In this document: in pieces, positions 1 to 64,000 of the stretch | How the letters are laid out: every line of letters begins with the position of its first letter | Numbering within the stretch: the stretch's first letter is position 1 | From: Marinobacter sp. | GTDB lineage: Bacteria; Pseudomonadota; Gammaproteobacteria; Pseudomonadales; Oleiphilaceae | Length of the DNA: 64,000 nt | Direction of reading: 5' to 3' | NCBI GenBank assembly: GCA_014359475.1 | Contig: JACIZI010000001.1 | Coordinates: 310,001-374,000 of the forward strand | Made by a program: the position numbers and the translations under genes | Notes under the pieces: model-generated | Told to the model about the DNA's origin: nothing | The model's input: only the letters and a program-made list of their open reading frames with translations | Databases searched by the model: none

Positions 1-664
1 GGCCGATAACGGCCTGGAAATCCCGCACCAGCAGGGGGTACGGATGGGGGCCCGCCACGGTGCCGATGATGTAGAAGGTATCGTCCACATTGGATACCCA
101 GTCCCGCATGGCTTCGTTCATGGCATCCTTGAGCGTGCGGGTGCCGCTTTCAACCGGGTGCACCTCCGCCCCCAGCAATTTCATGCGATACACGTTGAGT
201 GACTGGCGCTTCACATCCTCCGCGCCCATGTAAACGTGGCATTCAAGGCCCAGACGGGCGCACACGGTGGCCGTGGCTACGCCGTGCTGACCGGCACCGG
301 TTTCGGCAATAACCCGCTTTTTGCCCAGGAAAGTCGCCAGCAACGCCTGCCCGATGGTGTTGTTCACCTTGTGGGCCCCGGTGTGGTTAAGATCTTCCCG
401 TTTGAGCCAGATTTGGGCACCACCGGTCTCCCGGGTCAGTCGCTCCGCCAGATACAGGGGGCTGGGCCGGCCAACGTAGTGTTTGAGATCATAGTCAAAA
501 GCCGCCTGAAATTCCGGATCTTCCCGCAGGCGCAGGTATTCGCGCTCCAGAATCATCAGGGAGTCCATCAGCGTCTCGGAAACAAAACGGCCACCGAAGG
601 CACCAAAGTGTCCGCGGGCATCCGGCAGTGTCTTGAGCATTTCCTCAGTCAGTCGTGTCGACAC
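1..664 (-). CDS. trpB: Tryptophan synthase beta chain, N-terminal part (cut by window edge)
   Basis: PLP enzyme that condenses indole with L-serine in the last step of tryptophan synthesis, as the beta subunit of the alpha2beta2 complex in the cytoplasm. Translation begins [20 protein letters not shown], and the PLP-lysine motif HTGAHKVNN is visible with the Schiff-base lysine at about residue 99. About 221 of the usual roughly 400 residues are present; the C-terminus lies beyond base 1. The start is a GTG at 662-664 inside the end of trpF, a 20-base overlap that indicates translational coupling in a trpF-trpB operon. trpA would be expected next, outside the window. The family is certain; the GTG start fits the conserved N-terminus. 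Confidence 0.95.
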
Positions 665-1277
665 GGTGAACCTCGCTTATAAAGTCAGTCATTCGGGATG
701 AATCCTTGATGCCTTTGCTGCTTTCCACGCCGCCACTCACGTCCACCGCCCAGGGTCTGACCTGCGCGACAGCGCGGGCTACGTTATCAGAAGCCAGCCC
801 GCCGGCCAATATCAATGGCACGGGGCGCTGTGCGGGAATCAGGTTCCAGTTAAAACGCTCGCCGGTGCCACCGAACTTGTCCGGTGACCAGGCATCCACA
901 AGCAGCCCGCTGGCCCCCTGATAACCACGGAAGGCGGTTTCAATATCGCCGGCTGCCCGAACCCTCACTGCCTTGATCCAGCGGCGGCCGAAACTGGCGC
1001 AGAAATCCGGGTTTTCGTCTCCGTGGAACTGCAGCAGATCCAGAGGAACCTGTTCCAGGGTGTGCAACACCTCCTGCTTTTCCGGGTTGACGAACAGCCC
1101 GACCACGCTTACAAAGGCCGGCACCCGGGCAGCCAGCCGCCGGGCCTGCTCCGGCGTGACCGCTCGCGGGCTGGGCGGATAAAACACCAGTCCTATCGCA
1201 TCGGCTCCGGCCTTCACGGCTGCATCAATATCCTGCGCCCGGGTCAGGCCACAGATTTTGGTGCGGGTCTTATGCAT
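645..1277 (-). CDS. trpF: Phosphoribosylanthranilate isomerase
   Basis: Catalyses the Amadori rearrangement of phosphoribosylanthranilate to CdRP in tryptophan synthesis (single TIM barrel, cytoplasm). The protein opens [16 protein letters not shown] with the strand-1 KICG catalytic cysteine. It has [12 protein letters not shown] after strand 2, LLQFHGDE, and ends with LAGGL and the [10 protein letters not shown] phosphate-binding loop. The frame stays open 29 codons upstream, but the family begins at KTKICG, so the ATG at 1277 is chosen; it overlaps the truA stop by 8 bases. About 210 residues, normal for the family. It lies between truA and trpB, reading toward trpB. Confidence 0.95.
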
Positions 1278-2208
1278 TATCCTGCTGTCCTTTTCCTCCG
1301 GGGCGCACAAAACGGGTCGGTCTGGGGCGGTTGGCTCCGCTATGCTGAAACCAGGGTCGCACAAAGGATGGCCCGCAATCCGCCCGCGGTATGTGAAAGC
1401 CTTCGGGGTAGCCTACATCCACAAGATACAGGCCATCCGGCGGAGCCGTCACGCCCGCCAGGGTCCGATCCCTGGCCGCGAGTACTCCGGCCACCCAGTC
1501 AGGCTCCCGGTAACCGGAGCCAACCGCGATCAGGGCACCGGCAATATTACGCACCATATGGTGCAGGAAGGCATTGGCCTGTATATCCAGTACGATGAAA
1601 TCTCCCATCCGGGCCACCTCGATGTACTCGACAAACCGGAAGGGCGAACGGGACTGGCACCCCGCTGCCCGGAACGATGAGAAATCGTGCTCTCCCAACA
1701 GATGCCTGGCTCCCGCCTGCATTCGCTGCTCATCCAGGGGCCGGTAGGTCCAGCTTACCTGCCCCCTGAGAATACCCGGGCGCACGGGATTGTTATAGAT
1801 AACATAACGATAACGTCGGTAAACCGCCGAAAACCGGGCATGGAAGTCGCCCCGGCCCTGGCCCGCCCAGTGCACGGCAATATCACCGGGTAATGAGGTA
1901 TTGATGCCCATGACCCAGGCTCGCAGATGACGTACCGCGCGGGTTTCAAAGTGCACCACCTGATAACTGCCATGCACACCCGCATCAGTCCGACCGGCAC
2001 ACACCAGGTCCACCGGATGATCCGCAACCCGTGCAACCGCGTTCGACAGCTCACCCTGCACGGAACGAACACCACTTTTCTGGGCCTGCCAGCCGTGAAA
2101 ATGCCGGCCGTCGTATTCGAGTATCAGGGCGACACGACCGTCGCCAATGGCGTTGTCTGTGGTCAGTGGGATGGGGTCAACAAACAAGAGATCGTCCGGT
2201 TCCGGCAA
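1270..2208 (-). CDS. truA: tRNA pseudouridine(38-40) synthase TruA
   Basis: Converts uridines 38-40 of the tRNA anticodon arm to pseudouridine. The family motif [10 protein letters not shown] carries the catalytic aspartate at residue 75; RRYRYVIYN and FLHHMVRNI are further TruA signatures. The reading frame has no ATG or GTG before the conserved [10 protein letters not shown] core. It opens after a TAG in the fimV-truA gap, so initiation must be at a TTG: the one at 2208 or a second seven codons on. No clear Shine-Dalgarno precedes either. About 312 residues, slightly long because of an N-terminal and an Arg-rich C-terminal extension. The fimV-truA-trpF order matches pseudomonads. Confidence 0.93.
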
Positions 2209-2221
2209 GCGTGTTACAAAC

Positions 2222-2259
2222 CAGAACGCCGGCTGGGAGTCACCACAGCCGGCGTTCTG
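2222..2259 (-). terminator. Intrinsic terminator after fimV
   Basis: A perfect 13-bp inverted repeat (CAGAACGCCGGCT / AGCCGGCGTTCTG, 2222-2234 and 2247-2259) with a 12-base loop, 25 bases past the fimV stop. On the minus strand the stem is followed by GTTTGTAAC, a weak U-tract. It should end or attenuate fimV transcripts just ahead of the truA TTG start 13 bases later, so truA may be expressed by partial read-through. Confidence 0.7.
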
Positions 2260-2284
2260 CTGACGAACCTGATTATACGCCTAA

Positions 2285-5200
2285 TCAGGACAGATTTTTA
2301 AGGAGATCCTGCGCTTCTGCCTTTTGTTCGTCATTTCCTTCCAGAGTAACTTCCTCAAGAATGTCCCGGGCACCGTCCACATCCCCCATTTCCATGTAGG
2401 CGCGGGCCAGATCCAGTTTGGTGGCCGCCTCGTCGGTGCCGGACAGGAAGTCGAAATCATCATCTTCCCCCAGCTCGGATTCATCCAGATCCAGGGCTGA
2501 TTTACCGGTTTTCCCGTAAGCCGCCTCGTCCGCTGAGGTGTCATCCAGAGACGTCAACGCGTCTTCCGGCTGATCTTCGTCTACCAACGGCGGCTCACCC
2601 AGAACCTCATCGGCTGACGCAGAGTCCTCCGGGCTGGCTTCTTCCTCTCCGGTGAACGCGTCTTCAAGACCAGGAACTTCATCAGCCGCCGAACCGGGCT
2701 CGTCCTCAACATCGGCTTCCGCAAACTCTTGCATCAGCGCTATGTCTTCATCACTGACATCCAGCTCCAGATCGTCCAGGCTTTCTTCCTGCTCACCGGG
2801 GAATTCATCTTCAGTTGCTACCTTGTCCAGCTCCGCATCCAGATCATCCAGGAAGGACTCATCCAGGTCATCCAGGTCTGGTTCGGCGGCGTTGTCTTCC
2901 GGCTGTGACGCCGTGTCGGCTTCTGCGGGCAGGTCCTCGGCTTCCGTTTCACCCGGCTCTTCGCCAGGCAGTGGCTCCGGCGCGGCGGCCTCGTCTTCCG
3001 GCTCAAGATCCAGACCGGATTCCTGGTCGTCCTCGGACAGGTCCAGGCTCAGGTCATCCTCATCCCCGGCCCCATAGTCATTGCGAGGCTGCTCCAGGGA
3101 TTCCTCGAAACCGGAGTAGTCGGCCTCGGACCCTGATTCGCTTTCTATCAGACCGAAGTCCAGATCGCTGTCAGCCAGCTCAGTGTCCGGGCCCTCCAGC
3201 GAATCTTCTTCTATTTCAAACTCAAATTCCTCGTCCGAGGACCGGCCCCGGGGCACGGCATCTTCCCGAGCAGACTCATCGGTAGCGGACTCTGCACTGT
3301 CTTTGTCATCTTCGAGGCCGGACAGGTCATATTCGATCATGTCATGCCCGTACTCTGCTTCTGCAGACTCACCACCCGCTTTCGTCTTTTCTGCGTCGCC
3401 TTCCCCGGCCGTACCCTGGCGCCATTGCTCCGGCTGATCCCCGGACTCGTCCGGGGTGACCGCCTCGTCCAGGCCAAGGCTGCCGAAATCCCCGTCGAAC
3501 TCATCGGCGGTTTCCGGCTGGTCTTCCGGCTTCTCCTCGCCAGCCTGATCCACCAGGGTCTGATCGTTCACCCCGCTGTCGGAAGAGAAAGCACCGGAGC
3601 GCAGCTGAGACTCCAGCTCATCAATGCTCGGTGTGGCTTCCGCCTCCTCCAGACGAGTCCGCAGGGCTTCCGCCTCAGCGGTTGCGGCGCTGTCATCAAG
3701 TGCCGCAATCTCGTTGAACTGCTTGTCGAAGGACTCCCGTTCCTTGAGGTCTGCGTAGATACCCAGCAGCTTCAGTCGCAGATCCGTACGGCTCGGCTCC
3801 CGGGAAATGGCAGCCTCCAGTGCCTGGGCGGCCTGGTCATGACGACCATAGGCTATGTAGGCATCGGCTTCCGCAAGGGGATCATCCCCTTCCAGCTCCG
3901 GCATCGCCTCTTCACCGACATCCAGATCAATTGCTTCGGATCCGGGGCCCTCGTCCTCACTGTTCAACTGTTCGTAGAATGCTTTCTCACGATGGCTGTT
4001 CCTGCGGGCCAACAGCGCCAACAGAACCAGCAGCAACAGCAGGCCGGCACCCAGGGCAATCTGATACACCGGGTTGTTGACAATCATGTCCACAACATTG
4101 CCCGGGAAAGCCTTGCGGGGCTCCTGTACCGGGGGGGCCGGTTGCGGTGCTGCAGCGTCTGCCCCGGATTCTTCGGCGGCAGCCTGCTCTGCTGCCATAT
4201 CCTCTTCAGCCGTATCGCCCGCTGCTGATCCGGCAGTCTCCGGCTCCCCGGTCGCGGCCGGCTGGCCCGCCGTCGCCTGCCCGGCGGGCTCATCTTCGCC
4301 ACCCATTTGCTGCATTTCGGCAAGCTGGTTGTTTTTCAGCTCCACCAGGCGCTGCAGGGTTTTCACCTGCTCCTGCATATCCTGCAGGCGGCTGTTCAGT
4401 TCTTCGTTTTCACGCCTTGCCGCTTCCAGTTCTTCCCTCGCGACGGCTTCGCCGGCATCCACACCGCCTGGCAGTTCACCATCGCCAGCGGCGGCACCGT
4501 CCTCGGCACTGCCCTCATCCACGACAAGCTTGAGTTCGTCTCCGGCCGGCGTAGCTGCCTGGGCCGGTGCCTGACCTGATGTCGCTTCAGTGGCATCCAC
4601 CGGGCGTTGGGTGTCCTGCTGCAGTGCGCGGTTCTGGGCACTGACCAGACGATTGGCTTCCGCACGGGTACGGGCTCTGATCTGTTCCGTGGTCGGCACC
4701 CTGAGCACCTGGCCACGTTTGAGGCGATTGATATTCCCACCAATAAACGCATCAGGATTCAGGTCCTGGAGGGCCAGCATCACTTGCTGGATGGAAAGGC
4801 TGTTGTCCGGGCGCACACGCTCCGCAATCGACCAGAGGGTGTCGGACGAACCGGTGGGACCCACCTGCCCGGCAGCTGACCGGGTAGCAGGACGGGCCTG
4901 GTCAGTACGCTGCCGGGTGCCTGCCGCCGGAGGACGGGAAGAGGATGTTGCCGTGGTTGCCGATGGCGCAGTGACCTCCTCCTGCAGGCCAGACTCTTCG
5001 GCGTACATCGGCGGATCCACCAGCACGGCGTATTCCCGCATCAGCCGGCCCTGGGGCCAGGTGACCTCCACCAGGAAGTTCAGATAAGGCTCTCTGAGCG
5101 CCTTCCTGGACGTCACATTAATCACCAGGCTGCCATCCGGGGCGGTCGTCACCTTGAAATCCAGCTGGGTAAGGAAGTGGCTGCGGTCCAGACCGACCCG

Positions 5201-5401
5201 TTCAAAATCCCGGGGGGAGGCAATACTGACGAACACATTGTCCGGATCAATACCACTGCTTTTACGCAGATTGATATCTGCATCCAAAGGCTCGTTCAGG
5301 TAGGACTGTAGTTCGATTTCTCCCAGTCCCAGGGCCTGTGCGACTCCGGAACCAAGCCCTCCCGCCAGAGCCAGGGCAACCGCAAGCTTGCGTACCTTCA
5401 T
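2285..5401 (-). CDS. fimV: FimV/HubP-family polar hub protein
   Basis: Large inner-membrane protein that binds peptidoglycan and organises the cell pole for type IV pilus assembly and twitching. In order: signal peptide (1-23, AQA cleavage region); conserved FimV N-domain (about 24-135, LGLGEIELQSYLNEPLDA); LysM domain (about 187-237, DTLWSIAERV to VLRVPT); coiled coil (about 322-366); one transmembrane helix (about 447-466); then some 500 very acidic residues of low complexity; and a C-terminal TPR-like FimV domain ending EAQDLLKNLS. 1038 residues, within the wide family range. It stands between asd and truA with its own long AT-rich leader and a terminator behind it, so is probably monocistronic. 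Confidence 0.93.
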   Translation of the reverse strand: MKVRKLAVALALAGGLGSGVAQALGLGEIELQSYLNEPLDADINLRKSSGIDPDNVFVSIASPRDFERVGLDRSHFLTQLDFKVTTAPDGSLVINVTSRKALREPYLNFLVEVTWPQGRLMREYAVLVDPPMYAEESGLQEEVTAPSATTATSSSRPPAAGTRQRTDQARPATRSAAGQVGPTGSSDTLWSIAERVRPDNSLSIQQVMLALQDLNPDAFIGGNINRLKRGQVLRVPTTEQIRARTRAEANRLVSAQNRALQQDTQRPVDATEATSGQAPAQAATPAGDELKLVVDEGSAEDGAAAGDGELPGGVDAGEAVAREELEAARRENEELNSRLQDMQEQVKTLQRLVELKNNQLAEMQQMGGEDEPAGQATAGQPAATGEPETAGSAAGDTAEEDMAAEQAAAEESGADAAAPQPAPPVQEPRKAFPGNVVDMIVNNPVYQIALGAGLLLLLVLLALLARRNSHREKAFYEQLNSEDEGPGSEAIDLDVGEEAMPELEGDDPLAEADAYIAYGRHDQAAQALEAAISREPSRTDLRLKLLGIYADLKERESFDKQFNEIAALDDSAATAEAEALRTRLEEAEATPSIDELESQLRSGAFSSDSGVNDQTLVDQAGEEKPEDQPETADEFDGDFGSLGLDEAVTPDESGDQPEQWRQGTAGEGDAEKTKAGGESAEAEYGHDMIEYDLSGLEDDKDSAESATDESAREDAVPRGRSSDEEFEFEIEEDSLEGPDTELADSDLDFGLIESESGSEADYSGFEESLEQPRNDYGAGDEDDLSLDLSEDDQESGLDLEPEDEAAAPEPLPGEEPGETEAEDLPAEADTASQPEDNAAEPDLDDLDESFLDDLDAELDKVATEDEFPGEQEESLDDLELDVSDEDIALMQEFAEADVEDEPGSAADEVPGLEDAFTGEEEASPEDSASADEVLGEPPLVDEDQPEDALTSLDDTSADEAAYGKTGKSALDLDESELGEDDDFDFLSGTDEAATKLDLARAYMEMGDVDGARDILEEVTLEGNDEQKAEAQDLLKNLS

Positions 5402-5730
5402 GCTTTTTCCTTACCAGTCTCCGTTATTCGTAACTGCTCTGTTTTACAGAATCGGACGAGGTTGGATGACTTCTTTCTGGTTTTGGTTCGTTATTATGAA
5501 TCGTTTTCCATATTCGGTTCGGCAAGTATTGTTTATAAAGTCTGTTTTATTAATTGATCAGCGCCAGTCCTTTTACCGTTTTTTGATAAACTCCACGGAA
5601 ATGACTGTTCCGCAAACGCTTGCCACTTCCAAAACCGCTGTACCGCCGCAAATTGCTCATGATTATAATGATTCAGAAGCAAAAAACTGTGTGCACATGT
5701 AACACTGCAACAATTCGACACCAAAAATGA
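5402..5730. other. AT-rich fimV upstream region, no gene seen
   Basis: About 330 bases, clearly richer in A+T than the surrounding genes (runs such as TTTATAAAG and TTATTAATTGATC around 5530-5560). No reading frame here looks like a protein. It must hold the fimV promoter and untranslated leader; I could not place -35/-10 boxes with confidence. Confidence 0.5.
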
Positions 5731-5764
5731 CAAGGGCGGAAACCTGTTATGGTCTCCGCCCTTG
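5731..5764 (-). terminator. Intrinsic terminator after asd
   Basis: A 14-bp stem with one mismatch (5731-5744 CAAGGGCGGAAACC against 5751-5764) and a 6-base loop, followed on the minus strand by TCATTTTTGG. It lies 50 bases past the asd stop. Confidence 0.8.
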
Positions 5765-5814
5765 CATTTTCCGGCTACCGGGTACCGGTTCCGCAACCGT
5801 TACCGGACCGCACG

Positions 5815-6930
5815 TCAACCTTCCTGCAGGATCCTGAGCATGCGGCGCAGGGGCTCGGCGGCCCCCCACAGCAGCTGATCACCAACGGTAAAGGCGGAAA
5901 TGTATTCCGGCCCCATGGCAAGCTTGCGAATGCGGCCGACGGGGATACCCAGGGTGCCCGTGACCTTCGCCGGGGTGAGTTCTTCCAGGGTGGCGGACTT
6001 TTCGTTGGGTATCACTTTCACCCAATCATTGGCGCCGGCCAGAATGGCTTCGATCTCGGCGACCGGCAAATCCTTCTTCAGCTTGATGGTCAGTGCCTGG
6101 CTGTGGGAGCGCATAGCCCCGATACGCACGCAGATGCCATCAATCGGAATCGGATTATCGCTGCGACCCAGAATCTTGTTGGTCTCAACGCCGGCCTTCC
6201 ACTCTTCCTTGCTCATACCGTTCTCGAGCGGTTTGTCGATGAACGGAATCAGACTGCCCGCCAGCGGCACTTCGAAGTGCTCGGTGGGGAAATCGCCGGC
6301 GCGCATCTTCCCGGTCACCTTGCGGTCAATCTCGAGAATCGCCGAAGACGGATCGGCCAGCTCATCGCTGACGACACCGTAAAGCTCACCCATCTGATTG
6401 AGCAGCTCGCGCATGTTCTGGGCGCCGGAACCGGAGGCCGCCTGATAGGTCATGGGCGATACCCATTCGATCAGATCCTTTTCCAGCAGACCGCCCAGGG
6501 CCAGCATCATCAAACTCACGGTGCAGTTACCACCAATGTAATCCTTAACCCCCTTGCTCAGGGCCTCATCGATCACATTGCGGTTCACCGGATCCAGTAC
6601 AATAACCGAATGATCCGCCATGCGCAGCGTGGAGGCGGCGTCAATCCAGTAACCTTCCCAGCCGGCATCCCGCAGTTTCTGGTACACCGCGGTGGTGTAG
6701 TCACCACCCTGACAGGTGACGATCACATCCAGGCCTTTGAGGGTATCGATATCGAACGCGTCCTGGAGCGGCGGAACGCCCTCCTTGCCTACGTCCGGTG
6801 CCGGCTTGCCGGTCTGGGACGTGGAAAAGAACACCGGATCGATATCGGCGAAATCGTTTTCTTCACGCATGCGCTGCATGAGGACCGAGCCCACCATGCC
6901 ACGCCATCCGATAAGTCCAACTTTCTTCAT
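5815..6930 (-). CDS. asd: Aspartate-semialdehyde dehydrogenase
   Basis: NADPH-dependent reduction of aspartyl phosphate to aspartate semialdehyde, the branch point to lysine/diaminopimelate, threonine and methionine. The N-terminal [11 protein letters not shown] is the dinucleotide-binding loop. The nucleophilic cysteine is in [10 protein letters not shown] (Cys136) and the acid/base histidine in GAMRSHSQ. 371 residues, typical of the gammaproteobacterial type. Follows leuB on the same strand after 112 bases and has a strong terminator behind it. The asd-leuB-leuD-leuC order is the same as in pseudomonads. Confidence 0.97.
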
Positions 6931-7042
6931 TTGTCAGGACTTCCAGTACTGTGCCCGCCGAATGCCGTTATCGCTGGCAGCGACAGGATGGATGATCCCG
7001 CGGCAACTGCATCCTGTTGCCGTCGGGTCGATGTTGTCCGGA

Positions 7043-8116
7043 TCAGAGTGCCGCCCGCACGGCATCACCCATTTCGGTAGTCGACACCCTGCGACCGCCT
7101 TCGGTCATGATGTCCGCCGTGCGCAGGCCCTGATCCAGCACTTTGCTGACCGCCGTCTCAATGGCTTGTGCCGCTTCTTCTTCATTGAGGCTGTAACGCA
7201 GCATCATGGCGGCACTGAGAATCGTGGCCAGCGGATTGGCAATGCCCTGACCGGCGATGTCCGGCGCTGAACCATGACAAGGCTCGTACATGCCCTGCTT
7301 TTCCGAGTTCAGTGACGCAGACGGAAGCATACCGATAGAACCGGTCAGCATGGCCGCTTCGTCAGAAAGAATATCACCAAACATGTTGCCAGTCACAATC
7401 ACATCGAACTGTTTGGGTGCGCGAACCAGCTGCATGGCGGCATTGTCCACGTACATATGGGACAGCTCCACATCCGGATACTCGCGCTTGAGATCCTCCA
7501 TGATTTCCCGCCACAGCACGGTCACTTCCAGCACGTTGGCCTTGTCCACAGAACAAAGCTTTTTGCCACGCTGTTGAGCCGTCTCGAAGGCCACCCGGCC
7601 GATCCGGCGGATTTCCGCCTCGGTGTAGGCATAGGTGTTATAACCCTGGCGGTCGCCACTCTCGAGCTGGCGCACACCACGGGGCTGGCCGAAGTAAATG
7701 CCGCCGGTCAGCTCCCGGACAATCAGGATATCCAGCCCGGACACCACCTCCGGCTTGAGCGACGAGGCTTCAGCCAGTTGCGGGTACAGGATCGCGGGAC
7801 GCAGATTAGCGAACAACTCAAGGTTGGAACGCAACCCCAACAGCCCCTTCTCCGGGCGCCTGGCCATGGGCAAACTGTCCCACTTGGGGCCGCCTACAGC
7901 ACCCAGGAGAATTGCGTCGGCTTTTTTGGCACGATCCAGGGTGTCATCCGGCAGCGGCGTATCTTCCGCATCCAGTGCGGCACCGCCGACCAATCCACTC
8001 TCGAAATCCAGCCCCAGGCTGAACATTTCGTTCACCTTGTTCAGTACCTTCCAGGCCTCCGCGACAATTTCCGGACCAATGCCATCACCCGGCAGCATCA
8101 ATACAGTTCTGGACAT
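7043..8116 (-). CDS. leuB: 3-isopropylmalate dehydrogenase
   Basis: NAD-dependent oxidative decarboxylation of 3-isopropylmalate, third step of leucine synthesis. Starts [20 protein letters not shown]. It carries [11 protein letters not shown], the [14 protein letters not shown] substrate loop, the VDNAAMQLV metal/substrate segment and [12 protein letters not shown] with the metal aspartates. A frame with a TTG seven codons upstream exists, but AAGGAACTGTT before the ATG at 8116 is a good ribosome site and the family begins here. 357 residues, normal length. Third gene of the leuCDB operon. Confidence 0.97.
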
Positions 8117-8185
8117 AACAGTTCCTTTCTCAAACAAGAAAGCCGGACAATACCTTTACTGCCCGGCGTCAAAATAAACCAATGA

Positions 8186-8833
8186 TCAGTTTGCGTCCCG
8201 GAACAACCAGGGCGCAGTCTGGCGACGCTTTTGCTCGTAATCCCGGATCAGATCCGCGTCTTCCAGGGTCACACCGATGTCATCCAGCCCGTTCAGCAGG
8301 CAGTGGCGACGAAAATCGTCCACCTCAAAGCTGAAGGACTCACCGGACGGCGTGGTGACGGTTTTCGCCTCAAGGTCCACAGTCAGCTGATAGCCTTCAT
8401 TCTGCTCGGTTTCCCGGAACAGCTGATCCACAACATCTTCAGGCAGAACAATGGGTAACAGGCCATTCTTGAAGCAGTTATTGTAGAAGATATCGGCAAA
8501 GCTCGGGGCAATAATCACCCGGAAACCGAAATCATCCAGCGCCCAGGGCGCATGTTCACGGCTGGAACCGCAACCAAAATTGGCCCGGGCCAGCAGCACA
8601 CTGGCGTTCTTGTACCGATCCTGGTTCAACACAAAATCCGGGTTGATGGGCCGCCGGGAGCAATCCTGGTCCGGCTTGCCCTCGTCCAGATAACGCAGCT
8701 CATCAAACAGGTTCGGCCCAAAGCCGGTACGCTTGATGGACTTCAGAAACTGCTTGGGAATAATCATGTCCGTATCCACATTGGAACGGTCCATGGGGGC
8801 TACAATGCCCTGGTGTTGCGTAAATGCTCGCAT
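8186..8833 (-). CDS. leuD: 3-isopropylmalate dehydratase small subunit
   Basis: Small (swivel-domain) subunit of the LeuCD isomerase that turns 2-isopropylmalate into 3-isopropylmalate. Typical features are [20 protein letters not shown] near the N-terminus and [14 protein letters not shown] in the middle, the conserved loop reaching the LeuC active site. 215 residues, normal. It follows leuC after 16 bases and precedes leuB, so the three are surely co-transcribed. Confidence 0.97.
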
Positions 8834-8849
8834 GGTTCTCTCCTGTGGA

Positions 8850-10268
8850 TCAGTGCATCAGTTCACGGACATCAACGAAATGGCCGGTCACCGCCGCAGC
8901 CGCCGCCATGGCCGGACTGACCAGATGGGTACGACCACCGAATCCCTGACGGCCTTCGAAGTTACGGTTGGAGGTGGACGCACAATGCTCCCCCTGCCCC
9001 AGCTTGTCGGCGTTCATGGCCAGACACATGGAGCAACCGGGATCGCGCCATTCCAGACCGGCCTCGATAAAGACCTTGTCCAGCCCTTCCTTCTCCGCCT
9101 GGGCTTTCACCAGACCGGACCCCGGCACCACCATCGCCTGCTTCAGGGTCGGTGATACCTTGCGGCCTTTCACCACAGCCGCCGCCTCCCGCAGGTCTTC
9201 AATACGGCTATTGGTGCAGGAGCCGATAAATACCCGGTCCAGCCGGATATCGGTGATCTTCTGGTTCGGCTCCAGCCCCATATACTTCAACGCCCGGACA
9301 ATGCCCTCGCGCTTGATGGGATCCTCTTCCCGGGCCGGATCCGGTACCGCGCCGTCCACGCCGGTAACCATCTCCGGTGAGGTGCCCCAGCTCACCTGCG
9401 GACGAATCGCCGCGCCGTCCAGCACTACTACCTTGTCGAATTCGGCATCGTCATCACTGTGCAGTGTGCGCCAGTAATCCACCGCCTGGTTCCAGGTCTC
9501 GCCCGTCGGCGCGAAAGGCCGGCCCCTGACGTAATCGATGGTGGTGTCATCCACCGCCACCATACCCACCCGGGCACCGGCCTCGATGGACATATTGCAG
9601 ATGGTCATCCGCGCTTCCATACTCAGACCACGAATCGCCTCACCACCGAATTCGATGGCATGGCCGGTACCACCGGCGGTGCCAATCCTGCCGATGATCG
9701 CCAGCACCACATCCTTGCCGGTCACACCCGGACCCAGCTGTCCGTCAACACGCACCAGCATGTTCTTCATCTTCTGCTGCACCAGACACTGGGTGGCCAG
9801 CACATGCTCCACCTCGGAGGTGCCGATACCATGGGCCAGACAGCCAAACGCACCGTGGGTCGAAGTGTGGGAGTCGCCACACACAATACTCATACCCGGC
9901 AAAGTCGCGCCCTGCTCCGGCCCGATCACATGCACAATGCCCTGGCGCTGATCCCTGATCTTGAATTCCAGGATGCCAAACTCGTCGCAGTTCTTGTCCA
10001 GAGTCTGCACCTGGATCTTCGACACCGGGTCGACAATCCCCTCAAGGCCCAGCTCACGATCGGTGGTCGGCACGTTATGGTCCGGGGTGGCTATGTTGGC
10101 ATCAATCCGCCACGGCTTCCGGCCGGCCAGGCGCAGGCCTTCGAACGCCTGTGGCGAGGTGACTTCGTGCAGCAACTGCCGGTCGATGTAGATCAATGCG
10201 GAGCCGTCGTCCCGCTGCTTGACCAGGTGGTCGTCCCACAATTTGTCGTATAACGTCTTGCCCGCCAT
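8850..10268 (-). CDS. leuC: 3-isopropylmalate dehydratase large subunit
   Basis: Aconitase-family subunit carrying the 4Fe-4S cluster of isopropylmalate isomerase. Cluster ligands are Cys351 ([14 protein letters not shown]) and Cys412/Cys415 ([11 protein letters not shown]); [13 protein letters not shown] is the conserved aconitase loop. 472 residues, usual length. First gene of leuCDB, with a 600-base upstream region shared with a LysR regulator read away from it. No leucine-codon-rich leader peptide is present upstream, so control is more likely by a regulator than by classical attenuation. Confidence 0.97.
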
Positions 10269-10327
10269 GGTTATCTCTCACTCGTTGCGGTTTGGGTTTC
10301 GTATTGCGGGTATGTTATCGCCTGTGG

Positions 10328-10344
10328 TTGAATAACTCCAATTC
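10328..10344. promoter_or_regulatory. Candidate LysR-type box upstream of leuC
   Basis: Nested dyads lie about 60 bases upstream of the leuC ATG: TTG-N8-CAA (10328-10341, also readable as the LysR T-N11-A pattern) and GAAT-N7-ATTC (10330-10344). The position suits a regulator of leuCDB, and a LysR gene lies on the other side of the gap. Short dyads occur by chance, so this is tentative. Confidence 0.35.
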
Positions 10345-10448
10345 ATGTTTTTTATTTTAGTCATTCCTTTTTGGCATGTTATCTGGCCTGGGTTCGTAGC
10401 CTGAAGCATTGGGTTGCCTCCGTAGCCTGAGAGTTTGGGAGGGGCGGC

Positions 10449-10550
10449 GCAGGGGGAGGCCTTTTCAAAACACGCCCGTAAACCCATCCCTGGGGGGCTC
10501 GGCTCTGGCCATCCATGGCCAGAGACGGTTTTGAAAAGGCCTCCCCCTGC
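10449..10550. repeat. Long palindromic extragenic repeat, copy A
   Basis: Perfect 23-bp outer inverted repeat (10449-10471 and 10528-10550; arm GCAGGGGGAGGCCTTTTCAA plus AAC) enclosing a second, 10-bp hairpin at 10503-10524 (CTCTGGCCAT / ATGGCCAGAG). An 8-bp outer pair TAGCCTGA / TCAGGCTA (10423-10430 and 10560-10567) extends the symmetry, and CGTAGCCTGA also occurs as a direct repeat at 10395-10404 and 10421-10430. It is an inverted relative of the element at 10711-10810. No coding potential. Confidence 0.85.
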
Positions 10551-10710
10551 ACCACCTTTTCAGGCTATGGGTGGGAACGCTTTGGCAGATATCGCGAGAC
10601 ACTGCGTTACTCAAGCTCTAAACAGCTACAGAAAGGTAGAACAAACGGATTTCCCTTATTAATCATTGCGATTTTCTCCAGGAGGGCCGGCAACTGGTAC
10701 GAAAGCGGGT

Positions 10711-10810
10711 ATCGGGGAGGTCTTTCTGAAACCGTCTCCAGCCATGGATGGCTGGAGCCGAGCCCTACACGGACGTACTTGCGGGCGTGTTTCAGAAAGA
10801 CCTCCCCGAT
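10711..10810. repeat. Long palindromic extragenic repeat, copy B (inverted relative of A)
   Basis: Perfect 22-bp outer inverted repeat (10711-10732 and 10789-10810; arm ATCGGGGAGGTCTTTCTGAA plus AC) with an inner hairpin TCCAGCCATGGATGGCTGGA at about 10736-10755. Read on the opposite strand it matches copy A: both share GGGCGTGTTT, GAGCCGAGCCC and the CCATGGATGG core, while the arms differ by paired changes that keep base-pairing. It ends about 60 bases before the LysR gene. Confidence 0.85.
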
Positions 10811-10873
10811 GGCCGCCCTCCCCCAAAACCTGAACAGCTTCCGATTAACAGGCAAGCAAGGAGTCAACCAAAG

Positions 10874-11746
10874 ATGGACTCAAACGCACTAAAAGCCTTC
10901 GTGACGATAATCGACCAGGGCAGCTTCTCGGAAGCCGCAGAAACCCTGCACCTGACGCAGCCGGCGATCAGCAAGCGGCTGGCGGCGCTGGAAAGCCAGC
11001 TGGGGACACCGCTGGTGGACCGCACCCACAGGAAAGCCGCACCGACCGATGCCGGCGCGAGGCTGCTGCCCCACGCCCGCCGCATCCTGGATGAGATTCA
11101 TAACGCACGGATTGCGCTGACCAGTGAATCCGGGGAGGTTGAGGGGGAGCTGCGGATTATTGCCAGCCACCACATAGGCCTGCACCACCTGCCCCGCTGG
11201 CTGCGGCGCTTCAAACGGGAGTACCCGCAGGTGACGCTGGACCTGCAGTTCATGGAATCCGATGCGGCTTATCAGCAAATGCGCAAGCGCAATGCCGAGC
11301 TGGCGTTTGTGACGCTGAGTGACAGCATGGATCCGGGCTTTGATGTGTTTGCCCAGTGGCCGGATCCGATGAGGTTTGTGGCAGGCAGCGAGCATCCCCT
11401 GGCCGGTCTGGCCAGGCCAGCTCTGGCGGATCTGGCGGCATATCCCGCCTTGTTGCCGGACACCGCTACCTCCACCTATCGGGTGGTCAGCCGGCTGTTT
11501 CTTGAGAATCAGTTGCCCCTGCATCCACAAATGCCCACCAATTACCTGGAAACCATCAAAATGATGACATCCGTGGGGCTTGGCTGGTCGGTGTTGCCGG
11601 AACGGATGGTGGATGGCGGGCTCACTGTGCTGGAGGTGGGGCATCCCGTTACCCGGGTGCTGGGCGGCATCGGGTTATCCGGCCGGCAGTTGGGAGCGGC
11701 GGCGCGGGCCTTGCTGGAGATTGTGACTGAGGAAGAATCCGCTTAA
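10874..11746 (+). CDS. LysR-family transcriptional regulator beside the leu genes
   Basis: 290-residue LysR-type DNA-binding regulator. The N-terminal winged helix-turn-helix is clear (MDSNALKAFVTIIDQGSFSE, TQPAISKRLAALESQLGTPL), followed by a periplasmic-binding-like effector domain from about residue 90. The frame runs on upstream, but AAGGAG ten bases before the ATG at 10874 and the family N-terminus fix the start. It diverges from leuCDB, an arrangement also found in pseudomonads, so leucine-pathway control is a reasonable but unproven guess. Its stop overlaps the convergent MFS gene's stop in a TTAA palindrome. Confidence 0.88.
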   Translation: MDSNALKAFVTIIDQGSFSEAAETLHLTQPAISKRLAALESQLGTPLVDRTHRKAAPTDAGARLLPHARRILDEIHNARIALTSESGEVEGELRIIASHHIGLHHLPRWLRRFKREYPQVTLDLQFMESDAAYQQMRKRNAELAFVTLSDSMDPGFDVFAQWPDPMRFVAGSEHPLAGLARPALADLAAYPALLPDTATSTYRVVSRLFLENQLPLHPQMPTNYLETIKMMTSVGLGWSVLPERMVDGGLTVLEVGHPVTRVLGGIGLSGRQLGAAARALLEIVTEEESA

Positions 11747-12891
11747 CCGTGGCTGTGCTCCGGGGGTGGTTGCAAGCCCCGCCAGGCGATGACAATGGCG
11801 ACAGCCATGGCGACGGCACTGCCCCAGAACGCAGCGGAGGTGCTGATGCCATCCACCAGGAAGCCGGACAACCAGGAGCCGATGGCACCACCGGCGCCGA
11901 AGGTGAGGCCGCTGTACAGGGCCTGGCCCTGGCCATGGTGATGTTTGCCAAAGAAACCCTGAATGTACTGCACGGAAATGACATGCAGCGCGCCGTAAGA
12001 GGCAGCATGCAGCAGCTGGGCAAAGATCAGCACGGGAAGGATCCCTGTCAGCTGCGCAATCAGTCCCCAGCGGAGCATGGTCAGTGCCAGTGCGCCGATG
12101 GCGATCTGTCTGACCGTAAAGCGCCGGGACAGTTTGTGCATCACAAGAAACAGGCCAATCTCTGCCAGCACGCCCAGGGACCAGAGAAGACCCGTCGATA
12201 GCTTGCCGTAACCGTGCTGTTCCAGATGAATACTGAAGAAGGTGTAATAAGCCCCGTGGGACACCTGCAGCAGGAAGTTCATCAGGAAGAAAGCCACCAC
12301 TGCCGGATGCGTGATGATGGCCCTGAGACTGCCTTTCGGCGCCGGCGGCTTGCGTTCGCCCGGCTCCGAAGGCACCAGCATCGCGGAGATGACGATACCG
12401 GCAAACACTGGCAACAGCAGCCAGGGCAGCTTGTCGATGGGGACGATTTCCAGCAGTGCACCGACGATGGCCACCGCTCCGATAAAGCCTACTGAACCCC
12501 AGAGGCGGATTTTGCCGTAGCGATCTTTTTGCCGGCCCAGTGTGCGCAGGGTGATGACTTCATAGAGAGGCAGAATCGCGTTCCAGAAGAAGGTAAACGC
12601 CAGCATCACCAACAGCAGGCCCCAGAAGCCCGGTTCCAGGAACACACCGATAAAGAACAGAGCGCCGGTGAACGCACCCCAGCGCACCAGCCGCACCCGC
12701 TGACCGGTGCGATCCCCCAGCCAGCCCCAGACACTGGGAGCAACGATCTTGGTGAGCTGGATGGTCGCCATCAGGCTGGCGATCTGCAGGTAGGAAAATC
12801 CCTGGTCCTGAAGGTACAGGGACCAGTAAGGGAGCAAGGCACCCAGGAGTGCGAAAAACCAGAAATAGAGGTTTGACAGCTTCCAGTAGAT
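11743..12891 (-). CDS. MFS transporter (MFS_1-like/HcaT-type) with a non-canonical start
   Basis: Inner-membrane major-facilitator permease with about 11-12 hydrophobic helices; the WGWLGDRTGQR loop between helices 2 and 3 is the MFS signature. Substrate unknown. The first helix (YFWFFALLGALLPYWSLYL) is needed for a complete fold, yet between the upstream in-frame TGA (the aroC stop) and that helix there is no ATG, GTG or TTG. The first possible normal start, the TTG at 12837, falls inside helix 1. An ATC at 12891, preceded by ACAGGAGAGCAGGAC, gives an N-terminus (I/M)YWKLSNLYF that looks like relatives, so I place the start there. About 382 residues. Immediately downstream of aroC. Confidence 0.75.
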   Translation of the reverse strand: MYWKLSNLYFWFFALLGALLPYWSLYLQDQGFSYLQIASLMATIQLTKIVAPSVWGWLGDRTGQRVRLVRWGAFTGALFFIGVFLEPGFWGLLLVMLAFTFFWNAILPLYEVITLRTLGRQKDRYGKIRLWGSVGFIGAVAIVGALLEIVPIDKLPWLLLPVFAGIVISAMLVPSEPGERKPPAPKGSLRAIITHPAVVAFFLMNFLLQVSHGAYYTFFSIHLEQHGYGKLSTGLLWSLGVLAEIGLFLVMHKLSRRFTVRQIAIGALALTMLRWGLIAQLTGILPVLIFAQLLHAASYGALHVISVQYIQGFFGKHHHGQGQALYSGLTFGAGGAIGSWLSGFLVDGISTSAAFWGSAVAMAVAIVIAWRGLQPPPEHSHG

Positions 12892-12921
12892 GTCCTGCTC
12901 TCCTGTCTCAGTATCCGGCGC

Positions 12922-14016
12922 TCAGGCCTGGCCGATGTCCGGTGTGGTAACTTTCACGTCCCCGTTCTGGGCGCGATGGCGCAGGTAATGATCCATCAAC
13001 ACAATGGCCATCATGGCCTCGGCAATGGGTGTGGCGCGAATGCCGACGCAGGGGTCATGACGACCGGTGGTGATGACCTCCACCGGGTTGCCATCCACAT
13101 CAATGCTTCGCCCCGGCAGTCGCAGGCTGGAGGTGGGTTTCAGGGCAATGCTGGCGAGAATCGGCTGGCCCGAGGAGATGCCCCCCAGCACACCGCCGGC
13201 CTGGTTCGAAAGAAAACCGTCCGGTGTCAGCTCGTCCCGGTGCTCTGTACCTTTCTGGGTGATGCAGCCGAAGCCGGCGCCGATCTCCACACCCTTAACG
13301 GCATTGATGCTCATCAACGCATGGGCCAGATCCGCATCCAGCCGGTCAAAAACGGGCTCGCCAAGACCCGGCGGCACGCCTTCGGCGACCACGTTAATGC
13401 GGGCACCGATGGAATCCCCTGCTTTACGCAGGGCATCCATGTAGGCTTCCATTTCGGGTACCTTGGCAGCATCCGGGCAGAAAAACGGATTCTGGTCCAC
13501 CTGGTCCCAGTCCAGCTTGTCCACGCCGATCGGACCCAGCTGCGACAGGTAACCGCGGATCCGGATGCCCAGCCGCTGTTCCAGGAACTTCTTTGCCACG
13601 GCACCGGCAGCCACCCGCATGGCCGTTTCCCTGGCGGATGAACGGCCCCCGCCCCGGTAATCCCGGGTGCCGTACTTGTGCATATAGGTGTAGTCGGCAT
13701 GGGCCGGCCGGAACTGGGTGGCGATCTTTGAATAATCCTTGGAGCGCTGGTCGGTATTCTCGATCAGCAGGCCGATCGGTGTGCCGGTCGTCCTGCCCTC
13801 GAATACCCCGGAAAGAATCCGCACCTCATCCGCCTCACGGCGTTGCGTGGTATGCCGGGAGGTGCCGGGTTTGCGGCGATCCAGATCCCGTTGCAGATCC
13901 TCTGCCGTCAGCTCCAGACCCGGCGGGCAGCCATCGATAATGCAACCCAGCGCCGGCCCGTGACTCTCCCCGAAACTGGTGACCGTAAACAACTTTCCGA
14001 ATGTATTTCCCGACAT
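12922..14016 (-). CDS. aroC: Chorismate synthase
   Basis: FMN-dependent 1,4-elimination of phosphate from EPSP to give chorismate, the last shikimate step. Signatures: [18 protein letters not shown] near the N-terminus, HAD(Y)[15 protein letters not shown] and [18 protein letters not shown] in the middle, and [18 protein letters not shown] near the C-terminus. 364 residues, normal. It lies 35 bases after prmB on the same strand, the order seen in pseudomonads, and supplies the chorismate used by the trp and pabB genes elsewhere in the window. Confidence 0.97.
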
Positions 14017-14051
14017 AGTTCAGAGTCTTACCGTTATAAATTAAAGTATTT

Positions 14052-14954
14052 TCACTGACCCGAACGCCAGTTCTTCAGGTCCTGCGCGAAGAGCAGGAAT
14101 ACCCCCTCCCCGCCCTGGCTGAACGCCAGCCAGGTAAACGGCAGTTCCGGGTAGGCTTCCTCAAGCGCGGCCTGGCTGTTACCCACTTCGACAATCAGCA
14201 AACCATCATCCGTAAGGTAGTCCGCGGCATCCGCCAGAATTCGATGGGCAATCTCCAGGCCGTCTTTTCCGGCTGCCAGGCCCAGCGCGGGTTCGTGGCG
14301 GTATTCATCCGGCATATCAGCCATATCCTCCGCATCCACATAGGGAGGGTTGCTGAGAATCACATCGTACCGCCCCTCCAGACTGGCAAACAGATCCGAC
14401 TGGATGGCACTCACCCGGTCAGACAGCTCGTGCATGCGGATGTTGTCATTCGCCACCGCAATTGCCTCCCCGGAAATGTCCGAAAGCTCCACGGTAGCGT
14501 CCTGGAATACGTGCGCCGCACCAATGCCGATGCATCCGCTGCCGGTACACAGGTCCAGAATACGCTGCACCGGCCGGTCCCCAAGCCAGGGCTGCAGCTC
14601 GTTCTCCAACAGTTCACCCAATGGGGAACGGGGTACCAGCACCCGCTCGTCCACCCGGAACGGCATGCCCATGAACCAGGCCTCCCCCAGCAGGTAGGCC
14701 AGGGGCACCCGGTCAGACACCCGGCGTTCGATCCTTGCAAGCACAAGGGATCGCTCTTCCCGGGTCAGCCGGGCATCCAGAAATACCGTATTGTTTTCCA
14801 GGGGCAACTGCAGACTGCGCATGACCAGCTGAACCGCCTCGTCCCAGACATTGTCCGTGCCATGGCCGAAATAAAGGGATGGGTCGGCAAAACGGGTGCA
14901 GGCATAACGCAGGTAATCACGGACGGTTTGCAGGTCGTCGGTAGGACTGGTCAC
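14052..14954 (-). CDS. prmB: Ribosomal protein uL3 N5-glutamine methyltransferase
   Basis: SAM-dependent methylation of a glutamine in ribosomal protein L3. SAM motif I is DLCTGSGC (about 134-141) and the catalytic SNPPY motif lies at about 201-205, after a PrmB-type helical N-domain. The frame is open further upstream, but a GTG at 14954 preceded by CACAGGAATTCATTT gives a good ribosome site and the expected start before DLQTVRDYLRYA; the upstream ATG would add an Arg-rich tail unlike the family. About 300 residues. Precedes aroC. Confidence 0.92.
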   Translation of the reverse strand: MTSPTDDLQTVRDYLRYACTRFADPSLYFGHGTDNVWDEAVQLVMRSLQLPLENNTVFLDARLTREERSLVLARIERRVSDRVPLAYLLGEAWFMGMPFRVDERVLVPRSPLGELLENELQPWLGDRPVQRILDLCTGSGCIGIGAAHVFQDATVELSDISGEAIAVANDNIRMHELSDRVSAIQSDLFASLEGRYDVILSNPPYVDAEDMADMPDEYRHEPALGLAAGKDGLEIAHRILADAADYLTDDGLLIVEVGNSQAALEEAYPELPFTWLAFSQGGEGVFLLFAQDLKNWRSGQ

Positions 14955-15054
14955 AAATGAATTCCTGTGTCTCAAAAACCGGGTGTGTTCGGAAGCGCCG
15001 ATTATACGCATTTACCCGCCCCGGGGCAGCCCTCGGACCAAAGGATTGCCCCGT

Positions 15055-16209
15055 TCAGGACGACGACAGGGGCCCGGAACTGCTGTGGGTTTCCTCGTAA
15101 CGGTCCAGCGCGGCTGCCATCTGTTTACGGCCCAGCTGGATCAGTTCCGGCGCCCGGTGATAATCGTAACTGCGGCCCGCATTCTTGGGTACATTGACCA
15201 GCAAATCCGGGGGATACCCGGCAATTTTGTATTGCACCAGGGCACTCTGCATGGTCTCAATGGTCAGGTTCATCACATCAAACTTGCCAATGCCCAGCTT
15301 CTCCCAGTCGATGGTTTCGTGCTCCTCCCGTGCGCCGGATTTTGTGGGCTGGCGACTGACCTCTTTCTGTCGTTTTTTGTCAATCTCCCGGGATATCTTG
15401 TCTTCCGGGGTATTCGCGGCCTCTCCCGATTCCCCTTCCCGACGGGTAGCGAAGGTTTTGAGGGTATCCCAGTCGAACCATCGGGAGGCCTTGACACGCA
15501 TGCGCTCCACCCATTCCTCGATCTCCCCCGGCTGATCATTCCGGGGACGGGCAAAGGCCGCGTCCTGCATTCTCTGGCGGCGATCTTCCTCGCCACTGAG
15601 GTTGACCGCAACAACCATGTCGGCATGGGACGATATGGTGGGGATAATGGGCAAAGGGTTGAGCAGGGCACCATCCACCAATACCCGCCCATTCAGCACA
15701 AGCGGCGTGACCACACTCGGAATGGCCACCGAGGCACGAATGGCCTGGTCCAGGGGGCCCTCCTGGAACCATACCTCTTTATGGGCCAGCAGATCCGTGG
15801 CGACGGCGGTATAGGGCAAGGGCAGATCTTCAATCCGTGCATCTCCGAGCATGTCACGGACCACCGAGAATATTTTCTCTCCGCGAATAGCCCCCACGGA
15901 GTTGAAGGTCACATCCAGCAACTTCAATACATCGAACTGGCCGAGCCCCGTCACCCAGTCCTTGTAGTCCTGCATCTTGCCGGCAGCGTACATGCCACCG
16001 ATCAGCGCACCCATGGAACAGCCGGAGATAGCTATAATCTTGTAGCCCCGCTCTTCCAACACTTCAATTGCACCAATATGGGCATAGCCCCGGGCGCCGC
16101 CACTGCCCAGAGTCAGGGCAACGGTTTTGCCATGGCCGGTGTTACGTGGCGTTTTTCCCGGAGAGGTTTTCACAAGGTCCGCAGCCTTGGAAGGTTGGGA
16201 TTCACTCAT
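15055..16209 (-). CDS. Patatin-like phospholipase (RssA-type)
   Basis: Ser-Asp dyad lipid acyl hydrolase. Oxyanion motif GSGGARGYAHIG (about 35-46), nucleophile elbow GCSMG with Ser65, and dyad motif DGALLNP with Asp179 are all intact. A long charged insertion and tail (about 200-384; KKRQKEVSRQPTKSGAREEHE) makes it longer than E. coli RssA. No signal peptide or membrane helix, so probably cytoplasmic or membrane-peripheral. Seven bases follow the DUF4892 stop, suggesting co-expression with it and the upstream alpha/beta hydrolase. Substrate not deducible. Confidence 0.88.
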   Translation of the reverse strand: MSESQPSKAADLVKTSPGKTPRNTGHGKTVALTLGSGGARGYAHIGAIEVLEERGYKIIAISGCSMGALIGGMYAAGKMQDYKDWVTGLGQFDVLKLLDVTFNSVGAIRGEKIFSVVRDMLGDARIEDLPLPYTAVATDLLAHKEVWFQEGPLDQAIRASVAIPSVVTPLVLNGRVLVDGALLNPLPIIPTISSHADMVVAVNLSGEEDRRQRMQDAAFARPRNDQPGEIEEWVERMRVKASRWFDWDTLKTFATRREGESGEAANTPEDKISREIDKKRQKEVSRQPTKSGAREEHETIDWEKLGIGKFDVMNLTIETMQSALVQYKIAGYPPDLLVNVPKNAGRSYDYHRAPELIQLGRKQMAAALDRYEETHSSSGPLSSS

Positions 16210-16216
16210 GGTTTAT

Positions 16217-17104
16217 CTATCTCCCGAACACAAGCAGTTCGATCCGGTTACCCTGTCGTTGCGGGTCGTCAAGTGGCACGGCAGGACCCACAATCACCTG
16301 CTGCTGTTTATCTTTATCAATGCCTGAGCGGGCAAGCAACATGGACAGCGCATCCGCCGCCTTGCGGGCTCGCTCCATGGCATCGCTTAGCGGCTCACCC
16401 TGCCTGGCCACCGTATGACTGACCAGTAACACCCGGGACGTTTCCGGTTGCGACCATTCCCCCAGGCGCCGGCGGTCATCTGCACTCCAGTCAAAGCGGA
16501 AGGTCACGCCCCCTTCCCAGGGCACGATGACCGGCCCCCGGAAGGCACGGCTTTCCAGGCCCATGCCGGGAATAACCGCACCCGGCTCCACAGCCAACTG
16601 CTCCACCCACAGGTATTCCCGCTGGTTGCCACGGGTCACCGTATAAACCAGGGTCAGCCAGACCGTGTTGGCCTCATCGGTGTGCGCCGCCACCAGATAG
16701 TCCTGATTCTCGTCCCGGCCGTACAGCTTGGGCTCTGCGAATATACGGTTAGCCCAGACATTGCTGCGGCCGCACGCACGACCCGCGCACTCGAACAGAA
16801 TCCGGGCATCCAGGGACTGCAACTCGTTACGATAATGGGTCCGTGCCTTGTTCCGGGCCGCATCGTGAACGATCTCCCAGAGCTGTCCGACACCCCGCAC
16901 CGGCAAACGGGCCATGGACTCCGAACGGATCTCGTTATTGACTTCCCGCACCGCACTGAACAGAACCAGATGCCCCGCCGAGGCAATGTCCCGTTCCTTC
17001 ACAAGAGTGGCCTGCTGAAAAGGCGCAATGTCCGGCGTACCCACACCGGCCATCAGAGACAGAGGAAAACACAGGCACAGCAGCCATACACAGCATCTAG
17101 TCAT
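16217..17104 (-). CDS. Secreted DUF4892-like protein of unknown function
   Basis: About 295 residues with a clear signal peptide (MTRCCVWLLCLCFPLSLMAG), so exported. The middle contains a pair of cysteines (FECAGRACGRSNVW) and the C-terminal third resembles an OmpA-like or peptidoglycan-proximal fold (VSHTVARQGEPLSDAMERARKAA, then GNRIELLVF). It resembles the DUF4892 family, whose role is unknown. The ATG at 17104 overlaps the alpha/beta-hydrolase stop by 8 bases and gives a clean signal peptide; the longer frame upstream does not. Coupled to its neighbours on both sides. Confidence 0.75.
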   Translation of the reverse strand: MTRCCVWLLCLCFPLSLMAGVGTPDIAPFQQATLVKERDIASAGHLVLFSAVREVNNEIRSESMARLPVRGVGQLWEIVHDAARNKARTHYRNELQSLDARILFECAGRACGRSNVWANRIFAEPKLYGRDENQDYLVAAHTDEANTVWLTLVYTVTRGNQREYLWVEQLAVEPGAVIPGMGLESRAFRGPVIVPWEGGVTFRFDWSADDRRRLGEWSQPETSRVLLVSHTVARQGEPLSDAMERARKAADALSMLLARSGIDKDKQQQVIVGPAVPLDDPQRQGNRIELLVFGR

Positions 17105-18020
17105 TACCAAGAAACTCCAGGATTGCTGCCGCCACCGGCTCCACATCACCATCCAGGTGGCAGTGATGACCGCCAGGCACATCCACTACCTGCAGTTGCC
17201 TGAAGAATTCCAGTCGATGCCCGAATGACAGGCTTTCCGCCAGCAGACCCTCGCTGGCCCGGATAAACAGGGCCGGGGTAGGCACCGCCTTCATACAGGC
17301 TTCAACCTGCGCCTCATCCATCATCATGGGCGACGGATGCCGCAGCCGGGGGTCGGTACGCCACCGGTAGCCGCCCTCCACCGCCTGCATGTTGCGCCGC
17401 ACCAGCTTCATGGCGGCCCGGTCAGACAAGGGGCTGAGCCCGCCGGCACGTGACCTGGCCGCAGTTGCGATGTCCGGATACACAACCCCCCGGCCGGAAC
17501 CGGCAATACGCTTGCGGATCGCTTTGCGCAACTGATCCACGAACGCTGCAGGGGGGCGGGTGAGCGGGCCGAGACTGTCAATCATGACCAGCCTGCGCAC
17601 ATGTTCCGGGAAGGTGGCCGCATACAGCAGTGACACAATGCCGCCCAGGGAATGGCCGACCAGATCCACCTGCGGCTGGCTGTCAGTCAGAAAATGGCTC
17701 TCCAGCAATTCTGCCAGATCCGCCACGTAATCCACCAACAGGTAAGCCTGCCCTTCCGGCCTGTGGCCGGAATGACCGTGGCCGGCCATATCCAGGGCGT
17801 AAAGGTCACCCAGGCGACCCAGCTTCGGCGCGAGCAGAGAAAACGTCTCGCTGTTATCCAGCCAGCCATGGAGCAAAAGTGTGGGTGTCTGTTTGCCGGT
17901 AACCCCGGCCGGGGCAGGCCAGTATTGCCCGGCCAGGGTGATGGCCCGCAACGGCCAGGTTCGCTCGGTGGCAGCCGACTTCATGTCGTTGCCAGGAGCC
18001 TTTACCGAAAGATCAGTCAT
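17097..18020 (-). CDS. Alpha/beta-hydrolase fold enzyme
   Basis: 307-residue cytoplasmic hydrolase. HGWLDN (oxyanion region, about 51-56), ALDMAGHGHSGH, and the nucleophile elbow VGHSLGG with Ser124 are visible; the C-terminal GGHHCHLD supplies the catalytic histidine. Substrate unknown; it looks like the broad esterase/lipase group next to pilZ in related genomes. It follows pilZ after 22 bases and overlaps the next gene. Confidence 0.88.
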   Translation of the reverse strand: MTDLSVKAPGNDMKSAATERTWPLRAITLAGQYWPAPAGVTGKQTPTLLLHGWLDNSETFSLLAPKLGRLGDLYALDMAGHGHSGHRPEGQAYLLVDYVADLAELLESHFLTDSQPQVDLVGHSLGGIVSLLYAATFPEHVRRLVMIDSLGPLTRPPAAFVDQLRKAIRKRIAGSGRGVVYPDIATAARSRAGGLSPLSDRAAMKLVRRNMQAVEGGYRWRTDPRLRHPSPMMMDEAQVEACMKAVPTPALFIRASEGLLAESLSFGHRLEFFRQLQVVDVPGGHHCHLDGDVEPVAAAILEFLGND

Positions 18021-18042
18021 GGTGCCTCGGAATTCGGATCAA

Positions 18043-18393
18043 CTACATGGTATGGGTGGGCCGGTCCGAGCTGAGAGAGCCGGCCAGATAAGCTTCGATC
18101 CTGGTTCTGGCGGTTTCATCATCACCGTTGAACTGCACCCCGATGCCTGCTGCGCGGTTACCCTGGGCACCCTTGGGGGTGATCCAGACCACCTTGCCGG
18201 CCACGGGGATCTTCTCCGGCTCATCCATCAGATTGAGCAGCAGAAATACTTCGTCCCCCAGGGAGTACTGCTTCTGTGTCGGGATGAACAGACCGCCCTG
18301 ACGGATAAAGGGCATGTAAGCCGCGTAGAGTACGGCCTTGTCCTTGATGGTCAGAGTGAGAATACCGCTTCGCGCACCGAATCCGGGACCCAT
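18043..18393 (-). CDS. pilZ: PilZ-domain type IV pilus assembly protein
   Basis: 116-residue single PilZ domain. MGPGFGARSGILTLTIKDKA, FIRQGGLFIPT and VVWITPKGAQGNRAAGIGVQF are conserved in PilZ proper. PilZ proper is needed for pilus biogenesis and lacks the RxxxR / D-S-x-x-G pair of c-di-GMP binders; I see no RxxxR here either, so it probably works by protein contact (PilB-FimX type). Good Shine-Dalgarno AGGAAGG. The holB-pilZ adjacency is the classic pseudomonad order. Confidence 0.93.
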   Translation of the reverse strand: MGPGFGARSGILTLTIKDKAVLYAAYMPFIRQGGLFIPTQKQYSLGDEVFLLLNLMDEPEKIPVAGKVVWITPKGAQGNRAAGIGVQFNGDDETARTRIEAYLAGSLSSDRPTHTM

Positions 18394-18439
18394 AAGCTAT
18401 ACCTTCCTGTCATATTTGCCACCAATCATAGCAGTAATA

Positions 18440-19471
18440 TCAGTGGGCTGCGCCCTGCCCGGCCATTTTTGGTCCTGAGCGCCGGGGCATCAACCCCTGC
18501 CAGCCGATCAGCAGCCGCTGAATCTCAAGATCGGCATTGACGTTATTGGTCAGCGCCGCCCGGGACTCCCGGATCGCCGCCAGCAATTCGTGGGCACGCC
18601 AGGCCGGGTTGCGGCCCGCCAGATAACCCAGCACATCGGCAGCACTGGTATCGTAAGCCATACCTCCCGCTCCCACACGGGCCAGATCCGCCGCCCAGCC
18701 TTCCAGCAGACGCAAGGCTTGCTCCAGCCCCAGCTCCCTGAACGGCCTGGCCGCCTGATTGACAGTCATCTGCGCCTTCAGATACTTGCGGAAGTGGTCC
18801 AGCGCACGGTCCCGGCCGGCCACCAGATCCGTCTGCAGATACTCAAGGGCCAGCCCGGGCGCGCCACCGGCCAGATGCAGGGCCGTGCGGCAGAGCGCCT
18901 CATCCACCTGATCAAGGCCCTTCGCTGCCTCCAGCAACCAGCCCAGCGCCTGATCGCCAACCGGGGGCGGCAGGGTCATGACCTGGCAGCGGGAACGTAT
19001 CGTCGGCAATATCGGGCGGCCACTTTCCTGCAACAGAATCAGAACCAGATCCTCCGGCGGCTCCTCGAGGGTTTTCAGCAAGGCATTCGCGGCGCTGGGG
19101 TTGAGCTGATCCGCCCGGTCAATAATGGCCACCTTCCGACGACTCACCTGGGGCGAGGTCATGGCAAAGCCGATCAACTCCCGGATCTGCGACACCCTGA
19201 CCACCCGTGAGCGGTTTTCCGGACCATAGGTGCGGATATCCGGATGGCTGCCCCCGGCCACCAACCGGCATTGCCGGCACTGGCCACAGGGCGCCGGCGA
19301 CTGGCTGCAGACCAGCATGTGTGCGGCATGATCAGCCCAGCTGCGTTTGCCGACACCCGCCTCGGCGATGACCAGCAGGGCATGGGGCAAGGTGCCCTCG
19401 TCCAGGCGCTGTTGCAGTGTCTGCCAGGCCTTTTGCAGCCAGGGCATATCGGGGCTGTTACTCACGGGCAT
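18440..19471 (-). CDS. holB: DNA polymerase III delta-prime subunit
   Basis: Clamp-loader subunit that works with the DnaX protein encoded 29 kb away in this window. It has a degenerate P-loop AEAGVGKRS, a zinc-binding cysteine cluster (CSQSPAPCGQCRQC), the [28 protein letters not shown] segment and the sensor-1 loop LPTIRSRCQ. About 343 residues from the ATG at 19471 (MPVSNSPDMPWL), chosen over an upstream in-frame ATG because GGAG lies just before it. It overlaps the end of tgpA by 14 bases; in many relatives tmk precedes holB, but here a transglutaminase gene does. Confidence 0.93.
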   Translation of the reverse strand: MPVSNSPDMPWLQKAWQTLQQRLDEGTLPHALLVIAEAGVGKRSWADHAAHMLVCSQSPAPCGQCRQCRLVAGGSHPDIRTYGPENRSRVVRVSQIRELIGFAMTSPQVSRRKVAIIDRADQLNPSAANALLKTLEEPPEDLVLILLQESGRPILPTIRSRCQVMTLPPPVGDQALGWLLEAAKGLDQVDEALCRTALHLAGGAPGLALEYLQTDLVAGRDRALDHFRKYLKAQMTVNQAARPFRELGLEQALRLLEGWAADLARVGAGGMAYDTSAADVLGYLAGRNPAWRAHELLAAIRESRAALTNNVNADLEIQRLLIGWQGLMPRRSGPKMAGQGAAH

Positions 19472-21515
19472 ACCGCTCCGGTGTCGGGGTTTTGCGGCCA
19501 TTGGCCATCTGTTTTTTCATGGTGCCCAGCAAACGCCGCAAACGTGCGTAATCCGCCGGGCCGGTCCGGCCGCCATAGTAATACCTGTTGATGGTGCCGG
19601 CAAAGGCCGAAGCACTGGCCGCCGCATCCGGGCGGCAGCGGGCGATGCGCCGGGCCAGTTGTGCCGGGGTTTCACCATTACGAACCGGGATGGATTCCCG
19701 CTGGCAAAGGCGGTACCAGCGCTCCAGAATGCGCCGGTAAGGATCCTTGCGTTCGATGGCGGGCCGTAACCGGATACCGGCCACCAGCAAACCGATGGCC
19801 AGAATGCCGGCGGTCATATAACCCAGCTCCTGCAGACCCGGGTTGCCGGGCAGGCGTGACATCAAATTCATCTGGCTCTGCCCCTGGTAGCCCACTACCC
19901 AGCGCTGCCATTGATAGTTCAGCCGATCCATCTGCAGCGACACCCATTGCAGGGCCGCCATGTCACCATAGCGCCGGGGCGAGGCCCAGTTACCCTCCAG
20001 GAACGAGCCCTCCTCCCGCATGGCTTCCCGCAGGCCGCTTTCGATACGTTCAGGCGCAATGGCGGCAGTCGGATCAAACCGGCTCCAGCCATGGCCCGGC
20101 AGCCAGACTTCCACCCAGGCGTGGGCATCGTACTGGCGCACAATCAGGTATTCCCCACCGGCACCGGGTTCGCCCCCCTGGTATCCGGCCACAATCCGCG
20201 CCGGCACACCTGCCGCCCGCAGCAGAAAGGCAGCGGCGCCGGCATAGTGGGCACAGAATCCCTCCCGGTATTCAAACAACAGTGCATCCACCCCGTTATC
20301 CGGCATGGCTGGCGGGCGCAGGGTATAACGGTAAGGTTGCTGATGGAAACGGGCACGGATGGCATTGACAACATCCGCCGGACGACCGGCCTGCTCGCGC
20401 AGGGACTCGGCCAGCTCGCGGGCCCGCGGGTTGCCGGACACCGGTAGTTGCAGGTAGCGCTGCTGCTCCTGCGCCGACAAGCCTCCCCCCTCTTGTTGCG
20501 GCAGATCCCCGACCAGCGCCATCCGGTAACGGACAGTCGTGTCCGCAGGCCGGCGGAAGCGGAACAGGTTGTTATCCACCGGTACCACGTTATCCGACAC
20601 CGCCGCCGAACCATCCAGGGCGAATGCCCAGTCCTGATCCGTGGGCTCCAGCAACACATCATACTCGTCCGGCTGCAATGGCCCGACACCTCCGTCAACC
20701 GCCACCTTTCCCGGGCGCCGGAATGACTGCCCCCAACCCTGCCGCCAGGTTTCGCCATCCAGCCGGTCGAGGATAAGACCCCGCCAATAGCGCTCCGCAT
20801 GGGGCGGCATGGCACCACCAAAGGTGGCCCGGAAGGCCGTTTCATCGCTCCGGGCCAGGCTGGATATGTCCCCGGGCGTCATGGTATCGCTCAGCCCGGT
20901 GCGGGCCTCTCCGGATACCATCGGCACACTCCATAACGGAGCCATCCGGGGGAAAAACACAAACAGCAATGCCACCACCGGCAACACTTTCAACAGGGTC
21001 AGCCCCAGCCTGCGCCATCCGGACCGGAACGCCGGAGGCAAGTCCGGGGCATTGACACTCTGCAATCCCACCAGCAACAGCGCCACCCCGCTCAGAGTCA
21101 CCAGAGACCACAGGATATCCTGATGGAACAGGAAATTAACCGTCGCCAGATACACCAGAATAAAGAACAACACATAAAAGTCGCGGATGCTGCGGGTTTC
21201 CAGCCACTTGAGCCCCACCGACAGTACAAAAAAGGACGCGGCGGTCTCCACCGTAAAGCGGCCATCGACGGTCAGGATGTAAATCACCACCATCCCCAGC
21301 ATCACGCCGCTACGTAACCATTTCCCCGGGCTGCGCAGGCGGCCGGTCTGGGCCAGCCAGCGCCAGCCGGCCAGCACAGCGCAGGCACCCAGGAGCCACC
21401 AGGGCAACCGGTCCCACTGGGGAACAATCAGTACCGCGAAGCTTGCCAGCAGCCAGCCCAGGGATTTTGACGGCAACCCGGTGTGTTCCGCAGCCTCATG
21501 GTGCGCCAGTTTCAT
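19458..21515 (-). CDS. tgpA: TgpA-type membrane transglutaminase (DUF3488-transglutaminase-DUF4129)
   Basis: 685-residue inner-membrane protein. About six N-terminal helices (about 22-190), then a large periplasmic transglutaminase-like domain whose triad is visible: Cys421 (EGFCAHYA), His465 (DAHAWVEV) and Asp481 (RFDPTAA). A further helix (about 575-595) precedes a C-terminal DUF4129-like tail. The Pseudomonas homologue is required for growth and thought to act on cell-wall or protein substrates; the reaction here is inferred. Its ATG overlaps the DUF58 stop (ATGA), so the two are translated together, as is usual for this family. Confidence 0.9.
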   Translation of the reverse strand: MKLAHHEAAEHTGLPSKSLGWLLASFAVLIVPQWDRLPWWLLGACAVLAGWRWLAQTGRLRSPGKWLRSGVMLGMVVIYILTVDGRFTVETAASFFVLSVGLKWLETRSIRDFYVLFFILVYLATVNFLFHQDILWSLVTLSGVALLLVGLQSVNAPDLPPAFRSGWRRLGLTLLKVLPVVALLFVFFPRMAPLWSVPMVSGEARTGLSDTMTPGDISSLARSDETAFRATFGGAMPPHAERYWRGLILDRLDGETWRQGWGQSFRRPGKVAVDGGVGPLQPDEYDVLLEPTDQDWAFALDGSAAVSDNVVPVDNNLFRFRRPADTTVRYRMALVGDLPQQEGGGLSAQEQQRYLQLPVSGNPRARELAESLREQAGRPADVVNAIRARFHQQPYRYTLRPPAMPDNGVDALLFEYREGFCAHYAGAAAFLLRAAGVPARIVAGYQGGEPGAGGEYLIVRQYDAHAWVEVWLPGHGWSRFDPTAAIAPERIESGLREAMREEGSFLEGNWASPRRYGDMAALQWVSLQMDRLNYQWQRWVVGYQGQSQMNLMSRLPGNPGLQELGYMTAGILAIGLLVAGIRLRPAIERKDPYRRILERWYRLCQRESIPVRNGETPAQLARRIARCRPDAAASASAFAGTINRYYYGGRTGPADYARLRRLLGTMKKQMANGRKTPTPERYARE

Positions 21516-22546
21516 ACAGCCGCCTCCCCGGACGGATCAGTGCCCGCCCGGTTACCATGCGCCAGCGGCTCGTCACTGCGAGGGCGCACCTCGCCGAACA
21601 CCCCCAAGGCTTTCAGGCAACGCTCCACATGCAAAGGGCCCTGGTCAGGTTCGATGACATCCCCGGGCAGTCTCAGTCCGAAAGGCACCTGTGCTGAGGC
21701 ACGGTCCAGTACGCTCCTGGCGAGAAAGCTCAGCCGCATTTCCCGGTCGGCACCCGGGTAAGCATCATAATCCAGCCACTGGGGGTCGCCCTGCTCGCCT
21801 TCCCAGTCAGCCACCACCAGGTCGCCGCTGCGGACAAACCTTTTCCACAACACCCGCTGGCTCAGATCTCCTTCCCGCCAGGGACGGAGATCGGCATGGT
21901 CATTTCCTTGCGGCGTCCTTTGCTGCTCTTCGGCATTGCCCCCCGCAACAGTGCTGCCCTGAGCCTGACCCTCAATGGGCCGGGGATAAACCACCGCGGC
22001 CGTGACCGGACGGATCCAGCTCCAGGCCTTCAGCAGGCCGAACGGAAACCGGGTTTCCACCCGGATACGCCCGGGCAACAGATAACCGCGGCGGCGGGCC
22101 TGCAGCGGCAACCGGAAATCGACGGACTGCCCGGGCTCCACGTGTTGCTCCACCACCTGATCCTGAAACGCTATCCGCAGGGATGCGGTGCCACGTGGCC
22201 CGGCTTGCGCCCGGATGGTCATCGGTACGGTGGAAGCGGGAAAACCCGCACCGGCGGCAACCACCGTCAACTCCAGACCGGCCAGATTACCGTGGGTCTG
22301 GTGCATCGCTGCCACAAACAGCGTGCCCAACAGAAAAGTCAGCAGATAAATCAGGCTGTTCTGGTAATTGATGCCGGTCATCAGCATGACCAGCAAAAGC
22401 ACCAGAAAAACCAGCCCGGCACCCGTTGGCACAATGAAGATATTCTTCTGACTCAGAACCCGGTGATCGCTGCGGGGAATTCTCTGGTTTATCCATTTGC
22501 GCCAGCGCCGCCTGAAAAACTGTCCCATAGATACACTTCTGGCCAT
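21512..22546 (-). CDS. DUF58-domain membrane protein
   Basis: 344 residues. Two adjacent helices near the N-terminus (about 43-58 and 64-80), a beta-rich middle, and the DUF58 signature DLRPWREGDLSQRVLWKRF followed by LVVADWEGEQG. DUF58 proteins are partners of MoxR ATPases and of TgpA-like transglutaminases; the exact role is unknown. It starts the minus-strand run. The MoxR gene that usually precedes this pair is absent; the only MoxR in the window is 20 kb away. Confidence 0.87.
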   Translation of the reverse strand: MARSVSMGQFFRRRWRKWINQRIPRSDHRVLSQKNIFIVPTGAGLVFLVLLLVMLMTGINYQNSLIYLLTFLLGTLFVAAMHQTHGNLAGLELTVVAAGAGFPASTVPMTIRAQAGPRGTASLRIAFQDQVVEQHVEPGQSVDFRLPLQARRRGYLLPGRIRVETRFPFGLLKAWSWIRPVTAAVVYPRPIEGQAQGSTVAGGNAEEQQRTPQGNDHADLRPWREGDLSQRVLWKRFVRSGDLVVADWEGEQGDPQWLDYDAYPGADREMRLSFLARSVLDRASAQVPFGLRLPGDVIEPDQGPLHVERCLKALGVFGEVRPRSDEPLAHGNRAGTDPSGEAAV

Positions 22547-22771
22547 TGGTGTTTAAGAGCCTCTGCACAACGCCTTCACAAAGGATACTCAATTTATACA
22601 GTTTGTGATCACCGTACCCCTGAAAATCGCCTGCTACGGGCAAATACTATACAGTACCCTGATTTCTGCGCCCGCCCTTGCCCCGGATGCCCCCTTGCGG
22701 GAAGCCCGGGTGTGCTGCCCCTGCAGCGGGGCGCGCAGGCGGACGGTCGTTAACCACGGGAGACAACACCT

Positions 22772-24091
22772 TTGGACCCTGCCACTGCACAGGCCCTGCC
22801 AGACAGCGTCTCTATCAAAACCCTGACAGACGGGCTTGCCGGCGAGCCCGGCTTCGTTTCCCTGTTCCATCCCCTGGGGCGATTTTACTCGGCCTGGCCT
22901 GAGCAGAGCTGGGCCCTGCCCGCGGATACCAACCTGGCCAACCAGGCCATCACGGAGGCCTCGCATTACTACCAGAGACACCTGGCCGGCCCACAGGGTT
23001 CCGCACATCCTGCACTCTTTTGTGGTGGTCTGGCCGGCATACTCAACTACGAGCTGGGCGGCTGCACGGTGCCCGGCTTTCGCACCGGCAAAACGACTCG
23101 CCAGCTGGGCTGGATCGGTGCTTATAGCTGGGCTCTGTTTGTGCCCCATGGCGCACAGCCCCCCGGTATACGGATACACCCGGCATGCCCGGAACCGACC
23201 CGGCAAAGCATCCGGGAGCTGCTCAGACGGTGCAGTAAAACCACGCTGCCACCCTTTGCCATGACCCATTCCTTCCGGCCCACACGAAGCGACGGGCACT
23301 ACCTGGCCTCGGTTGCCCGCATTCTCGACTACATCCATGCCGGCGACTGCTATCAGGTCAACCTCTCCCGCCAGCTCGAGGGGCACTACCGGGGCAGCCC
23401 CTGGCTGGCCTGGCAGGCACTGTGCGACGCGATCCCCGTGCCCTACGCCGCCTACCTGAATACCGGGTCGTCCTGTGTTCTGAGTGTATCACCGGAACAG
23501 TTTCTCCGGATCCGGGGGCTGGAGGTTACCAGCAAACCGATCAAGGGGACCCGGCCCCGCGGCGCTGACCCGGCGCAGGACCAAAGGTTAAAGGAGGATC
23601 TGCTCAGCCACCCGAAGGACCGGGCCGAAAACCTGATGATTGTGGATCTGATCCGTAACGACCTGTCCCGCTTCTGTGCCGCCGGCACGGTGCGTGTACC
23701 GGAGATGTTCAGTGTCGAAAGCTACCGCAACGTCCACCAGCTGGTGAGTCGTGTCACCGGCAGGCTCCAACCCGGATTCAGCCCCCTCGGGGCCTTGTTG
23801 TCCGCCTTCCCCGGCGGATCCATTACCGGCGCCCCCAAGCGGCGTGCAATGGAAATTATTGACGAGCTGGAGCCCCACAGCCGGGATGCCTACTGTGGCT
23901 CGGTATTTTTCCTGGATCAGAATGGTGCTCTGGATAGCAGCATCGCCATTCGCACACTGCAGGCATGGCCGGACGGACGCATTCTCTGCTGGGGTGGTGG
24001 CGGTATCGTGGCGGACTCATCCCCGCAGGAAGAACTGCGGGAAACCGAATACAAGGTCCGCCGGATGATGGAGATTCTGGAAAGCATGTAG
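22772..24091 (+). CDS. pabB: Aminodeoxychorismate synthase component I
   Basis: Converts chorismate with PabA-derived ammonia to 4-amino-4-deoxychorismate for folate. Signatures of the chorismate-binding domain: KPIKGTRPRG (catalytic lysine), DRAENLMIVDLIRNDLSR, VHQLVSRVTG, FPGGSITGAPKRRAMEIIDE and IAIRTL. 439 residues. The start is a TTG at 22772 with GGGAG ten bases upstream; no ATG fits better. No pabA-like glutaminase is adjacent. Convergent with thrH; this cysB/cysH/thrH/pabB neighbourhood matches the pseudomonad order. Confidence 0.93.
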   Translation: MDPATAQALPDSVSIKTLTDGLAGEPGFVSLFHPLGRFYSAWPEQSWALPADTNLANQAITEASHYYQRHLAGPQGSAHPALFCGGLAGILNYELGGCTVPGFRTGKTTRQLGWIGAYSWALFVPHGAQPPGIRIHPACPEPTRQSIRELLRRCSKTTLPPFAMTHSFRPTRSDGHYLASVARILDYIHAGDCYQVNLSRQLEGHYRGSPWLAWQALCDAIPVPYAAYLNTGSSCVLSVSPEQFLRIRGLEVTSKPIKGTRPRGADPAQDQRLKEDLLSHPKDRAENLMIVDLIRNDLSRFCAAGTVRVPEMFSVESYRNVHQLVSRVTGRLQPGFSPLGALLSAFPGGSITGAPKRRAMEIIDELEPHSRDAYCGSVFFLDQNGALDSSIAIRTLQAWPDGRILCWGGGGIVADSSPQEELRETEYKVRRMMEILESM

Positions 24092-24099
24092 ACAGGCAA

Positions 24100-24116
24100 G
24101 GGGGCATCGCGCCCCC
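24100..24116. terminator. GC hairpin between convergent pabB and thrH
   Basis: GGGGGC-ATCGC-GCCCCC, 6-bp all-GC stem, 8 bases after the pabB stop. No U-tract follows on either strand, so it may only be a pause or transcript-end-stabilising hairpin. Confidence 0.35.
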
Positions 24117-24133
24117 GCCAGGCCATCAGCCGG

Positions 24134-24745
24134 TCAGCTGTGAACCATACTGGCCTTGAGGAACGCCTGACGCAGGTCCTCGAAGTTGTGCACTGCGGGG
24201 AACTGGGGGAACTCGGCAATCACATTGTCCGGGGCGTGGAACAGGATGCCGGCTTCCGCCTGGGTCAGCATGGTGGTGTCATTATAGGAGTCGCCGGCGG
24301 CAATCACCCGGTAATTCAGCAACTGGAAGGCCCGCACAGACTGACGTTTCGGGTCCCGCTGACGCAGCAGGTAATCGGTGATGCGCCCTTCCCCGTTCAC
24401 CTCCAGTTTGTGACACAGCAGCGTCGGGTAGCCGAGCTTCCGCATCAGCGGCATGGCGAACTCATAGAAAGTATCCGACAGGATCACCACCTGAAAACGC
24501 TCCCGCAGCCAGTCCAGGAATTCACGGGCCCCGGGCAGCGGGTCCAGCCCGCCGATCACTTCCTGGATCTGCGGCAGGCCATAGCCATGCTGGTCCAGCA
24601 AGCGCAGGCGTTGTTGCATCAGTACATCGTAATCAGGGATATCCCGGGTGGTGGCCTTGAGCTCTTCAATGCCGGTTTTCTCCGCAAACGCGATCCAGAT
24701 TTCCGGGATCAGTACTCCTTCAAGGTCAAGGCACGCCAGTTCCAC
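24134..24745 (-). CDS. thrH: Bifunctional phosphoserine phosphatase / homoserine phosphotransferase
   Basis: HAD-superfamily enzyme. Motif I is CLDLEGVLIPEIW with nucleophile Asp7 and Glu9, the DxE form that marks ThrH rather than SerB. VILSDTFYEFAMPLMRKLG is motif II, and AAGDSYNDTTML carries the motif III/IV metal aspartates. 203 residues, normal. In Pseudomonas ThrH dephosphorylates phosphoserine and can move the phosphate to homoserine, linking serine and threonine synthesis. It is transcribed divergently from cysH. Confidence 0.93.
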   Translation of the reverse strand: MELACLDLEGVLIPEIWIAFAEKTGIEELKATTRDIPDYDVLMQQRLRLLDQHGYGLPQIQEVIGGLDPLPGAREFLDWLRERFQVVILSDTFYEFAMPLMRKLGYPTLLCHKLEVNGEGRITDYLLRQRDPKRQSVRAFQLLNYRVIAAGDSYNDTTMLTQAEAGILFHAPDNVIAEFPQFPAVHNFEDLRQAFLKASMVHS

Positions 24746-24871
24746 AATGATCTCCTGCTGTCAGATGGCCGTTCGGGTAGCCTGTCCGGCCCCGTTGATG
24801 GACGCTATGATAAGGAAATCCGCACCAGAATGCATTTAGCTTGTGCCCGACAGGCGGCCAGAACCGCTATA

Positions 24872-24906
24872 TGCTTATAGTTTGTCATTACTTCAGACTA
24901 TAAGCA
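24872..24906. promoter_or_regulatory. Perfect inverted repeat upstream of cysH, probable operator
   Basis: TGCTTATAGT (24872-24881) and ACTATAAGCA (24897-24906) are exact reverse complements separated by 15 bases, centred about 54 bases before the cysH start in the 197-base cysH-thrH gap. An A/T-rich dyad next to a sulfur-assimilation gene, with cysB close by, suggests a CysB or similar dimeric-regulator site. The assignment to CysB is inference. Confidence 0.55.
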
Positions 24907-24942
24907 CTTAGTGGTAGATTGGCCTGACATTTCCACCAGAAG

Positions 24943-25674
24943 ATGCCAGCAATGACGGACATTGACCAGTTACAGCAGCAACTTGAAGGCCAGAGCCCCA
25001 GGGCCATCCTGAAAGAAGCCCTCAGCCGCTATGACAACATCGCCATCTCCTTCAGCGGAGCGGAAGATGTGGCACTGATCGAACTGGCCCACAAGCTGAC
25101 CGACAAGCTGCAGGTCTTTACCCTGGATACCGGACGTCTGCACCCGGAAACCTACGAGTTCGTCGAACGGGTACGCAAACATTACAACATCGACATTCAG
25201 GTGATGTTCCCGGATGCGGCAGAGGTGGAAGACCTGGTAAGCCGCAAGGGGCAGTTCAGCTTCTATGAAGATGGCCATTCGGAGTGCTGCGGTATCCGCA
25301 AGGTGAACCCGTTGCGCCGCAAACTGGCCACCGTGGATGCCTGGATTACCGGCCAGCGCAAGGACCAGAGCCCGGGCACCCGTAATGACGTGCCGGTGGT
25401 TCAGCCGGATACCGCCTTCTCCACGGAAGAAAAGCCACTGGTAAAATTCAATCCGTTGGCCGACTGGCGCTCAAAGGATGTCTGGGACTATATCCGCATG
25501 ACGGAAGCGCCCTACAACAAGCTCCACGAAAAAGGCTTCGTCAGCATCGGCTGCCAGCCCTGCACCCGGCCGGTATTGCCGGGGCAGCATGAGCGGGAGG
25601 GCCGCTGGTGGTGGGAAGAAGCCACTCAGAAAGAGTGTGGCCTGCACGCAGATAACCTGATTGCCCGGTCATAA
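24943..25674 (+). CDS. cysH: Assimilatory adenylylsulfate (APS) reductase
   Basis: Reduces APS to sulfite with thioredoxin in sulfate assimilation. It has the PP-loop [12 protein letters not shown] and [11 protein letters not shown]. Unlike enteric PAPS reductases it carries the cysteine pairs ECCGIRK (115/116) and CQPC (204/207) that bind a 4Fe-4S cluster, plus catalytic Cys232 in KECGLH; that pattern marks the APS-specific type. 243 residues from the ATG at 24943; a second ATG three codons on (24952) is equally plausible, and neither has a strong ribosome site. It converges on cysB. Confidence 0.94.
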
Positions 25675-25681
25675 CCGGGCA
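25662..25681 (+). terminator. Hairpin spanning the cysH stop
   Basis: TGCCCGGT-CATA-ACCGGGCA, 8-bp perfect stem with a 4-base loop, followed by GTTTATCTT. The cysH TAA (25672-25674) lies inside the hairpin. Probable intrinsic terminator with a short U-tract. Confidence 0.6.
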
Positions 25682-25749
25682 GTTTATCTTCTCCGCCGGC
25701 CAGCTCAGCTGCTGTCTGTTCTGTTACTACCAGCGGCTGGCTGTTGCTG

Positions 25750-26790
<1,041 letters not shown>

Positions 26791-26888
26791 TCAACCAAGA
26801 ATACGCATAAACATTTTATTATTCATTCTTTTTCAGTCTACCAGACGATTGCTCCGTTCAGTTTAGACCATAATGGAGAATACGCAGG

Positions 26889-29027
26889 TCAGCGCTCGAT
26901 GATACGGCGAAAAGGCGGCAGGGCATCCAGCAGCAACTGGCCGTAACGCCGTGCGACAATCCGCCGGTCGAGAATGGTGACACGGCCGGTATCCGATTCG
27001 GTGCGCAACAAACGGCCGACCGCCTGGACCAGCCGGATGGAGGCATCCGGCACGGTGATTTCCATAAACGGATTACCGCCGCGCCCGGTCACCCACTCCG
27101 CCAGACCGGCCTCGATCGGATCATCCGGCACCGAGAACGGCAACCGCGTAATAATCACATGGTCCAGATAGCGGCCCGGCAGGTCGATGCCCTCGGCAAA
27201 ACTGGCCACCCCGAACAGTACGCTCGGATGGCCTTCATCCACCCGCTGGCAGTGTTTGCGCAGCACTTCCCCCTTGGACATATCATCCTGGGTGGTAATC
27301 AGGTCTGGGTAATCCCCGGCCAGGGCATCCCTTACCGAGTGCATCTGCCGGCGGGCGGTAAACAGCACCAGCACCGCTTTTTCCGAAGCCCAGAGTGCCG
27401 GCAGCTTTTTGATCAACGCCTCGGTAAAACCATCGTCGGCAGGCATCACGTCCATGGCCGGCACTTCCACCGTGGCCATTTCCCCATACCGGAAAGAACT
27501 GGGCACCACCACAAAGCGGCTGGACGAAGGTAATCCCGCCCGGCTCTGCAGCCGGTCGAAACGGCCCAGGGCGGTGAGCGTCGCGCTGGTCAGCACGGCC
27601 CCGTAGGCCCGGGACCAGAGGCGACTGTAGAGCAGACTGTCCGCCAGCACCGGACTGCTGTAGAGAGTAATGTCCTCCCCGTGTTCCCAGCGCTGCCTGA
27701 CCGCCCAGCGGGCCGGTGGCGGGCCTTTTTCCGCAGCCCCTTCGCACCAGGCCGCCCACAACCTTAACTGCTCTTCGGCACGGCTGTGGAAACTGCCGAT
27801 CACCGGATACCAGGCCTCGGCGGTTTCCCGGTCGATGTCGGTGTCGCTGCGCTCGTCAAAGCCCTTCTGCAGATCATCGGCCAGACTGCCCAGATGGCGC
27901 ACCAGCCCGGCCGTGGCGACCCGCGCTTCGGCCGCAAGCGCCGCCAGTTTGTCCGGCAGCTCCCCTTCCGGGTAACGCCACTGGGCGGAGCGACGTTCGT
28001 CCTGGAAATCCCAGTCGGTGTTACCCTCAACCTCGTCATACACCGCACCCAGCGCCACATCCACATCCCGGGCGGCGCTACTGATCCGGTCCACGGTTTT
28101 CGCCGGCTGGGTACCCGGTGTCAGAAACGGCGGCAGCTTCGCCAGCGCCTGGGAAAGCTGTTTCAGCCAGTGCCGGGTGCCATTGAGGGGCACCAGCGCG
28201 GCAAAGTGATTCAGCGCCTTCTCCGGCAGGTGGTGGGCCTCATCAAAAATAAACAGCGCGTTTTCCGGCTCCGGCAGTATCGCCCCCCCACCCAGGGCCA
28301 GGTCTGCCAGCACCAGGTCATGGTTGGCCACGACTACATCCACCGAATCAAGATCCTTGCGGGCATCGAAGAAGGCACAGCTGTCAAAATAGCTGCAATG
28401 GCGGTTGGTACACTGCCGGTGATCCGTGGTGACCTGCCGCCAGATCTCATCGGGAATCTGCTCCGGCCAGTGATCCCGGTCACCATCCCACTTCCGGGAA
28501 CCATAACGGGCCAGCATGTCTTCATAAAAAGCCCGGGTGCCCGGCTCGTCGGTGCCATTCTGGTCGTCCAGCAGGAACAGCGGCATGGTATCGCTGTCGC
28601 CGGCCCCGGCATCGTGGAGACGGCCTTCCAGCCGCGACAGGCACAGGTAGCGGCCGCGCCCCTTGGCCAGGGTCCAGCTGAAATCCAGCTTACTGTGCTT
28701 TTTAAGGTCCGGCAGATCCTTGTTGACGATCTGATCCTGCAGCGCCACGGTGGCGGTGGAAATCACCAGGGTCTTGCCCAGGGCCTTTGCGATGGGCACC
28801 GCCGCAATCAGATACGCCAGGGTCTTGCCGGTACCGGTGCCGGCTTCCACCACACAGGTGCTGGCCTCGGAGGTGCGCTGACCATCGTCCTCGGTGATAC
28901 CACCCAGATAACGGGCAATCTCGGCAATCATCAGGCGCTGACCGTAGCGGGCCCGGATCGCCTTGCCCGCCAGCACATCCCGGTAGCCCTGCTGAATCGC
29001 CTGTTTGACCTCCTCCGTCAAAGCCAT
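26889..29027 (-). CDS. dinG: ATP-dependent DNA helicase DinG
   Basis: XPD-like superfamily 2 helicase, 5'-3', linked to DNA repair and R-loop removal. Walker A AGTGTGKT (about 62-69) and the DEAH box (262-265) are present. Four cysteines that bind the 4Fe-4S cluster lie at 129 (GRYLCLSR), 206, 211 and 217 (QCTNRHCSYFDSC). C-terminal helicase motifs include VLFGVASFAEGIDLPG and QAVGRLLRTESDTG. 712 residues, normal. Its start overlaps the gspB stop by one base (TGATG), an unexpected coupling of a repair helicase to secretion-assembly genes. Confidence 0.95.
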   Translation of the reverse strand: MALTEEVKQAIQQGYRDVLAGKAIRARYGQRLMIAEIARYLGGITEDDGQRTSEASTCVVEAGTGTGKTLAYLIAAVPIAKALGKTLVISTATVALQDQIVNKDLPDLKKHSKLDFSWTLAKGRGRYLCLSRLEGRLHDAGAGDSDTMPLFLLDDQNGTDEPGTRAFYEDMLARYGSRKWDGDRDHWPEQIPDEIWRQVTTDHRQCTNRHCSYFDSCAFFDARKDLDSVDVVVANHDLVLADLALGGGAILPEPENALFIFDEAHHLPEKALNHFAALVPLNGTRHWLKQLSQALAKLPPFLTPGTQPAKTVDRISSAARDVDVALGAVYDEVEGNTDWDFQDERRSAQWRYPEGELPDKLAALAAEARVATAGLVRHLGSLADDLQKGFDERSDTDIDRETAEAWYPVIGSFHSRAEEQLRLWAAWCEGAAEKGPPPARWAVRQRWEHGEDITLYSSPVLADSLLYSRLWSRAYGAVLTSATLTALGRFDRLQSRAGLPSSSRFVVVPSSFRYGEMATVEVPAMDVMPADDGFTEALIKKLPALWASEKAVLVLFTARRQMHSVRDALAGDYPDLITTQDDMSKGEVLRKHCQRVDEGHPSVLFGVASFAEGIDLPGRYLDHVIITRLPFSVPDDPIEAGLAEWVTGRGGNPFMEITVPDASIRLVQAVGRLLRTESDTGRVTILDRRIVARRYGQLLLDALPPFRRIIER

Positions 29028-29827
29028 CAGCGGGGACTCACCCAGTTACGGACCACACCCACCCGGAACACCCGGCCATCCTTGCTCAGCACCACACCAT
29101 CCTCGGTGATCTTCTCGACACGGAGACCGGCAAAGCTCTGTCCGGTTTGCAGATAGTGGCCATTGATCATTACACGGCTCGACGATGGCTGACTGGAATA
29201 GACATGACTGTTGAAGGTCAGATTCGGTACGGATTTCTGGAAAGACAACGGCAACTCCACCAGATGGGGCACCCGGGCGGGCAGATCCGCCGGGCCTTTC
29301 GGATCACCGCCGGCGCTTACCGGTTCTGGTGACTTACCAGGAACAATCAGGGTGGGTTCATTGACCACATAGGGTTCCGGCGCCTGACCGGGGCGGATGA
29401 TCATCGGCAGCTCCTGCATCGGCACCGGCGGGCCGGAGGCTGCCACCGGGTCCGCCATGGGTACCGGATCAGGGGCCCTCTCACGGGCATCCCGCAGTTC
29501 CCCGGATTCGGGCGCGGCCACGACCGACTCCGGGTCCCTGCCCGCGACAGTGCCACTCTGCTCCATCTGTTCCATCTGCTCCACGTCAGAGATCTGCTCT
29601 GAGGGCGCCGTTGTGGTCGGCGGGGCCGCCCGACCCGACAGCCAGAACCACAATGCCACACCAATCACCGCCGCATTCAGCACCAGCCCGATGGCAATCC
29701 AGCGGGCCGCAGAGCCGCGCTTCCTGCCGGGCTTGTGGACAAACTGTACCTGATGGCCGAGGTCCGGCATCCGTCCCTGGCGGCGCTCTCTTTCGGATTT
29801 TCGAAGGGCATCCAGTATATAGGACAT
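29027..29827 (-). CDS. gspB: GspB-like type II secretion assembly factor
   Basis: 266 residues. A conserved N-terminus (MSYILDALRKSERERRQG) and one transmembrane helix (about 43-64) precede a Pro/Glu-rich periplasmic linker and the C-terminal GspB domain (about 200-266: VPNLTFNSHVYSS, SSRVMINGHYLQTGQSF, and VVRNWVSPR). GspA-GspB couples ATP hydrolysis to placing the outer-membrane secretin across peptidoglycan. It overlaps gspA by one base upstream and dinG by one base downstream. No gspC-gspO genes are in the window. Confidence 0.88.
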   Translation of the reverse strand: MSYILDALRKSERERRQGRMPDLGHQVQFVHKPGRKRGSAARWIAIGLVLNAAVIGVALWFWLSGRAAPPTTTAPSEQISDVEQMEQMEQSGTVAGRDPESVVAAPESGELRDARERAPDPVPMADPVAASGPPVPMQELPMIIRPGQAPEPYVVNEPTLIVPGKSPEPVSAGGDPKGPADLPARVPHLVELPLSFQKSVPNLTFNSHVYSSQPSSSRVMINGHYLQTGQSFAGLRVEKITEDGVVLSKDGRVFRVGVVRNWVSPR

Positions 29828-31557
29828 CAGTTGATCACCCCCCGTTCCCTGAGCCTGGGGCCCGGGGTATCCAGATCATTATGGATTTGCACCACCGTCA
29901 TGGGCCCCGGAATACCGTCCACTTCCAGCCCCCGGCGGCGCTGATACCAGCGCACCCGCTCCTCAAGGCTCAACTGGCGGATACGCTGTTCCTCCGCCGG
30001 ATCTTTGGCCAGGGCACCGGCCAGGGCCATCATGCGACTTTCCAGCCAGATGTTTTCTTCCCGCTCCCTGGCAGCATCCCCCAAAGGCTTGCGGCGATGC
30101 TCCGGCAACCGGTACAGCGCCAGGTAGTCCCCGTACCAGTAGCGCTCCAGACTGGCAAAGTCCACCGTCTTCTGCCTCCCCTGCTCCATCTGGATGGTGG
30201 CTTCAGAACCGTTGAGGCGGCGCAGCACCGTATGAGACTGCTCACCATTGCTGTCACGCAGGGTCAGGATCACCGGGCGATTGACCAGTTCCAGACTGCT
30301 TCGCGAACCCTGACGCCGCATACAATCCAGCCCTACCCGGGTAGCAAAATCACAGGCTATCGGGTTTTCCGTGGGATTCCAGCCGAAACCCCAGGTGTCA
30401 TGCAGAATCCGGAAGGCGGTAACCAACGGCAGTGTGTGCCGGTCAAAGCTGAATTTTCCGGCAGCCAGGTCGTCGCTCTCAGGCTCCTGTGCGGCGGCTG
30501 CTTCCGCCCGTTGCACTGTGCCGCTAACAGCAGCGGGTATTTCGACGGCCGGTTCAGGCGGCATTGCCTGAGCGGGACCGTCATCCTCTCCGGCAGCCTC
30601 AGGAACGGTGCCGGTCGCAGCAGGATCCCTGAGCACCAGCAGAACAAGCACAAAAACCGTGGCCAGAACAGCAACCAGCAGAGTAATACGATAAAAACTG
30701 TCCGCTCTGGCCGCCGGTGTCCGGGGACGCTGCCCACTGCCGGCGCCGGACGGCCTTACACCCACCTCCTTTGCCGCACTGCGGATATGCGCGGCCGTAA
30801 TCTCGTGCTCGCCTTCCGCATAGGCCCCCAGCAGCGCCCTGTCGGTAACCAGATTGATCAGCCGGGGAATGCCCCGGGTGGCCTTGTAGAGTTGGCGCAC
30901 CGCACCCTCGGTAAAGATATCGCCCCGCAGCCCCGCCACATTGATCCGGTAGCGCAGGTAAGCGCCGATCTCGTCACGATCCAGCGAGTCCAGGTGGTAG
31001 CGGGCGGTCACCCGCTGATTGAGTTGGCGCAGTTCCGGGCGCGAAAGGATTTCCTGCAGCTCTGGCTGGCCAAGCAGCACAATCTGCAACAGTTTTTTCT
31101 CGGCGGTTTCCAGATTGGTCAACAGCCGGAGCTGTTCGAGAACATCCGTGGAAAGGTTCTGGGCCTCGTCAATCATCAGCACCTTGTGGCGGCCCCGGGC
31201 ATGGGCATCCAGCAGATCCCGGTTGATCAGGTCCACCAGTTCCTTGATGGTGGCCCGGGCCGGGTGGCGGATACCCAGTTCGTCACAGACTGACGACAAA
31301 AGTTCCCGGGCAGACAGGCGGGGATTGAGGATCAGGGCAATATCGACGTAATCCGGCACATTACCGATAAAGCAGCGGCTGACAGTGGTTTTACCGGTGC
31401 CGACCTCCCCGGTAATCACTATAAAGCCGCCCTGCCCGCGCACACCGTACATCAGGTGGGCAAGCGCCTCCTTGTGCCGCTCGCTCAGATACAGGTAGCG
31501 AGGATCCGGCGCGATGGAGAATGGGGGTTCCCGAAAACCGAAAAAATCGTAGTACAT
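29827..31557 (-). CDS. gspA: GspA/ExeA-like AAA ATPase with peptidoglycan-binding domain
   Basis: 576 residues. N-terminal MYYDFFGFREPPFSIAPDP is the ExeA signature. Walker A GEVGTGKT (50-57) and Walker B VLMIDEAQNL (about 126-135) form the cytoplasmic ATPase. A single helix lies at about 290-309, and the periplasmic C-terminus ends with a peptidoglycan-binding-like repeat (WYQRRRGLEVDGIPGPMT). An upstream ATG would add 25 residues, but the family starts at MYYDFFGF, so 31557 is chosen. Coupled to gspB by TGATG. The likely role is secretin assembly for type II secretion or a related pilus system. Confidence 0.9.
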   Translation of the reverse strand: MYYDFFGFREPPFSIAPDPRYLYLSERHKEALAHLMYGVRGQGGFIVITGEVGTGKTTVSRCFIGNVPDYVDIALILNPRLSARELLSSVCDELGIRHPARATIKELVDLINRDLLDAHARGRHKVLMIDEAQNLSTDVLEQLRLLTNLETAEKKLLQIVLLGQPELQEILSRPELRQLNQRVTARYHLDSLDRDEIGAYLRYRINVAGLRGDIFTEGAVRQLYKATRGIPRLINLVTDRALLGAYAEGEHEITAAHIRSAAKEVGVRPSGAGSGQRPRTPAARADSFYRITLLVAVLATVFVLVLLVLRDPAATGTVPEAAGEDDGPAQAMPPEPAVEIPAAVSGTVQRAEAAAAQEPESDDLAAGKFSFDRHTLPLVTAFRILHDTWGFGWNPTENPIACDFATRVGLDCMRRQGSRSSLELVNRPVILTLRDSNGEQSHTVLRRLNGSEATIQMEQGRQKTVDFASLERYWYGDYLALYRLPEHRRKPLGDAAREREENIWLESRMMALAGALAKDPAEEQRIRQLSLEERVRWYQRRRGLEVDGIPGPMTVVQIHNDLDTPGPRLRERGVIN

Positions 31558-31660
31558 GCAGTTCCAGTCAGGTATTGGCCGATGGCCCCGGGTGAATGCC
31601 CTTGCTGGTATCCCCGGATCCGCCGGTATCATACCGCCCGGCTCTGCAGACTGTCACCTC

Positions 31661-31692
31661 ATAGTATCACCGCATCATAGTATCACCGCATC
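31661..31692. repeat. Tandem duplication of a 16-bp unit
   Basis: ATAGTATCACCGCATC occurs twice head to tail (31661-31676 and 31677-31692). The second copy runs into the stop codon of the patatin gene that ends at 31691. It is probably a local slippage duplication in the spacer before gspA. Confidence 0.8.
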
Positions 31693-33175
31693 AGGTGCGG
31701 GGTCCGCTGCTGCTGACCAGTCTCAGATCCGCGGAATGGCGTCGTTGGTAGTCCTTGAGGCGTTTCACGCAGCGCTCCAGGGTTTTCGAGATGCGGGCAT
31801 GGGAACGGATCATGGAGATTTTGGGCCAGGTGGCGCGCTCGCCTTCCAGCATCATTTCGCGGATAAAGTCCGGGTCCGGATCGGACAAAATGCGGCGGAA
31901 GTGGTTCAGGCGGTAGGACGGCGCAATGGTGACATCTCCGGAATAGCGCTGAGCCATAATGGTATAGCCCTGACCCGCAAGCTGGCGCAGCAGTTCCGGA
32001 CGCACCCGTTTGCGCAGATAGTCAAACAGGCCCTGGCCATGGAACCGCACCTCGGACTTGAGGATGTGGGCGGGCAGGCCCCGGAGCCCCACTTTCTCAT
32101 CCTCGCCACGGCGGTTGAGGAACGGCACCACATGGGGGTTGGTCTGACTGACAATGGTGAAGTTGACATCGTACAGGTGCATCAGGCGCTCGATGGGCAG
32201 ATCACTCACCACCGAGCCATCCACAAACTTCAGCCGTGGCATATAGGGCAAAGTATTACCGTGCAGATCCTTATTTATGAGGGTGACCGGCGGGAAAATA
32301 CCCGGCACGGCCGCACTGGCCAGCACCGCGCTCCAGACCATCAGATAAGGTGAGGTATAACCACTCAACAAGCGCGCCTTCTGGTGGGCTTTTACCGGGG
32401 ACACACTGACATTGATCGACCGACCGGTACGCTGGAACGCTTCCTCGAAGGTGTATTCACCGATATTGGCTCGCAGACAATCCCGCAGCTGTCCCTGATC
32501 AAACAGTCCGTTGCCCTGCAGGGCACTCATCACACCCCGCCATTTCCAGGCGTTCAGATGGTGATTCTCCGGCACCAGCATCTCCGGCACTTCCGCATCG
32601 GTGTGCACACCGAGAATACCTGCAATAATGGCCCCGACGCTGGAACCGGCCACCACCTGGGGCAACAGTCCTCTTTCCCAGAGCGCCTTGATCACGCCGA
32701 AATGAAACATACCCAGCGAGGCCCCGCCACTGAGCAGCAGCGCCGGCCGCCCGAAGCTGGTCAGGGTGTCACGGAAGAACTGCAGCTTCTCCACCACCGG
32801 AAAGCCAGGCACCGGGTTATCACACAGGTAGTCGAGGGATTCACACACCTGGGAGATGTACTCCTCGATCAGATGCTTGGTACCCACCCGGGAGCGGGTA
32901 TACAGCGCGGGGTTACCCATGTTGCCCAGATCATGGTGCAGGCCTTCGCGCAGCGCCCGCTTCAGGCGTTCAAAATCATTCTGCTCCCGGTACTGGCGCA
33001 AGTGGCTGAGCCGGTCATAAATAACCTCGTAATGGTACAGGTCAGAGACGAAGTCTTCTTTCCACTCCACATTACCCTCAAGAAAATCCAGTTCCAGCGC
33101 GGCGGCTTTCCACAACTCATAATTCGGGGCTTCAGCCAGCATCTTGCGGAATTTTCGAATTCTGGCATCCATCAT
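31691..33175 (-). CDS. Patatin-like lipase with DUF3336-type N-terminus
   Basis: 494 residues. A helical N-domain (about 1-140; NYELWKAAALELDFLEGNVEWK) resembles DUF3336 of the yeast/plant storage-lipid lipases (Tgl/SDP1 group). The patatin core has oxyanion GGASLG (150-155), nucleophile GSSVG with Ser179 and dyad DGS with Asp319. Predicted to hydrolyse neutral lipids or phospholipids; no export signal. Strong Shine-Dalgarno GGGAGG; the second ATG (33172) could also be used. It follows mlaA by 19 bases, so a shared lipid role is likely. Confidence 0.87.
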   Translation of the reverse strand: MMDARIRKFRKMLAEAPNYELWKAAALELDFLEGNVEWKEDFVSDLYHYEVIYDRLSHLRQYREQNDFERLKRALREGLHHDLGNMGNPALYTRSRVGTKHLIEEYISQVCESLDYLCDNPVPGFPVVEKLQFFRDTLTSFGRPALLLSGGASLGMFHFGVIKALWERGLLPQVVAGSSVGAIIAGILGVHTDAEVPEMLVPENHHLNAWKWRGVMSALQGNGLFDQGQLRDCLRANIGEYTFEEAFQRTGRSINVSVSPVKAHQKARLLSGYTSPYLMVWSAVLASAAVPGIFPPVTLINKDLHGNTLPYMPRLKFVDGSVVSDLPIERLMHLYDVNFTIVSQTNPHVVPFLNRRGEDEKVGLRGLPAHILKSEVRFHGQGLFDYLRKRVRPELLRQLAGQGYTIMAQRYSGDVTIAPSYRLNHFRRILSDPDPDFIREMMLEGERATWPKISMIRSHARISKTLERCVKRLKDYQRRHSADLRLVSSSGPRT

Positions 33176-33194
33176 AACCAGCCTCCCGGGCTGC

Positions 33195-33962
33195 TCAGAA
33201 ATCCTCGAGCATCAGATCTTCATCGTCCGCTGCAAAGGGGTCTTTATGAACCTTGCCATCCTGCACCAGAAACTCACGGCGTTGCAGGTAGGCATTCCGG
33301 ACAAAAGTATAACGATCTCCGGACATAAAGCTCTCCGCCGGGATCAGATCGGCCCGTTTATCCACCAGTTCCACAGCCCGCAGATAGTATTCCTCGGGAC
33401 TTCCCACCTCATCCCAGGCCGAGGGCAGCACCCAGCCATCGGTTCCCAGGCCGGCCAGCCGGCGGGGCGTGGCCGGCCCCAGTAACGGCATCATAAGATA
33501 GGGACCGGTGCCCACTCCCCAGTAACCGAGGGTCTGGCCAAAGTCTTCGGATCGTTCCGGCAGACCGAAAGCGGTGCCCACATCAATCAGGCCACCCAGG
33601 CCGAAGACGGTGTTGTAGGTAAAACGCCCCGCCGCGACCACCGCTGACTCGGCTTTAAGCTGGAACACACTGTTGGCAAAATTGCGGATTTCGCCAAGGT
33701 TATTAAAGAAATTGGTCACCCCGTGATCGACAATATCCGGGGTCACAAAACGGTAGGCCCTGGCCACCGGACGCAAAACCCAGTCATCCAGGTACTGGTT
33801 GAAAGCAAACACTTTGCGGTTCCAGTTTTCATAGGGGTCCTCGGGGTTCACTGCCGGGGCCCCTTCAGGGGGTGCATTCTCCACCGTCTGACCCACGACG
33901 GCAGAGGACGTAAAAGCCACCAGCAGAGCGAAGGCGATCCATTGAAATCCGAAACGGCTCAT
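33195..33962 (-). CDS. mlaA: MlaA/VacJ-family outer-membrane phospholipid transport protein
   Basis: 255 residues. A signal peptide is followed by the MlaA core: DPYENWNRKVFAFNQYLD, FNNLGEIRNFANSVFQLK, GGLIDVGTAFGL and the GVGTGPYLMMPLLGP pore motif. MlaA removes mislocalised phospholipids from the outer leaflet and passes them to MlaC. No lipobox cysteine is visible in the signal region (SSAVVGQTVE), so this copy looks non-lipidated. It diverges from a thioesterase gene across a 103-base promoter region. mlaFEDC are not in the window. Confidence 0.92.
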   Translation of the reverse strand: MSRFGFQWIAFALLVAFTSSAVVGQTVENAPPEGAPAVNPEDPYENWNRKVFAFNQYLDDWVLRPVARAYRFVTPDIVDHGVTNFFNNLGEIRNFANSVFQLKAESAVVAAGRFTYNTVFGLGGLIDVGTAFGLPERSEDFGQTLGYWGVGTGPYLMMPLLGPATPRRLAGLGTDGWVLPSAWDEVGSPEEYYLRAVELVDKRADLIPAESFMSGDRYTFVRNAYLQRREFLVQDGKVHKDPFAADDEDLMLEDF

Positions 33963-34065
33963 AATCAGTCCGAAGCTTGTTAATAGGGTTCAGTTTGAAA
34001 GACAATACCGCTCCCGAATGGGCTCGGCCCGCCTGACCTGTATACGTATCCAACGGAGGAACCGG

Positions 34066-34476
34066 ATGTCAGTACCTGGCAATCTTGTGCACACCACAAC
34101 CATTGATCTGCGCTGGGGCGATATGGATGCCAATGGTCATACCAACAACACACTGTTTTTTCGTTTCTTTGAAGAGGCGCGGATTCAGTGGCTCGGCTCC
34201 ATCAACCTGAGCGACATGACGGCACCACAGGGGCCGGTCATTATCAAGACCAGCGCCACCTTCCTGCAGGAGCTCAACTACCCCGCAACGATCGAAGTGA
34301 GAACATACGCTGACAAAGCAGGAAATTCCAGTCTTGACACCTACCACCTGCTTGTGGACAAAGCCACCGGTGATACCGTGGCGGAGGGCTACGCAAAAAT
34401 TGTCTGGTTTGACCGGGGAACACGCAAATCCTGCCCGTTACCCGATCAACTCAGGGCCCTGGCGAGTAACGCCTGA
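34066..34476 (+). CDS. Hotdog-fold acyl-CoA thioesterase (YbgC/FadM-like)
   Basis: 136 residues. The 4-hydroxybenzoyl-CoA-thioesterase signature is clear: LRWGDMDANGHTNNTLFFRF with the catalytic aspartate in GDMDANGH, then FFEEARIQWL. The frame opens 16 codons earlier, but GGAGGAACCGG directly before the ATG at 34066 settles the start. Probably hydrolyses medium or long acyl-CoA. It converges with the FabH-like gene with only 9 bases between stops, both being fatty-acid genes. Confidence 0.88.
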   Translation: MSVPGNLVHTTTIDLRWGDMDANGHTNNTLFFRFFEEARIQWLGSINLSDMTAPQGPVIIKTSATFLQELNYPATIEVRTYADKAGNSSLDTYHLLVDKATGDTVAEGYAKIVWFDRGTRKSCPLPDQLRALASNA

Positions 34477-34485
34477 CCGGGGCCC

Positions 34486-35607
34486 TCAGCGGCGTCGCAC
34501 CACCACGCTGCCAATGGAGTAACCCGCCCCGAAGGAGCAGATTACGCCCAGGTCGCCACTCTGCAGATCCTCATGGTACTGGTGAAACGCAATAATGGAG
34601 CCTGCGGAGCTGGTGTTGGCGTATTCGTCCAGAATCACCGGTGCTTCGTGCTCCTGCGGATCACGCCCCAGCACCTTGCGGGCAATCAGCAGATTCATGT
34701 TCAGGTTGGCCTGATGCAACCACATACGGGAAAGGTCGGTGGCTTTCAGGTCCAGGCCCGAGAGCTGGTTCTGAATCGTTTCCGCCACCAGCGGAGACAC
34801 TTCCTTGAAAACTTTGCGGCCCTGCTGGACAAACAGCTTGTCGGGCTTGCCGATGCCCGACTCATCCGCGCGGTTCAGGAATCCGAAATTATTACGGATA
34901 TTGTTGGAGAACCGGGTTCTCAGACGGGTGCTCACCACACTGAAGCCCTGCCCTTCGGCCACATCGGATTCCCGCTCCACCAGAATCGCGGTGCAGGCAT
35001 CGCCGAAAATGAAATGGCTGTCCCGGTCCCGGAAGTTCAGATGGGCGGAACAGATCTCCGGACTGACCACCAGCACGGCGCGGGCCGTGCCATTCTCCAC
35101 CGCATTCACCGCTGCCTGCAGGCCAAAGGTGGCGGAGCTGCAGGCCACGTTCATGTCATAGGCAAAACCCTCAACGCCCAACGCATCCTGCACCTCAATC
35201 GACACCGCCGGATAAGGGCGTTGCAGGTTGGAACAGGCGACAATTACCGCATCCACATCGGCGGCCGTCTTGCCGGCCCGTTCAAGGGCCTGGCGGCTGG
35301 CAGCCACAGACATGTCACATTGCACGGAGTATTCGTCGTTGCTGCGCTCCGGGATATAGGGCCGCATCCGGTCGGGGTCCAGAATCCCGTCCTTGTCGAT
35401 CACGTGACGGCGCTTGATGCCCGAGGCTTTCTCGATAAAATCCGACGTGGAAGTCTGCAGTGCCTGCATTTCGCCGGCCTCGATGGCTTCCTTGTGTTCG
35501 TTGTTGTAACGCTCCACCCAGGTGTTGAAGGATTCGACCAGCTCGTCGTTGTCGATGGTCGCTGGCGGTGTATACAGACCGGTTCCGCTGATGACGGCTT
35601 TAATCAC
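34486..35607 (-). CDS. FabH-like beta-ketoacyl-ACP synthase III
   Basis: 373-residue thiolase-fold condensing enzyme. The triad is intact: Cys156 (NVACSSATFG), His298 (MWLHQANLNM) and Asn331 (EYANTSSAGS). It is about 50 residues longer than housekeeping FabH through an N-terminal insertion (VERYNNEHKEAIEAGE). That matches the Pseudomonas FabH-like enzyme that shunts octanoyl-CoA from beta-oxidation into fatty-acid synthesis, so a similar job is inferred. It lies 112 bases downstream of hrpA and fadD on the same strand. Confidence 0.9.
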   Translation of the reverse strand: MIKAVISGTGLYTPPATIDNDELVESFNTWVERYNNEHKEAIEAGEMQALQTSTSDFIEKASGIKRRHVIDKDGILDPDRMRPYIPERSNDEYSVQCDMSVAASRQALERAGKTAADVDAVIVACSNLQRPYPAVSIEVQDALGVEGFAYDMNVACSSATFGLQAAVNAVENGTARAVLVVSPEICSAHLNFRDRDSHFIFGDACTAILVERESDVAEGQGFSVVSTRLRTRFSNNIRNNFGFLNRADESGIGKPDKLFVQQGRKVFKEVSPLVAETIQNQLSGLDLKATDLSRMWLHQANLNMNLLIARKVLGRDPQEHEAPVILDEYANTSSAGSIIAFHQYHEDLQSGDLGVICSFGAGYSIGSVVVRRR

Positions 35608-35719
35608 GGGTACCCCACGATGCTGTTCTGGTTATTTGGCTCGGATCACTGCAAGGATACTAACACAGTGGCCAGGATTTGCCCGCTCCTCCATTAGTAG
35701 CGGTACCCGTAAAAACCGC

Positions 35720-38700
35720 TCAGACTTTTACCCTCTCCCACTGGCGGTCCAGCCGTTTGACGGAAACCGACAGGGCGGTGCCCAGGTGCTGGGCAAAGAA
35801 GGATACCCGGTATTCCTCCAGCATCCACCGGTAGGTGACCAGTTCCGGATCCCGCACACCCTGACGGACCTGCTCCTCCCGCTTGCTGGCGTACCGTGAC
35901 CACAGGGGACCTATCTGATGGAGGAACTCCCTCTCCCGCCCCATTTCCCGGGGCATCTTGTCCAGACGAATACCGGCAGCCTCGAAGTAACGCCCGAAGT
36001 GACCCAGCCACTCCCCGGGCGTTTCCACCAGAAAGCCAGGGAAAACAAGATGTTCCATCTGAAACTTCAAGTCCGCCATGCTATTGGCCATGGCCAGGCT
36101 GATCTTGCCCCTGAGGCGCTTCATCACGGCATGGTAACCGGTCAGAGCCGCATACAACTGTGCATCGGCCCGTTCCAGTGCGGGAATAAAATCGGCCCGC
36201 CCCGCCTCAAAGCACTGATCGAACAGTGCCCTGGTGCGTGGCAGCGCTCCCCCCAGAAAATGCTCCATCACAGCGGAGAGCAGCAGATCATCCAGTAACA
36301 CTTTTGACTGCCCCACCGGGGCAAACAGCAGAGCCGAATCCCGGAACCGGGGCAGGCGTTTATCCACACCTTCCAGGGTCGAACCAAAGCGGTTAATGAT
36401 CAGCCGGGCCAGGGCCTTGCGGGTGTTGTCTTCCGCCGCCAGCGGGTCCAGATAACGGCCCTGCTTCACGCCATGACCAAGGTCCTCCAGCCCCGGATAC
36501 ACGGTTACCTGCATACCCCCGCGGTCCGTGGTGGTGGATTCCGGCAGGGAACCAAAGTCCCAGTCGGTATATTCCTGTGTTTCCGCGCCGCGGGCCCGGC
36601 TGCTGCTCACCTCGGCGAGGGCCGCCTCTGCCTGTCGCTCGAGTTTTGCCTGTAACGCATCCGCTTCACGCCCCTGGGCGATCACCCGGCCCTGGTCGTC
36701 GACCACCTGCAGGTTCATGCGCAAATGCCTTGGCAGGCTGTCCGACGGCCAGTCCTGCGGGTCGATGCGAACCCCGGTCATGCGCCGCAGCTGATCCCCC
36801 AACTGCCGGGTGAGCGGTTCGTTGGTGACCGACATATTGTCCAGTGCCGCATCCACAAAATCCGGCACAGGCACGAAATTGCGCCGGATCGATTTCGGGA
36901 GGCCCTTTACCAGCGCAATGCACTTCTCCCGCAGCAGGCCGGGCACCAGCCATTCCAGGCGGCGGGATGGCAGCTGCTTCAGAGCCATCAACGGAACTTT
37001 CAGGGTGACCCCGTCATCCTCACCGGTCGGCTCAAACTGATAGCTGAGAGGGTATTGCACGCCTTCCCAGTCCAGATAGTCGGGATAGAGGCTGGTTTCC
37101 TGTTCGTCCAGCGGGCGCTGGAGAATGTCCCTTTCGGTCAGTTCCAACGCCTTGAGCTCACCCGCCGCAAGCCCCTTCCACCATGTCTCGAAGTCCCGGC
37201 CCCCGGTGATGTGTTCCGGAATCCGATCGTTGTAGAACTGAACCAGGGTTTCATCGTCCACCAGCAGGTCCCGGCGGCGGGTCTTGCGCTCCAGATCCTC
37301 AACACTCTCCAGCAGCGCCCGGTTGCGTTCAATAAACGGAGCCTTGCTGTGATAATCCCCTTCCACCAGCGCCCGGCGGATAAAGATCTCACGGCATTCG
37401 GCCGTATTGACGCGATTCCAGGGCACCCGCCGGCGGCTGACGATATCCAGCCCGTACAGCGTCACCTTCTCAAAGCCCATCACCTGGGCCCGTTTCTGTT
37501 CCCAGTGGGGCTCAGAGAAGTGGTGTTTGACCACATGGGCGGCCAAAGGCTCTATCCACTCCGGCTGGATACGGGCGATCATGCGGGCAAACACCCGGCT
37601 GGTTTCCACAATCTCCGCAGCCACTACCCATTTGGGGGCGGTTTTCGACACTTTGGAACCGGGAAACAGCAACACCTTGCGATTGCGGGTCGCCAGATAC
37701 TCCCGCTTCTCGAGCTTAAGCGCCACCTGGCCCAGCAGCCCCGCCAGAATCGCTTTGTGGATTGCCTCGTAACTGGCTGAATTACGGTTAAATTCCAGTT
37801 TCTGTTCACGACAGATCAGGGTAAGCTGGCGATGAATATCCCGCCATTCCCGCATGCGCATCCAGGACAGGTACTGGCGCTTGCACCACTTCGACAATTG
37901 ATTGCCGGACAGCGCCTGACGCTGCTCCTCGAACGCATTCCAGAGATTCAGCAGGGTAATAAAATCCGATTCCTTGTCGGTGAACGGCGCGTGGGCCTGG
38001 TCCGCCTGTTGCTGCTTTTCCTGGGGCCGCTCCCGGGGGTCCTGAATACTCAGGCCGGCAATCACCACCAGGGTTTCCTGCAGGCTGCCCTGCTCCGCGG
38101 CCATCACCAGCATGCGGGCCAGGCGCGGGTCCAGTGGCAGCCGCGCCATCGTGCGGCCAAGCTTTGTGACCCGGCGAGCATCGTCCACGGCACCCAGCTC
38201 TTCCAGCAATTTGTAGCCGTCGTTGATCTGCCGGGCCTCGGGCGACTCCAGGAACGGGAAGTGATGGATATCCCCCAGCCGCAGGGTATTCATCTGCAGA
38301 ATCACCGAGGCAAGGTTGGTGCGCAGAATCTCGGGGTCCGTGTATTCCGGCCGGCCCAGGAAATCCTGCTCGTCATACAGCCGGAAACAGATACCCGGCG
38401 CCACCCGGCCACAACGGCCGGCCCGCTGGTTGGCGCTGGCCTGGGAGATCGCCTCCACCGGCAGCCGCTGAATCTTGGAGCGCACACTGTAGCGGCTGAT
38501 GCGGGCGACACCGGTATCTATCACATAGCGGATACCCGGCACCGTCAGGGAGGTTTCCGCGACATTGGTGGACAGCACAATCCTGCGGCCCCGGTGGCCC
38601 TGGAAAATCCGGTTCTGTTCCTGATTGCTGAGCCGGGAGTACAGGGGCAACACTTCGGTATGGCGCAGGTCCGAGTGCCGCAGTTCCTTGCTCATATTGC

Positions 38701-39592
38701 GGATTTCCCGCTCGCCGGGCAGGAAGACCAGGACATCACCGGGGGGCTGGCTGTTGCCCCGCTCATGCTCTTCAATCTCCTCCAGAGCCTGCAGAACACC
38801 GTCGGTCCAGCCCTGATCCCGGTCATCCTCGTCACCGACCAGGGGCCGGTAACGCACATCCACCGGGTAGGTCCGGCCGCTGACCTCGATAACCGGCGCT
38901 TCGTTGAAGAAATGACTGAACCGCTCCACCTCGATGGTAGCGGACGTAATGATCACCTTGAGGTCCGGGCGTTTGGGCAGCAGCTGGCGCAGATAGCCCA
39001 GCAGAAAATCGATATTGAGGCTGCGCTCGTGGGCCTCATCGATAATCAGGGTGTCGTAACCATCCAGAAACCGGTCGTGCTGCACTTCGGACAGCAGGAT
39101 ACCGTCCGTCATCACCTTGATGCGGGAGGCCTCGGAAGTGGTATCGGTGAACCGCACCTGGTAACCCACCTGCCCGGCACACGCTTCCCCCAGCTCTTCG
39201 GAAATCCGGCTGGCCACGGTGCGGGCCGCGATACGGCGCGGCTGGGTATGACCGATCAGGCCGCGGATACCACGACCGGCTTCGAGACAAATCTTGGGAA
39301 TCTGGGTGGTTTTACCGGAGCCGGTTTCCCCGGCCACGATAATCACCTGATGCTGTTCCAGGGCGCGGCGGATATCCTCCACCCGCCCGGAAACCGGCAG
39401 GCCCTCAGGATAGGACACCGGCCGGTGTTCTGACTTGCGCTGGTCAACCCGGGCCCGGCCCTTCTCGAACCAGTCCTGAATTTTCTTCAGGTCTTTCGGG
39501 CCCGGTTTACCCCTGGTGCGGCCCAGCAACCGGATGATGCGGGCCGCTTCCCGCTGGTTACACTCCCCCAGACGGGACTTGATGTCATCCAT
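35720..39592 (-). CDS. hrpA: ATP-dependent RNA helicase HrpA
   Basis: 1290-residue DEAH-box helicase implicated in mRNA processing and ribosome rescue. Walker A GETGSGKT (about 88-95), DEAH at 185-188 in IIDEAHERSLN, motif VAETSLTVPGIRYVIDTG, and motif VI QRAGRCGRVAPG are present. The remaining 700 residues match the HrpA-specific C-terminal extension (DUF3418 type). Full length. It starts 14 bases after the fadD stop, so is likely co-transcribed with it. Confidence 0.96.
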   Translation of the reverse strand: MDDIKSRLGECNQREAARIIRLLGRTRGKPGPKDLKKIQDWFEKGRARVDQRKSEHRPVSYPEGLPVSGRVEDIRRALEQHQVIIVAGETGSGKTTQIPKICLEAGRGIRGLIGHTQPRRIAARTVASRISEELGEACAGQVGYQVRFTDTTSEASRIKVMTDGILLSEVQHDRFLDGYDTLIIDEAHERSLNIDFLLGYLRQLLPKRPDLKVIITSATIEVERFSHFFNEAPVIEVSGRTYPVDVRYRPLVGDEDDRDQGWTDGVLQALEEIEEHERGNSQPPGDVLVFLPGEREIRNMSKELRHSDLRHTEVLPLYSRLSNQEQNRIFQGHRGRRIVLSTNVAETSLTVPGIRYVIDTGVARISRYSVRSKIQRLPVEAISQASANQRAGRCGRVAPGICFRLYDEQDFLGRPEYTDPEILRTNLASVILQMNTLRLGDIHHFPFLESPEARQINDGYKLLEELGAVDDARRVTKLGRTMARLPLDPRLARMLVMAAEQGSLQETLVVIAGLSIQDPRERPQEKQQQADQAHAPFTDKESDFITLLNLWNAFEEQRQALSGNQLSKWCKRQYLSWMRMREWRDIHRQLTLICREQKLEFNRNSASYEAIHKAILAGLLGQVALKLEKREYLATRNRKVLLFPGSKVSKTAPKWVVAAEIVETSRVFARMIARIQPEWIEPLAAHVVKHHFSEPHWEQKRAQVMGFEKVTLYGLDIVSRRRVPWNRVNTAECREIFIRRALVEGDYHSKAPFIERNRALLESVEDLERKTRRRDLLVDDETLVQFYNDRIPEHITGGRDFETWWKGLAAGELKALELTERDILQRPLDEQETSLYPDYLDWEGVQYPLSYQFEPTGEDDGVTLKVPLMALKQLPSRRLEWLVPGLLREKCIALVKGLPKSIRRNFVPVPDFVDAALDNMSVTNEPLTRQLGDQLRRMTGVRIDPQDWPSDSLPRHLRMNLQVVDDQGRVIAQGREADALQAKLERQAEAALAEVSSSRARGAETQEYTDWDFGSLPESTTTDRGGMQVTVYPGLEDLGHGVKQGRYLDPLAAEDNTRKALARLIINRFGSTLEGVDKRLPRFRDSALLFAPVGQSKVLLDDLLLSAVMEHFLGGALPRTRALFDQCFEAGRADFIPALERADAQLYAALTGYHAVMKRLRGKISLAMANSMADLKFQMEHLVFPGFLVETPGEWLGHFGRYFEAAGIRLDKMPREMGREREFLHQIGPLWSRYASKREEQVRQGVRDPELVTYRWMLEEYRVSFFAQHLGTALSVSVKRLDRQWERVKV

Positions 39593-39606
39593 GGTATTAC
39601 CGGAAA

Positions 39607-41280
39607 TCAGCTGTTGGCCTCGTCCCGGAGTTCACGGCGCAGAATCTTGCCCACGTTGGTTTTCGGCAGTTCGTCCCGGAACACGAAGAACTTGGGCACC
39701 TTGTAGGCCGTCAGCCGCTCGCGACAGTATTCCTTCAGCTCGTTGGCTGACAGGTTTTCGTTCTTAGACACCAGGAAAACCTTCACGGCTTCGCCGCTCT
39801 TGTCATCCGGGATACCGACCGCCGCGCATTCAACCACGTCCGGATGGCCGCTCACCACATCTTCCACCTCATTCGGGAAGACGTTAAAGCCGGACACAAT
39901 AATCATGTCCTTCTTGCGGTCCACGATGCGGATGTAGCCGTCTTCCTGAATCACAGCCACGTCACCGGTGCGCAGGAAGCCGTCCTCGGTAAAGGACTTT
40001 TTGGTGTCCTCCGGACGCTGCCAGTAGCCGCGCATGACCTGCGGGCCTTTCACACACAACTCGCCCGGCTCACCCAGCGGGGTTTCTTTACCGTCGTCAT
40101 CGATGGTCTTGACCTGGGTAGAGGGAATCGGCAAACCGATGGTACCGATCTGAATGGCACTGGGGGGATTCACCGACACCACCGGCGACGTTTCGGTCAT
40201 ACCGAAACCTTCCCCAATGTCGCAGCCGGTAACCCGCTTCCACATTTTTGCCGTATCGCTGGTCAGGGCCATGCCCCCGGAAGAGGTCATCTTCAGGCTG
40301 CTGAAATCCAGATCCTGGAATTCTTCCTTGTTACACAGGCCAACGAACAGGGTGTTCAGGCCCATGAACGAGGTAAACTTGTGCTGCTTCAGCTCCTTGA
40401 TGAAAGCGTCCAGGTCCCGCGGATTGGGGATCAGTACGTTGTGCCCGCCGGCTTCCAGCATCACACCGCAATTCAGGGTGAAGGAATAGATGTGATACAA
40501 CGGCAGCGGCGCGATGATGACCTCTTTGCCGTCCTCCAGTTTGTCCTCCATCATCGGACGGGTCTGCACCAGGTTAGCCACCAGGTTTCCGTGGGTCAGC
40601 ATGGCACCCTTGGCCACACCGGTGGTACCGCCGGTGTACTGCAGGACCGCGATATCATCCTGCTTGCACGTCACCGGAGAAAACTTCTCACGGCCACCGG
40701 CAGACAATACCGCAGGCAGCTTGTGGGCCTGGGGCAGATTAAACGGTGGCACCATCTTCTTCACGTACCTGACCGCCGCGTTCATCAACTGACGCTTGGG
40801 AAAGCCATGCATGTCAGCCAGTTCAGTGACGATGACATGCTCGATACTGGTATTGGGCAGTACTTTTTCAGCGTTGTGAGCCATGTTTGCCAGAACCACC
40901 AGCGCCCTGGCACCGGAGTCATTGAACTGGTGTTCCATTTCCCGGGTGGTGTACAGCGGGTTGGTGTTCACCACAATAAGGCCCGCGCGCATGGCACCGA
41001 AGACAACCACCGGATACTGGGTGACGTTGGGCAACTGAATGGCAATGCGGTCACCGGGCTTGAGGTCGGTCCGGTTCTGCAGCCAGGCAGCAAAGTTGCG
41101 ACTCTGGGTATCCAGGTCACGGTAGGTCAGGGTGACCCCTACCGCAGAAAATGCCGGGCGGTCAGCGTACTTGCGTACCGACTGCTCAAACATGTCCACC
41201 ATGCTCTGATATTTGTTCAGGTCTACCTCGCGGGGAATACCAGCGGGATATTTATCCTGATAAAACTGCTCAAAATCCAT
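39607..41280 (-). CDS. fadD: Long-chain fatty-acid-CoA ligase
   Basis: Activates fatty acids to acyl-CoA for beta-oxidation (ANL superfamily, inner-membrane associated). ATP/AMP loop YTGGTTGVAKGAM (about 215-227), second motif FGMTETSPVV, and the FACS signature DGFLRTGDVAVIQEDGYIRIVDRKKD, ending with catalytic lysine region KTNVGKILRREL. 557 residues. The ATG at 41280 is preceded by AGGAGAAGGTG; an upstream ATG 14 codons earlier is less likely. It sits upstream of hrpA and the FabH-like gene. Confidence 0.95.
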   Translation of the reverse strand: MDFEQFYQDKYPAGIPREVDLNKYQSMVDMFEQSVRKYADRPAFSAVGVTLTYRDLDTQSRNFAAWLQNRTDLKPGDRIAIQLPNVTQYPVVVFGAMRAGLIVVNTNPLYTTREMEHQFNDSGARALVVLANMAHNAEKVLPNTSIEHVIVTELADMHGFPKRQLMNAAVRYVKKMVPPFNLPQAHKLPAVLSAGGREKFSPVTCKQDDIAVLQYTGGTTGVAKGAMLTHGNLVANLVQTRPMMEDKLEDGKEVIIAPLPLYHIYSFTLNCGVMLEAGGHNVLIPNPRDLDAFIKELKQHKFTSFMGLNTLFVGLCNKEEFQDLDFSSLKMTSSGGMALTSDTAKMWKRVTGCDIGEGFGMTETSPVVSVNPPSAIQIGTIGLPIPSTQVKTIDDDGKETPLGEPGELCVKGPQVMRGYWQRPEDTKKSFTEDGFLRTGDVAVIQEDGYIRIVDRKKDMIIVSGFNVFPNEVEDVVSGHPDVVECAAVGIPDDKSGEAVKVFLVSKNENLSANELKEYCRERLTAYKVPKFFVFRDELPKTNVGKILRRELRDEANS

Positions 41281-41457
41281 CACCTTCTCCTGTCCGGGCG
41301 CTTGTGATTGTAATTGCGTCAAGCTGCGGGCTGATCAGAAATCAACCCGACAAAAGTATCAGCCTCAAAAAAGAGACGGAAGAATACCAGTTTTGAGAAC
41401 GATGAGGTAGTTTCCAGACAAGCCAGCGTTAACCATAAAGCTCCCTGATCAGGCCGG

Positions 41458-42636
41458 TTACTTGCTGAGATATTTCATGGCGGACTCCATCCCCTCGATG
41501 GTCAGCGGATACATGTGATCCCCCACCAGCTGGCGGGTCATGGCCAGGGAGCCGCCGTTACCCCAGTAGCTTTCCGGCAACGGATTCAGCCAGACCACCT
41601 TGCGGAAGTGTTCCTGCACCCGCTGAAACCAGGTAGCGCCGGCTTCTTCGTTCCAATGCTCGATGGAGCCGCCGGGATGGGAGATTTCATAAGGGGCCAT
41701 GGTGGCATCCCCCACAAAGATCACCTTATAGTCCGGGGTGTACTTGTGCAGGATATCCCAGGTCGACGTCGTCTCACTCATGCGGCGGATATTGCTCTTC
41801 CACACGCTCTCATAAATGAAGTTATGGAAGTAGAAATACTCCATGTGCTTGAATTCCATCCTGGCCGCGGAGAACAGTTCCTCGCAGACCCGGATGTGAG
41901 GATCCATGGAGCCGCCCACATCAAAGAAGATCAGCACTTTGACCGCGTTATGCCGCTCCGGCACCATCTTCAGGTCCAGGTAGCCGGCGTTGCGGGCGGT
42001 GGAGCGGATGGTGTCATCCATATCCAGCTTGTCCGCGGCACCCTGGCGGGCAAATTTCCGGAGCCGGCGCAGGGCCACCTTGATATTGCGGATGCCCAGG
42101 GTAACGCTGTCGTCCAGGTCCTTGAACTGGCGCTTTTCCCAGACCTTGACCGCCCGGCCCTGACGACCCTCCTTCTGGCCGATACGGAAACCTTCCGGAT
42201 TATAGCCATTGGCGCCGAACGGAGAGGTACCGCCGGTGCCGATCCACTTGTTGCCCCCGGCGTGGCGCTCGTTCTGTTCTTCCATGCGTTTCTTGAAGGT
42301 TTCGATGAGCTCTTCAAGTCCGCCCAGGGAATCGATTTTCGCCTTGTCTTCTTCCGACAGGTGTTTCTCGAACTCGGCACGGAGCCAGTCCTCGGGAATC
42401 AGGGCTTCCAGCAGGTCATCGAGCTTCTCGATGCCCTCAAAATAGGCCTGGAAGGCCCGGTCGAACTTGTCGAAATGCCGCTCATCCTTGACCAGACAGA
42501 CCCGGGCCAGGTGATAGAAGTCCTCCATATCCGCGAACGCCAGCCGCTTCTGCAGGGCCTCCATCAGATCCAGATATTCCCGCAGGCTGGCGGGCACCCG
42601 GGCGCGGCGGACTTCCAGAAAAAAATCAATCAGCAT
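41458..42636 (-). CDS. CoxE-like VWA-domain protein, MoxR partner
   Basis: 392 residues, no signal peptide, cytoplasmic. A helical N-domain is followed by a von Willebrand A domain whose metal-site motif reads FFDVGGSMD (DVGGS at about 239-243), a Gly-for-Ser variant of DxSxS found in CoxE-like proteins. Such proteins act with MoxR AAA ATPases in metal insertion or chaperone-like remodelling. It begins 6 bases after the moxR-like gene, so the two are one unit. The client is unknown; no cox or dehydrogenase genes are nearby. Confidence 0.88.
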   Translation of the reverse strand: MLIDFFLEVRRARVPASLREYLDLMEALQKRLAFADMEDFYHLARVCLVKDERHFDKFDRAFQAYFEGIEKLDDLLEALIPEDWLRAEFEKHLSEEDKAKIDSLGGLEELIETFKKRMEEQNERHAGGNKWIGTGGTSPFGANGYNPEGFRIGQKEGRQGRAVKVWEKRQFKDLDDSVTLGIRNIKVALRRLRKFARQGAADKLDMDDTIRSTARNAGYLDLKMVPERHNAVKVLIFFDVGGSMDPHIRVCEELFSAARMEFKHMEYFYFHNFIYESVWKSNIRRMSETTSTWDILHKYTPDYKVIFVGDATMAPYEISHPGGSIEHWNEEAGATWFQRVQEHFRKVVWLNPLPESYWGNGGSLAMTRQLVGDHMYPLTIEGMESAMKYLSK

Positions 42637-42642
42637 AAAGCA

Positions 42643-43485
42643 TCAGCTCCGGCGACGGGCCATGAATGCCAGCTTCTGCAGCAGGTGCACGTCCTGTTCG
42701 TTCTTCACCAGTGCCCCGTACAGCGGCGGCAGCGCGGAACTGCTGTCCTTCTCCTGCAGCGCCTTGGCAGACAGCTCGTCGGCCATCAACAACTTGAGCC
42801 AGTCGATCAGCTCGGACGTGGACGGTTTTTTCTTGAGACCCGGCACCTTGCGCACATCAAAAAACACCTCCAGGGCATCCCGAACCAGATTCTGCTGCAG
42901 GTTCGGGAAGTGCACGTCCACGATATCCTGCATGGTGTCATGGTCCGGGAAGCTGATGTAGTGGAAGAAACAGCGCCGCAGGAACGCATCCGGCAGTTCC
43001 TTCTCGTTGTTACTGGTAATCACCACAATCGGCCGCTGCTTTGCCCTGATCGTCTGCTGGGTTTCGTAAACGAAAAACTCCATGCGGTCCAGTTCCAGCA
43101 GCAGGTCATTCGGGAACTCGATGTCCGCCTTGTCGACCTCATCGATCAGCAGCACCGCCTGCTCCTCCGCCTCAAAGGCTTCCCAGAGCTTGCCCTTGAC
43201 GATGTAGTTGCTGATGTCCTTGACCTTCTCGTCCCCCAGCTGGGAATCCCGCAGGCGGGACACCGCATCGTACTCGTACAGGCCCTGCTGGGCCTTGGTG
43301 GTGGACTTGATGTGCCAGGGGATCAGTCGCATGCCCAGCGCAGCGGCCATTTCCTCCGCCAGCAGGGTCTTGCCGGTGCCCGGTTCACCCTTGATGAGCA
43401 GTGGGCGCTGCAGGGTTATGGCGGCGTTAACCGCCATCTGCAAGTCGTCAGTGGCTACATATTTATCGGTACCGGTAAACTTCAT
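42643..43485 (-). CDS. MoxR-family AAA+ ATPase
   Basis: 280 residues. Walker A GEPGTGKT (33-40), Walker B VLLIDEVDKAD (about 111-121), sensor-1 VVITSNNEKELPDAFLRRC with the arginine finger. MoxR proteins form hexamers that work with VWA partners; here the partner is the CoxE-like gene directly downstream. A terminator hairpin from the preceding operon separates it from the VWA membrane-protein gene upstream. Confidence 0.93.
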   Translation of the reverse strand: MKFTGTDKYVATDDLQMAVNAAITLQRPLLIKGEPGTGKTLLAEEMAAALGMRLIPWHIKSTTKAQQGLYEYDAVSRLRDSQLGDEKVKDISNYIVKGKLWEAFEAEEQAVLLIDEVDKADIEFPNDLLLELDRMEFFVYETQQTIRAKQRPIVVITSNNEKELPDAFLRRCFFHYISFPDHDTMQDIVDVHFPNLQQNLVRDALEVFFDVRKVPGLKKKPSTSELIDWLKLLMADELSAKALQEKDSSSALPPLYGALVKNEQDVHLLQKLAFMARRRS

Positions 43486-43543
43486 GCTGTCATTATCCTG
43501 TTCTGTCGTCGTTGAATCCGGGTTATCAAGTATAAAGACTTAA

Positions 43544-43565
43544 CCGGGCGCTGAAAAACGCCCGG
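43544..43565 (-). terminator. Hairpin after the VWA membrane-protein gene
   Basis: CCGGGCG / CGCCCGG, 7-bp stem with an 8-base loop, 12 bases past the stop at 43577. The minus-strand tail reads GTTAAGTCTTTATA, a weak U-tract. It marks the end of the long dnaX-to-VWA run. Confidence 0.55.
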
Positions 43566-43576
43566 CTACGGTGAAC

Positions 43577-45451
43577 TCAGGGTTTGTCCTTACCCTCGTC
43601 CCCGCGCTTCTTCTCCCGGCTGTCGTCGTCGCTTTCTTCACGGCTGTCCTGCTCATCGCCGGGCTCCTCCCCCTCCCCGGGCAGGTCGTCAAATTCGGAC
43701 AGGTCAAAATCTTCCAGCCCGAACTCCGCCAGCTCATCGGTGTCGTCATCCTCCGGCTCCGGGGACGCTTCCTCCTTCGGCTTCGGAGGCTGCTCCGGTT
43801 CCGCTTCCGGCTCCGGCTCTGGTTCAGAGGCTTTCTCCACCACTGACACGTCCGCTTCCTCTGTCTCGTCGGGTGTCCGGGTATCCGCCAGCGGGGTGTC
43901 AGAGGCGGGCTCATCTTCGCCACCCTGTTTCCTGCGGCGCAGGAACCAGAACAGAGCGCCGCCGAGAATCGCCAGCAGGGCGGCACCGATACCGCCGGTC
44001 AGCAGCCAGGCGGTTTTCTGGCCGGCTTCTTCTGCTTCGGTAACGGGCGGCGGGGCTTCAGCTTCCGGCTCGGTTTTGCCTGACTCCGGCGCTGCATCCG
44101 CCGGTTCCGGCAGCGGCTCCGGCTCCTCCACTTCGCTCAGGTCAATGGGGCCCTGGTCACCCGGGGGTGAAACAGGCTCAGCTCCCCCGGCAGCAGAATT
44201 GACAAACCGCAGCGTGGCTGTGAATTTGCGGGAAAACGTATGACCATCCGCCAGCACCGTCAGCTGGTAATCCCCGGCATCAGGCAGCGACCCGATCGTG
44301 TCGCGGTAAATCCCGTCCCCGGGAGGCAGCTCACCGGACAGCACCTTGGTGCCGCTGCGACCATCCGGCGCAGTCAGGGTCAGTGTCACCCTTAACAGGC
44401 CCAGAAATTCCGGGTCCAGCAATTGCTGCTCATCCTCGTAGAAGGCCACCCGGACCTGGACGGGGTCGTCTTCTCCGAAGGAAGACGGAACATCACTGAC
44501 CACCATGCGCAAGTCACTGACAACCGTCACCCGACTGTCCTCGCCCGGCTCGCCGTCAATGCGCCACTCCCCGGCTTGCGGTGATTTGACGGTAATCAGG
44601 TCATAAGCCTGCTCGCTCAGCCAGCGGGTATTGTCCGGATAATCCGCCGCACTGCGGCGATTACCGTCCGGATCCACCAGGCTCAGGGGCTCGTCAGACC
44701 CACCCGTTCCCCGGAAAATCAGCGCCGTGAACTCTTTGACACCCCGGTCCACCGTGAACCGGTTGCCTTCAATCGGCAGCTGCTCCTGGGGCACCGCGGC
44801 GTTCAGCGCCCGGAGAAACACCCGGTTCAACTCATCAGCACTGGTGGCCAGGGAATAACTCCCGCCGGAGGCATCGGCAATGGCACGCAACATGTCCGTA
44901 TCCGCGGCATCGGACAAGGCGATGGCGTGAAAGGTCGCCCCCCTGGCTGTAAGCCGGGGCACCAGCTTTTCCAGAATGCGCTTGCGTTCCTGGCGGTTCG
45001 CGGCATCGTCCGGGGCAATATCCACCTTGCCGTCGGTCAGCAGGATAAAGTGCGTGTTTTCCAGTGTTCCGTTGCTGTAATAGTCGTCGCTGGCCACTTC
45101 AATGGCCTTGCCCAGATTGGTGCGCAGTGCCACGGAATTGATCCCGGCGGAGCGCGCCCGGACTGTTTCCCGCCAGGCCTCGTCAACGGTACCGTGGGGA
45201 ACCAGCATGTTGACGTACTGGCCAAAGGTCCAGAGACCGGCGCTGGCATCACCCGGCAGCATGCCCGCCAGCAATCGCACCGCAGGCCGGCGCAGATTAT
45301 CCGGATCGGTTTTTTTCATGGACCCGGAAATATCGACGATCAGCCGCACATCGGCGTTATCAGGGAGACCGGGGGCGGACTGTGCACTCAATGCGGCAGG
45401 GAAAAGCAGAACCAGGAACAGGGCAAGTGTCGAAAGTGGCTTCAGCATCAA
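43577..45451 (-). CDS. Membrane-anchored VWA-domain protein with acidic tail
   Basis: 624 residues. Signal peptide (about 1-23, LSAQSA), then a VWA domain with an intact metal site, LIVDISGSMKK (DISGS 40-44), and an Ig/beta-sandwich-like middle region. A Pro/Glu-rich stretch precedes a transmembrane helix (about 490-512) followed by RRRK. A strongly acidic then Lys-rich cytoplasmic tail of about 110 residues ends the protein. The large domain is therefore periplasmic. Function unknown; it resembles TIGR03503-type envelope proteins by layout. It is preceded by a small membrane-protein gene. Confidence 0.8.
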   Translation of the reverse strand: MMLKPLSTLALFLVLLFPAALSAQSAPGLPDNADVRLIVDISGSMKKTDPDNLRRPAVRLLAGMLPGDASAGLWTFGQYVNMLVPHGTVDEAWRETVRARSAGINSVALRTNLGKAIEVASDDYYSNGTLENTHFILLTDGKVDIAPDDAANRQERKRILEKLVPRLTARGATFHAIALSDAADTDMLRAIADASGGSYSLATSADELNRVFLRALNAAVPQEQLPIEGNRFTVDRGVKEFTALIFRGTGGSDEPLSLVDPDGNRRSAADYPDNTRWLSEQAYDLITVKSPQAGEWRIDGEPGEDSRVTVVSDLRMVVSDVPSSFGEDDPVQVRVAFYEDEQQLLDPEFLGLLRVTLTLTAPDGRSGTKVLSGELPPGDGIYRDTIGSLPDAGDYQLTVLADGHTFSRKFTATLRFVNSAAGGAEPVSPPGDQGPIDLSEVEEPEPLPEPADAAPESGKTEPEAEAPPPVTEAEEAGQKTAWLLTGGIGAALLAILGGALFWFLRRRKQGGEDEPASDTPLADTRTPDETEEADVSVVEKASEPEPEPEAEPEQPPKPKEEASPEPEDDDTDELAEFGLEDFDLSEFDDLPGEGEEPGDEQDSREESDDDSREKKRGDEGKDKP

Positions 45452-45506
45452 TACTCCAGCGGATAATTTTTATCAGCCCCGAAAAGACCGCACCGGGTCC
45501 GGGGCC

Positions 45507-45851
45507 TTATTTTTTATAGAAACGGTAGCGCACCAGATCCAGTATCCAGACCAGCAACATAACGGCGGCCGCCAGGCCCATATTGAAAAAGGCCCGGGCC
45601 GCCTCGGCGGTCTCCCCGAGGATGGATTCATATCCGCCATGCAACCAGGCCGGCACCCACCAACCGGCCACTTCGGCCGACTGCACCGGGGTGAGTAATA
45701 CCACGATCAGAGCCGCCTGCAACAGGGTTCTCAGGCCATACAGGGGCAAGATGCGCAACAGGCGGGAAACCAGCAGGAAAAACACCACAAACGCCAGTGC
45801 GTAGGCGGTCCAGAAAATTGCGTATGCAAGCTGTGTATCTGCGTCCATCAT
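45507..45851 (-). CDS. Small conserved-looking membrane protein
   Basis: About 114 residues ([23 protein letters not shown] as the start region). Hydrophobic segments lie at about 12-30, 38-50 and 90-107, with a basic C-terminus (RYRFYKK). I do not recognise the family. A much longer frame continues upstream, but it only re-reads ycgN; the ATG overlaps the ycgN TGA (TGATG), which indicates coupled translation. It lies between ycgN and the VWA membrane protein, so a role with the latter is plausible. Confidence 0.75.
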   Translation of the reverse strand: MMDADTQLAYAIFWTAYALAFVVFFLLVSRLLRILPLYGLRTLLQAALIVVLLTPVQSAEVAGWWVPAWLHGGYESILGETAEAARAFFNMGLAAAVMLLVWILDLVRYRFYKK

Positions 45852-46297
45852 CAGAGTATCCAGTGAATAATGTGTTCTTCCCAGTCTTCTTCCGGCACCC
45901 GGTCCTCGGAAACAAAGCGGTTGCGAACGGATACGCCCGCCAGATGCACCGTTTCCGGGTCGCCGGATCGCAGCGGATGCCAGTCCGCCAGGGGCCGGCC
46001 TTCCGCCAGGGTGCGGTAGGCGCAGGTATACGGCAGCCAGTGAAATTCCCCGATGTTCTCCGGGGTCAGCACCGTGCATTCCGGCACTTTCTGCTTGCGC
46101 TCGGCGTAAACCGTGCACCCGCAATGGTCCTCGTCCATATACCGGCAGGCAACCTCGGTGTAATACACCTCGCCGGTGTCTTCATCTTCCAGCTTGGCCA
46201 GGCAGCATTTGCCGCAGCCGTCACAGAGGGATTCCCATTCCCCGGCGGTCATCTCGTCCAGACGCTTGCGCTGCCAGAAGGGAATCTCCGCAATCAT
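45851..46297 (-). CDS. ycgN: YcgN-family cysteine-cluster protein (UPF0260)
   Basis: 148 residues with eight or more cysteines arranged as CDGCGKCC, then ACRYM, HCGCTVY, PECTVL and YTCAYR, the CxxCxxCC-type cluster thought to bind Fe-S or zinc. Function unknown. The start ATG overlaps the ycgL stop (TAATG). The ycgL-ycgN adjacency is widespread in gammaproteobacteria. Confidence 0.92.
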
Positions 46298-46587
46298 TAG
46301 CGATGCTGCTCAATCTTCTTGCGGAATTCCACCACATAGCCGCCCGACTCTGCGGGCATCTGCAGGTAAAAATCTTTGTCGTTGATGGCATCCAGCACCT
46401 CCCTGCCGGTAGTGCGGGCCAGCTTGCGTTCCGGAGTCATCACCAGATCCAGGGCATGCACCGGCTGGCCAAACAGCCCTCTCAGTGCCTCCGGCATCTG
46501 CTCCCAGTCAAAACCCCGGCGCACATACACGTAAGTGTCCGCTTTTTTGCTGCTGCGGAAAACCGAAACAAAAACCTTGTCGCTCAT
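46297..46587 (-). CDS. ycgL: YcgL-domain protein
   Basis: 96-residue YcgL family protein of unknown function ([30 protein letters not shown]-type segment [12 protein letters not shown]). Normal length. It overlaps the rnd stop by 4 bases (ATGA) and the ycgN start by 1 base. Confidence 0.92.
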
Positions 46588-47747
46588 GGTGTCAGTATGC
46601 CCCTGATGTCATCCTGCAGAGGCTCCAGCAGCTCTCTGCGCCATTGCTCTTCAAACAGCCCGCCGCTGCACGGATCTTCACCCATGGCTGCCTGCTGAAT
46701 CATCGCCTCCAGGCGCCGGCGCGGAGCCAGTAATTCGATGGGAATACCCCGCGCTTCCGCGACCGCTACCAGGCGCTTCCTGAGTTTCTTGTACAGCGCC
46801 TGCTGATCCCGGGTCAGCGGGCCCGGGATGACCGCCGGCAATGCCGGCAACCCCGACGGATCCGCCTCCAGCATATCCAGCAACAGCTCCCCGTAACGGC
46901 GGATGATACCCGGAGACAGGTCCGGAATACGGGACAGACCTGGCAGCGAGTCCGGCCGGGATTCCGCCAGCGCAATAAGGGCGGCATCCGGCACAACCCG
47001 GCTGCGGGGGCGGTCTTTGCGCCGGGCGGCCTGCTCACGCCAGATCACCAGGGACCGTAAAAGTTTCTGACGCTCATCGCTCAGGGCCCAGCCACCGCGC
47101 AGGCGCAGGTAATGCATGTCCGGATCGTCCTGGGCGGCCAGCTCCCGGGCAAACCGGTCAGACTCTTCCCGCAGGGCATCCGCCAGGCCTTTTTCTTCCA
47201 ATGTCTCACGAACCCAGCGATAAAGCGGCTCCAGAAAGCGCACATCATCCAGTGCGTAGCGTTGCTGGGCCTCACTGAGAGGCCGGCTCAGCCAGTCCGA
47301 CCGGCTGGCGGACTTGTCCAGGGATTCCCCGAACAGCCCCTCCACCAGCCTCGCATAACCCATCGAGAAGCCCGCCCCCGCCATGGCCGCACCGATCTGC
47401 AGATCCACCACCCCGGCGGGCTGCACCCCCAGCCAGTGCCGGAACAACTCCAGATCCTCACTCATCGCGTACAACAGCTTGAGGCGTGACGGATCCTCAA
47501 GTACCTGACGAAACCGGTCCGAAGCCGCCGCCACCGAGGGATCGACCAGACAGTAATCAGCACCACAACCCAATTGCACCAGCCCCGGAATCGGATAGAA
47601 GGTACTGACCCGCTCAAACTCGGTGTCCAGCGCCAGAGGTCTTCCCTGATGATCCTCCAGCCAGGCATCCAGCGCCCCGGCATCCTCAATCCAGCGAATC
47701 TGCTCCGGTGCAGCCGGAACGCATCCAGCCAGATCAGGTAATTCCAT
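46584..47747 (-). CDS. rnd: Ribonuclease D
   Basis: 3'-5' exoribonuclease for tRNA 3'-end trimming. The DEDDy exonuclease motifs are LALDTEFER (Asp41, Glu43), SEDLELFRHW and the third motif QRYALDDVRFLEPLY. An HRDC domain follows (about 210-290, KLLRSLVIWREQAAR) plus a second HRDC-like region. 387 residues, full length. It lies between recR and ycgL on the same strand, as in many gammaproteobacteria. Confidence 0.95.
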   Translation of the reverse strand: MELPDLAGCVPAAPEQIRWIEDAGALDAWLEDHQGRPLALDTEFERVSTFYPIPGLVQLGCGADYCLVDPSVAAASDRFRQVLEDPSRLKLLYAMSEDLELFRHWLGVQPAGVVDLQIGAAMAGAGFSMGYARLVEGLFGESLDKSASRSDWLSRPLSEAQQRYALDDVRFLEPLYRWVRETLEEKGLADALREESDRFARELAAQDDPDMHYLRLRGGWALSDERQKLLRSLVIWREQAARRKDRPRSRVVPDAALIALAESRPDSLPGLSRIPDLSPGIIRRYGELLLDMLEADPSGLPALPAVIPGPLTRDQQALYKKLRKRLVAVAEARGIPIELLAPRRRLEAMIQQAAMGEDPCSGGLFEEQWRRELLEPLQDDIRGILTP

Positions 47748-47781
47748 AAAAAATTCCGGTGCAACCTAAAGAGTTAAAGAG

Positions 47782-48384
47782 TTAATCCGTGAGGGGTTTT
47801 CTTCCGCGGAAGGCGTGCGTGAGGGTAAAGCCATTGACGTAACCAAGTTCACCGCCCACGGGTATCCCATGGGCCAGCCGGGTAATCAGAATTTCCCGGT
47901 CCGCCAGACGGTCCGCAATGTAATGGGCGGTGGCCTCACCTTCCACCGTCGGGTTGGTCGCCAGAATCAGCTCGGACACCCCCTCGCTTTTTACCCGGGA
48001 CAGCAAGCGCTCGATGCCGATTTCCTCCGGGCCTATGCCGTCAATCGGCGACAGGTGCCCCATCAGCACGAAATAGCCGCCCCGGTAGTCGCCGGCCTGC
48101 TCGATGGCCAGCAGGTCGGACGGGCTCTCCACCACACACAGCGTGCCATTGCGGCGTTCCGGTTTCACGCAGATACCGCAGATCTCGCTGTCCGCAAAAT
48201 TCTGGCAGTTGTCGCAGCGACGCACCCCGTCCATGGCATTGGACAAAGCCTGTGACAGACGGGTACCACCGGAGCGACCGCGTTCCAGCAGATGAAACGC
48301 CATGCGCTGGGCGGTCTTCTGGCCTACCCCCGGCAGGCAACGCAGGGATTCAACAAGTTCATCCAGTAACGGACTGAAAGCCAT
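47782..48384 (-). CDS. recR: Recombination mediator RecR
   Basis: 200-residue protein that acts with RecF and RecO in gap repair. N-terminal helix-hairpin-helix ([20 protein letters not shown]), C4 zinc finger ([16 protein letters not shown]) and a Toprim domain ([19 protein letters not shown]). Full length. Nine bases after ybaB, in the classic dnaX-ybaB-recR order. Confidence 0.97.
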
Positions 48385-48393
48385 GCAGAATCC

Positions 48394-48717
48394 TCAGAAC
48401 GGCATCTTGAAACCGGGGGGCATCCCCATACCGGACATCATGCCGGACATCTTCTCCTTCTGGTTTTCCTCCACCCGGCGCACCGCATCGTTGACCGCGG
48501 CAGCCATCAGGTCTTCCAGAATCTCCTTGTCTTCACTCATCAGGGAAGCATCGATATCCACCTTGCGCACATCGTGGCGACCATTCATGGTGATCTTTAC
48601 CAGACCGGCGCCGGCTTCACCGGTCACCTCGGCTTTGGCGGCCTCCTCCTGGGCCTTCTTCATCTCTTCCTGCATCTGTTGGGCTTTTTTCATGATATCG
48701 CCCATACCATTCATCAT
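48394..48717 (-). CDS. ybaB: YbaB/EbfC nucleoid-associated protein
   Basis: 107-residue homodimeric DNA-binding protein. [17 protein letters not shown] helix followed by [20 protein letters not shown] is the family pattern. Met- and Gly-rich C-terminus ([19 protein letters not shown]), a usual family feature. Between dnaX and recR. Confidence 0.95.
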
Positions 48718-48758
48718 CGGATCTGCCTCCAGAGAAAGCGGTTGTTCAGAGCCCTGAA

Positions 48759-50453
48759 TTAACAGGGGCGGATACTGTCTTCGACTACCCGGCCTTCGAA
48801 TCGTTCAACAATGCTGGCCACCACCGGGTCGTTCTGAATGGCCCGCACCGCCGCTTCCTGGCGCTGCCGGCGCTGATTCTCTTCCCAGGCGGCCGGTGTG
48901 CGGTCACCCGGGTCACCCTGCACTATCTGCAGCGTGACCCCGTCACCAAACTGCCGTTGCAGACCGGCCAGTATTTTTTCCCGGTGGCGATCCGTCAGCA
49001 ACCGGATATGTCCTTCTCCCAATGTGAGGGTTATTTCATCACCTTCAACCGTCATGGCAGCCTGGCTGGCCAGATTGCCGGGCATACCCACAATCCCCAG
49101 ACTCCGGTAATCCCGCTGCCAGTCAAATTCATCCCCTGCTGCCGGCGGCGCAGCGGCCGGTTCAGGCACAGCGTCCACCGACGGCCGGGAGGGCGCTTCC
49201 GATTCGGACCGGGCCGGCAGCGCAGAGGGCGGCTCAGGCTCCGGCGCGGGCGCTTCCGGCTGAACCGGTGGCCTGGCCGGTGCTTGCGGAGCCGGGCCAG
49301 GCTCCGGTTCTTCACTGCCGGCGGCAGCGGGCGCAGAGCGGGCCGTGGCCGGCGGTGCCCTGCGGTCAGAACCCGGGCGGAAGGCCAGCATGCGCAACAG
49401 CGTCATTTCGAAGCCCATCCGGGCATCCGGAGTAACCTCCAGATCCTTACGGCCGATCAGGGCGGTCTGGTAAAACAACTGGGCATCTTCGGCACTGAGC
49501 TGGCGCGCCAGGGTTTTCACCTGGGCCGCATCCCCCAGGGCATTATCCACACTGCCCGGCACCACCTGCTCCATGGTCACCCGATGGAACAGCGACAGCA
49601 GGTCCTCAAGAATCACACTGTAATCCGGCGCAAACTCGGAAATCCGCTGAATCTCCCCCAGCAACCCCGGCCCGTCGTTCCCCACCAGACAGGCCACCAG
49701 CTGCTGGGTACTGCGCTGGTCGATGGTGCCCAGCATGCTGCCTACATCCGCCCGGGACAGGGTCTGGTTACCAAAGGCAATGGCCTGATCGGTCAGGCTC
49801 AGGGCATCCCGCATACTGCCATCCGCCGCGCGGGCCAGCAGCCACAGCGCCGGCTCCTCGAAGGGCACCTGCTCCTCGGTGAGCACATAGCTGAGATGGT
49901 TAACAATATGTTCCGGGGTCATCCGCTTGAGGTTGAACTGCAAACAGCGGGACAACACAGTGACCGGCAGCTTCTGGGGATCGGTGGTCGCCAGCAGGAA
50001 CTTGACGTGTTCCGGTGGTTCCTCAAGGGTTTTCAGGAAAGCATTGAAGGACTGATTGGAGAGCATGTGGACTTCGTCAATCAGGTACACCTTGAAGCGA
50101 CCGCGGGTGGGCGCGTACTGCACATTGTCGGTCAGCTCCCGCATGTCGTCCACACCGGTGCGCGAGGCGGCATCAATCTCGATCAGATCGACAAAACGGC
50201 CTTCCTGAATCTCCCGGCAACTGTCGCACTCGCCACAGGGCCTGGAGGTCACACCGGTTTCACAGTTAAGGCAGCGGGCCAGCAGGCGGCCGATGGTTGT
50301 TTTACCCACCCCGCGGGTACCGGTAAACAGGTAGGCATGGTGCAGACGGTCATTGTCCAGGGCGTGGATCAGTGCCTTCAGCACATGCTCCTGGCCGACC
50401 ATGTCTTCAAATGTCCGGGGGCGCCATTTGCGGGCTAAAACCTGGTAGCTCAT
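48759..50453 (-). CDS. dnaX: DNA polymerase III subunits gamma/tau
   Basis: 564-residue clamp-loader ATPase. Walker A GTRGVGKT (45-52), zinc cysteines 64/73/76/79 (CLNC, CGECDSC), Walker [11 protein letters not shown] and sensor [13 protein letters not shown] Pro/Ala/Glu-rich linker (about 370-450) leads to a tau C-terminal domain ([15 protein letters not shown]). I see no heptamer with in-frame slippage geometry like the E. coli AAAAAAG site, so the short gamma form may not be made by frameshifting. It follows the 4.5S RNA gene. Confidence 0.95.
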
Positions 50454-50532
50454 CGTCCTTCAACACTGGCTGGAAACGGGTCCGAGCATAGCACGGCGGG
50501 GCAATGATAAGAAGCAGAGCGGGGAAACTGGG

Positions 50533-50642
50533 GGTGGCCCCACCAGCGACACTCCGGCACACGAATCCACCACTGCGGCTGCTCCCTTCCGGGCCTGACC
50601 GGGTTCATGGTTTATCGTTGCGGAGGCACCAATGGAGCCACC
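50533..50642 (-). ncRNA. ffs: 4.5S signal recognition particle RNA
   Basis: The minus strand has the universal SRP domain IV loop GGTCAGGCCCGGAAGGGAGCAG region, with flanking halves pairing into one long hairpin. The ends GGTGGC (50642 side) and GCCACC (50533 side) are complementary, giving about 110 nt. It is followed by CCCCAGTTTCCCC as a possible terminator and then dnaX, the pseudomonad arrangement. The RNA binds Ffh for co-translational membrane targeting. Exact ends are estimated from pairing. Confidence 0.93.
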
Positions 50643-50933
50643 ATAACGGCAACGAAGGCTGTTTCCTCCGAAGCGGCGCGCATAGTAGCAAAAGCCGGAA
50701 ATGACTACAACGGCGAAATTCGGGCAAAGGATGCGCCAGGCTGCAACAGCGCCGGCAGCAGGCGGATCAGCGGGTAAAAGGGCGTTTGCAGGCCTGGCAT
50801 TTTCACCGGCCGGAAGAATCAGTGCATCCGGATTATCGAACTTTGCAGCGAATTAATTTAATCTCTACCCATAGATCGAGGTTATCCTTACTCAACATCG
50901 TTACATCGTTACATCGTCCAACAGGGAGTCCCG
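50643..50933. other. Divergent intergenic region between ffs and the acyltransferase gene
   Basis: 290 bases without a convincing gene. It must carry the ffs promoter (minus) and the promoter of the acyltransferase-SDR unit (plus). Near the right end is a short tandem repeat with unit ATCGTTAC (about 50899-50920) just ahead of the GGGAG ribosome site. An A/T-rich segment (GAATTAATTTAATCTCTA) at about 50850-50867 is a likely promoter area. Confidence 0.45.
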
Positions 50934-51749
50934 ATGGGGATCGCATCTTTTCTCCGTTCCAGACTGATTTCAGAGCGCCTGGATAAACACGTCAATTCCA
51001 TCGACAAACCCATCGGCTCACTGGGCTACGACCCCTGGGGCTACAACAACGAAACCATCAAATACGGCTTCACCCTCGCCCGCTGGATGTATGAAAAATA
51101 CTTCCGGGTGCAGGCCAGCGGTGTCGAGAAAGTACCGGACGAAGGGCCAGTGCTGATCATCGGCAACCACAGTGGCCAGGTGCCCATGGATGGCCTGCTG
51201 GTCGGCTACGCCGTGGCCAACCGCCCGAAAAAACCGCGCATTCCCCGGGCCATGATCGAACGCTTCTTCCCCACCGTTCCCTGGCTGGGCAATCTGCTCA
51301 ACGAGATGGGGGCGGTACTCGGCGACCCGGTCAACTGTGCCAAAATGCTCGAGAACAACGAAGCAGTCATCGTCTTTCCGGAGGGGGTTCGCGGCTCCGG
51401 CAAACTCTACCGGGACCGCTACAAGCTGCAGCGCTTCGGCAACGGCTTCATGCACCTGGCCATGAAATACAACGCCCCCATCGTCCCGGTAGGCATCGTG
51501 GGCTGCGAGGAAACCATGCCCGCCATCGCCAACATAAGTCCCCTGGCCAAAGCCCTGGGTGTGCCCTATATTCCAGTCACCCTGCCAGTGATCCTGCCGG
51601 CGCGGGTACACCTGAACTTCGGTGACCCCATGTATTTCGACGACCGGGAAATCCCCGAGGAGCAGATCACCGAACGGGTAGAGCAGGTAAAAGCACAAAT
51701 CAACCTGCTGATCGATAAAGGACTGAGCGAAAGGAAAAAGCTGTTCTGA
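50934..51749 (+). CDS. PlsC-like lysophospholipid acyltransferase with variant motif
   Basis: 271 residues. IIGNHSGQVPMDGLL replaces the usual NHxxxxD box: His79 and Asp86 are six residues apart instead of four. VFPEGVRGSGK (148-158) is the FPEG substrate motif, and IVPVGIVGCEE is the downstream conserved block. Predicted membrane-peripheral acyl transfer, substrate unknown. Ribosome site GGGAG nine bases before ATG. Its stop overlaps the SDR start by one base (TGATG), and the pair precedes the PEP-CTERM regulator prsK. Confidence 0.85.
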   Translation: MGIASFLRSRLISERLDKHVNSIDKPIGSLGYDPWGYNNETIKYGFTLARWMYEKYFRVQASGVEKVPDEGPVLIIGNHSGQVPMDGLLVGYAVANRPKKPRIPRAMIERFFPTVPWLGNLLNEMGAVLGDPVNCAKMLENNEAVIVFPEGVRGSGKLYRDRYKLQRFGNGFMHLAMKYNAPIVPVGIVGCEETMPAIANISPLAKALGVPYIPVTLPVILPARVHLNFGDPMYFDDREIPEEQITERVEQVKAQINLLIDKGLSERKKLF

Positions 51750-52696
51750 TGGAAAATCAACAAAGACCCCACATCCTGATCACCGGTGCCGCCGGCTCCC
51801 TTGCCCAGCAAGTCATCAACCGCCTGCGGGAGAGCTGCGACCTGGTGGTGGTGGATTTCCGGGAACAGGTGGATCTGGGGGACGACATTCCCAGCTACTG
51901 CATCGACTTCAACAAGCGCAGCTTTGAAGACCTGTTCCGCCGTTACCAGTTTGACGGCGTAATTCACCTGGGCCGCATCATGTCCAGCCAGATGACCCGC
52001 ATGCGACGCTACAACGCCAACGTGCTGGGCACCCAGAAGCTGCTGGACCTGAGCCACAAATACGGCATCAAGCGGGTAGTGGTACTCTCCACCTTCCACG
52101 TATACGGCGCGGTGGCCTACAACCCGGCCCTGATCGACGAAGAAGCCCCCCTGAAAAGTGCCGGTCTGAGCGCGGACCTGATCGATTCCGTAGAGCTGGA
52201 AAACCTCGCCAACATCTACCTGTGGCGCTACCCGGACCTCAACATCACCATCCTGCGGCCCTGCAACATCGTTGGCCCCGGCGTACGCAACACCATGAGC
52301 ACCCTGCTCTCCAGCGAGCACGCACCGGTCCTGGCAGGCTTTTCACCGATGATGCAGTTTATCCACATCGATGACATGGCGGATGCCCTGGTGCTGGCCT
52401 ATAAAAAACCGGGGCGCGGCATCTACAACGTGGCACCCCACGACTGGGTGGCCTACCAGCACGCCCTGCAATTGTGTGGCTGCAAGCGGGTTCCGATCCC
52501 GTCGATACCCCCGGTACTGCCCCGCACACTGTTAAGAGTGCTCAACCTGCGACGATTCCCATCGTATCTGATGGACTTTTTCAAGTATCCTGTGGTCATT
52601 GACGGCAGGGCCTTCGCAAAGGAATTCGGTTTCCGGCCCAAACGACCGCTCAAGGAAATATTCCGCTTTTACCGGGAAAGCAAGGAACCGCTCTAA
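51749..52696 (+). CDS. NAD(P)-binding extended SDR / epimerase-like protein, atypical active site
   Basis: 315 residues. Rossmann motif ITGAAGSLAQQV (G13-x2-G16-x2-A19) and the strand-4/5 region VVVLSTFHVYG are clear. The YxxxK catalytic pair expected about 20-25 residues later is missing: that stretch reads GLSADLIDSVELENL. The helix normally carrying K therefore has acidic residues. It may bind cofactor without the usual oxidoreduction, acting as a sensor or scaffold, or use another mechanism. Translationally coupled to the acyltransferase before it and 46 bases ahead of prsK. Confidence 0.83.
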   Translation: MENQQRPHILITGAAGSLAQQVINRLRESCDLVVVDFREQVDLGDDIPSYCIDFNKRSFEDLFRRYQFDGVIHLGRIMSSQMTRMRRYNANVLGTQKLLDLSHKYGIKRVVVLSTFHVYGAVAYNPALIDEEAPLKSAGLSADLIDSVELENLANIYLWRYPDLNITILRPCNIVGPGVRNTMSTLLSSEHAPVLAGFSPMMQFIHIDDMADALVLAYKKPGRGIYNVAPHDWVAYQHALQLCGCKRVPIPSIPPVLPRTLLRVLNLRRFPSYLMDFFKYPVVIDGRAFAKEFGFRPKRPLKEIFRFYRESKEPL

Positions 52697-52742
52697 GCCC
52701 TGAGCGTTCAGGCAAGAGAGGCTTCCGGCTGGGACCAGAAGG

Positions 52743-54875
52743 ATGCTCAAAGACTTCAGCCTTATCAGCTACGGACTGGCCACCGTTGCATTTGCCCTGC
52801 TGGCACTGCTGGCGGGCAGCCGTTACCTGCGCCGGAGTGTGGACCGCTACCTGCTGCTGGCCTCGATCATCTCCAGCGCCTGGGCGGCCTCAGTGGTCAG
52901 CCAGACCCTGTGGGGTACGCCGGGTTTCTTTGTGCGCTATGTGCTGGAAATAGGCCGGGATACCGCCTGGATCCTGCTGATGCTGTCCATTCTGAAGGCC
53001 TACGCCCGGGCCGGGGTCATCACCGGGCAAGTCCTCAAACGTCTCAACCTGGCCGCGCTGGGCGTGGTGCTGGCGCTCCTGGTACTCGCGTTTGGCGAAC
53101 AGTTCTTCAGCTTTCCGGCACCGACCGGAAAACTCAAGGTACTGGGGCAAATTGCCCTCACCCTGCTCGGCATATCCCTGCTGGAGCAAATCTGGCGCAA
53201 CGCCACCGCCTTCGGCCGCTCCGGCATCAAATACCTGTGCATCGGCATGGGTACGCTGCTGACCTTCGACTTCTTCATGTATGCCGACGCCCTGCTGTTC
53301 GGGGAAATCTCCGGCGCCTTCTGGAACGCCCGGGGCCTTGTGAATGCCATCATGGTGCCGTTGTTTGCGGTCAATGTCGTCAACACCCGCAAGCAACCCG
53401 TGGATTTCCAGCTCTCCCGGTCCGCCGTATTCCATGCCGGCACCCTGCTGTTCGCCGGCGGCTACATGCTGATCCTCTCCCTGGCCGGCTACTACGTCCG
53501 GGCCATGGGGGGCGAATGGGGCGAAGCCCTGCAGGTACTGTTGCTTACCATTGCCATGGCCTTCCTGGTCGCGGTACTCGCCTCACGCCGCTTCCGGGCG
53601 CGCATGATGGTGTTCATCAGCCAGAACTTCTTCGACTACAAATACGATTACCGGGAAGAATGGCTGAAGATGACCCGCCAGATGGCAGACCTGAGCAACG
53701 ACCCCCCCCTCCCCGACCGGGTGGTCCGCATCCTCGCCGAACTGGTGGAAAGCAACGCCGGGGCGATCTGGATAAAGGATGAACAAGATAACTACGCACT
53801 GAAAACCACGGTAAACCTCGCGGCACCCAAATTCACCACCATTGATGCGAACGCAGAAATCACCCGTTTCTTCCGGGAAAAGGAGTGGATCATCGACCTG
53901 CAGGAATACCGGGCCGATCCCATCAAACACAACCTGCTGGAGATCCCCGATGCCATCAGCAGCTTCCCGGAGGGCTGGCTGATTATCCCCCTGTACCTGG
54001 ACAACGAACTCTATGGCATGGCCCTGATCGGCACCCCTTACGCCAAAGTGGAGCTTAACTGGGAAAACTTCGACCTGATCCGGGTGGTCGCCCGCCAGAC
54101 CTGTAACCTGCTGGCCCAGGCGGATGCCCAGAACCGATTGTCCCGGGCCATGCAGTTTGAGGCAGTCAACAAAGCCTCCGCCTTCATGATGCACGACCTG
54201 AAAACCCTGATCGCCCAACTGTCCCTGCTGGTCAGGAACGCCCACCGGCACCGGGACAACCCCGCCTTCGTGGACGACATGATCACCACCACGGAACATG
54301 CGGTGCGCAAAATGTCCAACCTGATGGACCATATCCGCAAGCCGGCAGGCGAAGGCCAGAAAACCCGCAAGGTGGAACTCACCGGCATACTCCGGCAGCT
54401 GACAGAACAATACGCCAGGGGCAGCCCTGCCCCCCGAATCACCGGCACACAGGGCCCGGCAGTCATCAATGCGGACGAAGTGCAGCTGCGCTCGATCCTG
54501 GGCCACCTGATCCAGAATGCCCAGGATGCCACCCCGGCGGACGGCGAAATAACCCTCACCCTGAAAACCGCCAAACACAACGTGGCGCTGTTTATCCAGG
54601 ACACCGGCAGCGGCATGACCGAAGACTTCATCCGCACCCGGCTGTTCAAACCCTTTGAAAGCACCAAGGGCCTGACCGGCATGGGCATCGGCGCCTACCA
54701 GGCGCGGGAATACGTGCGCCAGATCGGCGGCACCATGGATATCACCAGCGAGCCGGATCTGGGCTCCTGCTTTACCCTGCGCTTCCCGCTCGCCGAACCG
54801 GCAGAAGCAGCCGACAACGCCGACGAACCGGTACCGGTGCCAGGCCCTCCATTACCCGTAACCAATGCCAAATAA
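52743..54875 (+). CDS. prsK: PEP-CTERM system histidine kinase PrsK
   Basis: 710-residue membrane kinase. About eight N-terminal helices (about 8-285), a GAF-like sensor domain (about 320-455), then the kinase core. The phospho-accepting His484 lies in AFMMHDLKTLIAQLS, N-box LGHLIQNAQDA, G1 QDTGSGMTE and G2 GMGIGAYQAREY. The layout and MMHDLKN/T box are those of PrsK, the kinase paired with exosortase A loci. Partner is prsR, 123 bases downstream. A Pro/Ala/Glu-rich tail ends the protein. Confidence 0.93.
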   Translation: MLKDFSLISYGLATVAFALLALLAGSRYLRRSVDRYLLLASIISSAWAASVVSQTLWGTPGFFVRYVLEIGRDTAWILLMLSILKAYARAGVITGQVLKRLNLAALGVVLALLVLAFGEQFFSFPAPTGKLKVLGQIALTLLGISLLEQIWRNATAFGRSGIKYLCIGMGTLLTFDFFMYADALLFGEISGAFWNARGLVNAIMVPLFAVNVVNTRKQPVDFQLSRSAVFHAGTLLFAGGYMLILSLAGYYVRAMGGEWGEALQVLLLTIAMAFLVAVLASRRFRARMMVFISQNFFDYKYDYREEWLKMTRQMADLSNDPPLPDRVVRILAELVESNAGAIWIKDEQDNYALKTTVNLAAPKFTTIDANAEITRFFREKEWIIDLQEYRADPIKHNLLEIPDAISSFPEGWLIIPLYLDNELYGMALIGTPYAKVELNWENFDLIRVVARQTCNLLAQADAQNRLSRAMQFEAVNKASAFMMHDLKTLIAQLSLLVRNAHRHRDNPAFVDDMITTTEHAVRKMSNLMDHIRKPAGEGQKTRKVELTGILRQLTEQYARGSPAPRITGTQGPAVINADEVQLRSILGHLIQNAQDATPADGEITLTLKTAKHNVALFIQDTGSGMTEDFIRTRLFKPFESTKGLTGMGIGAYQAREYVRQIGGTMDITSEPDLGSCFTLRFPLAEPAEAADNADEPVPVPGPPLPVTNAK

Positions 54876-54998
54876 CGGGCCTGTATCAAAGAATTCTGTT
54901 ACCAAACATTGCAAAGTGTAAAGGTTCAGTCAAGAATCACGGGTCGGGAACCGCAACGCCCACCCTGCATATACCGTCGACAAGGATGAGTGATAGTT

Positions 54999-56372
54999 GT
55001 GATCAGACGCTTATTAATCGTAGAAGACGACCCCGGCCTGCAGAGTCAGATGCGCTGGTGCTTCAGCGATGACCTGGAAGTGGCCGTGGCCGGTGATTAC
55101 GACACCGCCATGACCAGCCTGCGCCGGCTGGAACCGGAAGTGGTGACCCTGGATCTGGGCCTGCCCCCGGACCCTGGCGGCGCATCCGAGGGCTTTCGTC
55201 TGCTGGAAGACATACAGCGCCTGGCCCCGGGCACCAAAATCATCGTAGTGACCGGCCGGGAAGACAAAGAGAACGCCGTCAAAGCCATCGGCATGGGAGC
55301 CAGCGACTTCTACCAGAAACCCCTGGACCCGGACATCCTCACCTTTGTGGTCAACCGCGCCTTCCGCCTGGCGGAGCTGGAGCAGGAGAACCAGGAACTG
55401 GCCACCCGGGGCAACGGCACCTCCATCAAGGGCATTGTCGCCGCCAGCTCGCAAATGCTGGCCGTCTGCCGCACCCTGGAAAAAGTGGCCCCCACCGATG
55501 TCACCACCCTGATCAACGGCGAAACCGGCACCGGCAAGGAACTGCTGGCCCGGGCCCTGCACGATCTGAGCAGCCGCTCCTGCCAGCCGTTTGCCACCAT
55601 CAACTGTGCGGCCATTCCGGAAAACCTGCTGGAAAGCGAATTATTCGGCTTTGAAAAAGGCTCCTTTACCGGCGCCACCCACACCAAGAAAGGCAAAATC
55701 GAAAGCGCCAACGGCGGCACCCTCTTCCTGGACGAAATCGGCGACATGCCCATGGCCCTGCAGGCCAAGTTGCTGCGTTTCCTTCAGGAACGGGTGGTAG
55801 ACCGGGTAGGCTCCGTGAAACCCATACCCGTGGATGTGCGGGTCGTCTGTGCCACCCACCGGGATCTGCACGAACGCATCCAGAGCGGTGACTTCCGCGA
55901 GGATCTTTATTACCGTGTCGCGGAAATCACCCTGGACGTCCCCGCCCTGCGGGACCGGGACGGCGATGCACTGCTGATCGCCCAGTCGCTCCTGAAAGAC
56001 CTGGGCAAACAGATGGACCGGCCCAACCTCAGCTTCAGCGAGGATGCCGTCAAGGCCATCAACAACTACGGCTGGCCGGGCAACGTGCGGGAAATGATCA
56101 ACAAGGTAAAACGCGCCACCATCATGGCCGAGGGCCGGCGCATCACCGCCGACGACCTGCAAATGGCCAAATCCTGCGAAGGCGCGGACAATCAGCTGAA
56201 TTTACGTCAGGTCCGGGAGAATGCCGAACGCCAGGCCATTACCACCGCCCTGCAGTCCTGCGGCTACAACATGGCCCAGGCCTCCCGGCTGCTGGGGATT
56301 ACCCGCCCCACCCTGTACAACCTGACGGACAAATACCGGATAGACACAACCCAGGAAGCTTCCCGGGCCTGA
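54999..56372 (+). CDS. prsR: PEP-CTERM-box sigma-54 response regulator PrsR
   Basis: 457 residues. Receiver domain with phospho-acceptor Asp52 (VVTLDLGLPP), sigma-54 AAA+ domain with Walker A GETGTGKE (174-181) and the sigma-54 contact loop as GSFTGA (221-226, a Ser variant of GAFTGA), Walker B LFLDEIGDMP, and a Fis-type helix-turn-helix (MAQASRLLGITRPTLYNL). GTG at 54999 is chosen: it gives MIRRLLIVEDDPG, the family start, with AAGGATGAG upstream. GTG at 54990 is possible but too close to that site. It should activate -24/-12 promoters of PEP-CTERM genes, one of which is in this window. Confidence 0.93.
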   Translation: MIRRLLIVEDDPGLQSQMRWCFSDDLEVAVAGDYDTAMTSLRRLEPEVVTLDLGLPPDPGGASEGFRLLEDIQRLAPGTKIIVVTGREDKENAVKAIGMGASDFYQKPLDPDILTFVVNRAFRLAELEQENQELATRGNGTSIKGIVAASSQMLAVCRTLEKVAPTDVTTLINGETGTGKELLARALHDLSSRSCQPFATINCAAIPENLLESELFGFEKGSFTGATHTKKGKIESANGGTLFLDEIGDMPMALQAKLLRFLQERVVDRVGSVKPIPVDVRVVCATHRDLHERIQSGDFREDLYYRVAEITLDVPALRDRDGDALLIAQSLLKDLGKQMDRPNLSFSEDAVKAINNYGWPGNVREMINKVKRATIMAEGRRITADDLQMAKSCEGADNQLNLRQVRENAERQAITTALQSCGYNMAQASRLLGITRPTLYNLTDKYRIDTTQEASRA

Positions 56373-56421
56373 CCCAGGCGCGGCAAGCAATACGGACCCG
56401 AAAAATCAAAGGACAAGGGCC

Positions 56422-59124
56422 ATGAAAGCAGTTTTCACCCTACGCGCAACGCTTCTCGCTGTCGCCATCGCCGCTGGCCTGGCGGGCTGCAGCGATAAGC
56501 AGGAAGAAATGAGCCAGGAAGAGATCCAGTATCTCAGTCACCTGGATCAGTCACGGTTTTTCAAAGGGCAAGGGGAATTAAAAGCAAGCACCCGTGAAGC
56601 CCGCAGCGCCATTGAACTCCAGCCCGAACGTCCGGACCCGTACCTGGTCATTCTGGACAACCTGCTCACAGCGGGCGATGCGGTCAATGCTGAACGCCAA
56701 CTGGATGTCCTGATCAGCAATATACCGGCAGAGTCGCTGACGCAGACCACAAAAAACCAGGCATCACTGATCCGTGCCCGGGCCAACCTGATGCAAGGGA
56801 AATCCGGGGCCGCGTTAGCCGCACTGGACTCTCTCCAGGCCCCGGACCGGGCCCAGCAGGAAACCGCTGCCATCATGCGTGGCAAGGCCCTCCTCGCCTC
56901 CGGCAAACCGGAAGCCGCCCGGGAAGCATACCAGGCTGCAAACAACATATCCCCCTCTGCCGAAGCGCATACCGGACTCTCAAAAGTAGCCTGGCAACTG
57001 GAACAACCAGAGCGTATGCAGGAACACATAGCCCAGGCGCAAGAAATTGATCCCAACTCCTCCGAACTGTGGCTCTGGAAAGCCAGACTTGCGGAAGAGT
57101 CCGGAAACTGGCCTGCCGCCGAAGAAGCCTATATCCAGGCACTGGAGGATATCGGGCGTTACGACATCATGACCTACCGGAAATATGAAACCATGTCGGC
57201 GCTGATCCGGGCATTACGGGAGCAGGGTAAATCCTCGGAAGCCTTCGTTTACGAAGAGATTCTCGCCAAATCCGCCCCGGGCACCATCAAGAGCAACCTC
57301 ACCGCAGCACAGGTAGCCTACAAGAACGGCAACCTTGAAGATGCGGCACGCTATCTGGAAGAGATTCGCGCCCAGGCGCCCGGCAACGAACAGGCCGCAC
57401 TCATGCTGGGACTGGTGAGATTCCGGCAGGGTCGGATTGAGGAGGCCGAGCAACTACTGACACCGGTTGCCGAACTCGGCGAATCCGAACTGGCGAGCAA
57501 GCTGGTGGCCGCTTCGCGACTGCAGATGCGAGACCCGGAGGGTGCCCAACGCGCCCTGAAAAACATGGATATGGCCCAGACGGACCCGTCGGTGCTGGCA
57601 ATGGTGGGGATTGCCTCCCTCTCCACCGGTGACATCAAGACCGGGGAACAACTTCTGGAGAAGTCCCTAAGCCTGGCCCCGGATAACCAGCAGCTGCGCA
57701 TCCGCTACGCGCGATACCTGATCGCCAGTGACCAGCCCGGCAAAGCCATGGAACAGATCGCAATACTGCGGGAGCAGGCCGGGGATTCGGACGTGGTAAA
57801 CAGCCTGGCGATCCAGGCTCACCTGAGTAACGACAACCGCGCCCAGGCCGTGGCCCTCGCTGACCAACGACTGAAAGACAAGCCCGAAGACCTGACCGCC
57901 CTGATGACACGGGGTGAACTGGCCGCACAAGCCAACAACTATGACCGCGCCTCCGATTACTTCAGCCGGGCCGCCAGGGCCCATCCTGACAACGCCGCCC
58001 CCCTGGTAGCGCTTGGCCGGCTGGCACTGGCTCAGAACCAACAAAGCCAGGCACGAGCCCATTTCCGCAAGGCCGCCAATCTGAGCCCGAACAGCCTGCA
58101 GGCTTTGCAGGGCATGGCCCGGGCATACGGCGCGGAAGAGCTGAAACCGGAAATGGAAAAACTCGCGGAAGCTCACCCACAGGCCGCAGCGCCCAAGCTC
58201 ATCCTGCTGGAAATCGCACTGACCAACGGCAACCAGAGCCGCGCAGACGAACTGACCGCAGCCCTCCTCCAGCGGGAAAGTGCCGACACACCACCGCCAG
58301 CGGCCTCCATCGTTGCCAACATATACAACGGCGTTGGTGCCGGCTTGCGCCGTAATGGGCAGGCAGAGCAGGCCGGGAAAGTGCTTAAACGGGGCCGCGT
58401 GTTGTTCCCCGAAAATGAGAACATAGCCCTGCAGGCCGCCTCCCTGGCCTTCAGCCAGAATCAGCAGGATGAGGCAAGGCGCATCCTGCAGGAAGTGAAG
58501 CGCAATCACAGCCAGTCCCCCGGCCCCTATCTTGTCGAAGCGGACTATTTCGCCAGTCAGCAACAACACCAGCAGGCCGCTGAGTTATACGAACTGGCTA
58601 TCAGCAAGGGCGCCGGGGCGGACACGAAGCTCGCCGTTGTACGATCACTGGAACAGTCCGGCCGGCTGGAAGACGCCATCCAGTACGCCCAGAGCGCATT
58701 GGGTGAACACCCCCGCCACCAGGGACTTCTGATAACCAGCGCAATGCTCCACCAACAAAACGACAATCGCGCCCGGGCGATCGAGGCCTACGAGCAGGTA
58801 CTGGAAATCAACCCCCGCAATTCCCTTGCCCTGAACAACCTGGCCTGGCTCTATCATCAAGAAGGCAACAAACGGGCCAGCGAACTGTCCCGTCAGGCAT
58901 ATGAGCTGAACCCTGAAAACGCTGCCATCGCGGATACGCATGGCTGGATTCTGTTCAAGTCAGGACAGACAGCGGCCAGTCTGCCGATACTCGAAAAGGC
59001 CCATGCTCTGGATCCGGAATCCAGAGAAATTGCCCTGCACCTGGCCGAGGCCTACCGCGCCGCCGGTCGCAGCGCCGATGCCAGAAGAATACTTGAGAAA
59101 CAGGGCACCGACAGCAACGGGTAA
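56422..59124 (+). CDS. prsT: PEP-CTERM system TPR-repeat lipoprotein PrsT
   Basis: 900 residues. Lipoprotein signal with lipobox LAGC (Cys23), then more than a dozen TPR-like helix pairs over the full length (for example SLAPDNQQLRIRYARYLI, NPENAAIADTHGWILFKSG). PrsT accompanies PrsK/PrsR in exosortase A loci and is thought to help exopolysaccharide or protein export at the outer membrane; the exact function is unproven. Strong ribosome site AAAGGA. 50 bases after prsR, so prsK-prsR-prsT are likely one unit. Confidence 0.92.
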   Translation: MKAVFTLRATLLAVAIAAGLAGCSDKQEEMSQEEIQYLSHLDQSRFFKGQGELKASTREARSAIELQPERPDPYLVILDNLLTAGDAVNAERQLDVLISNIPAESLTQTTKNQASLIRARANLMQGKSGAALAALDSLQAPDRAQQETAAIMRGKALLASGKPEAAREAYQAANNISPSAEAHTGLSKVAWQLEQPERMQEHIAQAQEIDPNSSELWLWKARLAEESGNWPAAEEAYIQALEDIGRYDIMTYRKYETMSALIRALREQGKSSEAFVYEEILAKSAPGTIKSNLTAAQVAYKNGNLEDAARYLEEIRAQAPGNEQAALMLGLVRFRQGRIEEAEQLLTPVAELGESELASKLVAASRLQMRDPEGAQRALKNMDMAQTDPSVLAMVGIASLSTGDIKTGEQLLEKSLSLAPDNQQLRIRYARYLIASDQPGKAMEQIAILREQAGDSDVVNSLAIQAHLSNDNRAQAVALADQRLKDKPEDLTALMTRGELAAQANNYDRASDYFSRAARAHPDNAAPLVALGRLALAQNQQSQARAHFRKAANLSPNSLQALQGMARAYGAEELKPEMEKLAEAHPQAAAPKLILLEIALTNGNQSRADELTAALLQRESADTPPPAASIVANIYNGVGAGLRRNGQAEQAGKVLKRGRVLFPENENIALQAASLAFSQNQQDEARRILQEVKRNHSQSPGPYLVEADYFASQQQHQQAAELYELAISKGAGADTKLAVVRSLEQSGRLEDAIQYAQSALGEHPRHQGLLITSAMLHQQNDNRARAIEAYEQVLEINPRNSLALNNLAWLYHQEGNKRASELSRQAYELNPENAAIADTHGWILFKSGQTAASLPILEKAHALDPESREIALHLAEAYRAAGRSADARRILEKQGTDSNG

Positions 59125-59151
59125 CCGTTCGCCGGTGCCCGAAGATCAGAA

Positions 59152-59180
59152 AAGCCGGACAGGTTCATCCTGCCCGGCTT
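59152..59180. terminator. Bidirectional terminator between prsT and the SGNH gene
   Basis: AAGCCGGACAGG-TTCAT-CCTGCCCGGCTT, 12-bp stem with one mismatch. It sits between two convergent stops (prsT ends 59124, the SGNH gene ends 59182) and has TTTCTG on the minus side and ATTACATT on the plus side, so it can serve both. Confidence 0.7.
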
Positions 59181-59181
59181 A

Positions 59182-60300
59182 TTACATTGATCGGAACATG
59201 CCCTGAAACATGGGCGCTTTCGCCAGCATTTCCGCCAGCCAGCGGTGCCCCTGCGGATTGAAGTGGCCTTCGTTGGGATGAAACAGAGCGGCCGCATTCT
59301 CTTGACCAGAAAGGTCATCTGTCAGATTCAGTACCGGCAGTCCCGCACCTTCAAGGCGCGCCTCAAGCATCTCCGACATCACGCCCTGATACACCGCCGG
59401 TATCGATTCCCCCCTTGTATACCCCTGACCGGGCAGCAGAACGACTTTAAGCGTACCGCCGGCCGACTCCACCAGGGATTGGCCGCGCTCGACCAACGCC
59501 ATGAACAACTCCACCTTCGGACCACTGTGGGCCTGGATGTGCGCACGCAGGCCTTCCACATCAATACCGGCCCATTGATTGATAACGCGGCCAAGCGCAA
59601 CCCCATCGATCCAGGTCTGCCAGCGCTGGTACGGATCAAACTCACCAAGAATCTCCGACTGAACGCTTCTGGACCTGACGCTCTCGGGCTTGGGCCTCAG
59701 CGGCACAGGTACATTGTTCAGAGCCAGCTCCTGACCCGCCGATAAGCTATAAAATGGCTTACCGTGCGCCGCCTGCAACGGAAAGGCTTCACCGTTATCC
59801 AGCAGGTCATTGCCCAGATACACCATCCAGACCACTTCAGCCGGACGATAATCCGTCAATTTTTCAAGCAACATCAACTGCTGATCGTTCGCATACCCCG
59901 GCACGCCGGCATTCAGCACATTGCGACCCGTTTTTTCGCTCAGAAGCCGGGTGAATACCTCATCGTCATTTACCCCCAGGCCGAACGTAAAGCTGTCCCC
60001 GAGAAACATCACCGAACCCGGCCTGGCAAAATCCAGCGCCTCCCCGCGGAATCCCAGGGAATTCACTCCATAGCGCACACTGAAATCATGGTGCTCGTGC
60101 TGCCCTTCCCATCCGGGGGCCAGCTTCCAACCCAATCGTTCGTCATACAGAATAAATCCCTCATCCATTCGGCCAGCAGGATCAATCCTCGGCTTCAGAG
60201 CTCCCAGGGCAAACTCAACGATCGCCAAAGCGATAAACACGCCCAGCAACGCGGCGACAACACCAAAAATGCCATTTCGCTTTCCTGACTCTTGCGACAT
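59182..60300 (-). CDS. SGNH/GDSL hydrolase-like protein, membrane-anchored
   Basis: 372 residues. One N-terminal helix (about 11-34) then a periplasmic SGNH domain: block I MFLGDSFTFG with Ser103, block III YLGNDLLDN, and C-terminal HPNEGHFNPQGHRWLAE bearing the catalytic histidine. Such enzymes commonly add or remove O-acetyl groups on polysaccharides. The start ATG at 60300 follows AAAGGATTGG; a longer frame upstream is less likely. It diverges from the PEP-CTERM gene and converges on prsT, so a role in exopolysaccharide modification is inferred. Confidence 0.85.
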   Translation of the reverse strand: MSQESGKRNGIFGVVAALLGVFIALAIVEFALGALKPRIDPAGRMDEGFILYDERLGWKLAPGWEGQHEHHDFSVRYGVNSLGFRGEALDFARPGSVMFLGDSFTFGLGVNDDEVFTRLLSEKTGRNVLNAGVPGYANDQQLMLLEKLTDYRPAEVVWMVYLGNDLLDNGEAFPLQAAHGKPFYSLSAGQELALNNVPVPLRPKPESVRSRSVQSEILGEFDPYQRWQTWIDGVALGRVINQWAGIDVEGLRAHIQAHSGPKVELFMALVERGQSLVESAGGTLKVVLLPGQGYTRGESIPAVYQGVMSEMLEARLEGAGLPVLNLTDDLSGQENAAALFHPNEGHFNPQGHRWLAEMLAKAPMFQGMFRSM

Positions 60301-60382
60301 AAACCAATCCTTTATCCAGCCGACAGGCCGATAGTTGTCCACAGCCCGGTGCATTCATGAGTGTCCAGTTAATTTACAACAG

Positions 60383-60398
60383 TGCATGTGTTCATGCA
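60383..60398. promoter_or_regulatory. Palindrome upstream of the sigma-54 promoter, candidate PrsR enhancer
   Basis: TGCATG-TGTT-CATGCA, perfect 6-bp arms, about 55 bases upstream of the -24 element. That is a usual place for an enhancer-binding protein such as PrsR. The link to PrsR is inference from position. Confidence 0.45.
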
Positions 60399-60443
60399 GT
60401 AGCACCGCCCCTAAGTTCCTAAAACGAATAAATTAACCAATAA

Positions 60444-60459
60444 CGGCACAGCACTTGCT
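60444..60459 (+). promoter_or_regulatory. Sigma-54 (-24/-12) promoter of the PEP-CTERM gene
   Basis: CGGCAC-AGCAC-TTGCT: GGCAC and TTGC with the exact 5-base spacing of the RpoN consensus TGGCAC-N5-TTGCW, differing only at the first base. It would start transcripts near 60470, about 75 bases before the ATG. PrsR, a sigma-54 activator, is encoded 5 kb away. Confidence 0.85.
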
Positions 60460-60546
60460 GACTATAGATTGTTCACCAGTACGAACAAAATTACCACTGT
60501 CATCAACACGGCAGTATGTGTGGTAACAAAGGACAGGAGTATAGAG

Positions 60547-61353
60547 ATGTTGAAACAAGGAATCGCAGCCAGCCTGACAGGGCTTTCGTTGATCCTGGCA
60601 TCCGCAGCAGTCTCTGCAGAGCCAATCTCGGTTAACGATGCGTATATCGGTGCCGACGGCGGTGACCATGGTGATGTGGTGGGCTTTGAGTCCAAATTCG
60701 ATATTTATTCCATGGATATCGAGCAAAATGGCAGCAAGTTCAACTTCACCGTGAACACTGCGTTTGCAGGTAAGGCGGGCGTATATCCAAGCCTGACCAT
60801 CGGAAATACCGGCATTGGTTACGGTGACCTGTTCCTGGCAAATGATTGGGCACCTGCCGGATCCGCTGACGACGGCTACGCCAGCGATAATGCCTCTAAC
60901 GGAACTGACTGGACCTGGGGCCTGATTCTCAGTGACCGTTTCGACAACAATGGCGGAGATGTTTTTCTTGCCCAGCTTCCGGGAACTAACCTGCAAACTT
61001 CATTGCTCAGCAATAATTTTATGGATGTCCCCACAAGCCAGTATAGAAACGGCCAGGAAGTAGCCGTTAATACGGGCGATGGAGCTACGGAAGCCGGGCT
61101 GGTAGATCAATTTGGCAACGTCGGCACCTGGGGCCTTGGCACCAACCAGCTCAACATCAGCGTCGACCTCAGCCAGACCGACCTGCCGGGCGGCAACTCC
61201 CTTGCCTTTCACTGGGGTATGACCTGCGCCAACGACGTGATCGAAGGCGAAGTGGAACTGACCAATAAAGTACCCGAGCCAGGCACCATCGGCCTGATCG
61301 CTCTGGCACTGGCTGGCATGCTGGTTATGCGCCGTCGTTCAAACAAGGCGTAA
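60547..61353 (+). CDS. PEP-CTERM surface protein, exosortase substrate
   Basis: 268 residues. Signal peptide (about 1-24, SAAVSA), a Gly/Asp/Asn-rich beta-type ectodomain (DAYIGADGGDHGDVVGFES, AFHWGMTCANDVIEG) and a C-terminal sorting tail: VPEPGT at 242-247, a hydrophobic helix, then RRR (262-264 region). That tripartite tail is the exosortase A recognition signal; cleavage after it would release or attach the protein during exopolysaccharide export. GGAGTATAGAG ribosome site before ATG at 60547; the longer upstream frame starts at the promoter and is not used. Function of the ectodomain unknown. Confidence 0.92.
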   Translation: MLKQGIAASLTGLSLILASAAVSAEPISVNDAYIGADGGDHGDVVGFESKFDIYSMDIEQNGSKFNFTVNTAFAGKAGVYPSLTIGNTGIGYGDLFLANDWAPAGSADDGYASDNASNGTDWTWGLILSDRFDNNGGDVFLAQLPGTNLQTSLLSNNFMDVPTSQYRNGQEVAVNTGDGATEAGLVDQFGNVGTWGLGTNQLNISVDLSQTDLPGGNSLAFHWGMTCANDVIEGEVELTNKVPEPGTIGLIALALAGMLVMRRRSNKA

Positions 61354-61379
61354 CACCTGCCAGGAAGTCCAAAAATCCG

Positions 61380-61408
61380 AGAGGGGCCAGTAACATGGCC
61401 CCTCTTTT
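61380..61408 (+). terminator. Intrinsic terminator after the PEP-CTERM gene
   Basis: AGAGGGGCCA-GTAACA-TGGCCCCTCT followed by TTT, 10-bp perfect stem, 27 bases past the stop. It stands at the end of the convergent DUF5989 gene as well and may serve both strands weakly. Confidence 0.9.
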
Positions 61409-61433
61409 ATATCCAGTATCGAAACAAATCCAA

Positions 61434-61586
61434 TCAGAACAGGGTATAAATAAACGGCGCAAACGCCGAGCCCTGAGAAAACACCACCAGCGCCCCCAAC
61501 ATTACCAATGTGACAAACAGAGGCACCATCCAGAACTTCTTGCGAGCCCGCACGAACATAAAGAAATCCTTGAACAACTCCAGCAT
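61434..61586 (-). CDS. DUF5989-family 50-residue membrane protein
   Basis: A small gene of only 50 codons that is easy to miss. The protein starts MLELFKDFFMFVRARKKFW, has one transmembrane helix (about 19-38) and ends QGSAFAPFIYTLF, the characteristic DUF5989 C-terminus. Ribosome site GGAGGT lies nine bases before the ATG, and the start overlaps the stop of the preceding gene (TGATG). DUF5989 proteins accompany carbamoyltransferases and SGNH enzymes in polysaccharide or natural-product loci; their function is not known. Confidence 0.85.
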   Translation of the reverse strand: MLELFKDFFMFVRARKKFWMVPLFVTLVMLGALVVFSQGSAFAPFIYTLF

Positions 61587-61990
61587 CAGAACGGCACCTC
61601 CAGACTTGTCGGCTCGGAACTTTCCCGGCGATAGGTGGATGCCGAGGCATCAAATCGCTTGGGTGTCGGATCCTTGCCCAGCATCCTCATCACCAATCCC
61701 ATGGGAACCACCATCAGAAAATAAACCAGACTCAAAAGCAGAACAGAGTTGATGCGCCCCAGCGGCACCGCTATCCACATCAACGCCCGATAGACCGGCC
61801 ACAACCCCAAAGGAAACAGCAACGCCACCAGCAGCACCCCGGCACCCGCCAGCAGTGGCCATGAAACCCGTGGCAGCCCAAACAACCAGGGCAGAATGCC
61901 ATAAAACAACAGCGGCAAAATCACCGCCAGTCCGATGCCAAATTTCCTGAGCTCCGTTCCCGATACCTTCTCCGATAACTTCATGGTCAT
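61586..61990 (-). CDS. SxtJ-like small membrane protein
   Basis: 134 residues from the ATG at 61990, which overlaps the carbamoyltransferase TGA (TGATG); a second ATG six bases on is also usable. Four hydrophobic segments (about 18-35, 42-62, 66-80, 82-98) with a polar C-tail. It matches the SxtJ type of membrane protein found beside carbamoyltransferases. Function unknown. Coupled at both ends to its neighbours. Confidence 0.8.
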   Translation of the reverse strand: MTMKLSEKVSGTELRKFGIGLAVILPLLFYGILPWLFGLPRVSWPLLAGAGVLLVALLFPLGLWPVYRALMWIAVPLGRINSVLLLSLVYFLMVVPMGLVMRMLGKDPTPKRFDASASTYRRESSEPTSLEVPF

Positions 61991-63864
61991 CAATCCAGCT
62001 CAAATTTCTCTACATGGTCCCGGAATGCCTCATTCACGGGTTGATCCGCCTTGGCCAGCACATGGTTGCCCATCACCAGATAATCCATGTCCGTCGCCAT
62101 AAAGCAGCGATAGGCGTCCTCAGGCGTCGCCACAATCGGCTCCCCCCGCACGTTGAACGAGGTATTGATCAGCACCGGGCACCCCGTCAGGTTATTAAAT
62201 GCCTGCAACAACCGACGATAACGCGCAGAACCGCCCGCCTCTCCGACCGTCTGCAGCCGCGCACTGAAATCCACATGTGTCACCGCCGGGATCTCGGAAC
62301 GCAGCATCTTCAACTGTTCAAGCCCTGACAAATCTCCAGCTTCATTATTACAACGCTTTTTCAGGGCCACCGGAGCGGTCGTCAGCATATAGGGACTATC
62401 ATAATCACAGTCGAACCATTCTGACGCATTTTCCTCGAGTACCGACGGTGCAAACGGACGAAATGACTCCCGGAACTTGATCTTGAGATTCATGATCTCC
62501 TGCATGTCCCGCCGGCGCGGATCCCCAAGAATGGACCGATGCCCCAATGCCCGCGGGCCAAACTCCATGCGCCCCTGAAACCAGCCAATCACCTTGCCCT
62601 CGGCAATCAGCCCGGCGACACGCTCGAACAGCCCATCATCACCAAGACGCTCTGCAACGCCGGAATACTGCCCGACAACCGCCTCGATCGACTGATCCGA
62701 GTATTCCGGCCCCAGACAGGCACCGTTCATCCCGTCGGGACGCACCAGCTCACGCGCCTGCTTCAGATAAAGATACCACGCCGCCCACGCCGCTCCGGGG
62801 GCACCCCCCGCATCCCCGGCCGCCGGCTGAATCCACACGCTGCTGAACCCGCTCTCCCGTATAACCTCCGCATTGGCGACGCAATTCAGGGCCACGCCGC
62901 CGGCCAGGCACAGATTTTCCATCCCGGTTTCCTTATGCAAAGTGCGGGCAAGCAACAAAACGATATCGTTGGTGACCTGCTGGATGGACGCGGCGATATC
63001 CATGTGCTTCTGCGTTAACGCTGACGATTCAGACTGACGAACGGGCATGTCAAACAACGCCTCAAACGCCGGCGAAGTCATCCGCAGACCGGTGCAATAC
63101 CCGAAATACGCCATATCCAACCGGAAAGAGCCATCCGGCTTCACATCAACCAGATGCTCCCGGATCAGATCCGCATACAAGGGCCGGCCATAAGGTGCCA
63201 GCCCCATCACCTTGTATTCGCCGGAATTCACCTTGAACCCCAGATAATAAGTAAAGGCCGAGTACAAAAGCCCCAGGGAGTGCGGAAAGTCAATCTCCCA
63301 GAGCGGCGACAGCGTATTACCGTCACCCACCCAGGCAGAGGTGGTTGCCCACTCCCCCACTCCATCCAGGCAGAGGACCGCAGCCTTCTCGTAAGGCGAT
63401 GGAAAAAAAGCTGACGCAGCGTGGGACTGATGGTGGGCAGAGAACAAAAGCGGAGGCAAATCCCCGGCCTTCATACCGGAGACGGCGCAGAGCTGTGAAC
63501 GCAGCTCTTTCTTGAGGTACAACTTTTCCTTCAGCCACACCGGCATGGCCTTGAGAAACGAACTCAACCCCTGCGGCGCAAAACTCAGATAGGTCTCCAG
63601 CAGGCGCTCAAACTTCAGCAGCGGCTTATCATAGAACACCACATAATCAACCTGGCTCAGACCAATGCCAGCAAACTCCAGACAAAAGCTCACCGCGTAA
63701 GCGGGGAACCCGGGATCATGCTTCTTGCGGGTAAACCGCTCTTCCTGGGCCGCCGCCACCAGCACCCCATCACAAATCAGCGCTGCCGCCGAGTCATGAT
63801 AATAAGCAGAGATACCGAGGATATAACGTGGCGCACGGGAGGGAGACTTCGTAGGGCCATCCAT
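61990..63864 (-). CDS. NodU/CmcH-family O-carbamoyltransferase
   Basis: 624 residues with the two-domain carbamoyltransferase layout: N-terminal Kae1-like domain (ILGISAYYHDSAAALI, HHQSHAASAFFPSP, VLCLDGVGEWATTS, NSGEYKVMGLAPYG, LAGGVALNCVANA) and C-terminal YrdC-like domain (FQGRMEFGPRALGHRSIL, LINTSFNVRGEPIV). It transfers a carbamoyl group from carbamoyl phosphate via an adenylate to a hydroxyl of a sugar or other acceptor. In this locus, carbamoylation of the exopolysaccharide is the likely job (inference). First gene of a coupled trio with the SxtJ-like and DUF5989 genes. Confidence 0.93.
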   Translation of the reverse strand: MDGPTKSPSRAPRYILGISAYYHDSAAALICDGVLVAAAQEERFTRKKHDPGFPAYAVSFCLEFAGIGLSQVDYVVFYDKPLLKFERLLETYLSFAPQGLSSFLKAMPVWLKEKLYLKKELRSQLCAVSGMKAGDLPPLLFSAHHQSHAASAFFPSPYEKAAVLCLDGVGEWATTSAWVGDGNTLSPLWEIDFPHSLGLLYSAFTYYLGFKVNSGEYKVMGLAPYGRPLYADLIREHLVDVKPDGSFRLDMAYFGYCTGLRMTSPAFEALFDMPVRQSESSALTQKHMDIAASIQQVTNDIVLLLARTLHKETGMENLCLAGGVALNCVANAEVIRESGFSSVWIQPAAGDAGGAPGAAWAAWYLYLKQARELVRPDGMNGACLGPEYSDQSIEAVVGQYSGVAERLGDDGLFERVAGLIAEGKVIGWFQGRMEFGPRALGHRSILGDPRRRDMQEIMNLKIKFRESFRPFAPSVLEENASEWFDCDYDSPYMLTTAPVALKKRCNNEAGDLSGLEQLKMLRSEIPAVTHVDFSARLQTVGEAGGSARYRRLLQAFNNLTGCPVLINTSFNVRGEPIVATPEDAYRCFMATDMDYLVMGNHVLAKADQPVNEAFRDHVEKFELD

Positions 63865-63958
63865 AGATTACCGATTCCTGTTATTGCCTGTCCGGAAAAA
63901 CGCAGTGTAAAAAATACCGACGCCTGCCAAGTATAGGATACCCGGCCCCCAAACAAAA

Positions 63959-63990
63959 AAACGGGATGCGGCGCAAACCGCATCCCGTTT
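63959..63990 (-). terminator. Strong intrinsic terminator, minus strand
   Basis: AAACGGGATGCGG-CGCAAA-CCGCATCCCGTTT, 13-bp perfect stem. On the minus strand the stem runs into TTTTTTTGTTTGG, a strong U-tract. It therefore ends a minus-strand transcript from beyond the right edge of the window, and isolates the carbamoyltransferase operon, whose promoter must lie in the remaining 95 bases. Confidence 0.85.
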
Positions 63991-64000
63991 CTCAGATTAT

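Follow-up and report, generated by a model that had tools for sequence, protein, structure and literature searches.

Which DNA element would a PrsR-type regulator use at the PEP-CTERM gene of this Marinobacter locus, and how is that element placed relative to the promoter? The original prediction, made from the window (the whole stretch of 64,000 nucleotides analysed here, C1:310001-374000), read a sigma-54 promoter ahead of the gene, with a PrsK-PrsR pair encoded nearby, and proposed a perfect TGCATG dyad upstream of the promoter as the PrsR site. The genes around the promoter are:

52743..54875, forward strand: prsK, histidine kinase (TIGR02916, 674.8 bits, cut-off 300)
54990..56372, forward strand: prsR, sigma-54 response regulator (TIGR02915, 662 bits, cut-off 502.6)
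56422..59124, forward strand: prsT, TPR lipoprotein (TIGR02917, 356 bits, cut-off 312.2)
59182..60354, reverse strand: divergent SGNH/GDSL-esterase-like gene (NCBIfam matches all below cut-off)
60547..61353, forward strand: PEP-CTERM protein gene, 268 aa, ATG at 60547 (TIGR02595, 25.5 bits, cut-off 16)

A profile search found this one PEP-CTERM gene within the window, in agreement with the claim that it was the only one, and a second, on the other strand, ends about 50 bases beyond the right edge (C1:374053-374121). PrsR is indeed encoded close by together with its kinase: PrsK, PrsR and PrsT, the three proteins of the regulatory region described by Haft (2006), all exceed their NCBIfam cut-offs, and prsR ends 4.2 kb before the PEP-CTERM start codon. 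Sequence inspection of PrsR revealed the loop motif GSFTGA and a Fis-type helix, TRPTLYNLTDKYRI. In a PrsR tree the window copy fell within the genus clade, with no supported closest partner. The genome, 3.69 Mb in 85 contigs, yielded one rpoN match and also encodes IHF alpha. Adjoining the PEP-CTERM gene at 61990-63864 is a NodU-like carbamoyltransferase gene (E 5e-39, below the family cut-off), which is perhaps part of a polysaccharide cluster.

According to Haft (2006, PMC1569441), 99 of 167 proteobacterial PEP-CTERM genes carry upstream a 17-nt motif 1 with TTTACA at its end, then a spacer of 62.8 +/- 10.6 nt (range 32-92), then a sigma-54 motif 2; PrsR was suggested there to bind motif 1. 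Upstream of the window gene we found the following elements:

60362..60378, forward strand: candidate PrsR enhancer (Haft motif 1), TGTCCAGTTAATTTACA, 17 nt (17.1 bits, genus model)
60379..60443, no strand: 65-bp spacer from motif 1 to the -24 box, which falls in the 59-66 phase class
60383..60398, no strand: TGCATG-TGTT-CATGCA dyad, in the spacer, not conserved
60412..60424, reverse strand: weak IHF-like element, TAAGTTCCTAAAA, 19 nt before the -24 box
60444..60459, forward strand: sigma-54 -24/-12 box, CGGCACAGCACTTGCT (score 18.2)

The predicted promoter letters were confirmed as CGGCAC (60444-60449), AGCAC and TTGCT (60455-60459), that is CGGCAC-N5-TTGCT, or GG-N10-GC with RpoN spacing. 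Sites were scored against the sigma-54 consensus, GG-N10-GC in a TGGCAC/TTGC context. The box is the best sigma-54-like site within 60150-60600, and only two sites of its score occur in the 64 kb on both strands. Scores of at least 15 were reached in 83 of 113 PEP-CTERM upstream regions of the genus (among the matches listed) versus 8% of shuffles. The box is well beyond chance, and transcription probably starts near 60470. Read in this way, the gene would have a sigma-54 promoter with PrsK-PrsR encoded nearby, which supports the PrsK-PrsR to sigma-54 circuit that had been proposed for it and that Haft (2006, PMC1569441) had predicted in general.

Homologues of the window PEP-CTERM gene were present in 4 of 97 genomes, the own genome included, and the best one outside it was 38% identical; orthologues were thus too few for a comparison, which instead drew on PEP-CTERM genes from across the genus. 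The genus sample comprised 81 genomes, the own genome included, and yielded the 113 upstream regions among the matches listed (30 loci, 80 further regions and 3 from the own genome), where the 80 were taken from 119 listed rows without locus and the last 39 were left out. Beyond the 83 regions with a box of at least 15, a wider search gave 87, of which the 76 that were less than 65% alike formed the non-redundant set (among the matches listed). A scan of the genome_contigs collection for motif 1 and box at gaps of 46-76 added at least 119 loci with at least 121 motif-box pairs; the 121 pairs come from 119 loci since L247 has two promoters and L280, where two overlapping motif-1 copies share one box at gaps of 55 and 76, counts twice.

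As letters the dyad is as perfect as predicted (TGCATG at 60383-60388, TGTT, CATGCA at 60393-60398), and yet it is hardly beyond chance, because perfect inverted repeats with arms of 6 nt turned up in 59% of shuffles of 60355-60546 when the loop could be as long as 20, and in 4.7% when it had to be exactly 4. Its conservation in the PEP-CTERM promoters of this genome and its relatives, the check suggested with the prediction, proved to be near chance, an outcome that the prediction itself had named as refuting. TGCATG was present in 5 of the 76 genus promoters (3.1 expected) and CATGCA in 2 (3.2 expected), while the exact dyad occurred in 1 of 87, the window alone (all among the matches listed). 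None of the other 86 genus promoters among the matches listed had the dyad with 0-1 mismatch, nor had either of the other two good PEP-CTERM promoters of the own genome; two mismatches were seen in one other genus promoter and three in three, where shuffles gave 0.9 and 7.1. The gap of the nearest homologous gene (L044, from another species, 38% identical) contained neither TGCATG nor CATGCA, and either arm was found in 0 of the 121 genome_contigs gaps among the matches listed.

A perfect repeat upstream of the box that exists as a single exact copy in the 3.69-Mb genome could be expected of a PrsR enhancer, but with its arms at chance frequency, the exact form in one promoter and no arm at the nearest homologue or in the genome_contigs gaps we rejected the dyad for this role and consider it very improbable as the PrsR site. 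The dyad could also serve a different regulator, acting locally to tune this one promoter, for example by blocking the loop. Its position inside the enhancer-promoter loop and the scarcity of 6-6 repeats with a loop of exactly 4 among shuffles would suit such a site, which is nevertheless unlikely given the one genome copy, the lack of near matches in the 86 other genus promoters and the lack of a candidate protein. A role of any kind is similarly unlikely, and the dyad is most likely a coincidence.

The conserved element of these promoters, as read from sequence, is motif 1 and not the dyad. Its consensus, TGTCRR-N5-TTTACA, is an imperfect inverted repeat. The window copy at 60362-60378 has the 17 nt ending in TTTACA of the Haft motif, stands 4 bases before the dyad and 65 nt before the box, within the 32-92 nt spacer range, and is the only place scoring more than 4 bits within 60150-60470. 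The first possible ATG of the esterase-like gene lies 7 bases from it, with a later ATG at 60300 being an equally likely start. Upstream of the box in the 76 genus promoters, no words were more enriched than TGTCGA and TTTACA (32 promoters versus 1.3 expected and 48 versus 5.2, respectively, among the matches listed). Motif 1 reached at least 8 bits in 72 of the 76, versus 1% of shuffles, under a model grown on the same 76 promoters. It precedes all three good PEP-CTERM genes of the own genome, at gaps of 65, 64 and 64, and at L044 it reads TGTCGGGAATCTTTACG with a gap of 64. The exact pattern TGTC-N7-TTTACA occurs 11 times in the own genome and the reversed pattern once; five of the 11 have a box of at least 15 within 30-140 bp, four of them at gaps of 65, 64, 64 and 50 and one at 43 or 100. 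In the genome_contigs loci a PEP-CTERM-like open frame, recognised by an ad hoc pattern, starts within 450 nt of 76 of the 121 motif-box pairs (among the matches listed), compared with 67 of 600 positions drawn at random from these loci, and 13 of the other 45 pairs have less than 1.2 kb of sequence downstream (among the matches listed). This predicted site is very likely a functional enhancer at the window gene, and PrsR may well be the protein that binds it. A loose order-wide search for TTTACA plus box also gave matches with the reversed pattern, and its unclassified rows served as leads only.

The distance from motif 1 to the -24 box took discrete values. When motif 1 was allowed to lie anywhere within 170 nt, gaps in the genus were 50-53 (35 promoters), 62-66 (27), 74-77 (8), 86 and 115, with none between (among the matches listed). 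The 121 genome_contigs pairs were distributed as 22 at 49-55, 75 at 59-65, none at 66-72 and 24 at 73-76 (among the matches listed), which corresponds to R=0.816 at a period of 11.74 among the matches listed, where the largest of 500 uniform sets reached 0.40. Among 398 phylum genomes there were 21 matches to the motif and box pattern, irrespective of a PEP-CTERM gene downstream, in 16 genomes and none to the reversed pattern; two of the 21 come from the own genome and are shared with the genus set. Gaps of 51-54, 61-66 or 73-74 were seen in 20 of the 21. The remaining one, at 68 (L320), sits inside a 284-aa open frame and was read as chance. Scans of 369 genomes from another collection, run after the series was seen and again for the pattern irrespective of a downstream PEP-CTERM gene, gave 14 matches for gaps of 77-107, at 83 (3), 85 (7), 95, 96, 98 and 99, and one for gaps of 18-48, at 41. 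The reversed pattern had no match in these 369 genomes in either range.

Across Pseudomonadota the gaps are therefore quantised at about 51, 63, 74, 85 and 97 bp, in steps of about 11.3 bp. A possible 41-bp class rests on one case. A linear fit to 206 gaps, assigned to the nearest of five centres that we set and without the gap of 115 (L177) and four promoters below 8 bits, gave 11.31 bp per step (bootstrap 11.12-11.50). Rayleigh periods for two sets were 11.74 (11.36-12.08) and 12.14 (11.76-12.65), so that period estimates varied by set from 11.3 to 12.1. A scan for weaker pairs at gaps of 25-124 returned 14, at 50, 52, 61, 64 (3), 74, 75, 83, 84, 96, 106 (2) and 112, of which 106 and 112 lie outside the named classes. 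Off the series is also one own-genome site, C1:385995, with boxes at 43 (score 15.5) and 100 (16.1), neither in a class.

Such a series could arise by common descent of a few promoters. Genus promoters share ancestry, and the 35 genus gaps of 50-53 might stem from few events; promoters that are related do not count as independent cases. Descent as the whole cause is nonetheless improbable, as all three main classes are found in alpha-, beta- and gammaproteobacterial records alike and two also in deltaproteobacterial ones (among the matches listed), a single Massilia contig has two promoters with gaps of 75 and 51, and gap lengths that had no part in defining the series land at 41, 83-85 and 95-99. 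The simplest reading is a face-of-helix constraint on a short loop, and we regard helix phasing as a real constraint with high confidence. The window, with its gap of 65, keeps the phase.

A second feature of the spacer was a sequence resembling the IHF consensus, WATCARNNNNTTR. With at most 1 mismatch it was found in 116 of 192 gaps versus about 28 expected (among the matches listed); by set, these were 77 of 121 genome_contigs and 39 of 71 genus gaps, with 17 and 11 in shuffles. Among reverse-oriented sites, 45 of 52 in genome_contigs and 20 of 22 in the genus ended 17-21 nt upstream of the box, with a mode of 19 (among the matches listed). Of the forward sites, 11 of 25 in genome_contigs and 13 of 17 in the genus ended 4-8 nt upstream of it (mode 6), and 10 of 25 and 0 of 17, respectively, at 15-17 nt (among the matches listed). 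The bend thus mostly has three geometries, reverse at 19 nt and forward at 6 or 16 nt before the -24 box, with the one at 16 not seen in the genus. From TTTACA to the reverse-oriented site the distance was 20-23, 30-34 or 41-44 in the three gap classes, that is in steps of about 11, and therefore the bend travels with the promoter while the enhancer moves by turns. The site was at 19 in all three good PEP-CTERM promoters of the own genome, perfect in the C45 promoter, with 1 mismatch in the second C1 promoter and with 2 in the window; at L044 it was also at 19, with 1 mismatch.

For the set of promoters, IHF is the probable occupant of this middle element. Alternatively, the middle might be an AT-rich bend, an HU-tolerant flexible tract or a contact for the polymerase alpha subunit, which would agree with the 44 of 121 and 32 of 71 gaps where any IHF match has 2 or more mismatches and which still belong to the same gap classes (among the matches listed). 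We find this alternative rather doubtful, since the true consensus was enriched in both sets but the reversed consensus was not (16 of 121 and 9 of 71, among the matches listed), and the position and orientation of the IHF-like sites are mostly locked. Returning to IHF, the window element at 60412-60424 is weak, with 2 mismatches, but in register at the modal position of 19. The chance of 2 mismatches or fewer was 0.009 at this exact place, 0.039 at 17-21 and 0.65 anywhere in the gap. The element may work in spite of its weakness, and whether IHF would be the protein on it is evenly balanced.

Taken as a whole, the window promoter is very probably a PrsR-activated sigma-54 promoter of the Haft type, with PrsR on motif 1, IHF-type bending that loops it onto the sigma-54 polymerase, and a coincidental dyad. 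Phosphorylated PrsR, of which the genome encodes two, would bind TGTCCAGTTAATTTACA at 60362-60378, with its centre at about -100. The DNA between motif 1 and the -24/-12 box would be bent, probably by IHF, at the element 19 nt before the box, and the bend would bring PrsR onto the sigma-54 polymerase bound at 60444-60459, which PrsR would then open. Apart from a constant offset, the distance from enhancer to promoter would be an integral multiple of the in-vivo helix turn, and PrsR would therefore sit on one fixed face of the DNA.

The circuit as such is already known, and the window promoter is one more case of a known type. It shares with the Haft region (PMC1569441) the motif ending in TTTACA, the sigma-54 box, PrsK, PrsR and PrsT, and a gap of 65 that is within the spacer range; the available parts of that account, however, give the spacer as mean, SD and range and name neither discrete classes nor an IHF element. 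In Aquincola tertiaricarbonis, the PEP-CTERM gene pepA likewise has a box (TGGCAC/CTGCTT) and a predicted enhancer upstream, and there RpoN1 dependence and a mapped start are experimental (PMC9850573), whereas our case is built from sequence alone. Control of a PEP-CTERM gene by PrsK-PrsR and RpoN has been stated with reference to work on Zoogloea (PMC9012009). The PrsR-like regulator DVUA0057 of Desulfovibrio vulgaris bound five predicted PEP-CTERM target promoters in DAP-chip; a motif shared with DVU0110 was predicted, and a 2011 figure legend states that none was validated for these regulators (PMC3333781, PMC4641369). The earlier remark that the PrsR site is poorly defined was fair, in that the literature consulted contained no footprint.

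IHF-assisted sigma-54 promoters (PMC7962754) share an IHF site between enhancer and promoter, but here the spacing rule was derived from natural promoters, about 200 in number, attributed to a single regulator family. The accessible literature, mostly outside subscription journals, gave no result for PEP-CTERM promoters with IHF or integration host factor, and the discrete spacing with the locked IHF-like site, which is not in the Haft account as available, is apparently new. For looping by lac repressor in vivo, 11.60 +/- 0.01, 11.08 +/- 0.04 and, without HU, 10.95 +/- 0.03 bp per turn have been reported (PMC1762422). These repeats, from engineered spacers in E. coli and not from natural variation as here, are close to our step of about 11.3 bp, and therefore genomes may hold a readable record of the twist of looped DNA in many bacteria. 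It is likely that PrsR promoters across Pseudomonadota follow a helix-phase code (51, 63, 74, 85, 97 and perhaps 41) with a mostly promoter-locked IHF-type bend, which would provide such a natural record and a regulon-wide definition of the PrsR site. The candidate PrsR site thereby shifts from the palindrome, most likely a coincidence, to a 17-bp element that is conserved and open to immediate footprinting. A spacer known as mean, SD and range becomes a sharp rule, one helix face with IHF-like bending between, and this rule should allow prediction of the regulon with few false matches.

Several further observations concern the own genome. A second set of prsK (part), prsR and prsT (part) is located on a 4.5-kb contig (C52:1-4460, L040), and the own genome was the only one of 58 with two prsR genes over cut-off. 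The recognition helix of the C52 PrsR, TRPTLYNLTDKYRI, is identical to that of the window copy. The C52 set may be contamination (genome estimate 1.47%). To the right of the window, the convergent second PEP-CTERM gene (C1:374053-374988), with 37% identity to the window's, has its own TGTCAGATTTGTTTACA, a gap of 64 and an IHF-like site at 19. A PEP-CTERM gene in which AEP replaces PEP is flanked by two motif-1 sites pointing towards each other, at C1:385995 on the forward and C1:387611 on the reverse strand (L038:15995-16070 and 17545-17627), each with a site perfectly matching the IHF consensus. After the first, with its boxes at 43 and 100, visual inspection suggests a degraded second copy of the gene; the other has its box at a gap of 50, and a clear PEP-CTERM frame is lacking there.

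In 8 of the 76 genus promoters (L134, L137, L142, L144, L147, L153, L165 and L166) a second, reverse-oriented motif 1 starts 83-86 bp upstream of the forward copy, which perhaps marks a divergent promoter or a paired enhancer. The promoters with gaps of 83-99 (L340-L353) had an IHF-like site with at most 1 mismatch in 9 of 14 cases; the box follows the site after 17-20 nt in 5 of the 9 and after 29-30 nt in 3, about one turn apart.
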